A stretch of DNA of 64,000 nucleotides, taken from Spiribacter salinus M19-40 (lineage in GTDB: Bacteria; Pseudomonadota; Gammaproteobacteria; Nitrococcales; Nitrococcaceae). The DNA lies in contig NC_021291.1 of assembly GCF_000319575.2 (NCBI RefSeq), positions 1,054,001-1,118,000 on the forward strand, in the 5' to 3' direction. Both the position numbers and the translations under genes were made by a program. This document shows, one piece after another, positions 1-64,000 of this stretch. The notes under the pieces are model-generated. The model was not told where the DNA came from and did no database searches. It saw only the letters and a list, made by a program, of their open reading frames with translations. Positions within the stretch are counted from its first letter, which is position 1. Every line of letters begins with the position of its first letter.

Positions 1-1
1 G

Positions 2-511
2 AACTGGCCAAGTTTCATCGAGGACTTCTGTGCCCATTGGCCCACAGATCGCGCCGGACTACGCGTGGATCAGGTGCGCTATGGGAGCGCTGGCGCGGGC
101 GTCGAAAGGGCGGGCAACCCGCGCTGGAGACGCCTGGCCGAGCAGCGCATCGGCGCGAAATCCGTCTTCCACTTCGACGTCCCCGGCTCGGTTGCCAAAT
201 CAACCCATGCCGGCCTGCCCTGGATACAGCATGTGCGCCGACGGGCTGGCACGCGTTTGCACTGCTGGCCATTCGACGGCTGGACCATCCCGGCGGGGCG
301 CTCGGCGATTGCCGAGATTTACCCGGCCATCTGGAGCGCAGACTATGCCCGCGAGGACCGCACCGGCGATCAGCACGACGCCTACGTGGTCGCCGCCGCT
401 CTGCAGACGGCCGATCGCAACGGCACACTTACCGCACTACTCCAGCCTGAACTGGACGCAGAGACCGCGCGCATCGCGAATATCGAGGGCTGGATCCTCG
501 GCGTAACCTAG
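2..511 (+). CDS. Partial hypothetical protein, possibly DUF429-like (RNase H-like fold)
   Basis: The reading frame is open from the first bases of the window, so the N-terminus is missing; about 169 residues remain. The visible part contains an FHFDVPGSVAKSTHAG stretch, an EIYPAIW motif and a DQHDAYVVAAAL motif. An acidic residue near 'E-YPA' and a late 'D-HDA' are features I associate with DUF429-type predicted nucleases of RNase H-like fold, but this is recall without a search. It converges on prpE, whose stop lies five bases past this stop. No catalytic role can be confirmed from a fragment. Confidence 0.5.
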   Translation, partial: NWPSFIEDFCAHWPTDRAGLRVDQVRYGSAGAGVERAGNPRWRRLAEQRIGAKSVFHFDVPGSVAKSTHAGLPWIQHVRRRAGTRLHCWPFDGWTIPAGRSAIAEIYPAIWSADYAREDRTGDQHDAYVVAAALQTADRNGTLTALLQPELDAETARIANIEGWILGVT

Positions 512-516
512 CCGCC

Positions 517-2409
517 TTAGCGATTGCGCAGGCGTTCGAGCTCGGCTGCCACCTCATCCAGCACACTGGGGTCATCGATGGTGGCGGGCATATTCCAGGC
601 CTCTTCGTTTGCCATGCTCCGCAAGGTCCCACGTAGGGTCTTGCCAGATCGCGTTTTGGGCAAACGCTTGACGACCGCGCAGTGTCGGAACGCTGCCACG
701 GGGCCGATCTGGTCACGCACACACTGGATAAGCTCAGCCACGAGTGCAGACTCATCACCGCTGAATCCGCTGTTCACCACCACCAGGCCCATCGGTATCT
801 GGCCCTTGAAGTCATCCTTAACCCCAAACACCGCGGCCTCAACCACCTCGGGATGGTTGCTGAGCACCTCCTCCATGCCGCCGGTGGACAGACGATGTCC
901 GGCGACATTAATCACATCATCGATGCGGCTCATGATGTGCACATAGCCATCGGTATCGATAATCCCCGAGTCACCGGTCAAATAGTGCCCAGGGTAGTGG
1001 CTTAGATAACCGTCGCGATGACGCGCTCGATTACCCCAGAGCGTTAACAATGTGCCCGGTGGCAGCGGGAGGCGTATGGCGATGTTGCCTAGCTCACCCG
1101 CGGGCATATCCGTGCCAGCCTCATCCAGCGCGCGCACGTCATAGCCCGGCATGGGCCGGCCCGCGGCACCAATTTTCACCGGCAGCGACTCAACACCGAA
1201 TGGATAGCCGGCGATCGCCCAGCCAGTCTCGGTCTGCCACCAGTGATCGAGCACCGGCACACCAAGCGTGCGCTCGGCCCAACGCACGCTGTCGGGGTCA
1301 GAGCGCTCACCCGCCAGGAAAAAGGCCCGCAGCGACTGGATGTTATGTGCAGCAATGCCCTCGCCCTCAGGGTCTTCCTTTTTAATGGCCCGCAGTGCCG
1401 TGGGTGCCGTAAACAATGCCTTGGCACCGGTCTCTTCCACGACACGCCAGAATGCGCCGGCATCGGGCGTACCAATCGGCTTGCCCTCATAGAGCACGGT
1501 CGTCGAGCCATTAATCAGCGGGCCATAGACGATGTAGGAATGCCCGACAACCCAGCCCACATCGGAGGCCGTGAACATGACCTCTCCCGGGGCCACGCCA
1601 TAGACATTCGGGAGTGTCCATTGCAGCGCCACCGCATGGCCGCCGTGATCACGCACGATGCCCTTGGGCCGACCGGTCGTGCCTGAGGTATAGAGAATGT
1701 AGAGCGGATGGTTGGCATCAACTGACACGCACTGCGCTGGTGCAGCCGCCCCAACGGCCGCCTCCCAATCGTGATCGCGATTCGCCACAAGGGTGCAGGG
1801 CTGGGTGGGCCGCTGCAGCACCAGGCATTGCTCCACCCGGTGATCGGCAAGCTCGATGGCTTGATCGAGTAGCGATTTGTAATCCACCACCCCACTGGGC
1901 TCGACACCACAGGAGGCCGACAAGATGACACGCGGCGTTGCATCATCGATGCGCTTGGCAAGCTCGGGCGCGGCAAAGCCGCCAAAGACCACCGAGTGGA
2001 TGGCTCCGATGCGCGCACAGGCCAGCATCGCCATCGCTGCCTCCGGCACCATTGGCATGTAGACGATCACTCGGTCACCGGCCTCAACCCCCAAATCCCT
2101 TAGGGCACCGGCAAGTCGAGCCACCTGATCCTGCAAGTCACTGTAGGTGTACTGGGCCTTCTGCCCGGTCACCGGGCTATCCCAGATCAGCGCCGTCTGA
2201 TCACCGCGACCAGCCGCCACATGCCGGTCAATCGCGTTGTAACAGGTATTGAGGCGCCCCCCCGCAAACCAGCGGTAGAACGGCGCATCGCTATCATCCA
2301 GCACCCGATCCCACGGCTGGTCCCAGTCAATGGCCTGTGCCTGCTCGCCCCAGAAGCCTTCCGGGTCTTTGAGTGAGCGCTCATACAGCTCATCGTAGCG
2401 CTTGGTCAT
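517..2409 (-). CDS. prpE: Propionate--CoA ligase (propionyl-CoA synthetase)
   Basis: This 630-residue enzyme activates propionate, or a similar short acid, with ATP and CoA through an acyl-adenylate in the cytoplasm. The acetyl-CoA synthetase N-terminal region occupies about residues 1-60. The AMP-binding signature TSGTTGRPKG lies at 241-250, and the C-terminal TRSGK motif carries the lysine that is typically acetylated in this family. The opening (YDELYERSLKDPEGFW) and full length fit PrpE better than Acs. No methylcitrate-cycle genes are nearby. It follows the MBL hydrolase by 18 bases, so the two are probably co-transcribed. Acetate or another short acid as main substrate cannot be excluded. 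Confidence 0.88.
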   Translation of the reverse strand: MTKRYDELYERSLKDPEGFWGEQAQAIDWDQPWDRVLDDSDAPFYRWFAGGRLNTCYNAIDRHVAAGRGDQTALIWDSPVTGQKAQYTYSDLQDQVARLAGALRDLGVEAGDRVIVYMPMVPEAAMAMLACARIGAIHSVVFGGFAAPELAKRIDDATPRVILSASCGVEPSGVVDYKSLLDQAIELADHRVEQCLVLQRPTQPCTLVANRDHDWEAAVGAAAPAQCVSVDANHPLYILYTSGTTGRPKGIVRDHGGHAVALQWTLPNVYGVAPGEVMFTASDVGWVVGHSYIVYGPLINGSTTVLYEGKPIGTPDAGAFWRVVEETGAKALFTAPTALRAIKKEDPEGEGIAAHNIQSLRAFFLAGERSDPDSVRWAERTLGVPVLDHWWQTETGWAIAGYPFGVESLPVKIGAAGRPMPGYDVRALDEAGTDMPAGELGNIAIRLPLPPGTLLTLWGNRARHRDGYLSHYPGHYLTGDSGIIDTDGYVHIMSRIDDVINVAGHRLSTGGMEEVLSNHPEVVEAAVFGVKDDFKGQIPMGLVVVNSGFSGDESALVAELIQCVRDQIGPVAAFRHCAVVKRLPKTRSGKTLRGTLRSMANEEAWNMPATIDDPSVLDEVAAELERLRNR

Positions 2410-2427
2410 GGCCGTCTCCTCTCCTCG

Positions 2428-3366
2428 TTATCGCTGCTTCTCACGCCAGAGCCACATGCCCTCGGCCGTGAGCCAGATGTCCTTTCCGTAGGCTTTAATG
2501 TAGGCCGACCAGTCGGCTCCAGTGGTTAGCCAGTCGTACCAGACTGTCTGCAGTCGACGCTCCAGATCGTCTACCGAGTCCGCGGCCCAGGTAGCCTCGA
2601 TGCCGGCATCCAGCATGGCCTCAAGCGTCGCGGCGACGCTGGCCACCTCCGTAATCAGGGGGAAATGCGCTGGGGCCACCTGGGCGGGGGCAGACTGGAC
2701 GATGCGCGCGAGCGTGTCGCGGTAGGCCTCGGGTTTGAACTGGGGCGGGGGTACCACCGGTACAACAAAGGGAGCGCCCTCGTCTCCAAACCCCGGATAG
2801 CCAGCCCCGAAGGCATCGCCCGCAATGAACTTGCCGCTGTCGTGATCAAGCAACCCGAGCTGGTGCCAGGCGTGCCCCGGGGTGTAGACCACCTCCAGCG
2901 TCCGCCCACCGATCTGCAGTACGCGGCCATCATCCAGCGGCTCCACGCGATCCGCCGCCACCGCGGTGACGGGGGTGTATTCGCGGTCGAAGAATGCATC
3001 ACCGTAAAGCGCGCGCACGCCCACCTCGAGCTGAGACGGATCCACCATGTGATCAGCGCCCGAGGGATGAACGCCAAGCCGCGCTTGAGGAAGGGCCTGC
3101 ATCAGCGCACCGGCACCTCCGGCATGGTCAAGATGGACATGGGTTGGGATGACGTAGGCGACGTTATCGGCCGAACAGCCCAGTACCTCAATCACCTCAA
3201 GCAGGCCGGGCACGTTGGCTGGCACACCGGTATCCAGGATAGCGACCTGTCCCTGGTCGACGAGCAGATAGACCGCCGTGTGGTTCTTACGCAGGTAGCC
3301 CGTATCGAACCGGTAAAGCCCCGGGGCGATGAGCTCCAATGCATGCCCGGCTACGCTGGCCATCAT
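2428..3366 (-). CDS. MBL-fold metallo-hydrolase
   Basis: A 312-residue metallo-beta-lactamase-fold protein. The metal-binding signature THVHLDHAGG is at residues 75-84; a later histidine (YTPGHAWHQLG) and the aspartate in FIAGDAFGAGYPG supply further expected ligands. It opens with a short beta-rich segment (GLYRFDTGYLRKNHTAVYLL) typical of hydrolases acting on thioesters, lactones or glutathione conjugates. It sits directly upstream of prpE, so a thioesterase-like role in acyl-CoA metabolism is possible. That is inference from position only; the substrate is unknown. Confidence 0.8.
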   Translation of the reverse strand: MMASVAGHALELIAPGLYRFDTGYLRKNHTAVYLLVDQGQVAILDTGVPANVPGLLEVIEVLGCSADNVAYVIPTHVHLDHAGGAGALMQALPQARLGVHPSGADHMVDPSQLEVGVRALYGDAFFDREYTPVTAVAADRVEPLDDGRVLQIGGRTLEVVYTPGHAWHQLGLLDHDSGKFIAGDAFGAGYPGFGDEGAPFVVPVVPPPQFKPEAYRDTLARIVQSAPAQVAPAHFPLITEVASVAATLEAMLDAGIEATWAADSVDDLERRLQTVWYDWLTTGADWSAYIKAYGKDIWLTAEGMWLWREKQR

Positions 3367-3406
3367 GCGCTCTCCTCCTTTTTGTCCGGCCCTTGGCCGT
3401 GGCGCT

Positions 3407-3970
3407 TCAGCGTCGTTGGCTAAAGCGGGTCAGCGCCCAGGCGATCAATCCAGCCGCCGTGATCTTGACTGCTGCGCCTGGCAGAAACGGCAGAATGCCG
3501 GCCATGACGGCTTGCTCCAGGCTACCAAGGAACACGGACAACCACGCCACACCGAGTGCATAAACCGCCAGGTTGGCCAGCCCGGCCGCCCCGATGGCGA
3601 ATACGGGATTGCGCGCCCAGCCGCGCAAGGCCAGATGACCCGCGATCCAGGCCGCCGGCACCATTCCGAGCAGGTAGCCACCGGTGGGACCTGCGAGATA
3701 CGCCGGACCACCCCCAGCGGCAAAAACGGGCAAGCCCATGAGCCCCTGACCCAGATAGGTCAACACTGTGGCCGCACCCAGCACCGGGCCGTAGACCATG
3801 CCGAGTGCCAGGACGACAAAGGTCTGCATGGTGAACGGGACCGGCCAGAAAGGAATCTCGACGCGCGCGGAGAGCGCGAGCAGCAGCGTCCCGGCGAGCA
3901 CCGAGACGACTTGGCGCGTCAGACTCGCCTGTGCCCAATGGCCGATAACGGCGTGGGTTGCAGTGTTCAT
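3407..3970 (-). CDS. bioY: Biotin transporter BioY (ECF-type S component)
   Basis: A 187-residue membrane protein with about six hydrophobic segments. It carries the BioY hallmarks: VPFTMQTFVVLALG near residues 44-57, then YLGQGLMGLPVFA and the GPTGGYLLGM signature. BioY captures biotin with high affinity and works with the BioMN energising module or alone. No bioM or bioN is present here, so it either acts solo or shares a module encoded elsewhere. It stands 40 bases upstream of the MBL gene on the same strand. The 160-base region before the next rightward gene should hold its promoter, but I could not pick out a clear one. Confidence 0.9.
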   Translation of the reverse strand: MNTATHAVIGHWAQASLTRQVVSVLAGTLLLALSARVEIPFWPVPFTMQTFVVLALGMVYGPVLGAATVLTYLGQGLMGLPVFAAGGGPAYLAGPTGGYLLGMVPAAWIAGHLALRGWARNPVFAIGAAGLANLAVYALGVAWLSVFLGSLEQAVMAGILPFLPGAAVKITAAGLIAWALTRFSQRR

Positions 3971-4132
3971 TAAATCCCCCTTGTACGTATTTCTATTGGC
4001 CGAAAATAGCAGAGCTGGCCGACCCCGTCAGCAACCTACCCGCCTGGCCTTGTGTGGTCTTGCCGCGGTGACGCCACCGCCTTAATCTGCGCAGCGAATT
4101 GTTTGGTCGTAAATACCTATCAGGAGAAACCC

Positions 4133-5206
4133 ATGGATCGTCGTGGATTTATCAAAGGCGCCGGCACCGGACTCGTCGCCGCCAGCGCCGTCAATGCCCC
4201 AGCTGTGATTGCCCAGCCCACCCGGTTTAGGCTGAACATGGTCACGTCCTGGCCGGCCGCACTCGATAACTTGTACGGCACAGCGGAGTACTTCGCCGAG
4301 CGTATCGAGGCAATGACGGATGGGGACGTGCAGGCGCGAACCTCGCCAGGTGGAGCCGAAGTTGGCGCGCTCGAGGTCTACGACGCCGTGTCGAATGGCG
4401 CATTCGAATGCTGTCACACCGCGCCTTACTACTTCATTGGCAAGAACCCGGCACATGGCTTTTTCACGGCGCTGCCCTTTGGCATGACCATGGAAGCCCA
4501 GAACGCCTGGATGGTCAGCGGCGGCGGTCAGGCGCTCTGGGACGAGCTGAATGCCAAGGACAACCTCATCGCCTTCCCGGGCGGCAATACCAGCGCACAG
4601 TGCGGTGGTTGGTTTAACGTCGAGGTGAACAGCCCGGATGACCTCAATGGACTGCGGATGCGCTTCCCGGGGCACGGCGGTCGGGTGATGGCCAAGGCTG
4701 GCGTCAACATCCAGCAACTGCCGGGTGGTGAAGTGTTCACCGCCATGGAGCGCGGCGCACTCGACGCCGCCGAATGGGTCGGCCCATACGACGACCAGAT
4801 CCTGGGAATGCAGGACGTCGCCCAGTATTACTACATGCCGAGTTGGGCAGAGCCGAGCGCCATGCTCGGCTTCTATTTCAACCTCGATGTCTGGAACACC
4901 TTCCCGGCCGATATCCAGGCCCAGATCCGCGCCTGCTGCGCCGAGGCCAATGCCTGGATGGCGGCGCGCTATCTCTCCCGGAACCCGGTGGCCCTACAGG
5001 AGTTGCAGGACCAGGGCGTCGAGGTCCGATATTTCCCGGACTCTGTGCTGGAGGCCTTCCAGACTGGCGCGGCAGAGGTCCACGACGAGGACATGGACAA
5101 CGCGGACTACGCGCGCATCTATCCGGAATGGGAGGCCTTTCGAGATCTGACGCGTGACTGGGATGCGGCGAACAGCTTCCGGTACCGCGCGTTCATCCAC
5201 CGCTAA
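4133..5206 (+). CDS. TRAP transporter substrate-binding protein (DctP/TakP family)
   Basis: A 357-residue periplasmic protein. I chose the ATG at 4133 because an AGGAGA ribosome site lies just upstream and because the protein then starts with a Tat signal (DRRGFIKGAG, ending near AVIAQP). The mature part has TRAP-binding-protein features: LNMVTSWP at its start, a mid-domain FPGHGGRVMAKAG stretch where the carboxylate-binding arginine is expected, and WVGPYDD. The TakP subgroup binds 2-oxo acids or other monocarboxylates; the ligand here is unknown. It converges on the DctM/DctQ genes, and the opposing stop codons overlap. Confidence 0.88.
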   Translation: MDRRGFIKGAGTGLVAASAVNAPAVIAQPTRFRLNMVTSWPAALDNLYGTAEYFAERIEAMTDGDVQARTSPGGAEVGALEVYDAVSNGAFECCHTAPYYFIGKNPAHGFFTALPFGMTMEAQNAWMVSGGGQALWDELNAKDNLIAFPGGNTSAQCGGWFNVEVNSPDDLNGLRMRFPGHGGRVMAKAGVNIQQLPGGEVFTAMERGALDAAEWVGPYDDQILGMQDVAQYYYMPSWAEPSAMLGFYFNLDVWNTFPADIQAQIRACCAEANAWMAARYLSRNPVALQELQDQGVEVRYFPDSVLEAFQTGAAEVHDEDMDNADYARIYPEWEAFRDLTRDWDAANSFRYRAFIHR

Positions 5207-6576
5207 TTCGCGGAGAGCGAAGGCAACCAGGTGACAATCTCTGGCACAGCGATAATGAGCCCGAGCATGAGCAGCTGGATGATGATGTAGGGCACGATGC
5301 CCCGGTAAATCGCCCCTGTCGGAATCGCCGGGGGCGTTACACCGCGCAGGTAAAACAAAGAAAACCCGAATGGCGGCGTCAGAAACGAGGCCTGCAGGTT
5401 CATCGCGATCAATACGCCGAACCAGATCGGGTCAAGGCCGAACGCCGAGGCCATCGGAGCAACCAGCGGCACCACGATGAACGTAATCTCGATGAAGTCG
5501 AGAAAGAAGCCCAACAAAAAGATCGTCAGCATCACAAACAGCACAAACCCCGCCGTTTCACCAGGCAGTGCCATCAGAAAATCCTCGACCAACCATTTCC
5601 CGCCCATGGCGCTGAAAACCGTGGCGAAAACCGTTGCGCCCACGAGGATGGTGAACACCATGGCCGTAAGCCGTACCGTTGTCTCGGCAACAGACATCAA
5701 GTTGGTCATATTGAGCTTGCCGTAGGCGAGCGCCAGCAACGTGGCGCCCAGCGCCCCCATGGCGCCGGCCTCCGTCGGCGTCGCAATCCCGAAAAAGATG
5801 GTCCCGAGTACCGCTGCGACCAGCCCTAGCGGTGGTAGCAGACAGCGCACCACGGCCCCCAGAAGCGGCCCCGTGGTCCCTATATCCTCCGCGCCAGGGG
5901 GCAAAGCCGGCGCGGCCAGGGGGCGTCGCCAGGCAACCAGCGACACCCAGACCATGTAGGCAATACCCAGCAGGATGCCCGGGCCCATGGCGCCGAGGAA
6001 CAAATCGCCGACATTCACACCCATTTGATCGCCGAGAATAATCAGCACGATCGACGGGGGGATGATCTGTCCGAGCGTGCCACTGGCCGCAATGGTCCCG
6101 GTCGCCAGACGGGTGTCGTAGCCGTACTTGAGCATCACCGGGAGCGCGAGGACGCCCATGGTCACCACCGAGGCGCCCACTACACCCGTAGCGGCGGCCA
6201 GCAACATCCCCACCAGAACCACCGAGATGGCCAGACCACCCCGCAGACGGCCGAACAGCCGGCCCATCGTCTGCAACAGATCCTCAGCCAGGCCCGAGCG
6301 CTCGAGCATCGTGCCCATGAAAATGAAAAAAGGCACTGCCACCAACGTGTAGTTATCCATCACGGAGCTATAGAGCCGTTGGGGCAGGATATTCAGCCGA
6401 GCAAGGCGGAAGCTCGGCTCCCAGGGCAACGCCACGCCAAGCGAGGGCAGCCAGTCGCTGCCAATCACAATGAACAAAAGCCCTGTGCCCGCCAGGGCGA
6501 AGGCCACGGGATAACCGGTTAGCAAAAACACCAGCAGCACGGCGAACATGCCAAGGGGCAGAAACTCCGCGATCAC
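5203..6576 (-). CDS. TRAP transporter large permease (DctM family)
   Basis: A 457-residue, strongly hydrophobic protein with a dozen or so membrane segments, the full size for a DctM subunit. Recognisable family stretches are VPFFIFMGTMLERSGLAEDL, ASGTLGQIIPPSIVLII and a late FLDFIEITFIVVPL. It uses a sodium gradient to import the acid delivered by the binding protein. Its start overlaps the stop of the small-permease gene by four bases, so translation is coupled. Its TAG stop overlaps the TAA stop of the convergent binding-protein gene. Confidence 0.92.
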   Translation of the reverse strand: MIAEFLPLGMFAVLLVFLLTGYPVAFALAGTGLLFIVIGSDWLPSLGVALPWEPSFRLARLNILPQRLYSSVMDNYTLVAVPFFIFMGTMLERSGLAEDLLQTMGRLFGRLRGGLAISVVLVGMLLAAATGVVGASVVTMGVLALPVMLKYGYDTRLATGTIAASGTLGQIIPPSIVLIILGDQMGVNVGDLFLGAMGPGILLGIAYMVWVSLVAWRRPLAAPALPPGAEDIGTTGPLLGAVVRCLLPPLGLVAAVLGTIFFGIATPTEAGAMGALGATLLALAYGKLNMTNLMSVAETTVRLTAMVFTILVGATVFATVFSAMGGKWLVEDFLMALPGETAGFVLFVMLTIFLLGFFLDFIEITFIVVPLVAPMASAFGLDPIWFGVLIAMNLQASFLTPPFGFSLFYLRGVTPPAIPTGAIYRGIVPYIIIQLLMLGLIIAVPEIVTWLPSLSAN

Positions 6577-7094
6577 GTCTCACCCCGCAGCCAGCTCGCT
6601 GCCTTGATGACCTGACTCAGGCCTTGCAACAGCAACAGCGTAAAGCCCACCAGGATCAGGGTTTTAATCGGATAGAGCGGCAGCCCCCCAGGGTTGGGAC
6701 TGACCTCGAGCCGAGACCAGCTGCGCTCGACATAATCCAGGCCGAACACAAGCATCACGAGTGAAAACGGGATGACCACAAGCAGTCCGCCGATCAGATC
6801 GATCCAGCCTCGCGCCCGAGCGCTGAGATGGCTATGCACGATATCGACACGGATGTGGCCATCCTGGCGAAGCAGGTCACTCGCCCCAAGCAAAAAGAGC
6901 ACAGCAAAGGCTTGGGTCTGTGCCTCGAGCAAGGCATTGGAGCTCAGTTGAAAGCCGATCTGCGCACCCAGATAACGACCGAATACGTTCACCACGCCGA
7001 GGGCGATCAACAACAACGCGACCCAGCGCAGTCCCAGGCCGACAGCCTCGCTGATCGCGTCAATACAATGGCTGAACGCCCGGAGTGCAGTCAT
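6573..7094 (-). CDS. TRAP transporter small permease (DctQ family)
   Basis: A 173-residue four-helix membrane protein that pairs with DctM. Helices are visible around GLRWVALLLIALGVVNVFGRYLG, the AVLFLLGASDLLRQDGHIRVDIV stretch (typical of DctQ), GLLVVIPFSLVMLVFG and TLILVGFTLLLLQGL. I prefer the ATG at 7094; a GTG at 7130 would add 12 polar residues. It is the first permease gene of the dctQM pair and follows the alcohol dehydrogenase by about 50 bases on the same strand, suggesting one leftward transcript. Confidence 0.85.
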   Translation of the reverse strand: MTALRAFSHCIDAISEAVGLGLRWVALLLIALGVVNVFGRYLGAQIGFQLSSNALLEAQTQAFAVLFLLGASDLLRQDGHIRVDIVHSHLSARARGWIDLIGGLLVVIPFSLVMLVFGLDYVERSWSRLEVSPNPGGLPLYPIKTLILVGFTLLLLQGLSQVIKAASWLRGET

Positions 7095-7142
7095 AAGGCG
7101 CAAAGTATGGCGATGCGCCCCGTCGGCCACAAGCCAGTGGGC

Positions 7143-8288
7143 CTAGGCGGCGGCCTCCATAACCTCAATCAGCCGGCTGACCGACAACGCAACGGGGTTT
7201 CCGCGCATTGACGATGAACCCGTCGCAGCCTCAGCGATGCCGCGTCGATCCGCGACGCGCAGCCCCATGGCCTCCAGGCCCGGCAAACCATGGCGACGGG
7301 ACCAATGCGTCAATGCCTCAAGGGCACCTGGGCGGTCGACATCGAACGCCTCGCCAATCCAGTCCAGGGCCTCGTCAATGCGCCGCGCTGACTCGCCCTG
7401 GCAGACCTCTCGGTTGGCCTGGAGGACCGGCGGCAGCAGGGCGCCAGCGATCGCACCGTGCGGCGCACTCAACACACCGCCGAGCGGCCCGGCAAGGCCA
7501 TGGACGGCACCCAATTTGGCATTGGCGAGCGCAAGCCCACCGCACAAGCTGACCCAGGCCATCCCATCCCGAGCGGCGGACGATTCAGATTCCATTAGGA
7601 CTTGCAGCGCCCGCAAACCACGCGGCGCTGCATCTTGGCACAGCAGATCAGTGAACGGATTGGCCTCGCGACTGATGTACGGTTCGATCACCTGAGTGAT
7701 CGCATCCAGCCCGCTTGCCAGCGTGACAGACCGGGGCGTGTCATCCGTGAGCGCAGGATCGACCAGCGCCAGATCCGCCAGCAATCGAGGATCCCGGAGA
7801 GACACTTTGCGCTGGGCCTCTGGCACACCGATCACGGCATTCGCGGTGACTTCCGCGCCAGTTCCAGCCGTCGTTGGCAGGGCGACCCATGGCAGCGGCG
7901 TCGCATCCAGGGCGGCACCGCTGCCCAACACTTCGAGATAGTCTAGGACCGCCCCGCGAGCCGGAATCAGGCCAGCCAGCGCCTTCGCTAGATCAATAGC
8001 CGCCCCACCGCCTAGCGCAACGACCACCTCCGCACCCTGCGCGCGGCCGACCTCGACACCCGCTTCCACGAGCGCGAGGTCCGGCTCTCTTGGGCAGGCC
8101 ATGGTCTCGAGGGCCGCGTCCTCGGCTGCAAGTGACTCGACCAACCAGCCAGCGCGCTCGGAGCGGCCGCCATGCACGAGTAGAATTCGCTGGCCGCGCG
8201 AGCGAATCGCGGCGGCGGCGCCGTTGGCACAGCCACGCCCAAACTCAATGGACGAGGGCAAGTTGAGACGAAAGGGTGAAGATTTCAT
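7143..8288 (-). CDS. Iron-type (group III) alcohol dehydrogenase with altered metal ligand
   Basis: A 381-residue member of the iron-containing alcohol dehydrogenase superfamily. The nucleotide-binding GGG motif is in ALGGGAAIDLAKA at 91-103, and PTTAGTGAEV follows at 138-147. Metal ligands expected from FucO-like enzymes fall at Asp195, His263 and His277, but the fourth position (usual His) is Gln199 in GLDAITQ. It precedes the TRAP permease genes on the same strand, suggesting oxidation or reduction of an aldehyde, alcohol or hydroxy acid related to the imported compound. Maleylacetate-reductase-like activity is an alternative. Substrate unknown. Confidence 0.82.
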   Translation of the reverse strand: MKSSPFRLNLPSSIEFGRGCANGAAAAIRSRGQRILLVHGGRSERAGWLVESLAAEDAALETMACPREPDLALVEAGVEVGRAQGAEVVVALGGGAAIDLAKALAGLIPARGAVLDYLEVLGSGAALDATPLPWVALPTTAGTGAEVTANAVIGVPEAQRKVSLRDPRLLADLALVDPALTDDTPRSVTLASGLDAITQVIEPYISREANPFTDLLCQDAAPRGLRALQVLMESESSAARDGMAWVSLCGGLALANAKLGAVHGLAGPLGGVLSAPHGAIAGALLPPVLQANREVCQGESARRIDEALDWIGEAFDVDRPGALEALTHWSRRHGLPGLEAMGLRVADRRGIAEAATGSSSMRGNPVALSVSRLIEVMEAAA

Positions 8289-8422
8289 GGGTTTTTCCGC
8301 TGGTGGTCTCGGTGTAACGGGCCGCCGAGGGTTTCACCCCTGCAGCACTTGTTCATATAGGCACATTCGTGACATAAATGCGTGAATTGATCATCGATTA
8401 CTTAAGAAGTAGATAACCACAG

Positions 8423-9454
8423 ATGAAAACGCGCTCGCTCATCGCCGCCAAACTGGCGGTTTTAGGAATGATGGTCCTCGGCAGTCAAGCGCAAGCCGCT
8501 ACGCTGGATAAGGTTCTCGACGCTGGCGAACTCGAGTGTGGCGTGAGCGACGATCGACCCGGATTCTCTCAGAAAGACCGCAACGGTCGCTGGGCAGGGC
8601 TGAATGTCGATACGTGCCGGGCATTTGCCGCCGCCCTCTTTGGTGATGCTGACGCGGTTAACTTTACCCCCCTAACTGAGGCGGAAGCGTTCACAGCGCT
8701 CCAGACAGGCGAGATCGATGTGCTCACCGGAAGCAGCGCTTGGACGGCTACCCGTGACAGCGCCCTTGAACTCAACTTCACTGGGATCAACTTCCATGAT
8801 GGTCAGGGCTTTATGGTCAAAGCAGCCTTGGGCGCTGAACGCGCTGAACGCGCTGACCAGCTTGATAACACCGCTATCTGTATGCAATCCGGCTCAATGG
8901 CCGAGCTCAATATCGCGGATTATTTTCGTGAAAATGACATGCGCTACGAGGCGGTCATGACCGACAGTTTCGAGGCCAGCGCAGAGGGATTTCAGCGTGA
9001 CCAGTGTGACGTGCTGAGCGCTGATATCTCTAAGCTAGCCGCGCTGCGCCAGCAACTGGATAATCCCGACGATACCGAGATTCTGCCGGATCGGATCTCC
9101 AAAAAACCCCTCGGGCCAGTCGTCCGCCAGGGCGATGATGAGTGGTTCAACATCATCAAATGGGTGCTATACGGGCAAATCAACGCGGAAGAGCATGGCA
9201 TCGATTCCGAGAACATCGAGGCGATGCGGGATTCGAGCAACCCGGCGATTCAGGGGCTCATCGGCCGTGACGCACGCACTGGCGAGATCCTTGGGCTTGA
9301 AGACAACTTCATGGTCGACGTCATCTCGCAGGTCGGTCATTACGGTGAGATGTTCGATCGCAATGTCGGCCCGGACACGCCATTGGGCCTGGAAAGAGGC
9401 ATTAATGCCTTGTGGACGGAAGGTGGCATTCTTTACGCGCCCCCCTTTCGTTAA
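8423..9454 (+). CDS. Orphan amino-acid ABC transporter substrate-binding protein (AapJ-like)
   Basis: A 343-residue periplasmic binding protein with a Sec signal (MKTRSLIAAKLAVLGMMVLG to about residue 25). The AapJ-type pattern is clear: LDKVLDAGELECGVSDDRPGF, then NVDTCRAFAAALFGD, then FTALQTGEIDVLTG. General L-amino-acid binding proteins of this family normally sit beside aapQMP genes, but no permease or ATPase follows. Instead a NarL-type regulator begins 35 bases downstream on the same strand. It may serve a permease encoded elsewhere or act as a ligand sensor; both are inference. Confidence 0.85.
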   Translation: MKTRSLIAAKLAVLGMMVLGSQAQAATLDKVLDAGELECGVSDDRPGFSQKDRNGRWAGLNVDTCRAFAAALFGDADAVNFTPLTEAEAFTALQTGEIDVLTGSSAWTATRDSALELNFTGINFHDGQGFMVKAALGAERAERADQLDNTAICMQSGSMAELNIADYFRENDMRYEAVMTDSFEASAEGFQRDQCDVLSADISKLAALRQQLDNPDDTEILPDRISKKPLGPVVRQGDDEWFNIIKWVLYGQINAEEHGIDSENIEAMRDSSNPAIQGLIGRDARTGEILGLEDNFMVDVISQVGHYGEMFDRNVGPDTPLGLERGINALWTEGGILYAPPFR

Positions 9455-9489
9455 AGCGCAAAATTTAACGGTACGGCAAGGATCACGCC

Positions 9490-10164
9490 ATGAACCGCGC
9501 ACTCGTCATCGATCCTGATCCGAGCGAGCAGAGCCGACTCGCCCAGATTCTCACCAGCATCTGGCCTGCGCTGGTGAGCACGGCTGCGGCGTCTCTGCGC
9601 GACGGGTCTGCCAAGCTCAGTCAAATGATGCCCAGCATGCTGGTGACAGACTTCTACCTCCCGGATGGCTCCGGGCTTGATCTTCTGGAACAGGCCAGGC
9701 GCCTGGACCCCACAACACCCTGTGTCCTCCTGACCCGCCATAACGACACGCCGCACGTGCTCGCGGCACTGAAGCGCGGCGTCGACGGCTATATCCTGAA
9801 AGATCAGAGCGATGGCAGTATCAAGACGCTGTTCCGCGGGATTGGCAAAGGCGAGCCGGGGCTGTCTCCCGAGATTACCCGACAAGTGCTCCGGCAGTTC
9901 GTTGCCCGTGTCGACCCCAGCGGAGATCATCACCCCATTTCGCTGGCGAAAGCCGAGGCCATCGGGCTGACCGGGCGCGAGATCGAAGTGCTGGGCCTGC
10001 TCTCATTGGGACAGGATCGCTATCACGTGGGCGAGGCGCTCAGTATTCGCCCATCCACGGTGGCGGGACACATCAAATCGATCTACCTCAAGCTGGATGT
10101 CTCAACGCGGGCTGAGGCTACCCTCGCCGCCGTCAGGCTAGGGCTCGTGCCGGTGGAGACTTAG
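9490..10164 (+). CDS. LuxR/NarL-family response regulator, no adjacent kinase
   Basis: A 224-residue two-domain regulator. The receiver domain (about 1-120) keeps the acidic pocket (VIDPDP near residue 8), the phosphoacceptor Asp54 in VTDFYLPDGSG, a TRHND loop and a lysine in ILKD. A GerE-type helix-turn-helix (about 155-215) contains TGREIEVLGLL and PSTVAGHIKSIYLKL. It is probably co-transcribed with the upstream binding-protein gene, from which it is separated by 35 bases with an AAGGA ribosome site. No histidine kinase lies in the window. Its 3' end overlaps the convergent IscR-like gene by 27 bases. Confidence 0.88.
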   Translation: MNRALVIDPDPSEQSRLAQILTSIWPALVSTAAASLRDGSAKLSQMMPSMLVTDFYLPDGSGLDLLEQARRLDPTTPCVLLTRHNDTPHVLAALKRGVDGYILKDQSDGSIKTLFRGIGKGEPGLSPEITRQVLRQFVARVDPSGDHHPISLAKAEAIGLTGREIEVLGLLSLGQDRYHVGEALSIRPSTVAGHIKSIYLKLDVSTRAEATLAAVRLGLVPVET

Positions 10165-10566
10165 TGCGGGTTCTGCGGCCAGATTCGCCAGGGTGATCTC
10201 GCCAAGAAAGCCCTGTATCTGGCTGGAGAGCTCCTCCCAGAGATCGTGAGTCACGCAGTGCCCACCCGTCTCATCGCTTTGCCCGTCCTGAACCCGTTTG
10301 GCATCCACAGGCTGATCCACAGCCAGAATGATGTCGGCGACGCTGATTCGATCCGCCCCACGCGCGAGCCGATACCCACCCCCTGGCCCGCGAACCCCGC
10401 TGACTAACCCATGGCGACGTATCGAGGCGAACAGCTGTTCCAGGTAAGACAGTGAAAGATGCTGACGCTCAGAGAGCTCAGCGAGCGTGACGGGTCCCAC
10501 CCCCTCGTGAAGGTGGAGATCCATCATGGCGGTGACAGCGTATCGACCCTTGGTGGACAGCCTCAT
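10138..10566 (-). CDS. Rrf2/IscR-family regulator lacking two cluster cysteines
   Basis: A 142-residue winged-helix regulator. It aligns by eye with E. coli IscR from MRLSTKGRYAVTAMMDL through the wing RGPGGGYRLARG at 59-70 and the dimerisation helix. IscR binds a [2Fe-2S] cluster through Cys92, Cys98, Cys104 and His107. Here the same positions read Val92, Asp98, Cys104 and His107, so two of three cysteines are gone. No iscSUA genes follow. It may be a cluster-independent regulator, or respond to something else. It neighbours DUF1249 on the same strand. Confidence 0.88.
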   Translation of the reverse strand: MRLSTKGRYAVTAMMDLHLHEGVGPVTLAELSERQHLSLSYLEQLFASIRRHGLVSGVRGPGGGYRLARGADRISVADIILAVDQPVDAKRVQDGQSDETGGHCVTHDLWEELSSQIQGFLGEITLANLAAEPALSLHRHEP

Positions 10567-10575
10567 CGGCGCCCC

Positions 10576-11043
10576 TTAGACAGCCCAGCGACGAGCCTGT
10601 GGTCGCTCGACGACGGGACGATCGTTATTCGCATCGAAGGCATGCCCCTCACCAAGGCAATAGCGAAGCCAGCGATTCAGGAAGCGATTGGACTCCCAGC
10701 GCCAGAGCAACGCCGGTGCTGCCGGCGGGAACTCGGCCATGACCTCGGCGACACGCGCATCGTGATAGATCCGCACCCGGAGGTCGGGCAGCGATTCCTC
10801 ACCGTCGCGTGCCTCGAAGCGATGTGTCAGCAGCAGGCTAGTGGTATACGGACAGCGCTCGGTCACTTCCAAATGAAGATCAGGCCCCCGATCGACGCTC
10901 GAGACCTGCGCGTCTCGGCGCCCATCGAGCTGAGGGACGAGTCGACGCAAGTAGATGTAATTCATCTCGTACAGCTCCATCAGGGCAGCGAAACTGCCCT
11001 GATCAGGAGACTCGAGGGGGTTGGCACGCGTCTGCAAAACCAT
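10576..11043 (-). CDS. DUF1249 family protein
   Basis: A 155-residue soluble protein matching the gammaproteobacterial DUF1249 (YqiB-like) family. It has a conserved LMELYEMNYIYLRRLVP segment, VTERCPYTTSLLLTH, LRVRIYHDARVAEVM and the C-terminal NRFLNRWLRYCLGEGH. Function is unknown in the family. It lies 9 bases upstream of the IscR-like gene and downstream of ppsR, all leftward. No signal peptide or membrane segment is seen. Confidence 0.85.
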   Translation of the reverse strand: MVLQTRANPLESPDQGSFAALMELYEMNYIYLRRLVPQLDGRRDAQVSSVDRGPDLHLEVTERCPYTTSLLLTHRFEARDGEESLPDLRVRIYHDARVAEVMAEFPPAAPALLWRWESNRFLNRWLRYCLGEGHAFDANNDRPVVERPQARRWAV

Positions 11044-11109
11044 GCGGAAATGGTAGCACAGGCCTGGTAGCGCGCATCCCCTGTCGGCAGTGGAAATTCC
11101 GCCTCGGTT

Positions 11110-11931
11110 CTAATAGAGTCTGCGCGGCAGTTTGCAGGTTTGGATGATTGTGGCTGCAAGCTCTTCAATGGACATGGTGGTGGTATCCGACCAGGGCAGC
11201 TTTTCCTGGTGATACAACCCCTCGGCCCGTGCAGTCTCGTACTGACACTGGCGTAATGAGGCATAGCGGCTGTTCGGTCGCCGCTCGGCCCGGATCTGCG
11301 CAAGCCGTTCCGGCCTGATGGTGAGGGCATACAGATGATGACGATGAGGCCTCAGCACCTCCGGCAGTCGGCCGCTGAGCAGGTCATCGTCGGTCAACGG
11401 ATAATTGGCAGCGAAAATCCCGTAGTGCAGCGCCAGGTAGATACACGTCGGCGTCTTGCCGGAGCGCGAAACCCCGACCAGCACGACATCCGCCTGTTCG
11501 TAATGGCGCACCACACCACCATCGTCCGCCGACAACGCGTAGTTCATCGCGTCAATTCTCAGATTGTAGGCCCCCGGGTCGGCCATGCCGTGGCTGCGCC
11601 CGATCGTGTGACTAGACTCCATTCCCAGTTCGCTCTCCAGCGGGGCGATGAACGTATCGAAGAAGTCGAACACCACCGCGTTGACCCGTCGCAACCGATT
11701 TCGCAGTCCCGCATCAATAATGGTGCTAAAGACAATCGGCCGCTCACCACTCGCCTCACCTGCCGCCTCGATGCGAGTAATGGCATCATCAACTGCCTGA
11801 GGACTGTCCGTGAACGGCAGGCTGATCGGCAGGCAATCCAGCGGAAACTGCGTAAGCAGGCTCTGCCCGAGGGTTTCAGCGGTAATGCCGGTGCGGTCGG
11901 AAATGAAGAAAACGCTGCGGGCGCTGGACAT
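11110..11931 (-). CDS. ppsR: Phosphoenolpyruvate synthase regulatory protein (bifunctional kinase/pyrophosphorylase)
   Basis: A 273-residue DUF299-family protein. Members inactivate PEP synthase by ADP-dependent phosphorylation and reactivate it by Pi-dependent dephosphorylation. Visible hallmarks are FFISDRTGITAETLGQSLL at the start, VNAVVFDFFDTFI, SHTIGRSHGM, and the P-loop-like GVSRSGKTPTCIYLA near residue 150. It is divergent from ppsA with 77 bases between the starts, the classic arrangement for this enzyme/regulator pair and the main support for the specific name. Confidence 0.93.
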   Translation of the reverse strand: MSSARSVFFISDRTGITAETLGQSLLTQFPLDCLPISLPFTDSPQAVDDAITRIEAAGEASGERPIVFSTIIDAGLRNRLRRVNAVVFDFFDTFIAPLESELGMESSHTIGRSHGMADPGAYNLRIDAMNYALSADDGGVVRHYEQADVVLVGVSRSGKTPTCIYLALHYGIFAANYPLTDDDLLSGRLPEVLRPHRHHLYALTIRPERLAQIRAERRPNSRYASLRQCQYETARAEGLYHQEKLPWSDTTTMSIEELAATIIQTCKLPRRLY

Positions 11932-12008
11932 GGCGTTCGTTACTCTGGTGTCGGAACTCGGGTCACAAGTTTACCGGTCAGCCATCATCTTTGTAGGAGT
12001 GAGCGCAA

Positions 12009-14390
12009 GTGAGTGAGTACGTAGTCTGGTTCGAGTCGCTCGGCATGAACGATGTCGAGCGCGTGGGCGGCAAAAATGCCTCGCTGGGCGAGATGATCGC
12101 CAACCTCGCCGATGCCGGCGTACAGGTGCCTGGCGGCTTTGCCACAACCGCGGACGCCTATTGGGCGTTTCTCGACGAGAGCGGGCTGCGGGCGCGGATC
12201 GAGGCCGCACTGGAAGGACTGGACGTGGAGGATGTGCGTCAGCTCGCCGAGACAGGCGCTCGCATTCGTCAAATGATCGTCGAGACCCCGTTTCCCGCCA
12301 GCTTGCACGAACAGATCGCTGAGGCCTGGGAGCAGCTGCTGACCCGTGCCGGCAAGCAGGACCTCTCCGTGGCCGTGCGCTCCTCCGCCACGGCTGAGGA
12401 TCTGCCCGATGCCTCGTTTGCTGGCCAGCAAGAGACGTTTTTGAACGTTCGCGGCCTGGACAGTGTTCTGCATCATATCCGCGAAGTGTTCGCCTCGCTG
12501 TTCAATGACCGGGCGATCTCCTATCGCGTTCATCACGGCTTTGCACACGAACAGGTCGCCCTGTCTGCCGGCATTCAGGAGATGGTGCGCTCCGACACCG
12601 GCGCGTCCGGTGTCATGTTCACGATGGACACCGAGTCCGGGTTCCGTGATGTCGTCTTCGTGACCGCCTCTTACGGCCTGGGCGAGACGGTTGTGCAGGG
12701 ATCGGTCAACCCGGACGAATTCTACGTCCATAAATCCACGCTGGATGCGGGCCGTCCCGCCGTACTGCGCCGGATGATCGGTGAGAAAGCCATCAAGATG
12801 GTCTACGCCACCGATCCAAACGCCACCGAAACCGTCGAGATCGTCCAAACTGACGAGGCCGACCGGATGCGTTTCTGTCTGTCGGATCAGGAGGTCGAGG
12901 CGCTGGCTGCCCAGGCCATGATCATCGAACGCCACTATGGCCGCCCAATGGACATTGAGTGGGGCAAGGACGGCGAAACAGGCCGGTTATTCATCCTCCA
13001 GGCTCGGCCTGAGACGGTTAAAAGCCGTGACGGGGGCCAGAGTCTGCAGCGCTACCAGCTACACGAGCGGGGCGAGGTCCTCGTGGAGGGGCGCGCCATT
13101 GGCCAGCGCATCGGCGCGGGCAAAGCGCGGGTTGTAGACTCCATTGACGATATGTACCAGGTCGAAGCGGGTGATGTGCTCATAACCGACATGACCGATC
13201 CCGATTGGGAGCCGATCATGAAGCGCGCCGCCGCCATCGTGACCAATCGCGGCGGCCGGACCTGTCATGCGGCCATCATTGCTCGGGAACTGGGTATTCC
13301 GGCGGTGGTGGGCACTGGCGATGCCACCGAGCATGTCAGCGACGGGGCCGAGGTCACCGTGTCCTGTGCTGAGGGTGACACCGGCTATATCTACCGCGGA
13401 CTGAAGGACTTCGAAATCCGTGAGGTGGCGCTGGGAGATATGCCGGCCTTGCCGTTCAAAATTATGATGAACGTGGGCAACCCAGACCGGGCCTTTGACT
13501 TCGCCCAGCTGCCCAATGCGGGGGTTGGCCTGGCGCGGCTTGAATTCATCATCAACCGTATGATCGGCATCCATCCGCGTGCCCTGCTGGAGTTTGACCA
13601 GCAGCCCAATGACCTGAAGGCGGTCATCCGCAACCAGATTGCCGGCTACGACGATCCCGTCGGCTTTTACATTGAGAAGCTGACCGAGGGCATCAGCACC
13701 CTGGCGGCGAGTTTCCCCGATAAGCCCGTCATCGTGCGGATGTCCGATTTCAAATCAAACGAGTACGCGAACCTGATCGGTGGAGCCGCCTACGAGCCCG
13801 AGGAAGAAAATCCGATGATCGGCTTCCGCGGCGCCTCGCGCTACGTCTCCGAAGACTTCCGCCCGTGCTTTGAGCTTGAGTGCGAGGCACTGCGTCGCGT
13901 TCGGGATGTCATGGGATTTACCAACGTCTGGATCATGATCCCCTTCGTGCGTACACCCGCCGAAGGCCGTCAGGTCGTCGATCTGCTGGCCGCTCAGGGC
14001 CTCGAAAAAGGCAAGGATGGCCTGAAAGTCATCATGATGTGCGAGCTGCCCTCTAACGCGGTGCTCGCTGATGAGTTCCTCGATATCTTCGATGGTTACT
14101 CCATTGGATCGAACGACCTCACCCAGCTGACGCTCGGACTCGACCGTGATTCAGGTCTAATTGCGCACCTGTTCGAAGAGCGGGATCCGGCGGTGAAGGC
14201 GCTGCTGCACATGGCGATTCAGGCGGCCCGGCGCAAAGGCAAATACGTCGGTATCTGTGGCCAGGGGCCATCCGATCATCCGGACCTCGCTCGCTGGCTC
14301 ATGGATGAGGGCATCGAGAGCGTCTCACTGAACCCCGACAGCGTGGTGGAAACCTGGCTTTACCTGGGCAAGGAGCATGCCGACGCCTGA
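12009..14390 (+). CDS. ppsA: Phosphoenolpyruvate synthase (pyruvate, water dikinase)
   Basis: A 793-residue gluconeogenic enzyme converting pyruvate, ATP and water to PEP, AMP and phosphate. The N-terminal ATP-grasp domain includes [11 protein letters not shown] and [20 protein letters not shown]; the phosphohistidine domain has [15 protein letters not shown] with the phospho-acceptor His420; the C-terminal TIM barrel has [20 protein letters not shown] and [11 protein letters not shown]. Length is normal for the family. It lies opposite ppsR, and glcDEF follow on the same strand after a 61-base gap with its own operator, so glcDEF is probably a separate unit. Confidence 0.96.
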
Positions 14391-14415
14391 CTTGAGTCGG
14401 CGCGCATTCTCCTTT

Positions 14416-14434
14416 AACTTGGTCAGACCAATTT
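14416..14434 (+). promoter_or_regulatory. Candidate PdhR/GlcC/LldR-type operator upstream of glcD
   Basis: The sequence AACTTGGTCAGACCAATTT is a near-perfect palindrome of the TTGGT-NNN-ACCAA type bound by GntR-family (FadR subfamily) regulators such as PdhR, LldR and GlcC. It ends 17 bases before the glcD start and abuts the GAGGAG ribosome site, so occupancy would block initiation or early transcription. The cognate regulator is not encoded in the window. Confidence 0.7.
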
Positions 14435-14451
14435 GGTGAGGAGAGCGAACC

Positions 14452-15951
14452 ATGCCCGCGCATGCCATGTTCCGGCCGGAGGACATCCGCTTCGAGGTGG
14501 ATGTCGACCCGCTCATCGCCGAGCTCACGAGGGTCTTGCCCGACGAGGGGCTGATCGTCCACGAAGCCGGCAGGCGGGCCTACGAGTGTGATGGCCTCTC
14601 CGCGTACAAGCAGCTGCCGCTGCTGGTCGCCGTACCCGAGACCATCGAGCAGGTACAGACCGTACTCAGGCTATGTCATGAAGCCGGCGTACCGGTAGTC
14701 AGCCGGGGCTCGGGCACCAGCTTGTCAGGCGGCTCCCTTCCCCACCCGCAGGGCTTGCTGCTGGCCATGGGCAAGTTCAACCGAATCCACGATATTGACG
14801 CCGACCGCCGCATTGCCCGCGTTGACCCAGGCGTTCGCAATCTGGCGATCTCGGAGGCGGCTGCCCCGTATGGGTTGTATTACGCACCCGACCCCTCCTC
14901 GCAAATCGCCTGCTCCATTGGCGGCAATGTGGGTGAGAATGCCGGGGGCGTGCACTGCCTGAAGTACGGCTTGACGGTACACAACGTCCTCGAGCTGACC
15001 GTGGTGACCATGGAAGGCGAGCTGACTACGATCGGCAGCGAAGCGCTCGATGCCCCGGGCCTGGATCTACTCGCGCTTATGCACGGCTCTGAGGGCATGC
15101 TTGGCGTCATCGTTGAGGTAAAGGTTCAGCTGCTACCTCACCCGTTGACCAAAGCGGTCCTGATGGCCTCTTTCGACAACGTCGAGCATGGCGGTCACGC
15201 CGTGGCGGGCATCATTGCCCGAGGCATCATCCCGGGCGGACTTGAAATGATGGACGGGGCCGCCATTCAGGCGGCTGAGGATTTCGTCCATGCGGGTTAT
15301 GACACGGACGCCGCAGCCATCCTGATCTGTGAGCTCGACGGCAGTGAAGCGGAAGTCGCTGATCAGATGACGGCCGTTCAGGACTGCCTACGCGAACATG
15401 GCGCTACGCGCATTCAGGTTGCTGAGGATGATGAAGCCAAGGCGCGTTTCTGGGCTGGCCGCAAGGCTGCCTTCCCCGCCGTGGGACGGATCTCTGCAGA
15501 CTACTACTGCATGGATGGCACGATTCCACGCAAACAGCTCGCCTATGTCCTGCGCCGCATTAGCGAGCTCAGCGCCGAGCAGGGCCTGGAGACAGTCAAC
15601 GTGTTCCACGCCGGCGACGGCAACCTCCATCCATTGATCCTGTTTGATGGCAACAAGCCTGGGCAACTCGAGGCCGCAGAGACACTCGGCAGCGAAATTC
15701 TCCAGCTCTGCGTGGAGGTGGGCGGCACCGTCACGGGCGAGCACGGCGTGGGTGTTGAGAAGATCAACGAGATGTGTGTGCAGTTCGCAACCAGTGAAAT
15801 CGAGCAGTTCCATGCGATCAAACAGGCATTTGATCCGGCTGGACTTCTGAATCCCGGCAAGGCCATTCCCACGCTGAATCGCTGCGCGGAGTTCGGACGA
15901 CTTCACGTGCACAATGGCGAGTTGCCGCACCCCGAGCTGGAGCGACTGTAG
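14452..15951 (+). CDS. glcD: Glycolate oxidase subunit GlcD (FAD-binding)
   Basis: A 499-residue flavoprotein of the FAD-linked oxidase (PCMH) family that oxidises glycolate, or D-lactate, to the 2-oxo acid. FAD-binding motifs include VVSRGSGTSLSGGSLP near residue 85, SIGGNVGENAGG near 160 and the C-terminal VFHAGDGNLHP and TGEHGVGVEK. It is followed immediately by glcE (the TAG stop and GTG start share a base) and glcF, so the three subunits are made together. The ATG is preceded by GAGGAG. Confidence 0.93.
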   Translation: MPAHAMFRPEDIRFEVDVDPLIAELTRVLPDEGLIVHEAGRRAYECDGLSAYKQLPLLVAVPETIEQVQTVLRLCHEAGVPVVSRGSGTSLSGGSLPHPQGLLLAMGKFNRIHDIDADRRIARVDPGVRNLAISEAAAPYGLYYAPDPSSQIACSIGGNVGENAGGVHCLKYGLTVHNVLELTVVTMEGELTTIGSEALDAPGLDLLALMHGSEGMLGVIVEVKVQLLPHPLTKAVLMASFDNVEHGGHAVAGIIARGIIPGGLEMMDGAAIQAAEDFVHAGYDTDAAAILICELDGSEAEVADQMTAVQDCLREHGATRIQVAEDDEAKARFWAGRKAAFPAVGRISADYYCMDGTIPRKQLAYVLRRISELSAEQGLETVNVFHAGDGNLHPLILFDGNKPGQLEAAETLGSEILQLCVEVGGTVTGEHGVGVEKINEMCVQFATSEIEQFHAIKQAFDPAGLLNPGKAIPTLNRCAEFGRLHVHNGELPHPELERL

Positions 15952-17033
15952 TGTCGGGCAAGGATCAGGCTGACGCGCTGGTCGAGCAGGTCGTCGCGGC
16001 CCATGACCGCCACTCGCCGCTGTCGATTGTCGGCAGCGGCTCTAAAGCGTTTTACGGCCACGCCACCCCGGGCGAGACGCTCTCGGTGACAGGTCATACC
16101 GGGATCGTTAATCACGAACCGACCGAGCTCGTACTCACTGCCCGGGCGGGTACGCCGCTGGCCGAGATAGAGGCCGCGCTGGCCGAGCAGGGACAGCAGC
16201 TGCCCTTCGAGCCACCGCATTTCAGTGGTCTTGGCACGCTTGGCGGTGCGATTGCGGCCGGACTGGCCGGCCCCGCCCGACCCTATGCCGGATCGGTCCG
16301 TGACATGGTGCTCGGCCTTCGCCTGATCAATGGTCAGGGTGAACTGATGCGCTTTGGTGGTGAGGTCATGAAAAATGTGGCGGGCTATGACGTGGCCCGG
16401 CTCAATGTGGGCGCACTGGGCACGCTGGGCGTGATCACGGAAGTCTCTCTCAAGGTCCTACCGGCGCCGGCCTCCACGGCCACCCTGGCGCTCGAGATAC
16501 CGGCCAGCGAGTGTCATCCCCGCACCGAGGCCTGGCTGCGATCAGGCCGTCCAGTCAGCGCTGTTGCCCATGATGGCGAGCGTCTCTACCTGCGCCTGTC
16601 CGGTACCACATCCGCCGTGGCCGATGCGGTGAGCGATATTGGCGGTGAGCCGTTGCCCGAGTCGACAGCCCGGGCGTTCTGGCAGTCCCTGCGCGATCAG
16701 ACGCACCCGTTTTTTGACCCCTCAGCCGAGCCGTTGTGGCGCCTCTCGTTGCCGCCTGGCGCCGATCTGACCCCCTTTGGCACACCCAGCCTGATCGAGT
16801 GGGCCGGCCAGCAGCTCTGGGTGCGAGAGCGCGCCGACGCCCATGCCATCCGCGAAGCGGCGACAGCGGCCGGCGGCAGTGCGACCCTCTTTCGTGGCGA
16901 ACTCCCCAATGTCAGCGTTTTTCATCCGCTGGACGCCGTTAAAATGCGGCTCCATCAGTCACTGAAAGCGGCATTTGACCCGCGCGGCATTCTCAATGCC
17001 GGGCGGCTGTATCCCATGCTGGAGGCAGCCTGA
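15951..17033 (+). CDS. glcE: Glycolate oxidase subunit GlcE (FAD-binding)
   Basis: A 360-residue, shorter relative of GlcD that forms part of the glycolate oxidase complex. It shows the FAD-binding elements SIVGSGSKAFYG near the N-terminus and FSGLGTLGGAIAAGLAGPAR, then GGEVMKNVAGYD. The GTG start overlaps the last base of the glcD stop, implying coupled translation. The C-terminal FDPRGILNAGRLYP is typical of the family. Two bases separate its stop from the glcF start. Confidence 0.92.
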   Translation: MSGKDQADALVEQVVAAHDRHSPLSIVGSGSKAFYGHATPGETLSVTGHTGIVNHEPTELVLTARAGTPLAEIEAALAEQGQQLPFEPPHFSGLGTLGGAIAAGLAGPARPYAGSVRDMVLGLRLINGQGELMRFGGEVMKNVAGYDVARLNVGALGTLGVITEVSLKVLPAPASTATLALEIPASECHPRTEAWLRSGRPVSAVAHDGERLYLRLSGTTSAVADAVSDIGGEPLPESTARAFWQSLRDQTHPFFDPSAEPLWRLSLPPGADLTPFGTPSLIEWAGQQLWVRERADAHAIREAATAAGGSATLFRGELPNVSVFHPLDAVKMRLHQSLKAAFDPRGILNAGRLYPMLEAA

Positions 17034-17035
17034 GC

Positions 17036-18250
17036 ATGCAGACCCAACTGGCTGAACCCATCAAACACACAGCGGCCGGGCAGGAAGCCGATGCCATTCT
17101 GCGCAAATGCACGCACTGCGGCTTTTGCCTGGCCAACTGCCCGACTTACCGACTGCTCGGGGACGAGCTGGATAGCCCGAGGGGCCGGATTTATCAGATC
17201 AAACAGGTGCTCGAAGGCGAAACGCCGACAAAGAGTACGCAGTTGCATCTGGACCGCTGCCTGACCTGTCGGGCCTGCGAGACGACGTGCCCCTCGGGTG
17301 TGGAGTATGGACGACTGGCCGATCTCGGTCGGGAGATCGTCGAGCAGCAGGTGCCTCGGCCACCGACCCAGCGCTGGCTGCGGACGGCGCTGAGGACCGT
17401 CCTGCCGCGGCCACGGCTGTTCGGAACGCTGCTGGCGCTTGGCCGCCTGGCGCGGCCTCTGACGCCCGGCATCCTGCGCAAGAAAATCCGGCCGCGTCGG
17501 CGTCCGGGGAACTGGCCCGGTGATACGACTCAAAGCCGTTTCGTCCTGATGCTCGAGGGCTGCGTACAACCGGCCCTGGAGCCGCCGATCAACCCGCAGA
17601 CCGCGCGCATCCTGGATGGCCTGGGGATTGGCGTGCACCGCACACCCGCGGTGACTTGCTGTGGCGCAATCGACCAGCATCTGGGCGCGCCTGATGCGGC
17701 CAAGGCCCAAATCCGCGCTAATATCGACACCTGGTGGCCCGAGATTGAGGCCGGCGCGGAAGCCATTGTGGTCAACGCCAGCGGATGCGGTGCACAGGTC
17801 AAAGACTATGCCCACCTCCTCGCCGATGACTCCGACTATGCCGACAAGGCGGCGAAGGTCACAGAACTGGCGGTTGATCCCATCGAGCTTCTGGAGCGTC
17901 ACGCCGACGCCCTGGCACCGGCGGACGGCACGCCCCGGCGCGTGGCTTTCCAAACGCCCTGCACCCTGCAGCATGCCCAAAAGTTGAACGGACGGGTCGA
18001 TAAGCTCCTTGCGCGCATCGGCTTTGAGCTCACCCCGGTGCCTGATTCCCATATCTGCTGCGGTTCAGCGGGGACCTATTCCGTGCTCCAGCCCAAGCTT
18101 GCCGAGCAATTGCGAACGCAAAAGCTGGACAACCTCGCCAGCGGCGCACCGGAGCTGATTGCCACGGCGAACATCGGCTGTCTGGTCCATCTTGATGAGG
18201 CCTCCGATATCCCGGTACGTCACTGGCTGGAGCTCATTCAGGCGGCCTGA
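17036..18250 (+). CDS. glcF: Glycolate oxidase iron-sulfur subunit GlcF
   Basis: A 404-residue iron-sulfur protein that passes electrons from the GlcD/GlcE flavins to the respiratory chain. Two 4Fe-4S sets are visible: Cys25, 28, 31, 35 (CTHCGFCLANC) and Cys75, 78, 81, 85 (CLTCRACETTC). Two CCG-type domains follow (CCGAIDQHLG and CCGSAGTYS). Length is normal. It is the last gene of the glcDEF unit; the rhodanese gene begins about 30 bases later and could be read from the same message. Confidence 0.94.
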   Translation: MQTQLAEPIKHTAAGQEADAILRKCTHCGFCLANCPTYRLLGDELDSPRGRIYQIKQVLEGETPTKSTQLHLDRCLTCRACETTCPSGVEYGRLADLGREIVEQQVPRPPTQRWLRTALRTVLPRPRLFGTLLALGRLARPLTPGILRKKIRPRRRPGNWPGDTTQSRFVLMLEGCVQPALEPPINPQTARILDGLGIGVHRTPAVTCCGAIDQHLGAPDAAKAQIRANIDTWWPEIEAGAEAIVVNASGCGAQVKDYAHLLADDSDYADKAAKVTELAVDPIELLERHADALAPADGTPRRVAFQTPCTLQHAQKLNGRVDKLLARIGFELTPVPDSHICCGSAGTYSVLQPKLAEQLRTQKLDNLASGAPELIATANIGCLVHLDEASDIPVRHWLELIQAA

Positions 18251-18280
18251 GCAGACCTGAGGCTGCTATACTGTGCGGTC

Positions 18281-19144
18281 ATGTCCAGGCCGCCGGAGCA
18301 AGCCATGGCGCAACAGAATCTGCTACTGGTCGTGGATACCAACACGCTCGCCGAACGACTGGGGTCGCCAGGGCTCCGCATCGTGTTTGTGGGCGATCGG
18401 GCCCTTTACGAGCAAGCCCATATCCCCGGGGCCACGCAGATCGAATATGCTGCGCTCAATGCGGGTGGCCCACCCGCCATGGGTCAGCTGCCCTCCCCGA
18501 CAAGCCTGGCCCGTCTGCTGGGTCAAGCCGGCATCACGCCGGAAACCCACGTGGTGGCCTGTGATGCCGAGGGAAACGGTCGGGCCTCACGCCTGCTGTG
18601 GACACTCGATTGCATCGGACACCACAACTGGTCACTTCTCGATGGCGGCGTCATTGCCTGGCAAGCCGATGGCTTGCGTTTCGAGCAGGGGCCAGGCCCC
18701 GACGTTGCGGTGGCGGATTACCCCGTCGACGTCAACGCCTCATCGGCCCGCGCTGATCTGGCCCATGTGCAGTCGCATCTGGGCGATCCGGACGTCGCCA
18801 TTCTGGATGCCCGGTCCCCGGGCGAGTATCAAGGCGATGATGTGCGCGCTGCTCGCGGCGGTCATATTCCCGGGGCTGTTAACCTGGAGTGGACGGAGAA
18901 TATCGACGTGGATAATGCCGCCAGACTGCGCCCCAAAGAAACCCTGAGAGCAATGTACGAGGCCCTCGGTCTAAGCCCAGGCCAGGAAGTCATTACCCAC
19001 TGCCAGACCCACCATCGTTCTGCGCTGAGCTATGTCGTGCTGCGCTATCTGGGCTATGACCGCGCCCGCGGCTATGATGGTTCGTGGTCGGAGTGGGGCA
19101 ACCGCACGGACACACCCGTGGTGACCGGCGCTGCCCCCGAGTGA
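18281..19144 (+). CDS. Two-domain rhodanese (sulfurtransferase)
   Basis: A 287-residue protein with tandem rhodanese domains. The N-terminal domain (about 15-140) lacks a catalytic cysteine loop. The C-terminal domain carries the active Cys241 in THCQTHHRS, followed by GYDGSWSEWGNR, a signature of thiosulfate/3-mercaptopyruvate sulfurtransferases. The loop is not the CGSGVT type of SseA, so thiosulfate or another sulfur donor may be preferred. An ATG at 18305 (MAQQN) is an alternative start. It lies after glcF and ends next to the convergent orn gene. Confidence 0.85.
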   Translation: MSRPPEQAMAQQNLLLVVDTNTLAERLGSPGLRIVFVGDRALYEQAHIPGATQIEYAALNAGGPPAMGQLPSPTSLARLLGQAGITPETHVVACDAEGNGRASRLLWTLDCIGHHNWSLLDGGVIAWQADGLRFEQGPGPDVAVADYPVDVNASSARADLAHVQSHLGDPDVAILDARSPGEYQGDDVRAARGGHIPGAVNLEWTENIDVDNAARLRPKETLRAMYEALGLSPGQEVITHCQTHHRSALSYVVLRYLGYDRARGYDGSWSEWGNRTDTPVVTGAAPE

Positions 19145-19708
19145 TTATGAGGCTGGCTGAGCCGCGGCGCAGAGGAAATGGCTGCGGTAGTAGCGCAGCT
19201 CCGCGATGGAATCGCGAATATCGTCCAGCGCGAGGTGAGACGACTGTTTGGTCAACCCATTCGCGATCCGGGGCGTCCACCGCTGGGCGAGCTCCTTGAG
19301 TGTGCTGACATCGATATGCCGGTAATGGAAATACCGCAGCAACTGCGGCATCCCGCGATGCAGGAAACGCCGATCCTGACAGATGCTGTTACCACACATG
19401 GGCGACACACCGGCGGGCACCCAGTCCTGCAAGAAGGTGAGCGTCTGGCGCTCGGCCTCAGCCACGTCGATATCACTGTCAACCACCCGTTGCCAGAGCC
19501 CGGAGCCACCGTGTTGCGTTCGATTCCACTGGTCCATGGCCGTCAGCACCGATTCGGGTTGATGAATGGCGAGAACGGGGCCTTCCGCCAGAATGTTGAG
19601 CTCGGGATCAGTCACAATCGTGGCAATTTCGATGATCCGGTCATGATCGACATCGAGGCCAGTCATCTCCAGATCGATCCAGATCAGGTTGTTGTCCGAA
19701 TAGCTCAT
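19145..19708 (-). CDS. orn: Oligoribonuclease
   Basis: A 187-residue 3'-5' exonuclease of the DEDDh family that degrades 2-5-mer RNAs and dinucleotides such as pGpG. Asp12 and Glu14 (IDLEMTGLD) form the first motif; [13 protein letters not shown] supplies the last histidine and aspartate. I chose the ATG at 19708 (MSYSDNN) because it has a GAAGGG site upstream and matches family length; an upstream start would add 24 non-homologous residues. It is divergent from rsgA, the normal gammaproteobacterial neighbour. Confidence 0.94.
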
Positions 19709-19779
19709 GTCATGCCCTTCATGCCAGTCAAACCAAATCCGAAAGTCTATCAGAGCCAGTATCGTGCCGCGGTGGGCCA

Positions 19780-20694
19780 ATGAGTCAGCTGCACACCGGC
19801 CGTGTTGTCAGCAGCACCGGTAATCACTGCGTCGTCGCCGATGAGGCTGGGACGCTGCAGCGCTGCCAACTGCGTCACCGACAAGGGGCGCGCCCCGTCT
19901 GCGGCGATCGCGTCGACTGGCATGCCGATGACGGCACCGCGTATATCGAACAGATTCACCCCCGGCGCAATGTCATCGAGCGCGGGGACTTCCGCGGCCG
20001 CCCGCGGGCCCTCGCCGCCAACATTGACCGATTGATCCTGGTCGTCGCCCCGGCACCCACGCCGGATTTACTGCTTGTCGATCGCTATCGCGTATTGGCG
20101 GGCGCTGCCGATATCCCCCTGATGATATGGATCAACAAGACGGATCGGGCTGAGGGCGCTGGCTCGGAGCCGTTACAGCGACTGACCGACCAACAGACCG
20201 AGCTGGGGCTTCCCATGCTGCGCGGAAGCGCTGAAACCGGTGCAGGTATTGAGGCCCTGAAGACATGGATCCATGCCGAAACCGTGATCTTGGTCGGACA
20301 ATCCGGCGTGGGGAAAACATCACTGACCCAGCACCTGATCCCCGCGCTTGCACTGCGAACGGGCGAGATCTCGGAAGCCAGCGGCCAAGGCCGTCATACC
20401 ACCACCGACACACGGCTTTTCCCGCGCCCCGAAGGCGGCTGTCTCATCGACTCTCCCGGCGTCCGCACGCTGCGGCTCGACCATCTGAGCGTGCGGGATG
20501 TGGCCGCGGGATTTCCGGATATCACGGAGAAGGCCCACGCATGCCGGTTTCGGGACTGCCACCATCTCGAAGAGCCACAATGTGCGGTTCAGTCAGCCAT
20601 CAAACAGGGGCAAATTGACCCCCAACGGCTGATGAACTGGCGCCGCCTGATCACCGAAACCGGCGGGGCTGACAGCAACCAGGCTCAACCATGA
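19780..20694 (+). CDS. rsgA: Ribosome small-subunit-dependent GTPase A
   Basis: A 304-residue circularly permuted GTPase in late 30S maturation. An OB fold occupies about 1-70. The G-motifs come in permuted order: NKTD at 119-122, GQSGVGKT at 173-180 and DSPGVR after it. The C-terminal zinc knuckle is [14 protein letters not shown]. It starts 71 bases from the divergent orn start and overlaps the next gene by four bases (ATGA). Confidence 0.95.
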
Positions 20695-21185
20695 CCGGCT
20701 TTTTTCTGGTCCTGGGGGTTGCCGCCGGCGCCCTACTCGCCTATCGCCAAGGCCTGCCAGCCGTCGTCGAGGCCCTGTTTGGCGCTGGTGAGCTGATGCT
20801 CGTCGTGCTGCCCCTGGTGGTTATCGCAGTCCTCATGGCGGCTTATGCGCAGGCGCTCATCCCGCGCGATCTCGCAGAGCGCTGGCTGGGGCGTGGGGCG
20901 GGGCTTAAAGGCATCGGCCTCGCCACGCTCGCCGGCGCCGTTACGCCCGGTGGGCCTTTCATGGCTTTCCCGCTGGTCCTGGGCCTCCGTGGGGTCGGGG
21001 CATCTTTACCGATCTGTACCACGTATCTCACGGCCTGGTCGGTACTCGGCATTCAGCGCGTGCTGATTTGGGAGCTTCCTTTCTTCGGACTCGACTTCGT
21101 TGTGCTGAGACTGCTGGTCTCACTCCCGCTTCCACTAATTGCCGGGCTCCTCACCCAGTGGCTTACCGAGCCGGACGGCGTTTAA
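20691..21185 (+). CDS. Half-size permease, first of a tandem pair
   Basis: A 164-residue membrane protein with four or five hydrophobic segments. The loop AVTPGGPFMAFPLVLGLRGVG is nearly repeated in the next protein (GGLLPGGPMVAFPLILVLERAG), so the two are homologous to each other. They resemble the two halves of full-length permeases of the ArsP/YraQ (DUF318-like) type, here as separate polypeptides; this assignment is from motif recall. The start overlaps the rsgA stop, and the stop is immediately followed by the start of the second half. Substrate unknown. Confidence 0.68.
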   Translation: MTGFFLVLGVAAGALLAYRQGLPAVVEALFGAGELMLVVLPLVVIAVLMAAYAQALIPRDLAERWLGRGAGLKGIGLATLAGAVTPGGPFMAFPLVLGLRGVGASLPICTTYLTAWSVLGIQRVLIWELPFFGLDFVVLRLLVSLPLPLIAGLLTQWLTEPDGV

Positions 21186-21683
21186 ATGCTGTTCGCCTAC
21201 CTCAGTATCATTGCGCTACTGGTCGTGCTTGCCAGCCTCGCCCATCGCGATGCCCACATCCGTCATGCGACCGTGGGGAGGCAGGCCTGGCAGCAAATCG
21301 CGCCACTGCTGATTCGACTGCCGCTCGCGCTGCTCGCGGCGAGCTTTCTGGCGGAACTGATGCCCCAAGCCCTGTTTGCCCGCTGGCTCGGTGATGCCTC
21401 CGGCACCTTGGGCATTCTCGTGGCCTCGGCAATGGGCGGGCTACTGCCCGGTGGCCCAATGGTTGCCTTTCCCCTGATCCTCGTGCTCGAGCGTGCGGGT
21501 GCCGGCACGCCGCAGCTCATCGCCCTCCTCACTGCGTGGTCGTGCCTGGCACTCCACCGGGTACTTGCCTTTGAGCTGCCGACACTTGGGTGGGGATTTG
21601 TCTGGCGACGCTGGGCTGCCACGGTCGCACTGGCCCCGTTGGCGGGCCTCGCCGCCGCCTGGGTATTGGCGCTCAAGGGATGA
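21186..21683 (+). CDS. Half-size permease, second of a tandem pair
   Basis: A 165-residue membrane protein that begins on the base after the TAA of its neighbour. It has four or five helices and the PGGPMVAFPLIL loop that mirrors the PGGPFMAFPLVL loop of the first protein, followed by a shared 'TAWS-L--HRVL-FELP' helix. Both proteins have matching layouts, so they probably assemble as a heterodimer equal to one full-size permease. The role and transported species are unknown. A broken single gene is unlikely because the halves are paralogous and each has its own start. Confidence 0.68.
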   Translation: MLFAYLSIIALLVVLASLAHRDAHIRHATVGRQAWQQIAPLLIRLPLALLAASFLAELMPQALFARWLGDASGTLGILVASAMGGLLPGGPMVAFPLILVLERAGAGTPQLIALLTAWSCLALHRVLAFELPTLGWGFVWRRWAATVALAPLAGLAAAWVLALKG

Positions 21684-21711
21684 TTTGGCAGATCAGAAAA
21701 GTTGATCTATA

Positions 21712-21729
21712 GTTCATGTTAACTTGAAC
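21712..21729. promoter_or_regulatory. Candidate palindromic operator upstream of proX
   Basis: The 18-base element GTTCATGTTAACTTGAAC is an inverted repeat (GTTCA-N8-TGAAC, with a GTTAAC centre). It lies in the 229-base gap between the permease pair and proX, about 180 bases before the proX start. It could bind a dimeric regulator of osmolyte uptake. I saw no convincing sigma-70 promoter around it, and nothing else recognisable in the gap. Confidence 0.4.
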
Positions 21730-21912
21730 ACGGAGAAACGGGCATTTCATACCCGCTTACAGAAAAGTCTCGAATCATCCAAACCTGGATGCTTCAAGTT
21801 ACCCCGAACATCGAAGTCTGGCTTGCATCGATGAGACGCAGGTCAGAGAGTCGGTGGACCACTCCGCCAATCATCAACCGCTGATACAGCGTAAAGAGAA
21901 CGGAGAAGAACC

Positions 21913-22875
21913 ATGAAGAAGCGATCGCTATATGCACTGGCCCTCACCGGCGCAATGCTGCCCATGGCAGCGAATGCCGAGTGTGGCGAGGTCTCAGTTG
22001 CCGAGATGAACTGGACCTCTGGGGGCATCATCACCGGTGTCACCGAGTTCCTGCTGTCTGAGGGTCTTGGCTGTGACGTGACCGTCGTCCCGTCGGCCAC
22101 CACCACGGCTATCACCTCCCTTGCGGAGAACAACGAGCCGGACATCGTTCCGGAGCTGTGGGTGAACTCCGCGCCGGCCTACTTCGATCTGGCCGAGGAA
22201 GGCAAGGTCGTCAAGGCCTCTGACTCCTTCTCGGAAGGAGGCACCGAGCACTGGCTGGTCCCGTCCTACCTGGTCGAGGAGCATCCTGAACTCGCCACCA
22301 TCGAGGGCATTCTGGACAACCCCGAACTCGTCGGCGGCCGGTTCAACAACTGCCCGGACGGCTGGGGCTGCCGGATCGTGAACGATTCGATGGTCGAGGC
22401 GCTGGATCTTGAGGGTAACGGCATCGAGGTCTTCAACCATGGTTCTGGCGAGACCATGCCAGCCGCGATGGCATCGGCCTACGAGAGCGAAGAGCCCTAC
22501 TTCGGGTACTACTGGGGCCCGACGGCACCGCTGGGTAAGTACGACTTCGTGAGCGTCGATCTCGGTGAGTACGATGAGGATGTCCATGCCTGTAACCAGG
22601 ATACGGACTGCAACGACGTGGGCGTCTCGGCCTTCCCTGCTGCTGGCGTTTTCAACGTGGCAACGGCGGACTTTGCCGAGCGTGAGCCGGAGGCCATGGC
22701 CCTGCTCGAGAACATCACGTTCGACAACGATCTGATGAACTCCCTGCTCGCCTGGCACGAAGAGAACAACGCCAGCAATGACGAGGCGGTCGTCTACTTC
22801 CTGCAGAACAACCAGGATGTCTGGATGAGCTGGCTCAACGAAGAGGCTCAGGCCAATCTGGAAGGTCTCTTCTAG
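21913..22875 (+). CDS. proX: Glycine betaine/proline-type ABC transporter substrate-binding protein
   Basis: A 320-residue OpuAC/ProX-family binding protein. It has a Sec signal (MKKRSLYALALTGAMLPMAANA) and a very acidic mature chain, as expected for a periplasm exposed to salt. Aromatic segments that could box a quaternary ammonium are MNWTSGG, ELWVNSAPAYFD and YYWGPTAPLGKYD. The family imports glycine betaine, choline or related osmolytes. proW and proV follow, but a strong hairpin separates proX from proW. A GGAGAA site precedes the ATG. The exact ligand cannot be read from sequence. Confidence 0.87.
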   Translation: MKKRSLYALALTGAMLPMAANAECGEVSVAEMNWTSGGIITGVTEFLLSEGLGCDVTVVPSATTTAITSLAENNEPDIVPELWVNSAPAYFDLAEEGKVVKASDSFSEGGTEHWLVPSYLVEEHPELATIEGILDNPELVGGRFNNCPDGWGCRIVNDSMVEALDLEGNGIEVFNHGSGETMPAAMASAYESEEPYFGYYWGPTAPLGKYDFVSVDLGEYDEDVHACNQDTDCNDVGVSAFPAAGVFNVATADFAEREPEAMALLENITFDNDLMNSLLAWHEENNASNDEAVVYFLQNNQDVWMSWLNEEAQANLEGLF

Positions 22876-22892
22876 GCCCTTTGAGTGAATGC

Positions 22893-22928
22893 AACGGGTG
22901 TCAGGCGAATGTGCGCCTGACACCCGTT
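22893..22928 (+). terminator. Intra-operon hairpin between proX and proW
   Basis: A perfect 15-base-pair stem (AACGGGTGTCAGGCG, six-base loop AATGTG, and its complement) is followed by TTAATG. It is GC-rich but lacks a long U-tract, so it probably acts as a partial terminator or a 3' stabiliser that lets proX accumulate above proW and proV. Confidence 0.75.
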
Positions 22929-22953
22929 TTAATGACAAAAAAGGAACCGGGCC

Positions 22954-23976
22954 ATGGCAACTTACGATTTCATTTTCGACGGACTAGGCCTGCGTGGCTG
23001 GTGCGGCGAAAAAACCAACCAATCGATGAGCATGGAAGACCTTCTCCGCAGCCGCTCAGGCTCGACAGAGGTCTCTCTCTGGGACACCCCCTTCCCGTCT
23101 CTGGATACCCTCAATGAGGCCTGCCCGGCTATTGCCCAGACCCGCAATCTCACCAGCGGTCTGGAGAGTGGCTTTCTGGGCGTAAAAGATTCTTTGAAAG
23201 TGGTCATTGACCCCATCACGCAACCGCTTAGCTGGTTCCTCAACGGCGCACTGAGCATGTTCGAAACGGTGCCGTGGTGGCTCATGATCCCGGCCATGCT
23301 GTTACTGGTGTTCTTCGCCTCGAAGTCGATGAAGCTGGTTGGCCTGGTGGCCTCTTTCATTCTGTTCCTCGCATTTATCGATCATTACGACTACGCGATG
23401 CAGACGCTCGCGATCATCTTTGTGTGCTCGCTGATTTGCGTCCTCCTTGGTGTTCCGATTGGTATTGCGATGTCACGCAGCGATGGGCTGCAACGAGGCG
23501 CTATACCCATACTCGACATGCTGCAGACACTGCCGCCCTTCGTGTATTTGATCCCGTTAATCTTCCTGTTCTCGGTGACTGAACCGAAGCTCTACGGCAT
23601 CGCGATCATCCTTTACGCGATCGTGCCCGTGATTCGTCTGACAAACCTGGGCATTCGCCTGGTCGACAAGGACGTGATTGAGGCCGCTGACGCATTTGGG
23701 ATGACCGACCGGCAGAAACTCTATGGTGTGCAGGTACCCCTGGCGCTTCCCAACATCATGGCGGGGGTTAACCAGACCATCATGATGAGTCTGGCCATGG
23801 TGGTGATCGCCTCGCTGGTGTCCGCACCTGGCCTCGGTGTGCTGGTGCTGCGCGGCATTCGTAATCTCGAGCTCGGTGTCGGCTTGGTCGCTGGCCTCGG
23901 CATCGTACTGCTCGCCATTATTCTCGATCGCGTGACCAAGGCGGCACTCGCCCGGGTCAACACGAGCCAGAACTAA
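22954..23976 (+). CDS. proW: Glycine betaine/proline-type ABC transporter permease
   Basis: A 340-residue inner-membrane permease. A soluble N-terminal stretch of about 100 residues precedes six or so helices. The binding-protein-dependent transport signature is EAADAFGMTDRQKLYGVQVP with a following PLALPNIMAGVNQTIMMSLAMVV. It forms the channel through which the ligand of the upstream binding protein passes. It starts 25 bases after the hairpin, with an AAGGAA site, and the ATPase gene follows after 14 bases. Confidence 0.9.
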   Translation: MATYDFIFDGLGLRGWCGEKTNQSMSMEDLLRSRSGSTEVSLWDTPFPSLDTLNEACPAIAQTRNLTSGLESGFLGVKDSLKVVIDPITQPLSWFLNGALSMFETVPWWLMIPAMLLLVFFASKSMKLVGLVASFILFLAFIDHYDYAMQTLAIIFVCSLICVLLGVPIGIAMSRSDGLQRGAIPILDMLQTLPPFVYLIPLIFLFSVTEPKLYGIAIILYAIVPVIRLTNLGIRLVDKDVIEAADAFGMTDRQKLYGVQVPLALPNIMAGVNQTIMMSLAMVVIASLVSAPGLGVLVLRGIRNLELGVGLVAGLGIVLLAIILDRVTKAALARVNTSQN

Positions 23977-23990
23977 CAGGGGCCGGTCGT

Positions 23991-25055
23991 ATGAGCGATC
24001 AAATCAAGATCTCAATCCAGCACCTGTACAAGATCTTCGGAACCGATCCTGCCGCTGCGCTGGAGCGCGTCAAAGAGGGGATCAGTAAACCGGATCTATT
24101 GGAGCACCATGGCCATGTCCTCGGCCTGCAGGACATTAATGTCGACATTGTGGCGGGCAAGATCACGGTCATCATGGGGTTGTCGGGTTCCGGTAAGTCG
24201 ACGCTTATTCGGCACTTGAATCGCCTTATTGAGCCAACGGATGGCGCCGTGCTCGTGGATGGCGAGGATGTGCTCGCCTATGACGAACAGGCGCTCCGCG
24301 AGCTGCGGCGTCAGAAGATGTCGATGGTGTTCCAGAAGTTTGCACTCCTGCCTCATCGCACCGTGCTTGAGAATGCGGCAACGCCATTGATTGTCCGTGG
24401 TGAAGATCGCGACTCGGCGCTGCAGGAAGGCACGAAATGGCTCGCCCGCGTTGGGTTGCAGGGGAATGACAATCAGCACCCGCATCAGCTCTCGGGCGGC
24501 ATGCAGCAGCGCGTCGGCATTGCTCGGGCGCTCACATCGAACTCCGATATCATGTTGATGGACGAGGCCTTTTCAGCCCTCGATCCGTTGATCCGGACGG
24601 ATATGCAGGACCTGTTGCTTGAACTCCAGCAGGAGCTTCATAAGACCATCGTGTTCATCACCCATGACCTCGATGAGGCCCTCAAGCTGGCCGACCATCT
24701 CGTCATCCTCAAAGACGGTTACATCGTCCAGCAGGGTGAGCCCCAGGAAATCCTCCTGCATCCGAATGACCCGTACATCATTGACTTCATTAGCGATATC
24801 AACCGGGCACGCGTCCTGCGAGTGCGTTCAGTCATGTCCCACGGGGAGACACCACCCGAGGGCGTCAAGTTTGATGAAGACGTCGATGCAGATGACAACC
24901 TGGAATCGTTGATCGCCCGGTCAGAAGGCGATACCAGCTTGTGCTATCGCGTGACCAGCGATGGCAAGCCGATCGGCTATCTCGACATGAAGGATCTAGT
25001 GAAGGCTCTGGTGCCCACCAGCGCCGCCGAGGGCGGTGTGCGCGGCAACTACTAA
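23991..25055 (+). CDS. proV: Glycine betaine/proline-type ABC transporter ATP-binding protein
   Basis: A 354-residue ATPase energising the ProXW transporter. Walker A (GLSGSGKST) is near residue 63, the signature LSGGMQQRVGIARAL follows, and Walker B is IMLMDEAFSALDP. After about residue 275 there is a C-terminal region with CBS-like character (SLCYRVTSDGKPIGYLDMKDL), shorter than in E. coli ProV; CBS tandems in this family sense ionic strength. It ends 27 bases from the convergent AhpD-like gene. Confidence 0.92.
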   Translation: MSDQIKISIQHLYKIFGTDPAAALERVKEGISKPDLLEHHGHVLGLQDINVDIVAGKITVIMGLSGSGKSTLIRHLNRLIEPTDGAVLVDGEDVLAYDEQALRELRRQKMSMVFQKFALLPHRTVLENAATPLIVRGEDRDSALQEGTKWLARVGLQGNDNQHPHQLSGGMQQRVGIARALTSNSDIMLMDEAFSALDPLIRTDMQDLLLELQQELHKTIVFITHDLDEALKLADHLVILKDGYIVQQGEPQEILLHPNDPYIIDFISDINRARVLRVRSVMSHGETPPEGVKFDEDVDADDNLESLIARSEGDTSLCYRVTSDGKPIGYLDMKDLVKALVPTSAAEGGVRGNY

Positions 25056-25082
25056 GCCGCGCACACCCCTCGATTCCGTGAC

Positions 25083-25430
25083 CTAAGCGCTCTGGGAGAA
25101 GCTGTCGAACGCTTCCAGCGCCTGCGAGCCGTAAACGAACGACGGCCCGCCACCCATATAAAGACAGACGCCGATGGTTTCCAGCACTTCATCGCGGGTG
25201 GCGCCATACTCGGCTGCAGCCTTGGCATGAAACGCGATACAGCCCTCACACCGAATGGCGACACCAATGGCCAACGCCATCAGTTCCTTGTCCTTGGCGC
25301 TGAGCGCGCCATCCTTTTCAGCCGCCTTTGAGAGCTGCATAAAGCCTTTGGCGACCTCCGGGTGCCCTTTGCCAAAGCTCTGCATGAGTTGGCTGAGATC
25401 CTGCGCGGTCTGAGGCCAGTCCTTGTACAT
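25083..25430 (-). CDS. AhpD-like / carboxymuconolactone decarboxylase family protein
   Basis: A 115-residue all-helical protein with the alkylhydroperoxidase core CEGCIAFHAK at residues 61-70 (Cys61, Cys64, His68). This CxxC-xxx-H arrangement supports peroxide reduction or thiol-disulfide exchange. No decarboxylase function is implied. A terminator separates it from katG, which lies upstream on the same strand, so both belong to an oxidative-stress neighbourhood but are probably not fully co-expressed. Confidence 0.85.
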   Translation of the reverse strand: MYKDWPQTAQDLSQLMQSFGKGHPEVAKGFMQLSKAAEKDGALSAKDKELMALAIGVAIRCEGCIAFHAKAAAEYGATRDEVLETIGVCLYMGGGPSFVYGSQALEAFDSFSQSA

Positions 25431-25447
25431 AATGACTCCTTGATAAA

Positions 25448-25484
25448 AAAACCCCGCGGAGCGATGTCCGCTCCGCGGGGTTTG
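25448..25484 (-). terminator. Rho-independent terminator after katG
   Basis: A perfect stem CCCCGCGGAGCG / CGCTCCGCGGGG with a short loop is flanked by an A-run on the left and a T-run on the right of the plus strand, so it could work in both directions. For the leftward katG message the stem is followed by a U-tract. It lies 22 bases past the katG stop and before the AhpD-like gene. Confidence 0.85.
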
Positions 25485-25505
25485 ATGGTATCGAATCGGT
25501 CTGAA

Positions 25506-27710
<2,205 letters not shown>

Positions 27711-27725
27711 TCACGATAACTTCAC

Positions 27726-27753
27726 ACTATACCGGGCCTGAGCGGTGTTTGAA
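27726..27753 (-). promoter_or_regulatory. Candidate katG promoter
   Basis: On the minus strand a TTCAAA -35 element and a TATAGT -10 element are separated by 16 bases, 43 bases upstream of the katG start codon. The -10 is good and the -35 weak, which suits an activator-dependent promoter. No clear OxyR site was recognised. Confidence 0.4.
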
Positions 27754-27859
27754 GTTACCGTTTTCAATCGGGGCGATAGGGCGAGGGTATCAAGACTGGA
27801 TTAATCATTCGGATAGCCAATCGTTCTGCGCGGGTTCGAACCTCGCGCACAATCAGATA

Positions 27860-27890
27860 CAAAAAAGGCCCCGTTGGGGCCATTTTTGTA
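27860..27890 (-). terminator. Terminator after tRNA-Ser(GGA)
   Basis: The stem GGCCCC / GGGGCC around a GTT loop is extended by near-complementary A and T runs to an AGATAC...GTATCT arm, then ends in a U-tract for leftward transcription. A TTCGAA-centred palindrome lies just beyond it, similar to the arrangement at the tRNA-Ser(CGA) locus. Confidence 0.85.
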
Positions 27891-27892
27891 TC

Positions 27893-27983
<91 letters not shown>

Positions 27984-27994
27984 AAGACTCGCGA

Positions 27995-28023
27995 AGCTTA
28001 CGGGAGCCATCCCGGTGATTCAA
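27995..28023 (-). promoter_or_regulatory. Candidate promoter for tRNA-Ser(GGA)
   Basis: On the minus strand TTGAAT and TAAGCT are spaced by 17 bases, ending 11 bases before the mature 5' end. The -35 overlaps the stop codon of the DUF1820 gene, so readthrough from that gene is also possible. Confidence 0.45.
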
Positions 28024-28352
28024 TCGCTGCCCTTGCCCGGTCCGTACACGGGCATGGGAAAGGGCGTCACGTTGCCGTCTGTATCGGAGATGCGCGCCTG
28101 GCCTTCTTTTTCAACCTCGTCTATGCGCACAACCGAGTGCATCGGGATGTAGGTGCGTTTAACCCCAGCAAACTCGCTCTTGAGCTTTTCCTCGGCGGGG
28201 TCAACAACCACTTGGGTGCGCTCGCCGAAGGTCAGTTCTTCTATCTCGACAAACCCGAGTATTCCGCCATCAGAGATACTTCGAGCATAGACTTCATAGA
28301 TTTTGCCCTGGTTATGGAAGATAACCCGATAGATCCGCTCTGCAGACGCCAT
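28020..28352 (-). CDS. DUF1820 family protein
   Basis: A 110-residue protein matching the DUF1820 family of gammaproteobacteria: it starts IYRVIFHNQGKIYEVYARS, has GFVEIEELTFGE in the middle and ends with a conserved YIPMHSVVRIDEVEKEG. It is probably a small beta-rich cytoplasmic protein of unknown function. It stands alone between the peroxiredoxin and tRNA-Ser genes, all leftward. Confidence 0.83.
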   Translation of the reverse strand: MASAERIYRVIFHNQGKIYEVYARSISDGGILGFVEIEELTFGERTQVVVDPAEEKLKSEFAGVKRTYIPMHSVVRIDEVEKEGQARISDTDGNVTPFPMPVYGPGKGSD

Positions 28353-28432
28353 GGCAGCCCAGCCAGTGTTTGCTTATTAGTAACCCAACAGATTAACACG
28401 GCCAAGCTGCCTGGCGAGCACCTGGACCGCGC

Positions 28433-29095
28433 TCAGTCTGACGGCTGCTTTGCGACCCGCAGATAGGGCTTTAACGTCTGAAAACCCTCAGGAAACTTGG
28501 CTCTTGCCTGCTCGTCGGTCACCGCAGGTGGGATAATAATATCCTCGCCGTTTTTCCAATTCACAGGCGTCGCGACCGTGTGACGCGCGTTCAGCTGCAG
28601 CGAGTCCAACAGCCGCAGGATTTCGTTGAAATCCCGTCCACTGGTCATCGGATAAATCAGCATTGCCTTGATGCGCTTGTCCGGACCAATCAGGTAGACC
28701 GCCCTCACCGTGGCGTTATCCATGGCCGTACGCCCTTCGCAGGAATCGCCCTCGTCTTCAGGGAGCATGTCATAAAGCTTGGCGACATGAAGATCCGTAT
28801 CACCAATCATCGGGTAGTTCGGGGCCGTCCCCTGCGTCTCCTCGATGTCTTTTGACCAGGTCGCATGGTTCTCGACCGGATCAACTGACAAGCCAATGAC
28901 TTTGGTGTCCCGGCGATCAAACTCGGGCTTGAGACTCGCCATGTGGCCGAGCTCCGTCGTGCAGACCGGTGTAAAATCCTTGGGATGCGAGAAGAGGATC
29001 GCCCAGCTATCACCGATCCAATCGTGGAAGTTGATCTCGCCCTCGGTTGTCTTGGCGGTGAAGTCCGGGGCAATGCTGCCAATCCGCAATCCCAT
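28433..29095 (-). CDS. 1-Cys type peroxiredoxin (Prx6 family)
   Basis: A 220-residue peroxiredoxin that reduces peroxides through a cysteine sulfenate. The peroxidatic Cys45 is in DFTPVCTTELG. A second cysteine (Cys119) sits in a GDSCEG loop that is not the resolving position of 2-Cys enzymes. The longer C-terminal domain (VTDEQARAKFPEGFQTLKPYLR) is typical of Prx6. Its nearness to katG and the AhpD-like gene makes this a peroxide-defence area. Confidence 0.92.
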   Translation of the reverse strand: MGLRIGSIAPDFTAKTTEGEINFHDWIGDSWAILFSHPKDFTPVCTTELGHMASLKPEFDRRDTKVIGLSVDPVENHATWSKDIEETQGTAPNYPMIGDTDLHVAKLYDMLPEDEGDSCEGRTAMDNATVRAVYLIGPDKRIKAMLIYPMTSGRDFNEILRLLDSLQLNARHTVATPVNWKNGEDIIIPPAVTDEQARAKFPEGFQTLKPYLRVAKQPSD

Positions 29096-29204
29096 ATCAA
29101 TCCTCCGTCGATCTCGTTAGCGTGTGAACACATCCTTAGAGTAATCGGCATCTGTATTTCCTCTAAAGAATGATTTGGCATTGCTTTATAACTGGGTGAT
29201 CTAA

Positions 29205-29672
29205 ATGCACGCTTGGGAAGGGCAACAATTCAGTGACGTGTCGTTGCTGCCGCAGCGTCGGGACCCGCGCCGCTTCCAGGTCGGCTGCGCCACCAGCGAT
29301 GGCGGCGCGCCGGTTTTGCAGTGGTTTCGCAACATGCCGGAGATCTCGCAGTGGCTCCGGCGCATGGAGCCGCAGCGGTGGGGCCTGCGCGGTCCTGACC
29401 TGATCGCTATCAAAGCGGCGCTCGAGCCGATCCTGACGCAGGTGGATGTCCACGGTCTTGAGGAGGACAGCCGCGCTGCCCATAACGCGGTCACCGAGCC
29501 GGCCTATTCACTCCTGTGGTGGGGTGACTTCGGCAGCTTCGCGGCTGGCAAAGACACCTGGGCGCAGGCGTTTCTGGCGACAGAGCGATTAGAGCCCGTG
29601 CAGGATGCTAGCGATGAGCAAGTACGTGCCCTCGCTGAAGCGCTCCGCGCGCGAATCCCCATGCTTGCGTGA
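29205..29672 (+). CDS. Conserved hypothetical protein
   Basis: A 155-residue soluble protein I do not recognise. It has a tryptophan-rich middle (VLQWFRNMPEISQWLRRMEPQRWGL) and SLLWWGDFGSFAAGKDTW near residue 105. No signal peptide, membrane segment or metal motif is visible. It is divergent from the peroxiredoxin and 28 bases upstream of the HIT gene, so it is probably co-transcribed with that gene. GC and codon use match the neighbours, and the frame is intact. Confidence 0.6.
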   Translation: MHAWEGQQFSDVSLLPQRRDPRRFQVGCATSDGGAPVLQWFRNMPEISQWLRRMEPQRWGLRGPDLIAIKAALEPILTQVDVHGLEEDSRAAHNAVTEPAYSLLWWGDFGSFAAGKDTWAQAFLATERLEPVQDASDEQVRALAEALRARIPMLA

Positions 29673-29700
29673 ACACAGGCGCAGCCCTTAGTCTCAGCGT

Positions 29701-30057
29701 ATGAACAAACCGTGCCTATTCTGCGAAATTGCCGCCGGCCGCATGGAAGCCGACGTCCTGCATCAGGATGACCATGTCGTCGCCTTCCGTGACATCCATC
29801 CCCAAACGCCGACACACGTGCTGGTCATTCCGCGTAAGCACATCACCAGCATGTTGGATATCGAGCCAGTGGACGCCGAGCTGCTGGGGCACATGCATGT
29901 CACGGCGCGGGATCTGGCGAAGCGCCTTGGCATTGCCGAGAGCGGCTATCGAAGCGTGTTTAACTGCGGCCGGGATGGTGGCCAAACGGTCTGGCACATC
30001 CACCTGCATTTACTCGGCGGCCGAAGCATGGGCTGGCCGCCCTGGCCGGGTAACTGA
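29701..30057 (+). CDS. Histidine triad (HIT) nucleotide-binding protein, HinT-like
   Basis: A 118-residue HinT-type hydrolase. The catalytic triad HIHLHLLGG is at residues 99-107; the N-terminal CLFCEIAAGR and the IPRKHITS loop complete the family pattern. HinT enzymes hydrolyse purine phosphoramidates. Unusually for the family it ends with a short aromatic/proline tail (MGWPPWPG), which matches known HinT C-termini. It ends six bases before the convergent Ldh-family gene. Confidence 0.93.
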   Translation: MNKPCLFCEIAAGRMEADVLHQDDHVVAFRDIHPQTPTHVLVIPRKHITSMLDIEPVDAELLGHMHVTARDLAKRLGIAESGYRSVFNCGRDGGQTVWHIHLHLLGGRSMGWPPWPGN

Positions 30058-30063
30058 GCCCAG

Positions 30064-31077
30064 TCATTCCCCGCTGATCGCTTTGACGCGATCGAGCAGC
30101 CCCGCATCAACCTGCAAGCCCGTTTGGCGCGCTCGAGCGCGGTTTTGCAGACGGCGCTCACCGGGCAACCGAACGTCATCCTCAGCGGCAATCGCCGCAA
30201 GCAGCCGGCTGACACCACCGCCAAATCCGTTATCCCCAAACGCACCAGGGTCGATGGCAATAAAACACTGCCCCGTCTGAGGCGGCCCGCCCTGGGTGCC
30301 CGCGAATGGACTGGCTTCAATCCCGAGGTGCGCACCCGCCAGCACGGCAGCGAATAACTCGGTCATCAACCCGGCATTAAACCCCTTGGCCCCACCCGAT
30401 GGGACCATGCTGCCCGCCAGGGCGGCATCAGGGTCGGTTGTCGGGTCACCGTTCGCATCCAGTGCCCAGCCCTCAGGCAACGGCTCACCCTGACGCTTAC
30501 GCGCCGTCACCTCACTCTTGGCCACGACGCTCGCTGATTGATCAATCAGCAGCGCCACACCGGTGTTGGTTAGATCCGGCACCGCCAACGAGAAAGGATT
30601 GGTGCCAATCACCGGCGTGCGACCGCCAACGGGAGCAATGGAGGCCGGTGCATTGGTAAAGCCAAGACCAATCAACCCCGCTCGCGCCAGGCGCTCGGTG
30701 TGATGGCCAAGCACACCGCAGTTATAGGAGTTAAAGAGGGTCACGGCGGCAATGCCATGTTGCCGTGCCATGTCGGTAAGTGGAGGTAGCGCAGCATCAA
30801 TAGCCGGATGAGCGAATCCACACTTTGCATCCACTCGGCCCGTCGCCGGCCGCAGCGTTGAGAAAACCGGCTCGGCTTGGCCATCGACCTTGCCACATTG
30901 GACGTGCTCACAATAGATGGGCGCATACGCCAGTCCGTGACTCGCAATGCCGTCCAACTCAGCGGAGACAACCGCCTGGGCCATCGCCTTGGCAACGGAA
31001 TCGCTCGCGCCACTGGCAACAAGCGCTCCCGCCGTGAGGTGATGAAGTTCATCGGGGGTAATATTGACTAACGACAT
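30064..31077 (-). CDS. Ldh-type NAD(P)H-dependent oxidoreductase (malate/L-lactate dehydrogenase 2 family)
   Basis: A 337-residue member of the Ldh_2 family, unrelated to classical lactate dehydrogenase. The catalytic SHG (DGIASHGLAY near residue 45) and NSYNCGVLGHHTERLA are visible. Relatives include delta1-piperideine/pyrroline-2-carboxylate reductase, malate and ureidoglycolate dehydrogenases. I chose the ATG at 31077, with a GGGAGG site, over an upstream start. It is the last gene of the sox-lysR-ldh run, so a cyclic imino acid or 2-oxo acid linked to N-methyl amino acid breakdown is plausible. Confidence 0.85.
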   Translation of the reverse strand: MSLVNITPDELHHLTAGALVASGASDSVAKAMAQAVVSAELDGIASHGLAYAPIYCEHVQCGKVDGQAEPVFSTLRPATGRVDAKCGFAHPAIDAALPPLTDMARQHGIAAVTLFNSYNCGVLGHHTERLARAGLIGLGFTNAPASIAPVGGRTPVIGTNPFSLAVPDLTNTGVALLIDQSASVVAKSEVTARKRQGEPLPEGWALDANGDPTTDPDAALAGSMVPSGGAKGFNAGLMTELFAAVLAGAHLGIEASPFAGTQGGPPQTGQCFIAIDPGAFGDNGFGGGVSRLLAAIAAEDDVRLPGERRLQNRARARQTGLQVDAGLLDRVKAISGE

Positions 31078-31099
31078 GGTGCCTCCCGTCGACAATGAA

Positions 31100-32089
31100 T
31101 CAGGGGGTCTGGGGTGCTTGATCGGCAAGCCAGCCGTCCTGGAGAAGGGCGGGATTGATACGCCGTATCGCTGGCCAGGTTTCGCGCCTGAGGGCATCAA
31201 CACTCACCCGAGCAATTTCACCGGCCAGCGCATCAAACTCCCCGGCGTGATAACCAATGGAAAGATGCCGACGCACCGTCGGACCCGGCAACGGAATGAT
31301 ACGAACCCGAGCCAACTGGTCCCGTCCTTGCAGGAGGCAGAGCGGCGTCGTAATGGCAAAACCCAGGCCCTCTCCCACCATACGAAAGACGACATCCGTG
31401 GAATCGAACGCGAGGCTGCATCGCGGCTTGAGGCGCAGACGACTCAGATGCAGCGAGACTTGGCGCGCGAGGGCCGCATGCTCGCTGTAGGCCACCAGTT
31501 CAAGGTCGCTCGCTACCTGCTCGAGACCGGCATCCAACGGCCGGTAGTCCGCCGGCAGCGCAAGGACAAGCGGCTCGGCCAGTAACGGGTAAACCGTGAG
31601 GCCAGCGTGCTCGACCAGCATGGTGTCGCTACCGATCACCAGATCCAGCTCGCGCCGACGCAGGGCCTCGACGTGACTCAGTGATTGACCGGAGTGAAGC
31701 AAACAGCCGCCCCCGTCCGCGCGCAGTTGCCGGGCGAGATCGGGACCCACACTGACAGCCAGCGAGTCCACCAGCCCGATACGCAGCTGACTCTCCCCCA
31801 CATGCGCGGCCCGACGCACGGCCTGGGCCGTATTGCCGGCCTCGGCAAGCAGACGCCGGGCACGCTGATGCAGGTCATGGCCGGCCCGGGTGAGGCCCAT
31901 GGGTCGAACGGCACGGTCAATCAGATCAACCCCGAGGGCGTTCTCGAGATGCCGGACTGACTGGGAAACGCCGGACTGTGACAACCCCAACCGCTTCGCC
32001 CCGGCGGTCATGCTCCCCGCCTCGGCGACGGTCGCAAATACCTCCAGAGCGCGCAGATCGTTCAGACCACCGCGGCTCCCTTGACTCAT
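31100..32089 (-). CDS. LysR-family transcriptional regulator
   Basis: A 329-residue regulator. The N-terminal winged helix-turn-helix (about 10-70) reads LRALEVFATVAEAGSMTAGAKRLGLSQSGVSQSVRHLE. The effector domain follows with LRIGLVDSLAVSVG. It sits 19 bases downstream of soxG and 22 bases upstream of the ldh gene on the same strand, so it appears embedded in the operon rather than divergent from it. It probably senses a catabolite of this operon, which is inference. Confidence 0.92.
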   Translation of the reverse strand: MSQGSRGGLNDLRALEVFATVAEAGSMTAGAKRLGLSQSGVSQSVRHLENALGVDLIDRAVRPMGLTRAGHDLHQRARRLLAEAGNTAQAVRRAAHVGESQLRIGLVDSLAVSVGPDLARQLRADGGGCLLHSGQSLSHVEALRRRELDLVIGSDTMLVEHAGLTVYPLLAEPLVLALPADYRPLDAGLEQVASDLELVAYSEHAALARQVSLHLSRLRLKPRCSLAFDSTDVVFRMVGEGLGFAITTPLCLLQGRDQLARVRIIPLPGPTVRRHLSIGYHAGEFDALAGEIARVSVDALRRETWPAIRRINPALLQDGWLADQAPQTP

Positions 32090-32108
32090 TCGCCTATCTT
32101 AAGCGAAC

Positions 32109-32660
32109 TCAGCCCCGAGCGGGACAAATGGCCAGCGATGCGCCCTCGGCGCGGGCAGACCGCAGCATCGTCTCGGCCAGGGCTGCGGCAAAGCTGCGAG
32201 CAGGGAGCAAGTCAAAGGCGCCGTCTTCGCGCGCATGCACCAGCACATCGACTTGACCGAGACGCGTGGCGGCGACGCATCCGGCTGGGAAATGGCCGTG
32301 GCTGATATCCACGCCAAGCCGGCGGTCCAGAAACGCCCGGCTGTCGGCGCCGGACAGCCGAAGCCAGGCGCGCTGACAACGGCACTCAATGGCGTGAGGG
32401 CCCGTGACGATCCCCTCCAATGCGCCCGCCGTTTCGGCATCGGCCGTCACGATGAGAGATCGGCTCGGCCCGATTGATATCACCAGGCCGTTTGCCGTGC
32501 TGAGTGCCTCGCGGGCCGCGTCGATGACCGTGCCCGCGCTCGCCCCCTCCCAGTCACCCACCAGCCAAGCACCCGCCACCGGCATTTCATCCAGGGTCAT
32601 ACCGGCGTTGGCCACGGTTGGCCAATCAAGTTCTTGCAAAGCCGTCCGCTGCTCAAGCAT
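32109..32660 (-). CDS. soxG: Sarcosine oxidase gamma subunit
   Basis: A 183-residue subunit of heterotetrameric sarcosine oxidase. The start at 32660 (MLEQRTALQELDWP) has a GGGAG site and overlaps the soxA end by eight bases; longer starts would run into soxA coding sequence. Family-like segments are CRCQRAWLRLSGADSRAFLDRRLGVDI and the late LPARSFAAALAETML. SoxG is the most variable subunit, so gene order (soxB-D-A-G) is important evidence. Confidence 0.88.
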   Translation of the reverse strand: MLEQRTALQELDWPTVANAGMTLDEMPVAGAWLVGDWEGASAGTVIDAAREALSTANGLVISIGPSRSLIVTADAETAGALEGIVTGPHAIECRCQRAWLRLSGADSRAFLDRRLGVDISHGHFPAGCVAATRLGQVDVLVHAREDGAFDLLPARSFAAALAETMLRSARAEGASLAICPARG

Positions 32661-35658
32661 GGAGTCGACTCCCGTCAGGATCATAAAACACGGTTGGCCC
32701 CACTCTGACCTGGTGGGTCGATTCGCTGAGCGGATCCCATGCCTCAACGATTTCACCGTGACGCTCATCGCCACCCGCGAGCAGACCCAAGGCAATCACG
32801 GACTGACAGGCCGGACTATCCGCCACCGAGCTAATGTGACCAGCGACGGCATCATGGCCCGTACTCCCGAGCGCCCGCAGCAGCGCACCGGATTGCAATG
32901 GCGCGCGATTGTCGAGCGGTCTCAGGCCCACAAGGCGGGGGCGACGGGCATCGTGCAGCCCGGGGCGATCCCGCAATGCCCCACCGACGCATGGCTTGCG
33001 CCGGGCAGTCATCCGACCCAGGCCAATGTCCTCAGCCGTGACTCGGCCATCCAGCTCCGGCCCGGCAACATGGCCTTTTTCAATCCGCAACACCCCCATT
33101 GCCTCGGTGCCATAGGGCTTGAGCCCGTGCGGCGCACCCACTGCGAGTGCCCGAGACCAAACCGATGCCCCCCAATCGGCTGGTGCATAGACCTCATACG
33201 CCCGTTCACCCGAATAACTGTTGCGCATGATCATGCACCCGACACCCAGACAATCGGCCTCCCGCACGGCCAGGAAGGGAATCGCCTCGTCGCTGGTGTC
33301 GGTATTCGGGAAGAGCGCGGCCAGCACCGCCTGACTGTTTGGCCCCGCGATCGCGAATGTTGCCCAGTGATCAGAGACGCTCGCCACCGCCGCACGCAAA
33401 TTAATCCAGGCCGTCTCAAGCAGATATTCGATATGCGAGAGCACGCCCGCGGCGTGCGCGGTGGTTGTCGTGATCAGGTAGCGCGTCTCCTCAAGGCGTG
33501 CCACGGTGCCATCGTCGAGGACCAGGCCGTCATCACGCAGCATCAGCCCATAGCGCGCCTTCCCCGGCGGCAGTGTTTTCATGCCGTTGGCATAAAGCCG
33601 GTTAACGACCTCTGGGGCATCCGGGCCAATCAGGGCAATCTTGCCCAAAGTCGAGACATCCACAATGCCAGCCGCTTCTCGCACATGGGCGGCTTCCCTT
33701 TTAACGGCAGCGCTGACAGGTTCGCCAGGCGCCGGGTAAGCGCGAGGCCGATGCCAGGCACCGGCGTTGATCATGTCCGCGCCAGCCTGGCGATGCCAAG
33801 GCTCAGCCGGTGAACGGCGCCAGGGCCGGAAGTGTTGCCCCCGTTCCGTGCCGGCGATGGCGCCGATCGCGATGGGCACATACGGCGGCCGGAAAGTGGT
33901 TGTCCCAGCCTCACCCGGACCAACGCCGGCAACCTGTCCCAACGCGTGCAATCCGAGGATGTTGGCGGTCTTCCCCTGATCGGTGCCCATGCCAAGCGTT
34001 GTATAGCGCTTGAGATGCTCAACGGATCGATAGCCCTCCCGATGGGCCAGCGCCACGTCATCGACCGTGACGTCATGCTGCAAATCAATGAACCGCTTAC
34101 CGCCGTGAAGGGCAGGAAAGACCCGCAGCCGGTCAACCGGCCCCCAGGTTGCACCTGAGGCGGTCTCAGCCAGTGCTGGATCCGCCAGGGGTCGAACGGC
34201 CGGATCAAAGCCAAGCGCCTCCGCAGCCTTTGCGCCGGCATCGCGCCCACTCTGACGTGTCGCGGCCAGTCCGGCCTCGCCGGCACAGGCACCCGCGTTC
34301 CAGTGCCCAGCGGGCATGGCGGGGGGCAGGAAAATCCCGCGCCCCTCATCAAACCCGGGGCGGCCACCAAGATGGCATTGCAGATGCAGTGCCGGCTGCC
34401 ACCCGCCGGCAACTGCAATGGCATCACAGGCAATGCGCTCTGTGCGCGCTGCATCAACCCGTGACCCGGAAAGCCGCGCAATTCTAAGACCACGGACCTG
34501 CTGGCCACCGTCAGCCCGGGTCGCGACAGCGCCGGTCATGTGCCGAATACCCGCCTGGGCCAGTGGGTCCGACTGGTCCAGGGCCTCTGCTGGCCGGGAG
34601 TCCACGAGCGCCACCACGTTAACGCCAGCGCGCTGCAGCTGCATTGCCGTCTCGACGCCCTCGTCATCGCCACCGACAACAACGACACGGCGGCCAACCG
34701 CAACACCAAACCGATGGGCATAACCGCGCGCGGCAGCGGCCAGCATGACGCCAGGGCGATCATTTCCGGCAAATGCCAGGGGCTGCTCCAGCGCGCCGGT
34801 CGCAAAAACGATCTGCTCGGCCTTGATTGTCCAGTAGCGCTGGCGGGCGCTGCCGTTGATGGAGGCTGGCGCCAGCGTCTCTACCAGCCCAACAATGCGA
34901 TGGTCGTAAAGCCCGAACGCCACGGTTTGGCGTAAGACGGTGACACGGTCTGCCGCATCCAGCTCTTCCTCAGCGGAGGTCACCCAGGCGTCGGCCGTTT
35001 GCTCACCAACCGTGGCAGGCTCCATGGCCAGGCGCCCCCCCAGCCAGGGCCGCTCCTCGACGAGCATCACCCGCGCCCCGCTGCGCGCAGCCGTCCGGGC
35101 CGCCTCAATACCCGCGGCACCCGCGCCCACTACCAGCACATCGCAATGCGCTTCAGCTCGCACATAGGTGTCCGGATCGGGTTGGGTGCTCACGTGGCCC
35201 AAGCCCGCGGCGCGGCGGATAACCCGCTCGTAGACCGGTTCCCACCAACTGGCCGGGCGCATGAAGGTCTTGTAGTAAAAACCCGCCACAAACAGAGGCG
35301 CAGCGAGGCCGTTGATGCTCATCAAATCGAATCGTGGCGATGGCCAGCAGTTCTGTGAGCGCGCCTCGAGCGCATCGTGCAAGGCCACTGTTGGCGCTTT
35401 GAGGTTGGGATCCTGACGTGCACCCTCACCGATCGTGACCAGGCCGCCGGGCTCCTCACTGCCGATGGTGTAAATACCGCGGGGTCGGTGGTACTTGAAG
35501 CTCCGGGCGATAACGCGCTCGCCATTGGCTAGCAGCGCCGAGGCGAGCGTATCGCCCTGATAGCCCGTGTGCGGCCGTTTGTTCCAGGTGTAGGCAACAG
35601 GTGCCTCTCGGTCGATGCCGAGTCCGCCCTCCGCCAGACGATAAGGGCCCGCGGTCAT
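32653..35658 (-). CDS. soxA: Sarcosine oxidase alpha subunit
   Basis: A 1001-residue subunit, the expected size. It has an N-terminal ferredoxin-like region (KYHRPRGIYTIGSEEPGG), a dinucleotide-binding domain with VLVVGAGAAGIEAARTAA near 175 and a second VVVVGGDDEGVETA, and a C-terminal tetrahydrofolate-binding GcvT-like domain from about 630 on. The complex oxidises sarcosine to glycine and passes the methyl carbon to tetrahydrofolate as methylene-THF. It overlaps soxD and soxG at its ends, so assembly is translationally coupled. Confidence 0.96.
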   Translation of the reverse strand: MTAGPYRLAEGGLGIDREAPVAYTWNKRPHTGYQGDTLASALLANGERVIARSFKYHRPRGIYTIGSEEPGGLVTIGEGARQDPNLKAPTVALHDALEARSQNCWPSPRFDLMSINGLAAPLFVAGFYYKTFMRPASWWEPVYERVIRRAAGLGHVSTQPDPDTYVRAEAHCDVLVVGAGAAGIEAARTAARSGARVMLVEERPWLGGRLAMEPATVGEQTADAWVTSAEEELDAADRVTVLRQTVAFGLYDHRIVGLVETLAPASINGSARQRYWTIKAEQIVFATGALEQPLAFAGNDRPGVMLAAAARGYAHRFGVAVGRRVVVVGGDDEGVETAMQLQRAGVNVVALVDSRPAEALDQSDPLAQAGIRHMTGAVATRADGGQQVRGLRIARLSGSRVDAARTERIACDAIAVAGGWQPALHLQCHLGGRPGFDEGRGIFLPPAMPAGHWNAGACAGEAGLAATRQSGRDAGAKAAEALGFDPAVRPLADPALAETASGATWGPVDRLRVFPALHGGKRFIDLQHDVTVDDVALAHREGYRSVEHLKRYTTLGMGTDQGKTANILGLHALGQVAGVGPGEAGTTTFRPPYVPIAIGAIAGTERGQHFRPWRRSPAEPWHRQAGADMINAGAWHRPRAYPAPGEPVSAAVKREAAHVREAAGIVDVSTLGKIALIGPDAPEVVNRLYANGMKTLPPGKARYGLMLRDDGLVLDDGTVARLEETRYLITTTTAHAAGVLSHIEYLLETAWINLRAAVASVSDHWATFAIAGPNSQAVLAALFPNTDTSDEAIPFLAVREADCLGVGCMIMRNSYSGERAYEVYAPADWGASVWSRALAVGAPHGLKPYGTEAMGVLRIEKGHVAGPELDGRVTAEDIGLGRMTARRKPCVGGALRDRPGLHDARRPRLVGLRPLDNRAPLQSGALLRALGSTGHDAVAGHISSVADSPACQSVIALGLLAGGDERHGEIVEAWDPLSESTHQVRVGPTVFYDPDGSRLHA

Positions 35659-35942
35659 TGGCTGGCCTCCGCACGAAGCTCCTTCACCCGCTCTTGGGCG
35701 CTACAGACCCGCCTCACCTCGTGGCTCATCGTATTTCGCGTCACACAGATCCACGCCCGGCACCCATGCACGTGCTGCCAGTACTCCTGATGCCAGCCGC
35801 GCGGATTGTCACGAAGAAAGACATACGCCGACCAGCAGGTTTGATCGGTATTTGACTCATCGGGCCGAAGTCGCATGGCATCTCCGCCATAGCTGAATTC
35901 GTGCTCATCGCGTTCACCGCAGAAAGGACAATGAATTCGCAT
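35655..35942 (-). CDS. soxD: Sarcosine oxidase delta subunit
   Basis: A 95-residue zinc-binding subunit. The opening IHCPFCGERDEHEFSYGG has the CPFC pair, and the conserved WHQEYWQHVHGCRAWICVTRNT follows in the middle. SoxD structurally supports the SoxA/SoxB complex. It overlaps the soxA start by four bases and follows soxB by nine bases. Confidence 0.95.
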   Translation of the reverse strand: MRIHCPFCGERDEHEFSYGGDAMRLRPDESNTDQTCWSAYVFLRDNPRGWHQEYWQHVHGCRAWICVTRNTMSHEVRRVCSAQERVKELRAEASQ

Positions 35943-35951
35943 CGCTCGCTC

Positions 35952-37205
35952 CTAATGCGCCCAGGGACTGGGGCCCATGCCCTTCTCATCCAGCTGATCC
36001 CCCAGCCCAAAGCGCTCGAGGGTGAAATCTCGGGTCAATGGGTGTGACTCGCCTTCGGCAAGCAAATGCGCAAAGCACCAGCCCGAGGCTGGCGTTGCCT
36101 TGAAACCGCCGTAGCACCAGCCCCCATTCAGGTAGAGCCCCTCCACCGGGGTTGGCGCGATGATCGGACTGCCATCCATGGTCATGTCCATGACGCCACC
36201 CCAGTGACGCAGCAGGCGCACCCGTGACAGCCAGGGCATAAGCGCAACCCCGCTGGTCAGCACATCCTCGAGCAACGGCAAGTTGCCGCGCTGCGCATAG
36301 GAGTTATAGCCATCGAGGTCCCCGCCAAACACCAGTCCGCCCTTGTCGGACTGGCTGATGTAGAAGTGTCCTGCACCAAAACCCACCACATGATCCAGGC
36401 AAGGCTTGACCGACTCGCTGACGAAGGCTTGCAGGACATGGCTCTCGATAGGCAGTCGAAGGCCCGCCATACCCGCCAGTCGCCCCGTGTTACCGGCCAC
36501 GGCCAAGCCCACACGCCCGGCGCCAATCTGCCCGCGGCTCGTCTCAACGCCGGTCACGCGCTCACCCTCGAAGGTATAACCGGTCACCTCACAATTCTGA
36601 ATGATATCAACGCCGTAGGCGTCTGCCGCTCGCGCGTATCCCCAGGCGACAGCATCGTGTCGGGCGGTACCAGCACGGCCCTGGTAGAGCGCGCCGTAAA
36701 TCGGGAACCGGGCTTCATCGCGAAAATCGAGGTGGGGTAGGGCTTCCTGAACCACCTGACGATCGACCAGTTCGGCATCGATGCCATGGGCCCGCATGAT
36801 ATTACCGCGCCGTCGCGCAGCATCCATCTGCGCGTCGCTGTGCGCCAGATTGAACTGCCCGCGCTGAGATAGCATCACGTTGAAGTTGAGATCCTGAGAG
36901 AGGCTCTCCCAGAGCTTCATGCCCCATTCGTAAAAGTCGGTGTTATCACCGAGCATGTAATTCGAGCGAACAATCGTGGTGTTTCGGCCGGTATTACCGC
37001 CGCCCAGCCAGCCTTTCTCCAGCACAGCGATACGCCCGACATTGTGATCGCGGGCCAGGTAATAGGCGGTCGCAAGCCCATGGCCGCCACCGCCGATAAT
37101 AATGACATCGTAATGGCGCTGGGGCTCTGCATCGCGCCACGCCGGCTGCCAGCCGCGATGGCCACGCAGAGCCTGACGGGCGAGATTCCATAACGAGTAG
37201 CGCAT
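35952..37205 (-). CDS. soxB: Sarcosine oxidase beta subunit
   Basis: A flavoprotein of about 417 residues that holds the sarcosine-oxidising FAD and covalent FMN. The FAD motif is VIIIGGGGHGLATAYYLA; the GGNTGRNTTIVRSNY stretch is family-specific. The histidine in GTARHDAVAWG matches the covalent FMN attachment site. I chose the ATG at 37205 (MRYSLWNLARQAL) because it aligns with known SoxB starts; an ATG at 37232 would add nine residues. It is the first sox gene. Confidence 0.94.
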   Translation of the reverse strand: MRYSLWNLARQALRGHRGWQPAWRDAEPQRHYDVIIIGGGGHGLATAYYLARDHNVGRIAVLEKGWLGGGNTGRNTTIVRSNYMLGDNTDFYEWGMKLWESLSQDLNFNVMLSQRGQFNLAHSDAQMDAARRRGNIMRAHGIDAELVDRQVVQEALPHLDFRDEARFPIYGALYQGRAGTARHDAVAWGYARAADAYGVDIIQNCEVTGYTFEGERVTGVETSRGQIGAGRVGLAVAGNTGRLAGMAGLRLPIESHVLQAFVSESVKPCLDHVVGFGAGHFYISQSDKGGLVFGGDLDGYNSYAQRGNLPLLEDVLTSGVALMPWLSRVRLLRHWGGVMDMTMDGSPIIAPTPVEGLYLNGGWCYGGFKATPASGWCFAHLLAEGESHPLTRDFTLERFGLGDQLDEKGMGPSPWAH

Positions 37206-37279
37206 CCGGGCCGTGCCCCCGACATTGCTCATCTTGAGTGGGTTCAGATTACCCCTGTGCCGCCTTCCGACGGGCAACC

Positions 37280-37310
37280 ATCAGTATTTGCAGCAGGCAC
37301 TATCAGTATT
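37280..37310 (-). promoter_or_regulatory. Direct repeat upstream of soxB, possible activator site
   Basis: The 9-mer AATACTGAT occurs twice on the minus strand with starts 22 bases apart, about two helical turns. It lies in the 130-base gap between the DAO-type gene and soxB. Same-face spacing suggests cooperative binding of a regulator such as one of the two LysR proteins nearby, but the motif is not one I recognise. Confidence 0.4.
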
Positions 37311-37338
37311 GTTTATTGCGAAATTCCTGACGAGCCCA

Positions 37339-38679
37339 TCAACTCCACGGAAACGGGCTATTCGAGGTTGGATGTAAATCACCCGAGTCATATCGGCCAA
37401 AGCGAAATGGCGCCAGCAGGGCCTGAGCACGACCCATGATTTCCTGGGCCACGAGCGCTCCAACGCCGATCATTTTGTAGCCATGATTAGAATCTGCGAT
37501 TACATAACAATTGTCGTGCACCACATCGAAGACTGGGAAATTATCGGGCGTGAAGCAGCCGATACCGCCGGATGGCTCACGACGAAACTGATTCAGCGTG
37601 CCTCGAAAGCGTGTTTGGCAAAACCCGAGCGCTGATGTCCACATGTGCGCGAATGACTCGCCGACGATGAAATCCGGGGAGGCCGGACCATACGGATCGA
37701 CCGCCACCTCAGCCGCTGGGCGATCGATAGGAAATGGCGATGCACCGCCTTGTATACCGCCAAAGTTGAAATCAGGCTTGTAATAGATCCCCCACATGGA
37801 ATCTGTAATTAATGAGCCATCTTCAGCGGAATACAATGGCTCGTCCGAGTCAACATGAACAACAGGCGGCATTTCACCGCTAGAGGTCCTCTGAACCCCC
37901 GGATCCAGCCCGAGTGTTCCCTCCTGTAAGCTCCAGAAAGTCCACATCGGCACATCCGGATGCTCTACGCCCTCAGTGTCTCGGACTGTTATCTTCTGCG
38001 GCAAGTCCAGCATCGTCCAGAATCTCTCGATCCAGGGACCTACTGCCAAGACGACATAATCTGTCTCAATATCACCGACATCCGTATGCACCGCCGTTAG
38101 AGCACCCGATTCGTCCCTCCGAAATCCCGCTACTGAAACCCCGGTGATGATTTGCACACCTTCCGCCTCAGCCTTATCCGCAAGTCCACGGATAGATGCC
38201 CCATTGTGCGCATATCCTCCTCGCTTTTCGTGCAGCACCGACGTCGTACCTGGCGCTTGCCAGTCGTCAAACAGCTCACGCATGTAGGCATGGGAAGCGC
38301 GCTCGCCTTCGATAAACACCGATTCGTAACCGATAGACGCCTGCTGCTCCGCGATACTCGCGACATCCTCACGCATCACCTCCGGGCTGATTTGTAAATA
38401 GCCGACTGGGTGGTAATGGAAGGCCGCTGGATCGCTTTCCCAAACCTCGACACTGTGGGCCATCAGTTCTCGCATCGCGGGCTGGTAATAATTATTGCGA
38501 ACGACGCCGCACGCGATCCCGGATGCACCCGCGGCAATGCTTGTCTTATCCAGCACCACAATATCCCCACCGCTCCCCTGGCCGCTGGCACGGAACTCAC
38601 GCGCTAGATGCCAAGCGGTACTAAGGCCGTGGATACCGGCACCAATGATTACAACGCGTGCGTTTTCGGGCAGTTTCAT
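37339..38679 (-). CDS. DAO-family FAD-dependent oxidoreductase (N-methyl amine oxidase-like)
   Basis: A 446-residue flavoprotein. The FAD motif VVIIGAGIHGLSTAWHLA is at residues 9-26, followed by VVLDKTSIAAGASGIACGVVRN. The C-terminal GCFTPDNFPVFDVV and ADSNHGYKMIGVG resemble sarcosine/dimethylglycine oxidase-type enzymes. It is read from the unit headed by the Rieske oxygenase, with 16 bases after the aldehyde dehydrogenase. Removing a methyl or other group from a secondary or tertiary amine is the likely role, but the substrate is unknown. Its GC is visibly lower than that of sox genes. Confidence 0.82.
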   Translation of the reverse strand: MKLPENARVVIIGAGIHGLSTAWHLAREFRASGQGSGGDIVVLDKTSIAAGASGIACGVVRNNYYQPAMRELMAHSVEVWESDPAAFHYHPVGYLQISPEVMREDVASIAEQQASIGYESVFIEGERASHAYMRELFDDWQAPGTTSVLHEKRGGYAHNGASIRGLADKAEAEGVQIITGVSVAGFRRDESGALTAVHTDVGDIETDYVVLAVGPWIERFWTMLDLPQKITVRDTEGVEHPDVPMWTFWSLQEGTLGLDPGVQRTSSGEMPPVVHVDSDEPLYSAEDGSLITDSMWGIYYKPDFNFGGIQGGASPFPIDRPAAEVAVDPYGPASPDFIVGESFAHMWTSALGFCQTRFRGTLNQFRREPSGGIGCFTPDNFPVFDVVHDNCYVIADSNHGYKMIGVGALVAQEIMGRAQALLAPFRFGRYDSGDLHPTSNSPFPWS

Positions 38680-38695
38680 GCTGAGCTCCTACCAA

Positions 38696-40120
38696 TTAGC
38701 GATTAAGCCGAACGGCGATGTTGCGCGTCCGCAAATGATTATCGAGCGCCTCCAATCCTTTCTCACGGCCATAGCCGGACAATCCTGTCCCGCCAAAGGG
38801 CGTTTCCACCCCTCCCGCGAACCACTCATTAACGAAAACCTGCCCGGCATCCAGTTGCCGCGCTGTATCGAGTGTTCGATCGAGATCTCGACCAAACACG
38901 CCTGCGACCAGTCCGTAATCGGTGTCGTTGGCCATCGCAACCGCCTCATCAGTCGTCCGGAAACGCAGCAACGACAAAGCGGGTCCAAAAATCTCTTCCT
39001 TAGCAATCGCCATTGACGCGCGGACATCCGTGAAGACTGTAGGTTGCATAAAGTGACCCGCTCGATCGATCCGCTGACCGCCCGTTATGGCTGTTGCCCC
39101 ATCGCGAAGCCCGCTGCTGCAGAGTTGCTCGACACGATCCAGCTGATCTGCAGAGATAAGAGGCGTCAGGTCAGGGTCTTCCAGTCCATGACCAATGCGC
39201 AGCGCTTCCGCACGCTGACGAATTGCGTGGGCCAGTTCGTCGTGCAGTGAATCATGCACAAGCAGACGCGACATCGCTGAGCAAACTTGCCCGGCGTTAA
39301 AAAAAACACCGCTCTCCACGCTCGCGACTACCGTATCGATGTCCGCATCTGCATGGACAATGCCGGCTGATTTTCCGCCCAGTTCCATGACGCTTGGCAC
39401 AATTCGCTCAGCGGCCGCATGCAGAATGGCGCGGCCAGTCGGTACTGAGCCGGTAAACACGATATGCCGGACCATCGGATGACGGATCAGGGCTTCGCCC
39501 GTCTCGCGTCCGTAGCCACTGACAAGATTGATTGCGCCCGCCGGCAAATCGGCGTTAGCCAATGCCTCCACAAGAACAGTGAGTCCCAACGGGGCCAGCT
39601 CAGGGGATTTGATGACGATGCAATTGCCGGCGGCAAGCCCCGCAGCAAGGGAACGCGCAGCAAGGCCAACCGGGAAATTCCAGGGCACGACATGAGCCGA
39701 TACACCATGAGGTTCCCGAACAGTCCAATCAAAATAGTTCTCGCCAAGCGGAATAGAGCGGCCTTCCAGCTTATCGGCCATGCCGCCGTAATATTCAAAA
39801 TAGCGTGCCGCCTCTTCGAACTCGCCACGCGCATCGCTAAGGGGTTTACCTGACTCGCGGCACAAAATTTCGGCACCCTGCTCTGTTACCTCACGGATGG
39901 CTCCGGCCATCCGCAGCATTAATGAGAGCCGATAGGCCGGACGCGGTCCCGTCAGCGCACCGCTTCTATGACAGGCATCTGCGGCCATAACGGCCTCGTC
40001 AACTGTCTCGCCATCAGCGAGAACAACCTCACCTATCGCTTCACCCGTACCAGGATCTTCCACTTCTATCCGTGCACCAGCGTCCGACCATCTGCCGCCG
40101 ATAAAGTGGCGAGCAATCAT
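38696..40120 (-). CDS. NAD(P)-dependent aldehyde dehydrogenase
   Basis: A 474-residue aldehyde dehydrogenase. Motifs include VPWNFPVGLAARSLAAGLAAGNC, FTGSVPTG, the catalytic glutamate in MELGGKSAGIV, the catalytic cysteine in FFNAGQVCSAMSR and the late EIFGPAL. It overlaps the Rieske gene by four bases (ATGA) and precedes the DAO-type gene. If the oxygenase acts on choline, this would be betaine aldehyde dehydrogenase; it could also oxidise formaldehyde-derived or semialdehyde products. Confidence 0.9.
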   Translation of the reverse strand: MIARHFIGGRWSDAGARIEVEDPGTGEAIGEVVLADGETVDEAVMAADACHRSGALTGPRPAYRLSLMLRMAGAIREVTEQGAEILCRESGKPLSDARGEFEEAARYFEYYGGMADKLEGRSIPLGENYFDWTVREPHGVSAHVVPWNFPVGLAARSLAAGLAAGNCIVIKSPELAPLGLTVLVEALANADLPAGAINLVSGYGRETGEALIRHPMVRHIVFTGSVPTGRAILHAAAERIVPSVMELGGKSAGIVHADADIDTVVASVESGVFFNAGQVCSAMSRLLVHDSLHDELAHAIRQRAEALRIGHGLEDPDLTPLISADQLDRVEQLCSSGLRDGATAITGGQRIDRAGHFMQPTVFTDVRASMAIAKEEIFGPALSLLRFRTTDEAVAMANDTDYGLVAGVFGRDLDRTLDTARQLDAGQVFVNEWFAGGVETPFGGTGLSGYGREKGLEALDNHLRTRNIAVRLNR

Positions 40121-41322
40121 CCCGCGAGTACCTCCGGCGGCTCATCACCGGGCGCCAAGCGACGAGCTACCCAGCGATGAAAATGATGCGTCGGGCCATC
40201 CATCACGGGTGAAAACACACCACCTTGATAAGCCGGCGAGTGGCGCCCTCGCTGCATACCCTCAACCATAGAGATGTCTTCGCTGAAGACGTTTTCCCAA
40301 GACGCCAAGGTCTTCTCTCGAGCCTCCGCGTAGGCAGAGTCCGTTGCCCCATCACCAACGAACAGAAGCCTCACGTGTTCACGTGTGTGCGCCTCGGAAA
40401 TGGGCTCGAGGAGAACCGCAAAAAAGTGGTCGGCCTGAAGTCCAATGAGCAGGTTCGGGTAAAGCGCCAGGTATTCCGCTTCTCGCTGGAGCGCCTGCGG
40501 CCAAGACTCCAGCCGAGGCAGGCGTGTGCCGGCTACCTCAGCGAGGTTATAGACTCTTGTGCCCTGCCCTGCGAATGACGCGCCGTCGTCATCAAAGACC
40601 TCATAATGGTCCTCAAGCCGGGAAAAGCTATTGAGATCAGGATGCACGAAAGGCAAATGATAGGACTCGCAATAATTCTCAACCGCAAGCTTCCAGTTCG
40701 AGGCGACATCGAGTGTGGTCTGAGTATCCCCCGCGCCAGACCTCAGCTCGTCAGGCCCTGAACCACCCCAATACTTATGCCAACGTGCCATGACAGGAGC
40801 GATAAAATCCTCGAACGGACCGGCATCTCCAGAAAGATTGACGAAGACAACGTCACACCAGACAGCACTGGGTACCGACCGTAAGGCGTTAGCTGCGCGA
40901 TCAAATCCCTCGCTCTCATGCACGTTGACCCCGCCGATATGCGGCGTACCCAACAAAGCGCCATCAAAACCGTAGTTCCACGAGTGATACGGGCAACGAA
41001 TGCTGGCCTTCAGCCGACAGGGTCCATCGAGCAACTGACGCCCCCGATGACTGCAAACATTGTGGTGGACATGGACCCGCCCTTTTTGATCACGGACCAT
41101 CAACAGAGGCACGCCCAACCAATCCACCGGCTTAGCATCGCCAGGCTCGGGGATATCCGACGCGAAGCCAAGACCACTCCAAGTTTTTGAAAAGATTCGC
41201 TCCTTTTCGAGCGCGATAGAGCCATGCTCAACATAGAAATCATTCGGCAACCCGCGGGCCGTCGCGGTCTCTCGCAGCACGGCGAAAATCTGATCACTTA
41301 AGGCAGAATCAGACTGGGCCAT
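40117..41322 (-). CDS. Rieske non-heme iron oxygenase alpha subunit (choline monooxygenase/GbcA-like)
   Basis: A 401-residue ring-hydroxylating-type oxygenase. The Rieske cluster is bound by CSHRG and CPYHSW (CxH, 17 residues, CxxH). The mononuclear iron site is NYCESYHLPFVHP, with a glutamate bridging the two centres, as in quaternary-ammonium oxygenases rather than aromatic dioxygenases. I chose the ATG at 41322 because GGAGG lies five bases upstream. Aldehyde dehydrogenase and a DAO-type enzyme follow. Choline, glycine betaine, carnitine or stachydrine are candidate substrates. No reductase partner is seen. Confidence 0.84.
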   Translation of the reverse strand: MAQSDSALSDQIFAVLRETATARGLPNDFYVEHGSIALEKERIFSKTWSGLGFASDIPEPGDAKPVDWLGVPLLMVRDQKGRVHVHHNVCSHRGRQLLDGPCRLKASIRCPYHSWNYGFDGALLGTPHIGGVNVHESEGFDRAANALRSVPSAVWCDVVFVNLSGDAGPFEDFIAPVMARWHKYWGGSGPDELRSGAGDTQTTLDVASNWKLAVENYCESYHLPFVHPDLNSFSRLEDHYEVFDDDGASFAGQGTRVYNLAEVAGTRLPRLESWPQALQREAEYLALYPNLLIGLQADHFFAVLLEPISEAHTREHVRLLFVGDGATDSAYAEAREKTLASWENVFSEDISMVEGMQRGRHSPAYQGGVFSPVMDGPTHHFHRWVARRLAPGDEPPEVLAG

Positions 41323-41407
41323 GGAAACCTCCAATCACTGACGCTCGATGAACACGACGAATGTATTAAGCAAGCGGTGGCGGCCACAAAGGATTTTTAA
41401 GCATGAT

Positions 41408-41432
41408 TGAGATGATAAAATTTCATTGCTCA
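41408..41432. promoter_or_regulatory. Candidate LysR operator between the Rieske operon and its regulator
   Basis: The core ATGATAAAATTTCAT (ATGA-N7-TCAT) at 41412-41426 is flanked by TGAG and CTCA, giving an extended AT-rich inverted repeat. It is in the 129-base divergent gap, 20 bases before the LysR start, the usual place for autoregulation with divergent control. The assignment rests on symmetry and position only. Confidence 0.5.
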
Positions 41433-41451
41433 CCAAGAGGGAGACCAGGCG

Positions 41452-42378
41452 ATGAGATATGGGCCCTATCCGTTACCACCGCTTAAAACACTGCCCGCCT
41501 TCGAGGCTGCTGCCCGGCTGCTTAGCTTCACCAGAGCAGCCGATGAACTCGCATTGACTCAGGGCGCGATCAGTCGGCAGATCCGCAACCTGGAGGAGCG
41601 GCTTGGCACGCAGCTATTTGAGCGCGGAGAGCGGAAACTCAAACTCACCATGGCTGGCCAGCGATACGCGGACGTGGTCGTTGATGCCCTGAACAGCATC
41701 GCGGCAGCAACAGAGGATCTGCGGGAAGAAGGCGAGGAAGGCCCGTTGACGATTGGTGCAACGAGCGCCATGGCTTCACTGTGGCTTATGCCTCGGATTA
41801 ATCGCTATCGCGCGCGAGACCCCGACCTTCCCATCCGAGTTATGGCAACCGATTTTGATTTGCCCGAGGCCAGTGGCGATATCGATCTGGTGATCAGCTA
41901 CTCACGCAACGCCCCACCTGAACAAGAAGCCTGCATGCTGTTCGAAGAAGCAATTTTTCCGGTCTGCTCTCCTGATTTTCTAGCGGTACACGGCAACATC
42001 GATAGCGTTGAGAAGATGCTCAACCACACTCTACTGATTCACGACGACGACCACCCTGACTGGACGGGCTGGGACGTTTGGTTTCAGCACATGGGGCACG
42101 CACGATTCAAACCAAAGCGAGCCGTGCGACTAAACTCCTACAGCATGCTTTTGCAGGCCGCGGTCGCAAACCAAGGCATCGCCTTAGGTTGGCAACATCT
42201 GGTCGATGACCTGATTGCCGCCGGCAGCCTGGTTAAGCTCGACGTCGGCGATTTCCCAACGGTCGGTGCTTTTTATTTGCGCCCTCTGAAGACCATTCAT
42301 GCAGATGCCCGAACGGGTAAGCTGATGGCGTGGTTAGCTGCATCGGGGGCAAAGCTAACTGATAATGGCGGAATATAA
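41452..42378 (+). CDS. LysR-family regulator (GcvA-like), divergent from the Rieske operon
   Basis: A 308-residue regulator. The helix-turn-helix reads LPPLKTLPAFEAAARLLSFTRAADELALTQGAISRQIRNLE (shown in part by family members such as GcvA), followed by RLGTQLFERGERKL. The effector domain starts around residue 95 and includes DIDLVISYSRNAPPEQ. It is divergent from the Rieske-ALDH-DAO genes with an inverted repeat between, so it is probably their activator, responding to a methylated amine. A GGGAGA site precedes the start. Confidence 0.92.
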   Translation: MRYGPYPLPPLKTLPAFEAAARLLSFTRAADELALTQGAISRQIRNLEERLGTQLFERGERKLKLTMAGQRYADVVVDALNSIAAATEDLREEGEEGPLTIGATSAMASLWLMPRINRYRARDPDLPIRVMATDFDLPEASGDIDLVISYSRNAPPEQEACMLFEEAIFPVCSPDFLAVHGNIDSVEKMLNHTLLIHDDDHPDWTGWDVWFQHMGHARFKPKRAVRLNSYSMLLQAAVANQGIALGWQHLVDDLIAAGSLVKLDVGDFPTVGAFYLRPLKTIHADARTGKLMAWLAASGAKLTDNGGI

Positions 42379-42417
42379 AAAGCCACCAGGTGATTGTGTC
42401 AACAAGAAAACGCGCGG

Positions 42418-42708
42418 ATGCTAGGCGCCATGATTGGATTGTTTAAGCTTATCCGCTTGATGTTCGGGCTCATCGACCCGACGAGCAATGCTCTATCAAA
42501 CGCGCCGTTAGAGTGGAAATACCTCGCGACCAATATTCTTGCCTTCATGTGGTGCGTGAGCTTTGGCCTCTACATCGGCGAATACATCATGATCGGCTAT
42601 TCGATTATTGGGCACATGGCACTAATCACGATGTGCTTCCTGACTTTCTTCCTCATGCGTCATAGCCGCCGAAACTTTGACGCCAGCCAAGAAGAGTCAG
42701 GCCGGTAA
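42418..42708 (+). CDS. Small membrane protein, unknown function
   Basis: About 96 residues from the ATG at 42418 (a TTG at 42394 would add eight). Two membrane segments are visible: YLATNILAFMWCVSFGLYIG and IIGHMALITMCFLTFFLM, with a basic C-terminus (RHSRRNFD). I do not recognise the family. It follows the GcvA-like gene by about 40 bases and is convergent with the EamA transporter. It lies within the lower-GC block, so it may have travelled with the amine genes. Confidence 0.55.
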   Translation: MLGAMIGLFKLIRLMFGLIDPTSNALSNAPLEWKYLATNILAFMWCVSFGLYIGEYIMIGYSIIGHMALITMCFLTFFLMRHSRRNFDASQEESGR

Positions 42709-42712
42709 GCGC

Positions 42713-43612
42713 TCAGGCTTCTTGTTCAAGCCGTCTTCGACGTTGTGCCAGCTGGCGCTGGACATTCAGCCAAGTCACAGCAATCAGGATCACGGCAACG
42801 CCCATTGCTTCCGTGGGCCTGAGCAACTGACCGAGTAGCAGCACACCAAACAGTGTCGCTGTCGCCGGCTCCACCATGGCCGTCACGGCGGCAGTCGACG
42901 GCAGCACGCCCCGTAGACCCGTGAAGTAACAAAAAAACGACAGCCCCGCGCCCATCAACCCGAAAAGCAGAAACAACCACGCATCAGGCGAGGCTGGCAC
43001 GCGCGCCACTTCAGCCCAATCCAGCAGCGGCGCCAAAGCAATCACCGAGGCGGTAAAGGCGACCGATAGCGCTGCCGGTGTTGAGCCATGCTGGCCTGCT
43101 GATTTAAAGGCGAAGATGAACAGGGCGTAGGACGCGGCCGAGAGCAGACCGCTGGTTACTGCAAACGCAGTCAGTCGGGGAGATGATCCCGTATAGACAC
43201 CGGTCATCAGCACGATTCCAACCATGGTGGCGAGGATAACCAGCCCGCTACCGATCGTTGGCCGCTCAGTGCGCAGTAGAAAAGAGACGAGATAGACCAT
43301 GACGGGCGCGGTATACATCAGGGTGATTGCGACCGCGACGCTGCCAGCGCTAATGCTCAGGAAATAATAGACCAGATTACCTGCCACACCGAACCCGGCA
43401 AGGCTCGACCAGGCGACAAGACGCCATCCGAATTCGCGTCGCACCCCACTCGCCACCCGCCAGAGCACCCAGGCCCCCATGCACAGCAGCCCGACAACCA
43501 CCCGCCAGAAGGTCACGACCTGCGGCGACCAGCCCGCGTCCATGAGGATGCTGGCCAGCCCACCCGATAGCCCCCATTGGAAAGCGCCAAAGGCAACGAG
43601 CAGCACCGGCAT
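42713..43612 (-). CDS. DMT-superfamily (EamA) transporter
   Basis: A 299-residue membrane protein with ten predicted helices in two EamA repeats. Family elements are AFGAFQWGLSGGLASILM near the start and the second-repeat FLLFGLMGAGLSFFCYFTGLRG followed by VEPATATLFGVLLLGQ. Members usually export amino acids or metabolites. It stands alone between the amine block and tRNA-Arg. The substrate cannot be deduced. Confidence 0.87.
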   Translation of the reverse strand: MPVLLVAFGAFQWGLSGGLASILMDAGWSPQVVTFWRVVVGLLCMGAWVLWRVASGVRREFGWRLVAWSSLAGFGVAGNLVYYFLSISAGSVAVAITLMYTAPVMVYLVSFLLRTERPTIGSGLVILATMVGIVLMTGVYTGSSPRLTAFAVTSGLLSAASYALFIFAFKSAGQHGSTPAALSVAFTASVIALAPLLDWAEVARVPASPDAWLFLLFGLMGAGLSFFCYFTGLRGVLPSTAAVTAMVEPATATLFGVLLLGQLLRPTEAMGVAVILIAVTWLNVQRQLAQRRRRLEQEA

Positions 43613-43718
43613 GCACTGACCTCCACGGCTATACTGAGTGTGGCTGCGCTATCAGTGCCCGGCCTCGAGGAACGCCCCATTCCTCGGCGGTATAAAGCGG
43701 ATTGTTTCGTAATAAAAA

Positions 43719-43740
43719 AACCGGCCTCTATTGGCCGGTC
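43719..43740 (-). terminator. Terminator after tRNA-Arg
   Basis: Stem ACCGGCC / GGCCGGT around a short loop, followed by a run of U in the leftward direction. It begins about 10 bases after the tRNA-Arg 3' end. Confidence 0.85.
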
Positions 43741-43750
43741 TTCTAATAGC

Positions 43751-43827
43751 TGGCGCGCCCGGGAGGATTCGAACCCCCAACCTCCTGATCCGTAGTCAGG
43801 TGCTCTATCCAGTTGAGCTACAGGCGC
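43751..43827 (-). tRNA. tRNA-Arg (anticodon ACG)
   Basis: A 77-base tRNA with encoded CCA. Acceptor GCGCCTG pairs with CGGGCGC, including one G-U pair. The anticodon loop CTACGGA gives anticodon ACG, whose first base is normally deaminated to inosine by TadA, also encoded in this window. D- and T-arms are intact. Confidence 0.96.
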
Positions 43828-43843
43828 TTTGTTGAGAGCGCGG

Positions 43844-43872
43844 ATTATGGGCAGTTTAGGGGCAAGGGTCAA
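43844..43872 (-). promoter_or_regulatory. Sigma-70 promoter of tRNA-Arg
   Basis: On the minus strand TTGACC and CATAAT are separated by exactly 17 bases, ending 16 bases before the mature tRNA 5' end. This is the clearest promoter in the window. Confidence 0.8.
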
Positions 43873-43931
43873 GGCACACCACCAGGCCAAAGAGGTTATG
43901 ATACGGGCAACATCAGAACGGGAGCCACGCC

Positions 43932-44387
43932 ATGAATCGGATTCGTTGCATCGCCATCACACTCGCCCTGCCATTGATGGCCACAGGTCATAACGCATTC
44001 GCCACCGACATCGAAATCAATGTTGCAAAGACGCCCACCTGCGGCTGTTGCACGGCGTGGGTCGATCATCTCAAAGACCGCGGCTTCAACGTTGAGACCC
44101 GCGATGTCACCCACGCCGAGCTCAACAACATCAAGGCGAAAATGGACATTGGGCCAGGCCTTGCCTCTTGCCACACCGCCGTTGTCGACAACTACTTCAT
44201 CGAAGGCCATGTCCATGCGAATGAGATTCGCAGCCTGATCGAGGATGCACCAAATGCGCGCGGCCTCACCGTGCCGGGCATGCCCATTGGCTCGCCCGGG
44301 ATGGAAATGGGGGATGAACGTGATGCCTACGAAACCCTTCTGGTGAAACACGATGGCGCGACGGAGACCTATCGAGAGCATCGCTAG
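43932..44387 (+). CDS. DUF411 family periplasmic metal-binding-like protein
   Basis: A 151-residue exported protein with a signal peptide to about residue 25. The mature part starts with TPTCGCCTAWVDHL (Cys37, 39, 40), a thioredoxin-like cysteine arrangement, followed by ASCHTAVV (Cys80, His81), a GHVH motif and a methionine-rich PGMPIGSPGMEMGD tail. Cys/His/Met composition suggests copper or another soft metal; DUF411 genes are often near copper genes. None are adjacent here, and the NCS2 permease follows after about 50 bases. Confidence 0.88.
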   Translation: MNRIRCIAITLALPLMATGHNAFATDIEINVAKTPTCGCCTAWVDHLKDRGFNVETRDVTHAELNNIKAKMDIGPGLASCHTAVVDNYFIEGHVHANEIRSLIEDAPNARGLTVPGMPIGSPGMEMGDERDAYETLLVKHDGATETYREHR

Positions 44388-44440
44388 CGGCACGGCCGTT
44401 GCATTGTATAATCCGAATTTGGGCATTTTTGGGGAACAAC

Positions 44441-45730
44441 ATGCTGGAGCGATTCTTTGGCCTTGCCGAGAACGGCACGGATCTGCGGCGTGAGCTGCTC
44501 GCCGGGTTAACCACCTTTTTGACCATGGCCTATATTGTCGTGGTGAATCCGAGCATCCTCTCTGACACGGGGATGGATTGGGGGGCTGTCTTCGTCGCTA
44601 CCTGTCTGGCAGCAGCGCTCGGCAGCCTGATCATGGGGCTCTACGCCAATTACCCGTTCGGCCTGGCACCCGGTATGGGTCTGAACGCCTATTTCACCTA
44701 CGGTGTGGTGCTCGGCATGGGCATCGCCTGGCAGACGGCGCTTGGCGCGGTCTTCCTCTCCGGCATTCTGTTTCTGATTATCTCGCTACTGCCCATTCGG
44801 GAATGGATCATCAATGCGATTCCCATGTCGCTCAAAATGGCTATTTCCGCGGGTATCGGTTTTTTCCTGGCGATCATCGCTTTGAAGAACGCCGGCATCG
44901 TGGTGGATAGTGAAGCAACGCTTGTCACGCTGGGTGACCTGACCGCCACGCCCACGCTCCTGGCCATGCTGGGCTTCGGCATCATGGTGGCGCTCAGCTA
45001 TCACAAAATCCCGGGCGCCGTGCTGCTTGGCATCCTTGCCATCAGCATCATCGGCGTCCCCCTGGGTGTCGCGGAGTTTGATGGCGTGGTGTCCATGCCA
45101 CCGGATCCCAGCCCAACGTTCCTGCAGATGGATATCGCCGGCGCCTTCGAGATGGGTCTGATTTCGGTGGTGCTGGTCTTCCTGTTCGTGGATCTGTTCG
45201 ATAGCAGCGGCACGCTGGTGGGTCTGTCTCACCGAGCCGGATTCCTTGATAAAGACGGCAAGCTCGGACGACTGCGCAGCGCACTGATGGCCGACTCTGG
45301 CGCAACCATTGGCGGCGCTGTTCTAGGCACATCGACCACCACCACGTACATCGAGAGCGCCGCTGGCGTAAACGCCGGCGGCCGCACTGGCCTGACCGCT
45401 GTGGTTATCGCCGTGCTGTTCCTGCTCTCGTTGTTCTTCCTGCCCGTGGTCAGCGCTATCCCAGGCTATGCCACTGCGCCAGCGCTGCTGTTTGTCGCCT
45501 GCATGATGGCGCGGGGTCTCGCCGATCTCGACTGGGATGACATCACCGACACGGCCCCCGCCGTCGTCACTGCGATCGCCATGCCGCTCACCTACTCCAT
45601 CGCAGACGGCATGGGCCTTGGCTTCATCACCTATGTACTTGGCAAGGCGCTCGCGGGCCGGGTACGGGAAATCCACATCGCCGTCTGGCTGATCGCGGCG
45701 CTGTTTGCTGTGCGCTTCGCGCTACTTTGA
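44441..45730 (+). CDS. NCS2/AzgA-type purine permease
   Basis: A 429-residue membrane protein with about 12-14 helices. The start at 44441 (MLERFFGLAENGTDLRREL) has a GGGGA site. Family marks are TTFLTMAYIVVVNPSIL, GLAPGMGLNAYFTY, KMAISAGIGFFLAIIALK and the late GTSTTTTYIESAAGVNAGGRTGL. AzgA relatives import hypoxanthine, guanine or adenine. It is followed by a terminator that isolates it from the convergent DsrE-like operon. Confidence 0.92.
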   Translation: MLERFFGLAENGTDLRRELLAGLTTFLTMAYIVVVNPSILSDTGMDWGAVFVATCLAAALGSLIMGLYANYPFGLAPGMGLNAYFTYGVVLGMGIAWQTALGAVFLSGILFLIISLLPIREWIINAIPMSLKMAISAGIGFFLAIIALKNAGIVVDSEATLVTLGDLTATPTLLAMLGFGIMVALSYHKIPGAVLLGILAISIIGVPLGVAEFDGVVSMPPDPSPTFLQMDIAGAFEMGLISVVLVFLFVDLFDSSGTLVGLSHRAGFLDKDGKLGRLRSALMADSGATIGGAVLGTSTTTTYIESAAGVNAGGRTGLTAVVIAVLFLLSLFFLPVVSAIPGYATAPALLFVACMMARGLADLDWDDITDTAPAVVTAIAMPLTYSIADGMGLGFITYVLGKALAGRVREIHIAVWLIAALFAVRFALL

Positions 45731-45751
45731 CGAGCGGGTAATCTAGCAACG

Positions 45752-45782
45752 AAAAAGCCGACCTATGGGCCGGCTTTTTTTT
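45752..45782 (+). terminator. Terminator after the NCS2 permease
   Basis: An AAAAGCCG / CGGCTTTT stem with a GC-rich interior and a run of eight T forms a Rho-independent terminator for the rightward gene; the flanking A-run could also allow leftward use by the convergent DsrE-like operon. Confidence 0.75.
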
Positions 45783-45801
45783 GCGCTTTTGCACCGAGTC
45801 A

Positions 45802-46140
45802 CTACAGCGTAATGATTTGGTCTGGCATATTGCCCGCCAACGCGCCATAAAGATCCGGAAAACAGCCGATCGGAATGCCTGGCATCAGCCGGTCTGCGAT
45901 TTCACGCTCGTAGCAGCACTGATCACAGCCCATCAGCAGGATGTTCTGCGACTCGGCGACCTTGCGCAGGCGCTCGCCGATCACGTCACCCTCCACGAGC
46001 ACGTAGTTGTTGTCCTCGAAAAAGAACATGCCCACAACCTCCACGCCATGACGCTGCTCTTCGAGCTGGGGCAGGATCATGCGCCCAAGAACGTAGGAAA
46101 CAGTGTGACGCTGGGTAGCGAATATATAGGCAACTTTCAT
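45802..46140 (-). CDS. DsrE-like small protein with CxxCC motif
   Basis: A 112-residue cytoplasmic protein of DsrE/TusD type fold: a KVAYIFATQR start, then VVGMFFFEDNNYVL and ILLMGCDQCCYEREIADRL. It has Cys72, Cys75 and Cys76 where DsrE proteins carry their persulfide cysteine, and Cys93 in IPIGCFPDLYG. DsrE-family proteins relay sulfur as persulfides. Its TAATG junction overlaps the preceding gene by one base, making it the last gene of the ABC operon. It resembles, from memory, the DsrE-related component of 'SAO'-type systems. Handling of a thiol-bound cargo is inference. Confidence 0.72.
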   Translation of the reverse strand: MKVAYIFATQRHTVSYVLGRMILPQLEEQRHGVEVVGMFFFEDNNYVLVEGDVIGERLRKVAESQNILLMGCDQCCYEREIADRLMPGIPIGCFPDLYGALAGNMPDQIITL

Positions 46141-46544
46141 TAGCCCCCCTGATGGTTGGTTTGGATGGTCATCATCAGTGCCCGGCAGCTTCCCAAAGCG
46201 ATGGCGGCCCGATCCTGCAACAGCGGTGGGACACCACTAACGCGAGCGATCAGCGTATCCAGCGCCGGCACAGCCGGCGAATTAATGGGCTGGTTGACGA
46301 GCATGTCGACCATCGCCTGGCAATAGGCAACGAGTGTGGAGCAGGCGCTGCATTCGAACTGCAGCGTTTTTAATCGGCCATCCAAGACGGCGGCACTAAA
46401 GCCTGCGTGCAAGCCGGAAGCGGCCTGCACCGTTTGGCCACGCAACGGCAGGGGCGAAAGACGGCGCGTTTCCATGCCCCGCTCGAGACAATCCTGAACG
46501 CTGAACCCCGACGCCGGCCGACGGGCCGCGCAACAGGCACTCAT
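46140..46544 (-). CDS. Cysteine-rich protein, possibly IscU/NifU N-terminal-like fold
   Basis: A 134-residue protein starting at the ATG within an ATGA overlap (MSACCAARRP). Seven cysteines are at 4, 5, 19, 65, 68, 75 and 120. The stretch LDGRLKTLQFECSACST, then GVPPLLQDRAAIAL, runs parallel to IscU/NifU (F-T-GC, then LPPVK-HC). The expected cysteine pattern is altered: the first and third IscU-like cysteines appear absent while CC, CxxC and Cys120 are new. This suggests a scaffold-like protein adapted to another cargo. Fold assignment is tentative. Confidence 0.55.
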   Translation of the reverse strand: MSACCAARRPASGFSVQDCLERGMETRRLSPLPLRGQTVQAASGLHAGFSAAVLDGRLKTLQFECSACSTLVAYCQAMVDMLVNQPINSPAVPALDTLIARVSGVPPLLQDRAAIALGSCRALMMTIQTNHQGG

Positions 46545-47302
46545 CGGTATTTCCACCGCAATAAGTGGCGCTCGAGCATGCCCGACAGCGTGAAGAGGAT
46601 CATGACGAACACCAGCACCAGGAAGATCAGCCCAAAGGTGAGTGTCGCGTTGTAGGTACTCTGAGCGAAGGCCAGCAGATACCCCAACCCACGGCTTGAG
46701 GCTACGAACTCACCCACTACCGCGCCGGTGAACGCAAAGCCAACAGCCACCTTCAGGCTGCCCATAACCCAGGTCACCACTGAGGGGATGTAGACCTCGC
46801 GCAACAACACCCACTGACCGCCACCGAGTGTTTTGACCCGCTCGACCAACCGGTAGTCAACATCGCGAATGCCGTTATAGACCGAGAAGAAGGTCAGAAC
46901 CACGACAAGAATGAATGACAGGGCCACCTTCGATGCCAGCCCAATGCCGAGCCAGATGATGAACAGCGGCGCGAGGATGACCCGCGGGATCGCATTGAGC
47001 ATCGCCATCACGGGTTCGAGCAACTCGGCCACCGGCCGCAGCAGCGCGGCGATAAAGCCCAGAATAGCCCCACCGGCCAGCCCGAGCCCGAGCCCCAGCA
47101 GCGCGGCGCCAAACGTGGCCTCGAGGTGCTTGTAGATCTCGCCATCGGCAAAGAGACCGCCCACCGCGCCAGCGATAGCCGACGGCGCAGGCGCGTAGAA
47201 CGGATCCACCCAACCCATCCGACCGATGAACTCCCAAAGGCCCGCTATTAGGGCAAGCGCTGCCGCCCTTCGGGCAAAAAGGCCGTATTTCTGCCAGATC
47301 AC
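46541..47302 (-). CDS. ABC transporter permease (SsuC/TauC family)
   Basis: A 253-residue six-helix permease of the nitrate/sulfonate/taurine class. The transport signature is RVKTLGGGQWVLLREVYIP with the preceding NAIPRVILAPLFIIWLGIG, both typical of SsuC. It overlaps the ATPase gene and the IscU-like gene by four bases each, so expression is tightly coupled. With its SsuA-like binding protein it would import a small ligand from the periplasm. Confidence 0.92.
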   Translation of the reverse strand: MIWQKYGLFARRAAALALIAGLWEFIGRMGWVDPFYAPAPSAIAGAVGGLFADGEIYKHLEATFGAALLGLGLGLAGGAILGFIAALLRPVAELLEPVMAMLNAIPRVILAPLFIIWLGIGLASKVALSFILVVVLTFFSVYNGIRDVDYRLVERVKTLGGGQWVLLREVYIPSVVTWVMGSLKVAVGFAFTGAVVGEFVASSRGLGYLLAFAQSTYNATLTFGLIFLVLVFVMILFTLSGMLERHLLRWKYR

Positions 47303-48078
47303 TGGTTAACCACCCTCAATGGCGGCGCTGACTGCGCCTGGGGCGCCCGGACTTCGCCAGATAGGTCGTTCCAGAGGGTGGTGGCAATGCGGGCGAATTC
47401 GGGGTTTTCCTTGACCTTCAGCAGATCCCGGGGCCTCGGCAAGTTGACCTCGTACCGGCCCTTAATGCGTGCGCGCGGCCCACTGCCAAGCAGAATGACC
47501 CGATCCGAGAGCGCTACCGCCTCTTCAAGATCGTGGGTCACCAGCAGCACGGTCAGTGACTCGCTCTCCACCCATCGCAGCAGATCATTGGTGAGATAGT
47601 GCCGGACGATGGCATCAAGTGACGCAAACGGCTCGTCCATCAATAGAAAGCGCGGCCGCAGAGCCAGCACCTGCGCGATGGCGACCCGCTTTCTCTGCCC
47701 CCCGGAGAGCTCCCGCGGGTAACGGTCTTCAAAACCCCGCAGCCCGACTGAGGCCAGCCATGCATCGGCCTTCTCCAGGGCCTCGGCCTTGGCTATGCCG
47801 TGGTTGCGCAGGCCCAGGGCCACATTCTCACGCGCTGTTCGCCAAGGCAGCAGGGCATCGTCCTGGAACAGAAACCCAATCTCATCTCGGTCCACGCCAA
47901 GCTCGACGCGGCCGGCCGAGGACGTCTGCAGTCCCATCACGGCACGAAGCAGTGTGCTCTTCCCGCAGCCGGACGCCCCAATGAGACTGACGAACTCACC
48001 AAAGCCGACCGTCAGGTCAACGCCTTCGACGACCGGCTCTGCTCCATAGCTGATCTGAACATCCGAGAGTTCGAGCAT
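47299..48078 (-). CDS. ABC transporter ATP-binding protein (SsuB/TauB family)
   Basis: A 259-residue ATPase. Walker A is GASGCGKST, the Q-loop is FLFQDDALLPWRT, the signature is LSGGQRKRVAIAQ and Walker B is FLLMDEPFASLDA, followed by the THDLEEAV switch region. It powers the adjacent permease. The gene begins three bases after the binding-protein stop. Confidence 0.94.
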   Translation of the reverse strand: MLELSDVQISYGAEPVVEGVDLTVGFGEFVSLIGASGCGKSTLLRAVMGLQTSSAGRVELGVDRDEIGFLFQDDALLPWRTARENVALGLRNHGIAKAEALEKADAWLASVGLRGFEDRYPRELSGGQRKRVAIAQVLALRPRFLLMDEPFASLDAIVRHYLTNDLLRWVESESLTVLLVTHDLEEAVALSDRVILLGSGPRARIKGRYEVNLPRPRDLLKVKENPEFARIATTLWNDLSGEVRAPQAQSAPPLRVVNQ

Positions 48079-48081
48079 AGA

Positions 48082-49149
48082 TCAGCCGACCACTCCCGGC
48101 GCCACGATGCGATCCAGCTCGACGCTGCCACCTCGGCCACCCGCGGCCTGGTTGACGTCAATCACCCGCTGCATCGCCTCGAGATTCATGTTCACAGCCT
48201 CCGGATAGAGCGAAGCGCGGTATCGCGCCAGCGTATTCGCGAGCTGATCACGGTCTCCGCCCGTGATGATCTCCGACGGTAGCGATTCGACGAGCTGGGC
48301 TGGATCAGCAGACTGCACATGGCGCAGCCCCTTTCCGAGAGCCCGCGCAAGCGCCTGCATTTCCTCAGTGCGCGCCTCGAGCTCCTCACGCCGCACGGCG
48401 ACACCCATGAACTCATAGGCACCACCGAGATACTCCCGGGCATCATCAATGTCCATGCCATTAACCAGGACCCGCGAGCCACTCTCCTCGAGCAGGGACA
48501 GCGCTGGTTCCTGGACCATTCCGGCATCGAGCTGACCCAGCCGGATAGCGTCGTATAGGTTTGTCCCCACAGTCGCGAACTCTACCGACTCGGGGTTCAC
48601 CCCCGCCCGACTGAGCAAATAGAGCATGAAAGCATGGTCAGCGTTGCCGAGCGCGGAGACGCCAATCGTGCGGCCTTGAAGGGACTCAACACTCTCTAGC
48701 TCGCCGGCAAGATCTGGACTAGTCGCCAGGGCAAACAAGGGCAGCCGCCCGGTGGAGGCAAAGCGCACAATGTCAGCCCCACTCGAGAAGGCGTTCAGGG
48801 CCGCGTCAAATGAGGTGGCCGCATAGTCCACCGCGCCGCCATTAAGCGCCTGCAATGCGGCACTGCCGCCCCGCGTATAGACGAGCTCTACATCGAGGCC
48901 TTCCTCAGCAAAAAAGCCCGCGGCACGGGTCGCCTCATAAGGCACTACACACAGCAACTGGCTGCAGAAGGCCAGCCGCACGCGTTTCTGCTCGGCCCAA
49001 ACCGGACCAACAATCCCGCCCATGGCAGTCAGTCCTGCAGCACCGGCGGCGCCGCGCAGAAAATCGCGTCGGGAGACGCCGCGGCTAATGTGCAGGACGT
49101 CGACATCCCCGCTCTTTAGCGGTTCGAGATCATTGCAGCAGTTCGACAT
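48082..49149 (-). CDS. Tat-exported SsuA-like binding protein with a Cx4C ligand loop
   Basis: A 355-residue binding protein of the nitrate/sulfonate/taurine class and first gene of the operon. A Tat signal (SRRDFLRGAAGAAG) is at about 26-45, preceded by an unusual N-terminal extension with Cys4 and Cys5. After the signal only two cysteines remain, Cys62 and Cys67 (AFCSQLLCVVPYE), in the first loop that normally contacts the ligand in SsuA-like proteins. Both codons are TGC/TGT, so this is a cysteine form. Tat export suggests folding before secretion. A soft-metal or organometal ligand is inference. Confidence 0.85.
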   Translation of the reverse strand: MSNCCNDLEPLKSGDVDVLHISRGVSRRDFLRGAAGAAGLTAMGGIVGPVWAEQKRVRLAFCSQLLCVVPYEATRAAGFFAEEGLDVELVYTRGGSAALQALNGGAVDYAATSFDAALNAFSSGADIVRFASTGRLPLFALATSPDLAGELESVESLQGRTIGVSALGNADHAFMLYLLSRAGVNPESVEFATVGTNLYDAIRLGQLDAGMVQEPALSLLEESGSRVLVNGMDIDDAREYLGGAYEFMGVAVRREELEARTEEMQALARALGKGLRHVQSADPAQLVESLPSEIITGGDRDQLANTLARYRASLYPEAVNMNLEAMQRVIDVNQAAGGRGGSVELDRIVAPGVVG

Positions 49150-49275
49150 GGTCCACTCCAGGTGAATCGTTAACTATAATCAGGATAACGGCCGCACTAA
49201 TGCAGCCAAAGGATCAATCCGTTCTAGGGATATTGCATTCAGGAATAAGGCCGCCCTTGCAGCACCCGCACCGCT

Positions 49276-49535
49276 GGGGTTCGAACCCCTACGTTCAACA
49301 GACATAAAAAAGGGGCCGTTGGCCCCATTTGTATGTCTGGCGGAGAGGGAGGGATTGATTCGGCCCTGCGGGCCTCACCCTTCGGGCGCCTCGCTGCGCT
49401 CGCCGTCCCCATCGGCTCGCGCCGATGGGTCGAACCCCTTATTCGTCTGTTCCGGGGGTTCGAACCCCTACGTTCAACAGACATAAAAAAGGGGCCGTTA
49501 GCCCCATTTGTATGTCTGGCGGAGAGGGAGGGATT
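49276..49535 (-). repeat. Direct repeat (two 81-base copies) spanning tRNA 3' end and terminator
   Basis: Copies at 49276-49356 and 49455-49535 differ by a single base. Each holds a GGGGTTCGAACCCC palindrome, an AGACATA...TATGTCT arm closing a GGGGCC-GTT-GGCCCC terminator hairpin, and the last bases of tRNA-Ser (3' end with CCA). Only the right copy is joined to the full tRNA. The 98 bases between them are rich in short palindromes. The 573-base space from 49150 to 49722 holds no other gene. Confidence 0.85.
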
Positions 49536-49604
49536 CGAACCCCCGGAACCTTTCGGTTCACCGCATTTCGAGTGCGGCGCTTTCGACCACTCAGCCACCT
49601 CTCC
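49517..49604 (-). tRNA. tRNA-Ser (anticodon CGA)
   Basis: An 88-base type II tRNA with encoded CCA. Acceptor GGAGAGG pairs with CCTCTCC; the anticodon loop CTCGAAA reads CGA; a long variable arm (GAACCGAAAGGTTC) is present. It shares acceptor and T-arm with the tRNA-Ser(GGA) of this window. The leftward terminator and a truncated second copy of its 3' end lie just beyond. Confidence 0.95.
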
Positions 49605-49722
49605 CAGTGGTGCGGATTGTACATCATCAACACTTCTCCTGGAAAAGCGACTATGAGCTGTTTGGCCAGTTACACTATGGCTTGGTTGTTGCACCCAATA
49701 CTGTAAGGACTGCCCGCCCCCC

Positions 49723-50634
49723 ATGCTGACCACCCAGTCGTCCACTCCCCTCGGATTCTCGGCTTACGAAGGGATACGCGATCGCCTGCCCTTCCCCAAT
49801 CGACGCGGGGCAGTGCAACGTGCCTCCCACCTTGGCGACATTGCCGAGCACTACGACACCTTCCTCCTGGATGCCTATGGGGTGCTCAACCGGGGGCAGG
49901 TCGCCGTGCCCGGCGTGCCAGAGCGGATTCGTGAGCTACAGGCTGCCGGCAAGCGGGTCATGGTGGTCTCCAACGCCGCCGGGTTCCCCCATCGCGTGCT
50001 CATGGAACGCTACGGTGCACTGGGCTATACCTTCGCGTCAGAGGATGTCATCACCAGCCGCAAGACCCTGGTGCGACGCCTTGAAGATCATGAACCCCGG
50101 CACTGGGGCATGATCGCGGGTCAGCATTTCGGGCCGGATGAGTTTCCTCCGCTGGACTACACCCTGCTCGCGGATGACCGCGCGCATTACGACTCCGCCG
50201 AAGGCTTTCTACTGGTGGGCGCATCCGAATGGACGCCGGCTCGTCAGGCGCTACTGGTGGAAAGCCTCAAGGCCCATCCGAGGCCGCTTTATGTCGCCAA
50301 TCCGGACCTGCTGGCGCCGCAGGAGGGTGGACACTCCACCGAACCCGGCACCTATGCCCATCAGATCATGGACGAGACGGGGGTCGAACCCGAGTTCTAC
50401 GGCAAGCCCTTTGGCCAGATTTTCGAGACCGCCATGCAGCAACTCGGCGATGACGTTGACCCCGCTCGCACGCTCATGGTGGGCGACACACTGCACACGG
50501 ATGTCCTTGGTGGACTCACGGCCGGGCTCCAGACAGCACTGGTCACCGAGACGGGTGTACTTGCTGGCATGGACATCGACGAGGCGATCCAGACCTCCGG
50601 CATCGCGCCCGACTGGGTGCTCAGGCAGGCCTGA
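49723..50634 (+). CDS. HAD-superfamily class IIA hydrolase
   Basis: A 303-residue phosphatase-type HAD protein, NagD-like in layout. The nucleophile Asp50 is in FLLDAYGVLNRG. Motif II is VVSNAAGFP, and the late VGDTLHTDVLGG is motif IV. A large class IIA cap separates them. The sugar or nucleotide phosphate substrate is unknown. It is convergent with the proline-racemase-family gene, overlapping it by 14 bases. Confidence 0.86.
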   Translation: MLTTQSSTPLGFSAYEGIRDRLPFPNRRGAVQRASHLGDIAEHYDTFLLDAYGVLNRGQVAVPGVPERIRELQAAGKRVMVVSNAAGFPHRVLMERYGALGYTFASEDVITSRKTLVRRLEDHEPRHWGMIAGQHFGPDEFPPLDYTLLADDRAHYDSAEGFLLVGASEWTPARQALLVESLKAHPRPLYVANPDLLAPQEGGHSTEPGTYAHQIMDETGVEPEFYGKPFGQIFETAMQQLGDDVDPARTLMVGDTLHTDVLGGLTAGLQTALVTETGVLAGMDIDEAIQTSGIAPDWVLRQA

Positions 50635-51688
50635 TCGCCGCGGCCGGCTGCCGCAACCAGTCCAGATCCAACGCGCTGAATGCAGGGCTGCTTCCAGGCA
50701 GGTCCAGTGCCACGGCGCCCAACACACGCGGCTGGCCCACCACGCGCGTGCGGATACTGGGCCAGGTGCCGACCTCACCCGTTTCCAGCAGTGTCGCCTC
50801 AAACGTCGCCCCTGAGGGACTTGAATTGCTCAGTGACGCGCCCGCGGCAACCTGCCCTCGATGCGCAAGCAGTGCGAGCCGGGCGGCAGTCCCCGTGCCG
50901 GTCGGGCAGCCCCAGAGTACGCCGGGATGGCCATACGTCCCGCCGACCGCGGTCCAGTAACCGGGAACCGACTCGAGCTCAGGCCACATCCAGTGCAAAA
51001 ACCGCGGCAAGCCAACATCGCCCAGGCGTGGATGCAATAGATCAAAGTCTGCTTGCACAGCATCGATAATCTGTGCAGCCAGCGCCAACCCATCCGGTTG
51101 CCCAGCGTGCTGTGGCAACAGGCCAACCGACTCGGCATTCACCATGACGTAATGCCCGCCGCTCCAGACCAGGTCATAGGCGATCGGACCAAGCGCTGGG
51201 AGATGGACCTCGGCGCCGGCTCGATGGACGAAGGCCTCATCGCCCTCTACGGAGACACTGACCACTCGGCCGTCGACCAGCTCCGCAAACGCATCCACAC
51301 GACCACCGGGGGTCTCGAGGCGCACACATTGCATGCCGTCTGTCGTCTCGAGCGGAATCACACCACCCTCAAGGAGCGCGCAGGCCGTCGCCATGGTGTT
51401 CGAGCCCGAGAAAAACGGATAGCCCATCACTTCCATGATTACGAACGCAGCCTGGGCGTCGGGATGCCGGGGTGGCGTTATCAGATCCACGCAGAAGGCC
51501 GGTTGACCATAGGGCGGCTCAATCAGCAGGTTTCGCAGCCCATCCCCTGGCCCACTCAACCAGTCCATCCGCTCGCGGACCGTGGTCTGGGGATCAAATG
51601 AGACACCCTCGAACACAACCCGATGGACATCACCGCCGACATCCACGTCGATCCATTCCAGCCGGACGGCCGGATCAGGGATGGGCAT
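50621..51688 (-). CDS. Proline racemase-family protein with Ser/Thr active-site pair
   Basis: A 355-residue member of the proline racemase/hydroxyproline epimerase/dehydratase family. I chose the ATG at 51688, with a GGAG site. Catalytic positions are Ser94 (FFSGSNTMA, normally CGH or SGSNT) and Thr263 (GCPTGTGTAAR, normally PCGTGT). Racemases have Cys/Cys; trans-3-hydroxyproline dehydratases have Cys/Thr; a Ser/Thr pair is unusual. A dehydratase acting on hydroxyproline is the best guess, and the Ldh_2-family reductase at 30 kb could reduce its product. It overlaps the alcohol dehydrogenase gene by 14 bases. Confidence 0.83.
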   Translation of the reverse strand: MPIPDPAVRLEWIDVDVGGDVHRVVFEGVSFDPQTTVRERMDWLSGPGDGLRNLLIEPPYGQPAFCVDLITPPRHPDAQAAFVIMEVMGYPFFSGSNTMATACALLEGGVIPLETTDGMQCVRLETPGGRVDAFAELVDGRVVSVSVEGDEAFVHRAGAEVHLPALGPIAYDLVWSGGHYVMVNAESVGLLPQHAGQPDGLALAAQIIDAVQADFDLLHPRLGDVGLPRFLHWMWPELESVPGYWTAVGGTYGHPGVLWGCPTGTGTAARLALLAHRGQVAAGASLSNSSPSGATFEATLLETGEVGTWPSIRTRVVGQPRVLGAVALDLPGSSPAFSALDLDWLRQPAAAIRPA

Positions 51689-52790
51689 GGGGCGCTCCGA
51701 CCGCATCCCAGTGGCGGTCAGGAACGACCACAAGCTTGCCCACGTAATTTTTGGCCATGAAGTCCGTCTGCGCCCGATGGAAGTCAGACAGTGGATAGGT
51801 GCCATGCAGGAGCGGACTGATGCGCCCGGCCAGAATGTGGCCAAGCAGTCGTTTGAAATCACTGCGACGGCCCTGGGATGAGCCATGGAGCTGGAGCTGC
51901 TTGAGGTACATCGTGCGCAGGTCCAACTCCACCACCGGCCCAGCGATAGCGCCAGCCGTGGTGTAACGACCCTCCGGACGCAGAATGCGCAGCAGGTCAT
52001 TGAAGTGCGGACCGGCCACCAGGTCGGCGACGACATCTATGGGCTGATCACCCGTTGCGGCCGCCACCGCGGCGGGCCAGTCATCGCTGTCGCGGTCGAT
52101 GACCGCCTCGGCACCGATGGCCGTCAGCGCCTCGGCCTTGTCAGCGCGGGTGACGGCATAGGGGATCGCCCCTCGGGCCCGGCAGAGCTGCACGATGCCC
52201 GAGCCGACGCCGCCCGACGCCCCGGTGACCAGCACCCGCTCGCCGGCCTGGACATCCGCCCGCTCGAGCATGTGCTCACCGGTGAGGTAGGCGCAGCAGA
52301 AGGTGGCCAGTTGGGCGTCGGTCAGCGCGGTGTCGACGGCGTGGGCGTTATCGGCCGGCACACATTGATACTCGGCATAGCCGCCGTCGCGGCCATGGCC
52401 GATGTAATCAATGTCCGCGAGGCTATCGTCATCGCGGTTGTAGAGGCTGAAGTCCACAATCACGCGCTCGCCGACGCGTGTGCCCGGCACCCCCTCACCC
52501 ACCGCCACGATCACACCAACACTGTCGGTGCCCTGAATCCGCGGAAAGGTCAGCGTGGAGCGGCCGCGCCGCCAGGTAGAGACCGCCTGGGGGTCGGTCT
52601 CGCTGCCATACGCGCCCTCCCGCACCCAGACATCCGTGTTGTTCATGCCGCAGGCATGAACCTCGAGCAGCACCTCATTCGGGCCCGGCCGGGGCACCGG
52701 CACATCATTGCGGTACTCGAGCGCGTCCAGGCCGCCATGGCGGGTGAGGACCACGGCTGACATCGTTTGCGGAACTGACTGATCCGTCAT
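51675..52790 (-). CDS. Medium-chain (zinc-type) alcohol dehydrogenase
   Basis: A 371-residue MDR-family oxidoreductase. The GroES-like half includes HACGMNNTDVWVREGAYG and IQGTDSVGVIVAVG; the nucleotide-binding half has VLVTGASGGVGSGIVQLC. The catalytic zinc ligands of classical alcohol dehydrogenase are not obvious, so it may be quinone-oxidoreductase-like. It overlaps tadA by four bases and the proline-racemase-family gene by 14, which ties a metabolic enzyme to a tRNA-editing operon. Substrate unknown. Confidence 0.82.
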   Translation of the reverse strand: MTDQSVPQTMSAVVLTRHGGLDALEYRNDVPVPRPGPNEVLLEVHACGMNNTDVWVREGAYGSETDPQAVSTWRRGRSTLTFPRIQGTDSVGVIVAVGEGVPGTRVGERVIVDFSLYNRDDDSLADIDYIGHGRDGGYAEYQCVPADNAHAVDTALTDAQLATFCCAYLTGEHMLERADVQAGERVLVTGASGGVGSGIVQLCRARGAIPYAVTRADKAEALTAIGAEAVIDRDSDDWPAAVAAATGDQPIDVVADLVAGPHFNDLLRILRPEGRYTTAGAIAGPVVELDLRTMYLKQLQLHGSSQGRRSDFKRLLGHILAGRISPLLHGTYPLSDFHRAQTDFMAKNYVGKLVVVPDRHWDAVGAPHAHP

Positions 52791-53272
52791 GATGGCTCTC
52801 TTGCCGCACCGCGCCGGGCGCGGAAAAACCCTTTTAACAGCTCGGCGCTCGCGTCGGCCTCGACGCCGCCCCTCACTGTGAGTTGATGATTATGCGCTGG
52901 CGCCTCATGGAGCGACAATGCCCCGCCGCAGGCACCCGTTTTGGGATCGCTGGCGCCGTAGATCACCTCGTCCACCCGGGCGTGGATCATGGCGCCCAAA
53001 CACATCGGACAGGGCTCCAATGTGACGTAAAGCCGTGTACCTGGCAGGCGGTAGGCCTCCAGTGTCTGCCCCGCGGCGCGCAAGGCGAGGATCTCGGCGT
53101 GGGCACTGGGGTCGCGGGTGGCAATGGGCTGGTTCCAGCCTTCGCCCACAATGCGATCGCCCGCCACCACCACGGCACCGACCGGCACCTCACCCGCCAC
53201 GGCGGCCTCGTGGGCGAGCTCAAGGGCCCGCGCCATGAAACGGAGGTCACTCGAGGGCGTCGACGTGCTCAC
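52787..53272 (-). CDS. tadA: tRNA-specific adenosine deaminase
   Basis: A 161-residue zinc deaminase that converts A34 to inosine in tRNA-Arg(ACG), encoded at 43.8 kb of this window. The zinc site is HAE at 58-60 and PCPMC at 87-91, with EVPVGAVVV upstream. The core length is normal. It starts nine bases after the GST-like gene and overlaps the alcohol dehydrogenase start by four bases. Confidence 0.95.
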   Translation of the reverse strand: MSTSTPSSDLRFMARALELAHEAAVAGEVPVGAVVVAGDRIVGEGWNQPIATRDPSAHAEILALRAAGQTLEAYRLPGTRLYVTLEPCPMCLGAMIHARVDEVIYGASDPKTGACGGALSLHEAPAHNHQLTVRGGVEADASAELLKGFFRARRGAAREPS

Positions 53273-53281
53273 GCTGGGCCC

Positions 53282-54208
53282 TCAGTCCGCAGGCCGGATC
53301 TGGTATCCCGCGACCGGGAAGTGGACCGCAACGTGGCCGACGTCCGCGTGTTCGTGATCAATCGATATCCGATCCGTGCTCAGCGCACGCAGTCGCCCGA
53401 ACACCTCAGGGTCGGAGGACTGGACATAGGGGCGAACACCAACAGACTGACCTACCGCCAGATCGCTTCGGTGCTGGATACCCGCTGGTGCCTGCGGAGC
53501 CGCCCGCTCGGCAATGACGAGCGCCTCCTCGGCGGACATCGTCCGCGCGGGCTGCTGCCCCATGCCCTCTAGCGCCGCTTCCACCTCGCAGAGATGGGGA
53601 TGATCCCGGAGGAGTTCAGCACCGCGGCTCCAGCGCCCCCGAAGAAACCAGGCGATGAAAGCAGCGGCTACATCCCCAGAAGACAGGGCTCGTGTGTCGC
53701 AACGCCCGAGCCCGGCCAGGCAAGACTCAAGGCGTCCCAGCCCTGCCTCAAGCTGAAGGATCACGCCGGGTGCGTCTGCACGCAGCCCCTCCGGCGTCCA
53801 GCCTGGACCGAAATACAGGTCCCCCCGATCCTGGACGAAATCTGGCGGCGCGGTATCCAGCGCCTCAGTGATCACCACTCGGACCGCTAACGGAAAGAGC
53901 GTTTGATCCACCCACTCCGCGAGCATCAGCGCCGCCCCACGGGAAGGCCCGGGAAACAGGCGGTCATCGGCGTTCGGCTCCGCGTCCGCCAGCACCTGAG
54001 CAATGTTGTGTGTATCGCAGTAAATATCCGCGCCAACCTGCAGCACGGGCGTTCGCCGATAACCGGCGGTCAGCGGGAGCAAAAGCGGTTTAGGCGGGAC
54101 TCTCGGGATTTCCACTGACGTCCATGCCAGGCCGGCAAGCCCCATCGCCATGCGGGTTTTGTGTGCAAAGGGTGATGGCCAGTAATGGTGCAGAATCAGA
54201 TCGGCCAT
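53282..54208 (-). CDS. Glutathione S-transferase-like protein
   Basis: A 308-residue protein with an N-terminal thioredoxin-like domain (about 1-75): LHHYWPSPFAHKTRMAMGLAGL, then a TPVLQVGADIYCDTHNIAQVL segment. The C-terminal helical domain extends beyond the usual GST length by about 80 residues. No cysteine is seen at the first-helix catalytic position, and an SPFAHK stretch occupies it. It sits three bases after guaA in the guanine operon. Glutathione use and substrate are unknown. Confidence 0.75.
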   Translation of the reverse strand: MADLILHHYWPSPFAHKTRMAMGLAGLAWTSVEIPRVPPKPLLLPLTAGYRRTPVLQVGADIYCDTHNIAQVLADAEPNADDRLFPGPSRGAALMLAEWVDQTLFPLAVRVVITEALDTAPPDFVQDRGDLYFGPGWTPEGLRADAPGVILQLEAGLGRLESCLAGLGRCDTRALSSGDVAAAFIAWFLRGRWSRGAELLRDHPHLCEVEAALEGMGQQPARTMSAEEALVIAERAAPQAPAGIQHRSDLAVGQSVGVRPYVQSSDPEVFGRLRALSTDRISIDHEHADVGHVAVHFPVAGYQIRPAD

Positions 54209-54211
54209 ACC

Positions 54212-55795
54212 TCATTCCCACTCAATCGTGGCAGGTGGCTTGCCGGAGATGTCATAGACAACGCGCGAGATCCCCTCAATTTCGTTGATGATCCGCCGCG
54301 AGACATGATCAAGGAATTCATAGGGTAAATGCGCCCAGCGTGCGGTCATGAAGTCCACCGTCTCGACGGCGCGCAGCGCCACCACCCATTCGTAGCGGCG
54401 CCCGTCACCCGTCACCCCCACGGACCGGACCGGCAGGAAGACGGCAAAGGCCTGACTGGTTTTTTCATACCAGCCGGCGGCCCGCAGCTCGGCAATGAAA
54501 ATCGCATCCGCCAGGCGCAAGCAATCGGCATATTCCTTGTGAATTTCGCCAAGGATCCGCACGCCAAGACCCGGTCCGGGAAACGGGTGGCGATGCACCA
54601 TTTCGGCAGGCAGCCCCAGCTCCACACCAATCCGCCGAACCTCGTCTTTGAACAGCTCTCGCAGGGGCTCGAGTAGCTTCAAATTCATGCGCTCGGGCAG
54701 GCCGCCGACGTTATGATGGGACTTGATGACATGGGCCTTGCCCGTACTGGCACCCGCCGACTCGATCACATCCGGATAAATGGTGCCCTGGGCGAGCCAT
54801 TGAATGTTGTCGAGCTTGCCGGCCTCTTCGTCAAACACCTCGATGAAGGTTCGGCCGATAATCTTGCGCTTGGCCTCCGGGTCCGCCTCACCCGCGAGGG
54901 CATCGAGAAACCGCGCCTCGGCATCCACACGAATCACGCGAATCCCCATATGCCGGGCGAACGTGCGCATGACCTCATCGCCCTCCTCGAGGCGCAAGAG
55001 GCCGTTATCGACGAACACGCAGGTCAGCTGGTCGCCTATCGCCTTGTGCAACAGGGCGGCGACCACCGACGAGTCAACGCCACCGGAGAGTCCAAGCAGG
55101 ACGTTTTGATTACCCACCGTCTCACGCACTCGGGCCACAAGGTCGTCGATAATGTTGCCCGCGGTCCACTGTCCGGTGCAGCCACACACCGACCGAACAA
55201 ACCGCTCAAGAATGCGCTGGCCCTGTCGGGTGTGAGTCACCTCCGGGTGGAACTGCAGCCCGTAAAGCCCCCGGTCATCATCACCGATCCCGGCGATTGG
55301 CGCGGCGGGTGTGCTGGCAATGACCTTGAAGCCTGCCGGCAGCTCCGCCACCCGGTCTCCGTGGCTCATCCAGACATCGAGCAGCCCGTGACCCTCGTCG
55401 TTGGTGCGATCCTCGATATCCCGCAGCAGAACCGAATGCCCACGTGCCCGGACCTCGGCATAGCCGAATTCCTTTGTTTGTGAGGGTTCGACAACGCCAC
55501 CCAGCTGATGGGCCAGCGCCTGCATGCCATAGCAAATGCCGAGCACCGGCACCGCCAGGTCGAGCACGGCCGCTGCGATACGCGGCGTCTGCGCCGTTTC
55601 CTCGTGCACCGACTCCGGCCCGCCAGAGAGGATCACGCCGCTCGGCGCGAAGCCCTGAACACGCGTCTCCTCGACATCCCAGGGCAGGATTTCGCAGTAA
55701 ACGCCGATTTCTCTTACCCGACGGGCAATGAGCTGGGTGTATTGCGAGCCGAAGTCGAGAACGAGAATCCGCTCGGCATGGATATCCTGGTTCAT
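54212..55795 (-). CDS. guaA: GMP synthase (glutamine-hydrolysing)
   Basis: A 527-residue enzyme converting XMP to GMP with glutamine and ATP. The class I glutaminase domain has the catalytic Cys88 (GICYGMQAL) and a later HPEV. The ATP-pyrophosphatase P-loop is LSGGVDSSV near residue 240. The dimerisation domain ends in PPATIEWE. It begins four bases after guaB and continues into the GST-tadA run. Confidence 0.97.
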
Positions 55796-55799
55796 GCGC

Positions 55800-57266
55800 T
55801 CAGTCGCTGCGGTAGTTCGGCGCTTCCTTGGTAATGCTCACGTCGTGGACGTGGCCCTCGCGAACGCCGGAGTTGGTGATCCGCGCGAACTTCGTGCGCG
55901 TTCGGAATTCTTCGACATCGCCGCAGCCGCAGTAGCCCATGCTCGCCCGCAGCCCACCCAGGAGCTGATGCACAATGACGTTCATCGCCCCTTTGTAGGG
56001 CACGCGTCCTTCAATGCCCTCCGGGACGAGCTTGTCGGCATCGCCGGCATTCTCCTGGAAGTAGCGGTCCGATGACCCCTGACTGCCAGACATGGCACCA
56101 ATCGACCCCATGCCCCGGTAAGACTTGTAACTGCGGCCCTGGAAGAGCTCGACCTCACCAGGCGCCTCCTCGGTGCCCGCGAACATGCTGCCCATCATCA
56201 CGCAGTGCGCGCCGGCGGCAATCGCCTTCGCCATATCGCCGGAATAACGGATACCGCCGTCTGCAATCAGTGGGATATCTCGGCCCTTGAGGGCCTTGGC
56301 CACATTGTCGATGGCCGTGATTTGCGGAACGCCAACACCCGCGATGACTCGCGTGGTGCAGATCGAACCGGGGCCGATCCCGACTTTCACGGCATCCGCG
56401 CCGGCCTTGGCAAGCGCTTCCGCGGCATCCCCCGTGGCAATGTTGCCGCCGACCACCTGCACTTGCGGGAAATGCTGTTTAATCCAGCTCACCCGATCCA
56501 GCACACCCCGACTATGACCATGGGCGGTATCCACCACCAGCAGATCGACGCCCGCCTCTGCCAGTGCCTCCACCCGCTCTTCGGTGCCCTCACCCGTCGA
56601 GACAGCCGCGCCTGCACGCAGCCGCCCGAATTCATCTTTGCAGGCATTCGGGAAGTCTTCGGCTTTCTGGATATCTTTAACGGTGATCATGCCGCGCAGC
56701 TTGAAGTCGCCGTTCACCACCAGCAGCTTTTCGATGCGATGGCGGTGCAACAGGGTCAGGATCTCTTCGCGCTCGGCGCCCTCCTGAACCGTGACCAGGC
56801 GATCCTCGGGGGTCATGGCGGCTGTCACGGACAAATCCAGCCGCGTCTCGAAGCGCAGATCGCGACTGGTCACGATACCAACCAGCTTCTCACCCTCCAC
56901 CACGGGCACACCGGAAATCCCGTGCTGCCCCATCAACAGCAGCACTTCGCGAATACTGGCGGTAGGCGCTACGGTGATCGGCTCTTTGATGACGCCACTT
57001 TCGAACTTCTTGACCGTGCGCACCTCGCGCGCCTGCTCGGCGACGCTCATGCTCTTGTGGACAATGCCAATGCCGCCCTGCTCGGCAAGGGCAATCGCAA
57101 GGCGAGCCTCGGTCACCGTGTCCATGGCGGCAGACAGCAGCGGGATGTTTAGCGTGATGTCCCGACTGACTCGGGTGGCCAGTGATACGTCTCGCGGCAT
57201 CACCTCCGAGTAGTCAGGCAGGAGCAGGACGTCATCAAAAGTCAGTGCTTCCTGGGCAATCTGCAT
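55800..57266 (-). CDS. guaB: IMP dehydrogenase
   Basis: A 488-residue enzyme converting IMP to XMP, the rate-limiting step to guanine nucleotides. The N-terminal barrel segment has [13 protein letters not shown]; a CBS pair occupies about 95-200; the catalytic cysteine is in [13 protein letters not shown], near residue 305. The C-terminal mobile flap is present. It is the first gene of the guaBA operon, under the promoter at about 57.3 kb. Confidence 0.97.
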
Positions 57267-57304
57267 AACGACGTCCTCTTTTTGCGCTGGCAGGTTAACC
57301 GATT

Positions 57305-57334
57305 ATTGTACGACGCCGCGTCGTTCCCGGGCAA
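57305..57334 (-). promoter_or_regulatory. guaB promoter with palindrome in its spacer
   Basis: On the minus strand TTGCCC and TACAAT are separated by 18 bases, about 40 bases upstream of guaB. The perfect palindrome ACGACGCGGCGTCGT (57310-57324) sits inside this spacer, where a bound protein would block RNA polymerase. It does not match the PurR consensus I know. The gap is shared with the divergent xseA gene. Confidence 0.6.
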
Positions 57335-57361
57335 TGCAGCCTGGCCTGATAAACTCGCGTG

Positions 57362-58720
57362 ATGGATACCCCGCTGCAACATGACGTCTATACCGTCACC
57401 GGGCTTAATCAGGAGGTCCGGCAGATCCTGGAGCAGGCTTACCCACTGATCTGGGTCGAGGGGGAGCTTTCCAACCTCGCCAGGCCGCGATCCGGTCATG
57501 TCTATTTCACGCTGAAGGACTCGGAATCCCAGGTGCGTTGCGCGCTGTTTCGCAATCGGGCTTTGCGCTTGCGCTTCACCCCAGACAATGGGGAGCGCGT
57601 CCGATTACGCGCCCGCATTGGCCTGTATGCCCCGCGTGGCGAGTACCAGCTCATTGCCGAGCATATGGAACCGGCCGGTGACGGGGCGTTGCAGCAGGCC
57701 TTCGAGGTGCTCAAAGCCAAACTGGGGGCGGAGGGGCTTTTCGACCCGACCATCAAACAAGCGATTCCTGCCATGCCTCGGCGCATCGGCGTGGTGACTT
57801 CGCCAACCGGCGCTGCTATTCGAGACGTTCTGAGCGTGCTAGCCCGACGCTTTCCGGCCCTGCCCGTGCTCATTTACCCGGTGCGGGTGCAGGGTGACGG
57901 CGCTGCTGCAGAGATTGCAGCGGCCATTGATCGCGCTGAGGCTCGACGCGAAGTGGATGTATTGGTGGTCACCCGAGGCGGTGGCTCGCTTGAGGATCTG
58001 CAGGCCTTTAATGATGAAGCGGTCGCGCGGGCCATTCATCGCGCCCATCTCCCCATCGTCAGTGCTGTCGGGCATGAGGTCGACATTTCCATCGCAGACC
58101 TCGCTGCGGATCAGCGTGCCGCCACACCATCCGCTGCTGCGGAATTGCTATCGCCGGATGGCATGGCGATACGCCGCGAGCTGCAGGCCCGTACAGAACG
58201 ACTGAACCAATCGCTCACCCGTCAGCTCATGCACCATCGGGGCTATCTCGATCGCCTTGCGCGGCGACTGGCCAGTCAGCACCCGGGGCGACAGCTGCGC
58301 GAGCGCGCTCAGCGCCTGGATGAGCTGGAACAACGCCTCGTTCATGCGGGACAAGCACGTCTCGCCGCTCGGCGACAACACCTCGAAGGACTGACTCGGA
58401 GGCTGCGAGCGGTCAGCCCGGCACACCAACTCCGCGCCCTCGCCGCCCAACAGAGCGCGCTGACAAACCGCCTGCAGATAGCCATGCGCTCAGATTTGGG
58501 CCGCCGACAGGCTCGCCTACAGGAGAATGCCCGCGCGCTGGAGGCCGTCAGTCCACTGGCGACACTGCAACGCGGCTACGCCATCGTCAGGGATGACGAA
58601 AACGGGCGGATCCTTCGCACGGCCAGTGAGGTCAAAACGGGCGATCGGGTGCATGCCCGACTCGGACAGGGCGAGCTGACGGCTCGGGTCGAGACGGTCA
58701 ATCCGCCCTCAGAGACATGA
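57362..58720 (+). CDS. xseA: Exodeoxyribonuclease VII large subunit
   Basis: A 452-residue nuclease subunit. The N-terminal OB fold includes WVEGELSNLARPRSGHVYFTLKD. The catalytic core follows with GVVTSPTGAAIRDVL and VTRGGGSLEDLQAFND. The C-terminal region has long helices. I prefer the ATG at 57362 over a GTG one codon upstream. xseB is not found here. It is divergent from guaB, with 92 bases between, an arrangement seen in other gammaproteobacteria. Confidence 0.95.
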   Translation: MDTPLQHDVYTVTGLNQEVRQILEQAYPLIWVEGELSNLARPRSGHVYFTLKDSESQVRCALFRNRALRLRFTPDNGERVRLRARIGLYAPRGEYQLIAEHMEPAGDGALQQAFEVLKAKLGAEGLFDPTIKQAIPAMPRRIGVVTSPTGAAIRDVLSVLARRFPALPVLIYPVRVQGDGAAAEIAAAIDRAEARREVDVLVVTRGGGSLEDLQAFNDEAVARAIHRAHLPIVSAVGHEVDISIADLAADQRAATPSAAAELLSPDGMAIRRELQARTERLNQSLTRQLMHHRGYLDRLARRLASQHPGRQLRERAQRLDELEQRLVHAGQARLAARRQHLEGLTRRLRAVSPAHQLRALAAQQSALTNRLQIAMRSDLGRRQARLQENARALEAVSPLATLQRGYAIVRDDENGRILRTASEVKTGDRVHARLGQGELTARVETVNPPSET

Positions 58721-58801
58721 AAACCGCATGGCCTCTGGCTTGTTGCCAGGGCCTCCCCGGCGCATCATCGGCGCTCTAACCATCAATGCCACTGGGACAC
58801 C

Positions 58802-61800
58802 ATGGATCTCAACGCCGCACTTGCCACTTACGGACTCGACTTCGACACTTTGCAGACGCCGGAGGGCTTACAAGCGCTCGACGCGCAATTCCTGGAAGCG
58901 CTGCAAACCGCCAATCCGGCCCTCGCCCGGCAACTGGTGGATTACCGGGGCCGCGACAGCGACCTGCCGGGCACCGAGAACAGTGATTTACTCATCGCCC
59001 TGGGCCCCCATGTAGAAGCCTTTCTGGGGCGTCTATTCGGCATTGCCGAGCGTCTCGCTGCTGATCGCGAAGCCATCCTCGCCGACGATGTGGTGATGCA
59101 GTTCAAGCAGGCCTACGTGCAACGTCGGGTCAAAAAGCATCGTCGCCCCGTGGAGTCGACTTTTGCTGAGCTTGATGGGGCTTTGCGTGCCGGGATCGGG
59201 CGCGTTGAAGATAACGATGAAGAGGGTGCCGTGGCGCGGTTTGGCATGGCGCTCCTCGAGGATGAGACCCAAAACGCCGAGGCGATAGAAACCCTCACCG
59301 CCTGGTGCAAGCTTGCGCGCCAGACCCCGGAAGGTCAGGCCCGCGTGCGGGGCTGGGCCAGCTTCAAGCTCCCTGAGCGTGTGGATCACTTCGACCTGGT
59401 GCCGAGTGAAACCGTGGAGGTTGATGGCGTGACCCGCCGTCAGGCCGCGCCTGAGCGGTGGCGCCCACGCGATGGATTCTCTCTGACCGACGCCCGTATG
59501 ACGCCCCGCGAGGTCCAGAGCGAGGTGCATTACTGCATCTACTGCCATGATCACGAGGGCGATTTCTGCTCCAAGGGATTCCCCGAGAAGAAGACCCAGC
59601 CTGAGCTTGGCTTCAAGCATGATCCGCTGGGCGTCACGCTGACCGGCTGCCCACTCGAGGAAAAGATCTCCGAGATGCATGTGCTGCGCCGCGATGGCTA
59701 CAACCTGGCAGCCCTGGCGATGGTCATGGTGGACAACCCCATGGTGCCGGCCACTGGACATCGCATCTGCAACGACTGCATGAAAGGCTGCATCTACCAG
59801 AAGCAAGATCCGGTCGACATCCCGCAGATCGAAACCCGAGTGCTCACGGATGCGCTGGACCTGCCCTGGGGCGTGGAGCTGTACCACCTACTGACGCGCT
59901 GGAATCCGCTGCGTCGCGAGCAATACATCCAGCAACCCAATAATGACCGGCGCGTCCTTGTCGCCGGTATGGGGCCAGCCGGATTCACGATGGCGCACTA
60001 CCTCACGATGACGGGTACCGCCGTGGTTGGTGTGGATGGCCTTAAAATCGAGCCGCTGCCCGACTCGGTCCTCAACGCCCCGGTCGAGCGCTGGGCCGAT
60101 CTGCAGGAAGACCTCGACGAGCGCATCCTGATGGGCTTTGGCGGTGTAGCGGAATACGGCATCACCGTGCGCTGGGACAAAAACTTCCTGAAGCTGATCT
60201 ACCTGACGCTGGCGCGGCGACAGAACTTCCGTGTCTATGGAGGTGCCCGGCTTGGCGGCACGGTGACCCTGGAGGATGCCTGGGCCCTTGGCTTTGACCA
60301 TGTCGTCAACGCAACGGGGGCCGGCCTGCCCCGTGTCGTGCACATGGGTAACAGCCTCGCCCGGGGGATGCGTCAGGCGAGTGACTTCCTCATGGCGCTC
60401 CAGCTAACGGGGGCGGCCAAAGCCTCCAGCCTGGCCAGCCTGCAAGTCCGCCTGCCGGCCGTTGTCGTAGGGGGTGGCCTGACCGGTATCGATACCGCCA
60501 CCGAGGTCCAGGCCTACTACATCAAGCAGGTTGAAAAGATGCTTGAGCGCTACGAGCGCCTGGTTGAGCACTTCGGTGAGCAGGCAGTCACTGCCGGTAT
60601 GAACGACGAAGATCAGGCCACCCTGACCGAGTTCTGTGAACACGGCCGGGCGGTTCGCGCCGAACGGGCGGCGGCTGAGCAGGAGAATCGGGCGCCGGAC
60701 TTTAACCCGCTGATTCGAGGCTGGGGTGGCGTGACCGTTGCCTATCGCAAGGGCATGAGTGACTCACCGGCCTATGTGCGTAACCATGAGGAGGTCACCA
60801 AGGCCACCGAGGAGGCGCTCTACTACGCCGAGGGCCTCGAGCCGCTACAGGCCGAAGTCGATGAATACCAGCATGTCAGCGGCCTGGTCTGCCGGGAGCT
60901 GAGCCGGCAGGACGGGCGATGGGTACCGACAGGTGCAGAGCGTCGACTCCCCGCCCGGGCCATCTTCATCGCCGCCGGGACGGTGCCGAACACGATCTAC
61001 GAGCGTGAGCACCACGACACCTTTGCCCTCGATGGCAATCATTTCCTGCCCCACACGCCGACGGATAACGGCCTGGAGCCCGTCGATGACGCCGAGCACT
61101 GCAAATCGCGTGTCTTCGGGCCATTCACCTCATACAACGAGGGTGGCCGCCGGGTGACGTTCATCGGCGACACGCACCCCGCCTTCCATGGCAGCGTGGT
61201 CAAAGCGATTGCCTCGGGCATGCGCACCTACCCCTATGTCATGGCGAGCATGGCGCACGAAATGCCCGGCAGTGATGAGCCACATGCGGCGTTTCTAACG
61301 CGCATGGATGATCTGCTCACGCCCCGGGTCGTCGAGGTCAAGCGGGACAACCCGGCCATGGTGGAAGTCTGGGTTCGCGCACCCATGGCGGCCCGAAATT
61401 TCCGTGCCGGGCAGTTCTACCGCCTGCAGACCTTCGAGTCCCTCTCGCCCGTGGTGAATAACACGCGGCTGCAGATCCCGCTTATCACCGTCTCCGGAAC
61501 GGGCGTAAAAGACGACTGCATTCGGCTGATGGTGCTGCAATGGGGGGCCGGGCCAAGGCTGGTTGGCCGGTTGCAGCCCGGGGACCCGCTCGTACTGATG
61601 GGCCCGACGGGCGCGCCCACGGATATGCCAACGGGGCGGACCATCATGGTGGTTGCCGGACGCTGGGGCGCTGCGGTCATGCTCGATATTGGCGCGGCCC
61701 TGCGCGCTGCTGGCAACCGCGTCCTCTACGTCGCGGCCTTTGGATCGGCTGGTGATGTGGATCATCAAGACGAGCTCGAGGCCGGCGCCGATCAGATTAT

Positions 61801-62284
61801 CTGGTGCACGGCGAAAGACGACTTGATCGAGGCGCGGCGCGCGCAGGATGTCAGCCTTCAGGCCACCGACATGATCGATGTGGTCAAGCGTTACGGAGAC
61901 GGTGAGTTAGGACCCGAGGCGGGCGGCATCCCGCTGGCTGATGTCGACCGAATTATGGTCATGGGCGGCACGGGATTGCTCAAGGGCTTCCAGAGTGCGG
62001 TGAAAGGTGAACTCAAAGCACGTGTGGCCGAGGGCTGCGATGCCTTTGGCACGGTTGGTAGCCCCATGCAGTGCATGATGCAGGGCGTTTGCGCGCAATG
62101 CCTGCAGTGGCAGATTGACCCGGAAACCGGTGAGCGGACCCGCCCGGTCTTCTCCTGTGCGGGCCAGGATCAGCCCTTGACCTGGATCGACCTCGATAAT
62201 CTCGCCGCCAGACAGCAACAGAATCGTCTCAGCGATCGGCTGAACGGCCAGTGGCTGGAAGCGGTACTGCCCGAGGCTCCGTAG
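58802..62284 (+). CDS. Large fusion flavoprotein (GltD-like plus PyrK-like modules)
   Basis: A 1160-residue protein. An N-terminal helical domain of about 240 residues has no recognised motif. A GltD/DPD-like module follows with cysteines at 245, 248, 256, 283, 323, 326 and 330, a FAD motif near 388-394 (VAGMGPAGF) and a second nucleotide motif near 555 (VVVGGGLTGIDTA). From about 839 a PyrK-like reductase module ends with a 2Fe-2S set at Cys1091, 1097, 1100 and 1119. Electrons could flow from NAD(P)H through flavins and clusters. Partner and substrate are unknown. Confidence 0.8.
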   Translation: MDLNAALATYGLDFDTLQTPEGLQALDAQFLEALQTANPALARQLVDYRGRDSDLPGTENSDLLIALGPHVEAFLGRLFGIAERLAADREAILADDVVMQFKQAYVQRRVKKHRRPVESTFAELDGALRAGIGRVEDNDEEGAVARFGMALLEDETQNAEAIETLTAWCKLARQTPEGQARVRGWASFKLPERVDHFDLVPSETVEVDGVTRRQAAPERWRPRDGFSLTDARMTPREVQSEVHYCIYCHDHEGDFCSKGFPEKKTQPELGFKHDPLGVTLTGCPLEEKISEMHVLRRDGYNLAALAMVMVDNPMVPATGHRICNDCMKGCIYQKQDPVDIPQIETRVLTDALDLPWGVELYHLLTRWNPLRREQYIQQPNNDRRVLVAGMGPAGFTMAHYLTMTGTAVVGVDGLKIEPLPDSVLNAPVERWADLQEDLDERILMGFGGVAEYGITVRWDKNFLKLIYLTLARRQNFRVYGGARLGGTVTLEDAWALGFDHVVNATGAGLPRVVHMGNSLARGMRQASDFLMALQLTGAAKASSLASLQVRLPAVVVGGGLTGIDTATEVQAYYIKQVEKMLERYERLVEHFGEQAVTAGMNDEDQATLTEFCEHGRAVRAERAAAEQENRAPDFNPLIRGWGGVTVAYRKGMSDSPAYVRNHEEVTKATEEALYYAEGLEPLQAEVDEYQHVSGLVCRELSRQDGRWVPTGAERRLPARAIFIAAGTVPNTIYEREHHDTFALDGNHFLPHTPTDNGLEPVDDAEHCKSRVFGPFTSYNEGGRRVTFIGDTHPAFHGSVVKAIASGMRTYPYVMASMAHEMPGSDEPHAAFLTRMDDLLTPRVVEVKRDNPAMVEVWVRAPMAARNFRAGQFYRLQTFESLSPVVNNTRLQIPLITVSGTGVKDDCIRLMVLQWGAGPRLVGRLQPGDPLVLMGPTGAPTDMPTGRTIMVVAGRWGAAVMLDIGAALRAAGNRVLYVAAFGSAGDVDHQDELEAGADQIIWCTAKDDLIEARRAQDVSLQATDMIDVVKRYGDGELGPEAGGIPLADVDRIMVMGGTGLLKGFQSAVKGELKARVAEGCDAFGTVGSPMQCMMQGVCAQCLQWQIDPETGERTRPVFSCAGQDQPLTWIDLDNLAARQQQNRLSDRLNGQWLEAVLPEAP

Positions 62285-62661
62285 CCCTCGAGTACCACAA
62301 ATGCCATGGCGTGATCCTGCTCATCGGTAATGCTCAGATGCGTGGCGGTCACCTCCAGGGCCGCCGCGGTCTCGCGGGCGACGCCACTGAACTTGAGCAA
62401 TGGGGCACCGGCAGGGGTATGCGTGACGACCAGGTCATGAAACCCGGCGCGACCACCGATTCCGCAGCCAAGGGCCTTCGCCGCCGCTTCCTTGGCTGCG
62501 AAGCGCCGCGCCAGAAACGCGGCTTTGGACTCGGTGTCTTGATATTCCGCCAGCTCGGCCGGCGCGAGCAGTCGCACCGCCAGACGCTCGCCGTGGGCAT
62601 CCTGCATACGCGCTATCCGTTCAACGGCCACCATATCGGTGCCGATGCCCACAACACTCAT
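62170..62661 (-). CDS. acpS: Holo-[acyl-carrier-protein] synthase, with C-terminal extension
   Basis: A phosphopantetheinyl transferase that activates acyl carrier protein. [15 protein letters not shown] is at residues 5-19 with the metal-binding Asp9, and [14 protein letters not shown] holds the catalytic glutamate. A normal protein would end near residue 125 (AMAFVVLEG). Here the frame continues to residue 163 through a basic, cysteine-containing tail. That extension overlaps the convergent fusion-flavoprotein gene by 115 bases. It is followed by no other leftward gene in this window and is coupled to pdxJ upstream. Confidence 0.9.
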
Positions 62662-63407
62662 TGCCGAGCCTCTCGAATCAAGCGTTTCATCTCACTCACT
62701 GCGGCTTCCAGGCCGGTAAACACCGCTCGCCCGACAATCGCATGACCGATATTGAGCTCCGTGATCTCACGCAAGGCGGCGATCGGTGCGACGTTGTGGT
62801 AGTGCAGCCCATGACCCGCATTCACCTGTAACCCGAGGGAATGTCCCCGGGTGGCGGCGTCATGGATGCGCTGAAACTCGGCGTGAATGGCGCCATCCTG
62901 GGTGGCATCGGCGAATGCCCCCGTGTGCAGCTCCACCACTGGCGCCCCAACCTCCACGGCGGCCTCGAGCTGTGCCGGGTCAGGATCCACAAACAAGGAA
63001 ACCCGGATGCCGGCGTCGGCCAGGCGTTGGCACGCCGACCGGCAGCGCGCCAGATCACCTGCCACATCCAGCCCACCCTCGGTGGTAATTTCCTCGCGCT
63101 TTTCCGGTACGAGACAGACATCGGTGGGCCCAAGCGCCGTGGCAATGCCGATCATCTCTTCGGTGACCGCCATCTCCAGATTCATGCGCGTTTGAATGGC
63201 TTGTGCCATGCGTTGAATGTCGACGTCATTGATATGCCGCCGGTCCTCTCGGAGGTGCACCGTGATGGCGTCTGCGCCCGCCTGCTCAGCCAGAGCAGCA
63301 GCCAGCACGGGGTCGGGATAACGCGTCCCGCGGGCTTGGCGCAGCCCAGCGACATGGTCGACATTCACGCCAAGAAGCGGCTCAAGACTGCCCTGATGAT
63401 GCGCCAT
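62658..63407 (-). CDS. pdxJ: Pyridoxine 5'-phosphate synthase
   Basis: A 249-residue TIM-barrel enzyme that makes pyridoxine 5'-phosphate from 1-deoxyxylulose 5-phosphate and 3-amino-2-oxopropyl phosphate. Marks are [30 protein letters not shown] and a late GHGLHYHNV. The start at 63407 has GGAGG eight bases upstream; a start at 63440 would overlap recO further. recO-pdxJ-acpS is a classic gammaproteobacterial order, and the acpS start overlaps the pdxJ stop. Confidence 0.95.
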
Positions 63408-64000
63408 TCTCGTGACCTCCGGTTGCAGGGTATCGGGCATACAGTTCGCGGCTTTTCAGTGGCCGGTCACCAATATGCGGTCGCAGGGCGGCGCGCATCA
63501 GATCGCGGCTCTGCCGCGCCGTCTCGGCACTGATGGGGTCTTCACCAAGCGCTAGCAGCAGCCGGCCTGAGAGCACGAGCCCCCCGGCCTGCGGACCACC
63601 CACCGCCATCGCGCCTCGCGTCGGATCGTACCGGTACCACTGATCCGGTGCCAGACGGTGATTGTCGGTATCTCGCTCCAGTGCCAGGCCGTACCCGAGC
63701 AGGGCCAACAGATCGCGCTCGAAAGTCCGCAGGGCGACGGCTTCATCGGCCTCAGCCGTCAGCGCTTCAAGAAAACCGACATAGCACTCGAACAGACCTG
63801 GATGCGGGTCGTCACGGCCCAGCAACCGCAGCAGTAGCTCATTGGCATAAAACCCGCTCACCAGACGCCGCCCGATCAGCCGCAGTGGCCGCCCGGCCCC
63901 TTCGACCTGTCGCAGGTTGCCAAGCTCGCCCCGGGCACGCCAGCTCGCCGCTAACGGCTGGAAAGGCTGCAGCAGCCCAGCCGTTCGCGATCGCGGCCCG
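63382..64000 (-). CDS. recO: DNA repair protein RecO (partial, N-terminus beyond window)
   Basis: The reading frame is open to the right edge of the window, so the N-terminal OB-fold is cut off. The visible part, about 206 residues, starts within [19 protein letters not shown] and continues through the [25 protein letters not shown] helix, which is typical of RecO. RecO works with RecR to load RecA at gaps. The conserved C-terminal region ends with [10 protein letters not shown]. It overlaps pdxJ by 26 bases, so the genes are likely co-expressed. Confidence 0.93.

Follow-up and report, generated by a model that had tools for sequence, protein, structure and literature searches.

A five-gene ABC import operon of Spiribacter salinus with paired cysteines in its binding protein and a possible role in the uptake of thiophilic ligands

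Within the 64,000-nucleotide stretch of Spiribacter salinus M19-40 DNA analyzed here (the window), five open reading frames on the minus strand at 45802-49149 form one tight operon, encoding a substrate-binding protein (X), an ABC ATPase (A), an ABC permease (P), an IscU-fold protein (U) and a SaoD/DsrE family protein (D) (Table 1). A five-gene ABC system had been proposed for this interval in a first-pass annotation, and all five reading frames are indeed located there. X is a member of a discrete SsuA-like clade characterized by two conserved loop cysteines, and its association with D, and in some lineages with U, recurs in other genomes. The explanation that we tentatively favor, with slightly more doubt than confidence, is that the operon encodes a dithiol ABC importer whose thiophilic ligand, likelier sulfur than metal, is passed to cytosolic thiol carriers; probably, uptake follows a route so far undescribed, for either a sulfur compound or a metal with an affinity for sulfur. 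Among the matches listed in a search of the open literature, no account of this operon was found.

Table 1. Reading frames of the operon, in window positions
Feature	Position	Strand	Length and assignment
X, binding protein	48082..49149	(-)	355 aa; Tat-exported SsuA/NMT1-like
A, ABC ATPase	47299..48078	(-)	259 aa; Pfam ABC_tran 105.8 bits
P, ABC permease	46541..47302	(-)	253 aa; Pfam BPD_transp_1 76.3 bits
U, IscU-fold protein	46140..46544	(-)	134 aa counted from ATG
D, SaoD/DsrE family protein	45802..46140	(-)	112 aa; NF040913 175.5 bits

The first-pass annotation had described the genes as joined by ATGA or TAATG overlaps, which holds for the P/U (ATGA) and U/D (TAATG) junctions but not for A/P, where the overlap is GTGA, or for X/A, where 3 nt lie between the X stop and the A start without overlap. 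The ATG start of U at 46544 yields 134 residues, while the listed GTG start yields 138. A ribosome-site-like GGAG precedes the ATG of X, no promoter-like match was found in 45650-49400, and an Rfam scan of 43000-50000 returned two tRNAs only at gathering score. The three flanking genes examined encode DUF411, Xan_ur_permease and HAD hydrolase proteins.

The expectation of an SsuA-like ABC importer is supported by the fold of X and its match to the NMT1/THI5-like Pfam family PF09084 (81.2 bits; gathering score 20.5), together with the ABC_tran and BPD_transp_1 assignments of A and P. The folds matched by X are 3qsl, SsuA, ThiY, Thi5 and PqqT. X falls short of the SsuA_fam cut-off (TIGR01728; 72.2 bits against 163.5), a model that matches 28/28 X members at E 0.001 or better, while the SaoX model matches 12/28, weakly. 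The clade is well separated, its members scoring at least 354 bits and 48 outgroup rows 32-159 bits. A twin-arginine signal is recognized in X (TIGR01409, 21.6 bits; cut-off 16.7). The best NCBIfam model for A is ntrCD (201.3 bits) and P scores 92.3 bits against SsuC, both below cut-off; P is devoid of cysteine. None of the viral contigs scanned contained X.

X contains four cysteines, arranged as originally described: C4 and C5 precede the RR motif (R27 R28), and C62 and C67 follow it, in the beta1-alpha1 loop; in a predicted model they fall where a strand ends and a helix begins. Conservation of the loop pair, on which the first-pass annotation had staked its interpretation, is complete, with Cys62 and Cys67 present in 46/46 X loci and in 0/48 outgroup proteins. 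These loci comprise 45 copies and the N-terminal piece of a broken copy (L236), counted after removal of L011 and L012 (genomes of L076 and L077), L167 and L168 (genomes of L083 and L088), L109 (a partial second copy in the L099 genome) and G982 (scores identical to those of G445). The pattern used in the locus scan, AFCSQLLC, includes the loop cysteines and biases its 38 loci towards them; X members that were reached by way of D or with a profile search carry them as well. One member, G954, retains both within an altered loop, TCGQFLC.

The second pair, a Cys-Cys ahead of the Tat motif, is found in 42/46 X loci (41 plus L236). When a single rule was applied to X and its neighbors, 28/41 X proteins and 6/402 other called proteins carried the pair, a comparison that supersedes an earlier control (0/431) relying on called gene starts, which often clip the start of X. 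Gene calls in the loci, made with an in-house codon scorer, are rough. No Cys-Cys lies within 45 residues before the loop in 43 outgroup proteins with a VGGK loop. Three outgroup rows (L112, L181, L186) have CC farther upstream in open frame. In most X genes codon 3, 4 or 8 encodes the first cysteine of the pair, and the other n-region residues drift. By eye, an A-x-A-like cleavage site seems to come after the Cys-Cys/Tat region in many members.

U resembles IscU both in a PDB profile search (2.7e-12) and by Foldseek of its predicted structure (E 3.8e-06, TM 0.74; AlphaFold pLDDT 89.3). The IscU scaffold is defined by three cysteine ligands and a histidine. U retains the central IscU cysteine and has gained one further cysteine, the N-terminal IscU cysteine falls outside the alignment so that the central one alone is kept in the aligned part, and D111-R112 stand in place of the IscU His-Cys pair. 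Among seven cysteines only C68 and C75 (ATG numbering) are invariant in 14/14 homologues, within a motif that reads C-x-T-L-x-A-Y-C in the window copy; C19 is kept in 11/14. The description of U as a seven-cysteine IscU-like protein is thus borne out in its fold and not in conservation of the seven cysteines or the His-Cys pair, and a role as a normal Fe-S scaffold was rejected on the cysteine pattern and the Asp-Arg replacement. Cysteine codons occur at the U start in 8/14 homologues and are absent in 6/14, U starts being partly uncertain.

D, initially described as DsrE-like, proves to be SaoD-type: it exceeds the cut-off of NF040913 (175.5 bits; cut-off 152) and falls below that of NF040732 SaoD (143.7 bits; cut-off 169). 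The window copy has no match to DsrE Pfam PF02635, a model matched by 8/14 homologues at E 1 or better (best 1.8e-06), and PDB profile matches are weak (YchN, E 0.21; DsrE, E 0.6). Its cysteines form C72-x-x-C75-C76 plus C93, of which C72, C75 and C93 are invariant in the family sample (14/14) and C76 occurs in 7/14.

The gene order of the operon is repeated in 5 other genomes of the home order, and whole or partial versions occur in Halomonas, a Burkholderiaceae MAG, Alphaproteobacteria and Thermus, a recurrence indicating association beyond chance. Within the home order, X and D are found in the same 6/54 genomes (Fisher 4e-8, uncorrected for kinship). The proposal that D and U are partners of X accordingly stands for the home order and weakens outside it, since U is present in 14/46 X loci and D in 21/37 genomes of a wide set; in the remaining 16/37, X occurs without D, two of these having contigs that stop short of the site in question. 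In Thermaceae, X is found in 11/50 genomes, D above cut-off in 20/50 and both in 9/50 (p 0.002, uncorrected for kinship), D occurs in 11/39 genomes without X, and D adjoins X in only 3/9 genomes having both. The whole-genome profile searches scored the best 5, 10 or 11 candidates per genome, depending on the search; with the best 11 scored, a full-strength U match was confined to the own genome among 369 genomes of the class.

D was rejected as a marker of the X transporter: of 30 gammaproteobacterial genomes with D above cut-off, 29 are without X when the best 5 candidates per genome are scored, the thirtieth being the own genome. Those 29 genomes contain no full-strength U, and no X, P or U adjoins their D genes, several contigs ending close to D. 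Weak ATPase matches were seen near two of these loci, and no neighbor is common to at least five of them, other-frame shadows of D itself aside. Carriage as plasmid cargo was likewise rejected: among 72,556 plasmids, X occurs on one at E 1e-40 (Thermus brockianus, X-A-P-D) and U on none at E 1e-3. At E 1e-20, 32 plasmids carry D, and Thermus accounts for 29 of these.

Several known systems share parts of this arrangement. The Sec-assisted organometallic (SAO) system, as presented in a 2026 review (PMC13188914), likewise combines an ABC importer with a SaoD/DsrE-type protein; the SaoD gene adjoins the ABC ATPase gene in 5/6 loci fetched, and in 6/6 SaoX genes a cysteine within NCDHM or DCDHM falls, by eye, in the corresponding beta1-alpha1 loop. 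However, the likeness to SAO suggested by the first-pass annotation does not amount to membership, which was rejected in an NCBIfam search because all four matching cut-offs were missed: SaoD as given above, SaoX (21.3 bits; cut-off 300), SaoP (90.4; 295) and SaoA (168.8; 360). SaoL, SaoC, SaoT, SaoB and SaoE are absent from the five proteins, and at E 1e-3 a six-row X profile misses SaoX and the U profile finds no U in the six SAO loci. Unlike SAO, X has a Tat signal with Cys-Cys. The SsuABC, TauABC and ThiXYZ importers share the binding-protein fold and ABC parts, whereas the loop cysteines, the Cys-Cys with Tat, and the D and U partners set the X system apart. U shares fold and central cysteine with IscU/SufU, in which a His-Cys pair stands where U has Asp-Arg. 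The YeeD partner protein is TusA-like rather than DsrE-like. In YeeE/YeeD (TsuAB), a membrane transporter is paired with a cytosolic cysteine protein, as here, and YeeD is an essential partner in thiosulfate uptake (PMC11073785); YeeE/YeeD is nevertheless of another transporter class, without a binding protein. DsrE3A is described as carrying a Cys-S-thiosulfonate (PMC4175335).

In raw counts, the genes surrounding X and D suggest sulfur more often than soft metal. SoxC (647.7 bits; cut-off 420) lies two genes upstream of X in L093, a TIGR01244 sulfur transferase adjoins X on the opposite strand in L096, and an O-succinylhomoserine sulfhydrylase above cut-off does so, also on the opposite strand, in L083; O-acetylhomoserine sulfhydrylase-like genes, below cut-off, lie near X in L233 and L235. 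Similar sulfur transferase genes were noted by eye beside X in L102 and L103. The D family occurs beside a TusA-rhodanese-YeeE cluster in two haloarchaea. In two Methylomirabilota, X-A-P is accompanied by genes resembling those of cysteine synthase and a sulfurtransferase and by a gene of the nitrite/sulfite reductase family, some of these assigned by eye. At L107 and L108, where X is a distant homologue (41% identity) without Cys-Cys, D or U, the reductase is closest to a nitrite reductase model (417 bits, below the cut-off of 594) and scores lower against sulfite reductase models, so that a nitrogen ligand is possible. Sulfur contexts of X in part involve distant homologues or the opposite strand. 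A missing nitrite/sulfite reductase was rejected as a reason for keeping X, the domain being absent in 1/5 genomes with X and 3/5 without (10 genomes); the own genome lacks it. Other contexts point towards metal: immediately upstream of X in Lutibaculum (L084) is a gene cluster for MerR-, MerT- and MerP-like proteins, of which MerP alone exceeds its cut-off, and metal ABC genes adjoin D in Thermomicrobium, with one near D in a Thermus genome.

Under the favored dithiol importer reading, X would be folded in the cytoplasm and exported by Tat, and periplasmic X may hold the thiophilic ligand through Cys62 and Cys67, whether covalently or by coordination. The ligand would most likely be reduced sulfur, such as a thiosulfate- or thiosulfonate-like compound, a polysulfide or a mixed disulfide. 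It would be driven inward by P and A, and inside the cell D, through its CxxC and Cys93, could accept the sulfur moiety in protein-bound form, like DsrE/TusA-type carriers. In this lineage, as in Halomonas and a few Alphaproteobacteria, U (Cys68, Cys75) would serve as an additional thiol carrier. For the Cys-Cys of the precursor, the simplest role would be that of a thiol handle acting in the cytoplasm, ahead of export or in its course, as the apparent A-x-A-like site behind it suggests. A related proposal, which we consider doubtful, is a thiol relay in which the cysteine pair of Tat-exported X would deliver sulfane sulfur or a soft metal through the pump to an IscU-fold/DsrE-fold relay, the precursor Cys-Cys checking or priming X before export.

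An SAO-type importer of soft metals or organometals appears unlikely. In it, C62 and C67 would bind a metal such as Hg(II), or an organometal, which vicinal cysteines in X, U and D would coordinate ahead of detoxification or trafficking. Vicinal cysteines are a mark of mercury proteins. The SaoD relatedness of D, the SaoD-ATPase adjacency, the SaoX loop cysteine, the weak SaoX matches within the clade, and the Lutibaculum, Thermomicrobium and Thermus neighborhoods agree with such an importer, yet Mer-like genes occur at a single X locus, MerB-like, SaoC, SaoT and efflux genes are absent from the operon, the Sao cut-offs are missed, and sulfur-related neighborhoods, in the same raw counts, are more numerous.

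An ordinary small-molecule importer, for a sulfonate, a nitrogen compound or a thiamine precursor, is a distinctly unlikely alternative in which C62 and C67 would be linked by a disulfide, either structural or serving as a redox switch, and D and U would have other targets. The SsuA/ThiY/Thi5/PqqT fold, the uniform SsuA_fam matches, the CxxxxC spacing (compatible with a disulfide) and the many genomes with D but not X are all consistent with it; against it stand the lack of cysteine at either position in the nearest binding proteins, the persistence of both in the altered loop of G954, the associated cysteine proteins D and U, and Tat export with a conserved Cys-Cys. Very improbably, the cysteine codons at the starts of X and U would let translation sense how much cysteine is available, in place of a role for the encoded residues as protein thiols. 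The nearly fixed position of the first cysteine in a drifting n-region and the sharing of start cysteine codons by two unrelated reading frames would fit such a sensor, whereas the U homologues without them, and the odd sign of such control for a sulfur importer, would not.

How ABC importers bring in reduced sulfur or soft metals without releasing reactive species is poorly known. The X clade, represented in Halomonas, Microvirga and Thermus, offers a compact case: each of its two cysteine pairs, of which one sits on a signal tail that can probably be removed, is open to mutation separately. The SaoD/DsrE family, common in annotations but obscure in function, is here tied to a transporter outside SAO, and U shows the IscU fold rebuilt for another use.

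The cysteine-centred ABC system proposed in the first-pass annotation is real, recurrent and patchily scattered, and the structural insight behind that proposal is upheld. All five open reading frames of the claimed cluster were found, in the order X-A-P-U-D and with tight junctions. X, the Tat-exported binding protein, has an NMT1/SsuA-type fold, scores below the SsuA family model cut-off and finds its closest solved structure by sequence in 3qsl, a putative exported protein (3.1e-41). A and P, the ATPase and permease, are ABC components matching the SsuC, SaoA and SaoP models, all under cut-off. The genome itself, a single contig of 1,739,487 bases, holds one X of the operon type, the second-best match reaching E 9e-4 at 25% identity.

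Coordinates of the operon, its surroundings and selected loci in other genomes
Feature	Sequence	Position	Strand	Observation
X-A-P-U-D operon	window	45802-49149	-	
DUF411 protein gene	window	43932-44387	+	CGCC stretch; downstream of operon, opposite strand; possible metal-binding protein
81-bp direct repeat (99%), copy 1	window	49276-49356		just upstream of X
81-bp direct repeat (99%), copy 2	window	49455-49535		just upstream of X
tRNA-Ser gene	window	49517-49604		3' end taken in by repeat: partial tRNA-end duplication beside the patchily distributed operon
X, Thermaceae (L236)	G987:C4	~314543-315511		split into two open pieces by in-frame stop; A, P open
X, Thermus parvatiensis	L105	5965-6974		two overlapping pieces in different frames; possible frameshift near X end
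SaoD/DsrE gene (L258)	Thermus thermophilus HB8 pTT27	61751-62152		beside, and divergent from, Argonaute PAZ-domain protein gene

Profile searches mark X off as a discrete clade. Across 50 Thermaceae and 199 Microvirga-family genomes, X members score at least 446 bits against at most 159 for other binding proteins among the matches listed, while in the home order 6 of 54 genomes match, each at 668 bits or more. Class-wide, with the best candidates per genome scored, the window's own genome alone of 369 gives an X-level match, the next reaching 103 bits. The X clade separates from five outgroup rows at SH-aLRT 100 in a quick tree method that flagged long branches.

The two cysteines noted in the ligand loop, Cys62 and Cys67, proved to be conserved: both are kept at 46 of 46 X loci, many from a pattern scan that would favour them, whereas both positions are cysteine-free in all 48 outgroup rows, of which 43 carry G then Y or V. 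The pair is likewise present in home-order X members found via D and by profile, and in six Thermaceae X outside the pattern scan (genomes G954, G976, G977, G982, G987 and G996, with G982 a near copy of G445). A Cys-Cys pair ahead of the Tat motif occurs at 42 of the 46 loci though the n-region is barely alignable (MSCCVDRR in a Thermus example); the exceptions are L103, whose start is uncertain, and L106, L107 and L108, the outermost X in the tree. Under one common rule (CC no more than ten residues from a start codon, with every such codon close to the called one allowed; other proteins of at least 80 aa), the pair was found in 28/41 X genes versus 6/402 other proteins. The U N-terminus carries Cys-Cys in 8 of 14 cases.

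U had been described as an IscU/NifU-like protein with seven cysteines, of which the fold stands and the seven-cysteine IscU point does not. Pfam and NCBIfam searches at E 1 gave no match; a profile from 11 U homologues retrieved IscU proteins in the PDB (2.7e-12), and the AlphaFold model (pLDDT 89.3) matches IscU (Foldseek E 3.8e-06, TM 0.74). All 48 Foldseek matches at E <=0.001 are IscU-, SufU- or NifU-type chains or complexes of these, including 1su0, titled hypothetical there and IscU by name in the PDB profile search. In the alignment to IscU, which begins past the N-terminal IscU cysteine, conserved Cys68 corresponds to the central cysteine, Cys75 lies opposite serine, and the IscU His-Cys is Asp-Arg. 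U lies between P and D at 14 loci, which are split between two distinct regions of the tree. With the best candidates per genome scored, its profile reaches 167 bits in the own genome alone of 369; 16 further matches, at most 42 bits, are presumably ordinary IscU proteins.

D exceeds the cut-off of NF040913 (SaoD/DsrE family protein) and falls under that of the SaoD model. The X-A-P-U-D system is related to the Sec-assisted organometallic (SAO) system in one partner and is not a member of it. In the home order, X and D occur in the identical 6 of 54 genomes, always as X-A-P-U-D. A wider scan of 37 genomes, two of them from the home order, placed D above cut-off in 21, adjoining X-A-P in 17. 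Among Thermaceae, D is above cut-off in 9/11 genomes with X versus 11/39 without (three more X-less genomes have partial matches), and adjoins X in 3 of the 9 having both. One Spirochaetales MAG has a partly read U gene together with D on a contig different from that of X. At D-less loci, the position of D after X-A-P is occupied by a DUF169 (COG2043) protein containing several cysteines (tested at L087 and L092; L084 and L091 by eye). D is above cut-off in 30 of 369 gammaproteobacterial genomes, and since the 29 besides the own genome lack X, it has wider duties.

Several neighbourhoods point to sulfur. At L107, X-A-P is preceded by a MoaD/SAMP-like protein and a PLP enzyme resembling cysteine synthase (338.7 bits against a cut-off of 344), and followed by a nitrite/sulfite-reductase-family protein (nitrite reductase the best model, below cut-off) and, by eye, a rhodanese-type gene; L108 repeats this order up to the contig limit (reductase and cut synthase by eye). 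SoxC and a cytochrome c precede X at L093, a TIGR01244 sulfur transferase lies on the opposite strand at L096, with similar genes at L102/L103, and a rhodanese lies upstream at L082. Homoserine sulfhydrylase-type genes occur at L083, L233 and L235 (above cut-off in L083 only), a YpdA-type bacillithiol disulfide reductase gene lies immediately upstream at L104 (383.9 bits, cut-off 339.9), and in two haloarchaea D sits within a TusA-rhodanese-YeeE cluster. PMC4175335 describes a DsrE-type carrier with thiosulfonate on cysteine that does not itself react with thiosulfate or polysulfide, and PMC11073785 the known chemistry of the YeeE-YeeD thiosulfate uptake pair; such chemistry fits the sulfur side. 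On the metal side are a mer-like cluster beside X at L084, metal ABC genes adjoining D in Thermomicrobium and near D in one Thermus, and the kinship of D with SaoD. At the remaining loci, among them the majority from Halomonas and from the home order, no telling neighbour was seen. Weighed as raw neighbourhoods, these loci place reduced sulfur ahead of soft metals as candidate ligand. No NIR_SIR (nitrite/sulfite reductase) domain was found in the whole genome, so this bacterium possibly relies on sulfur in reduced form.
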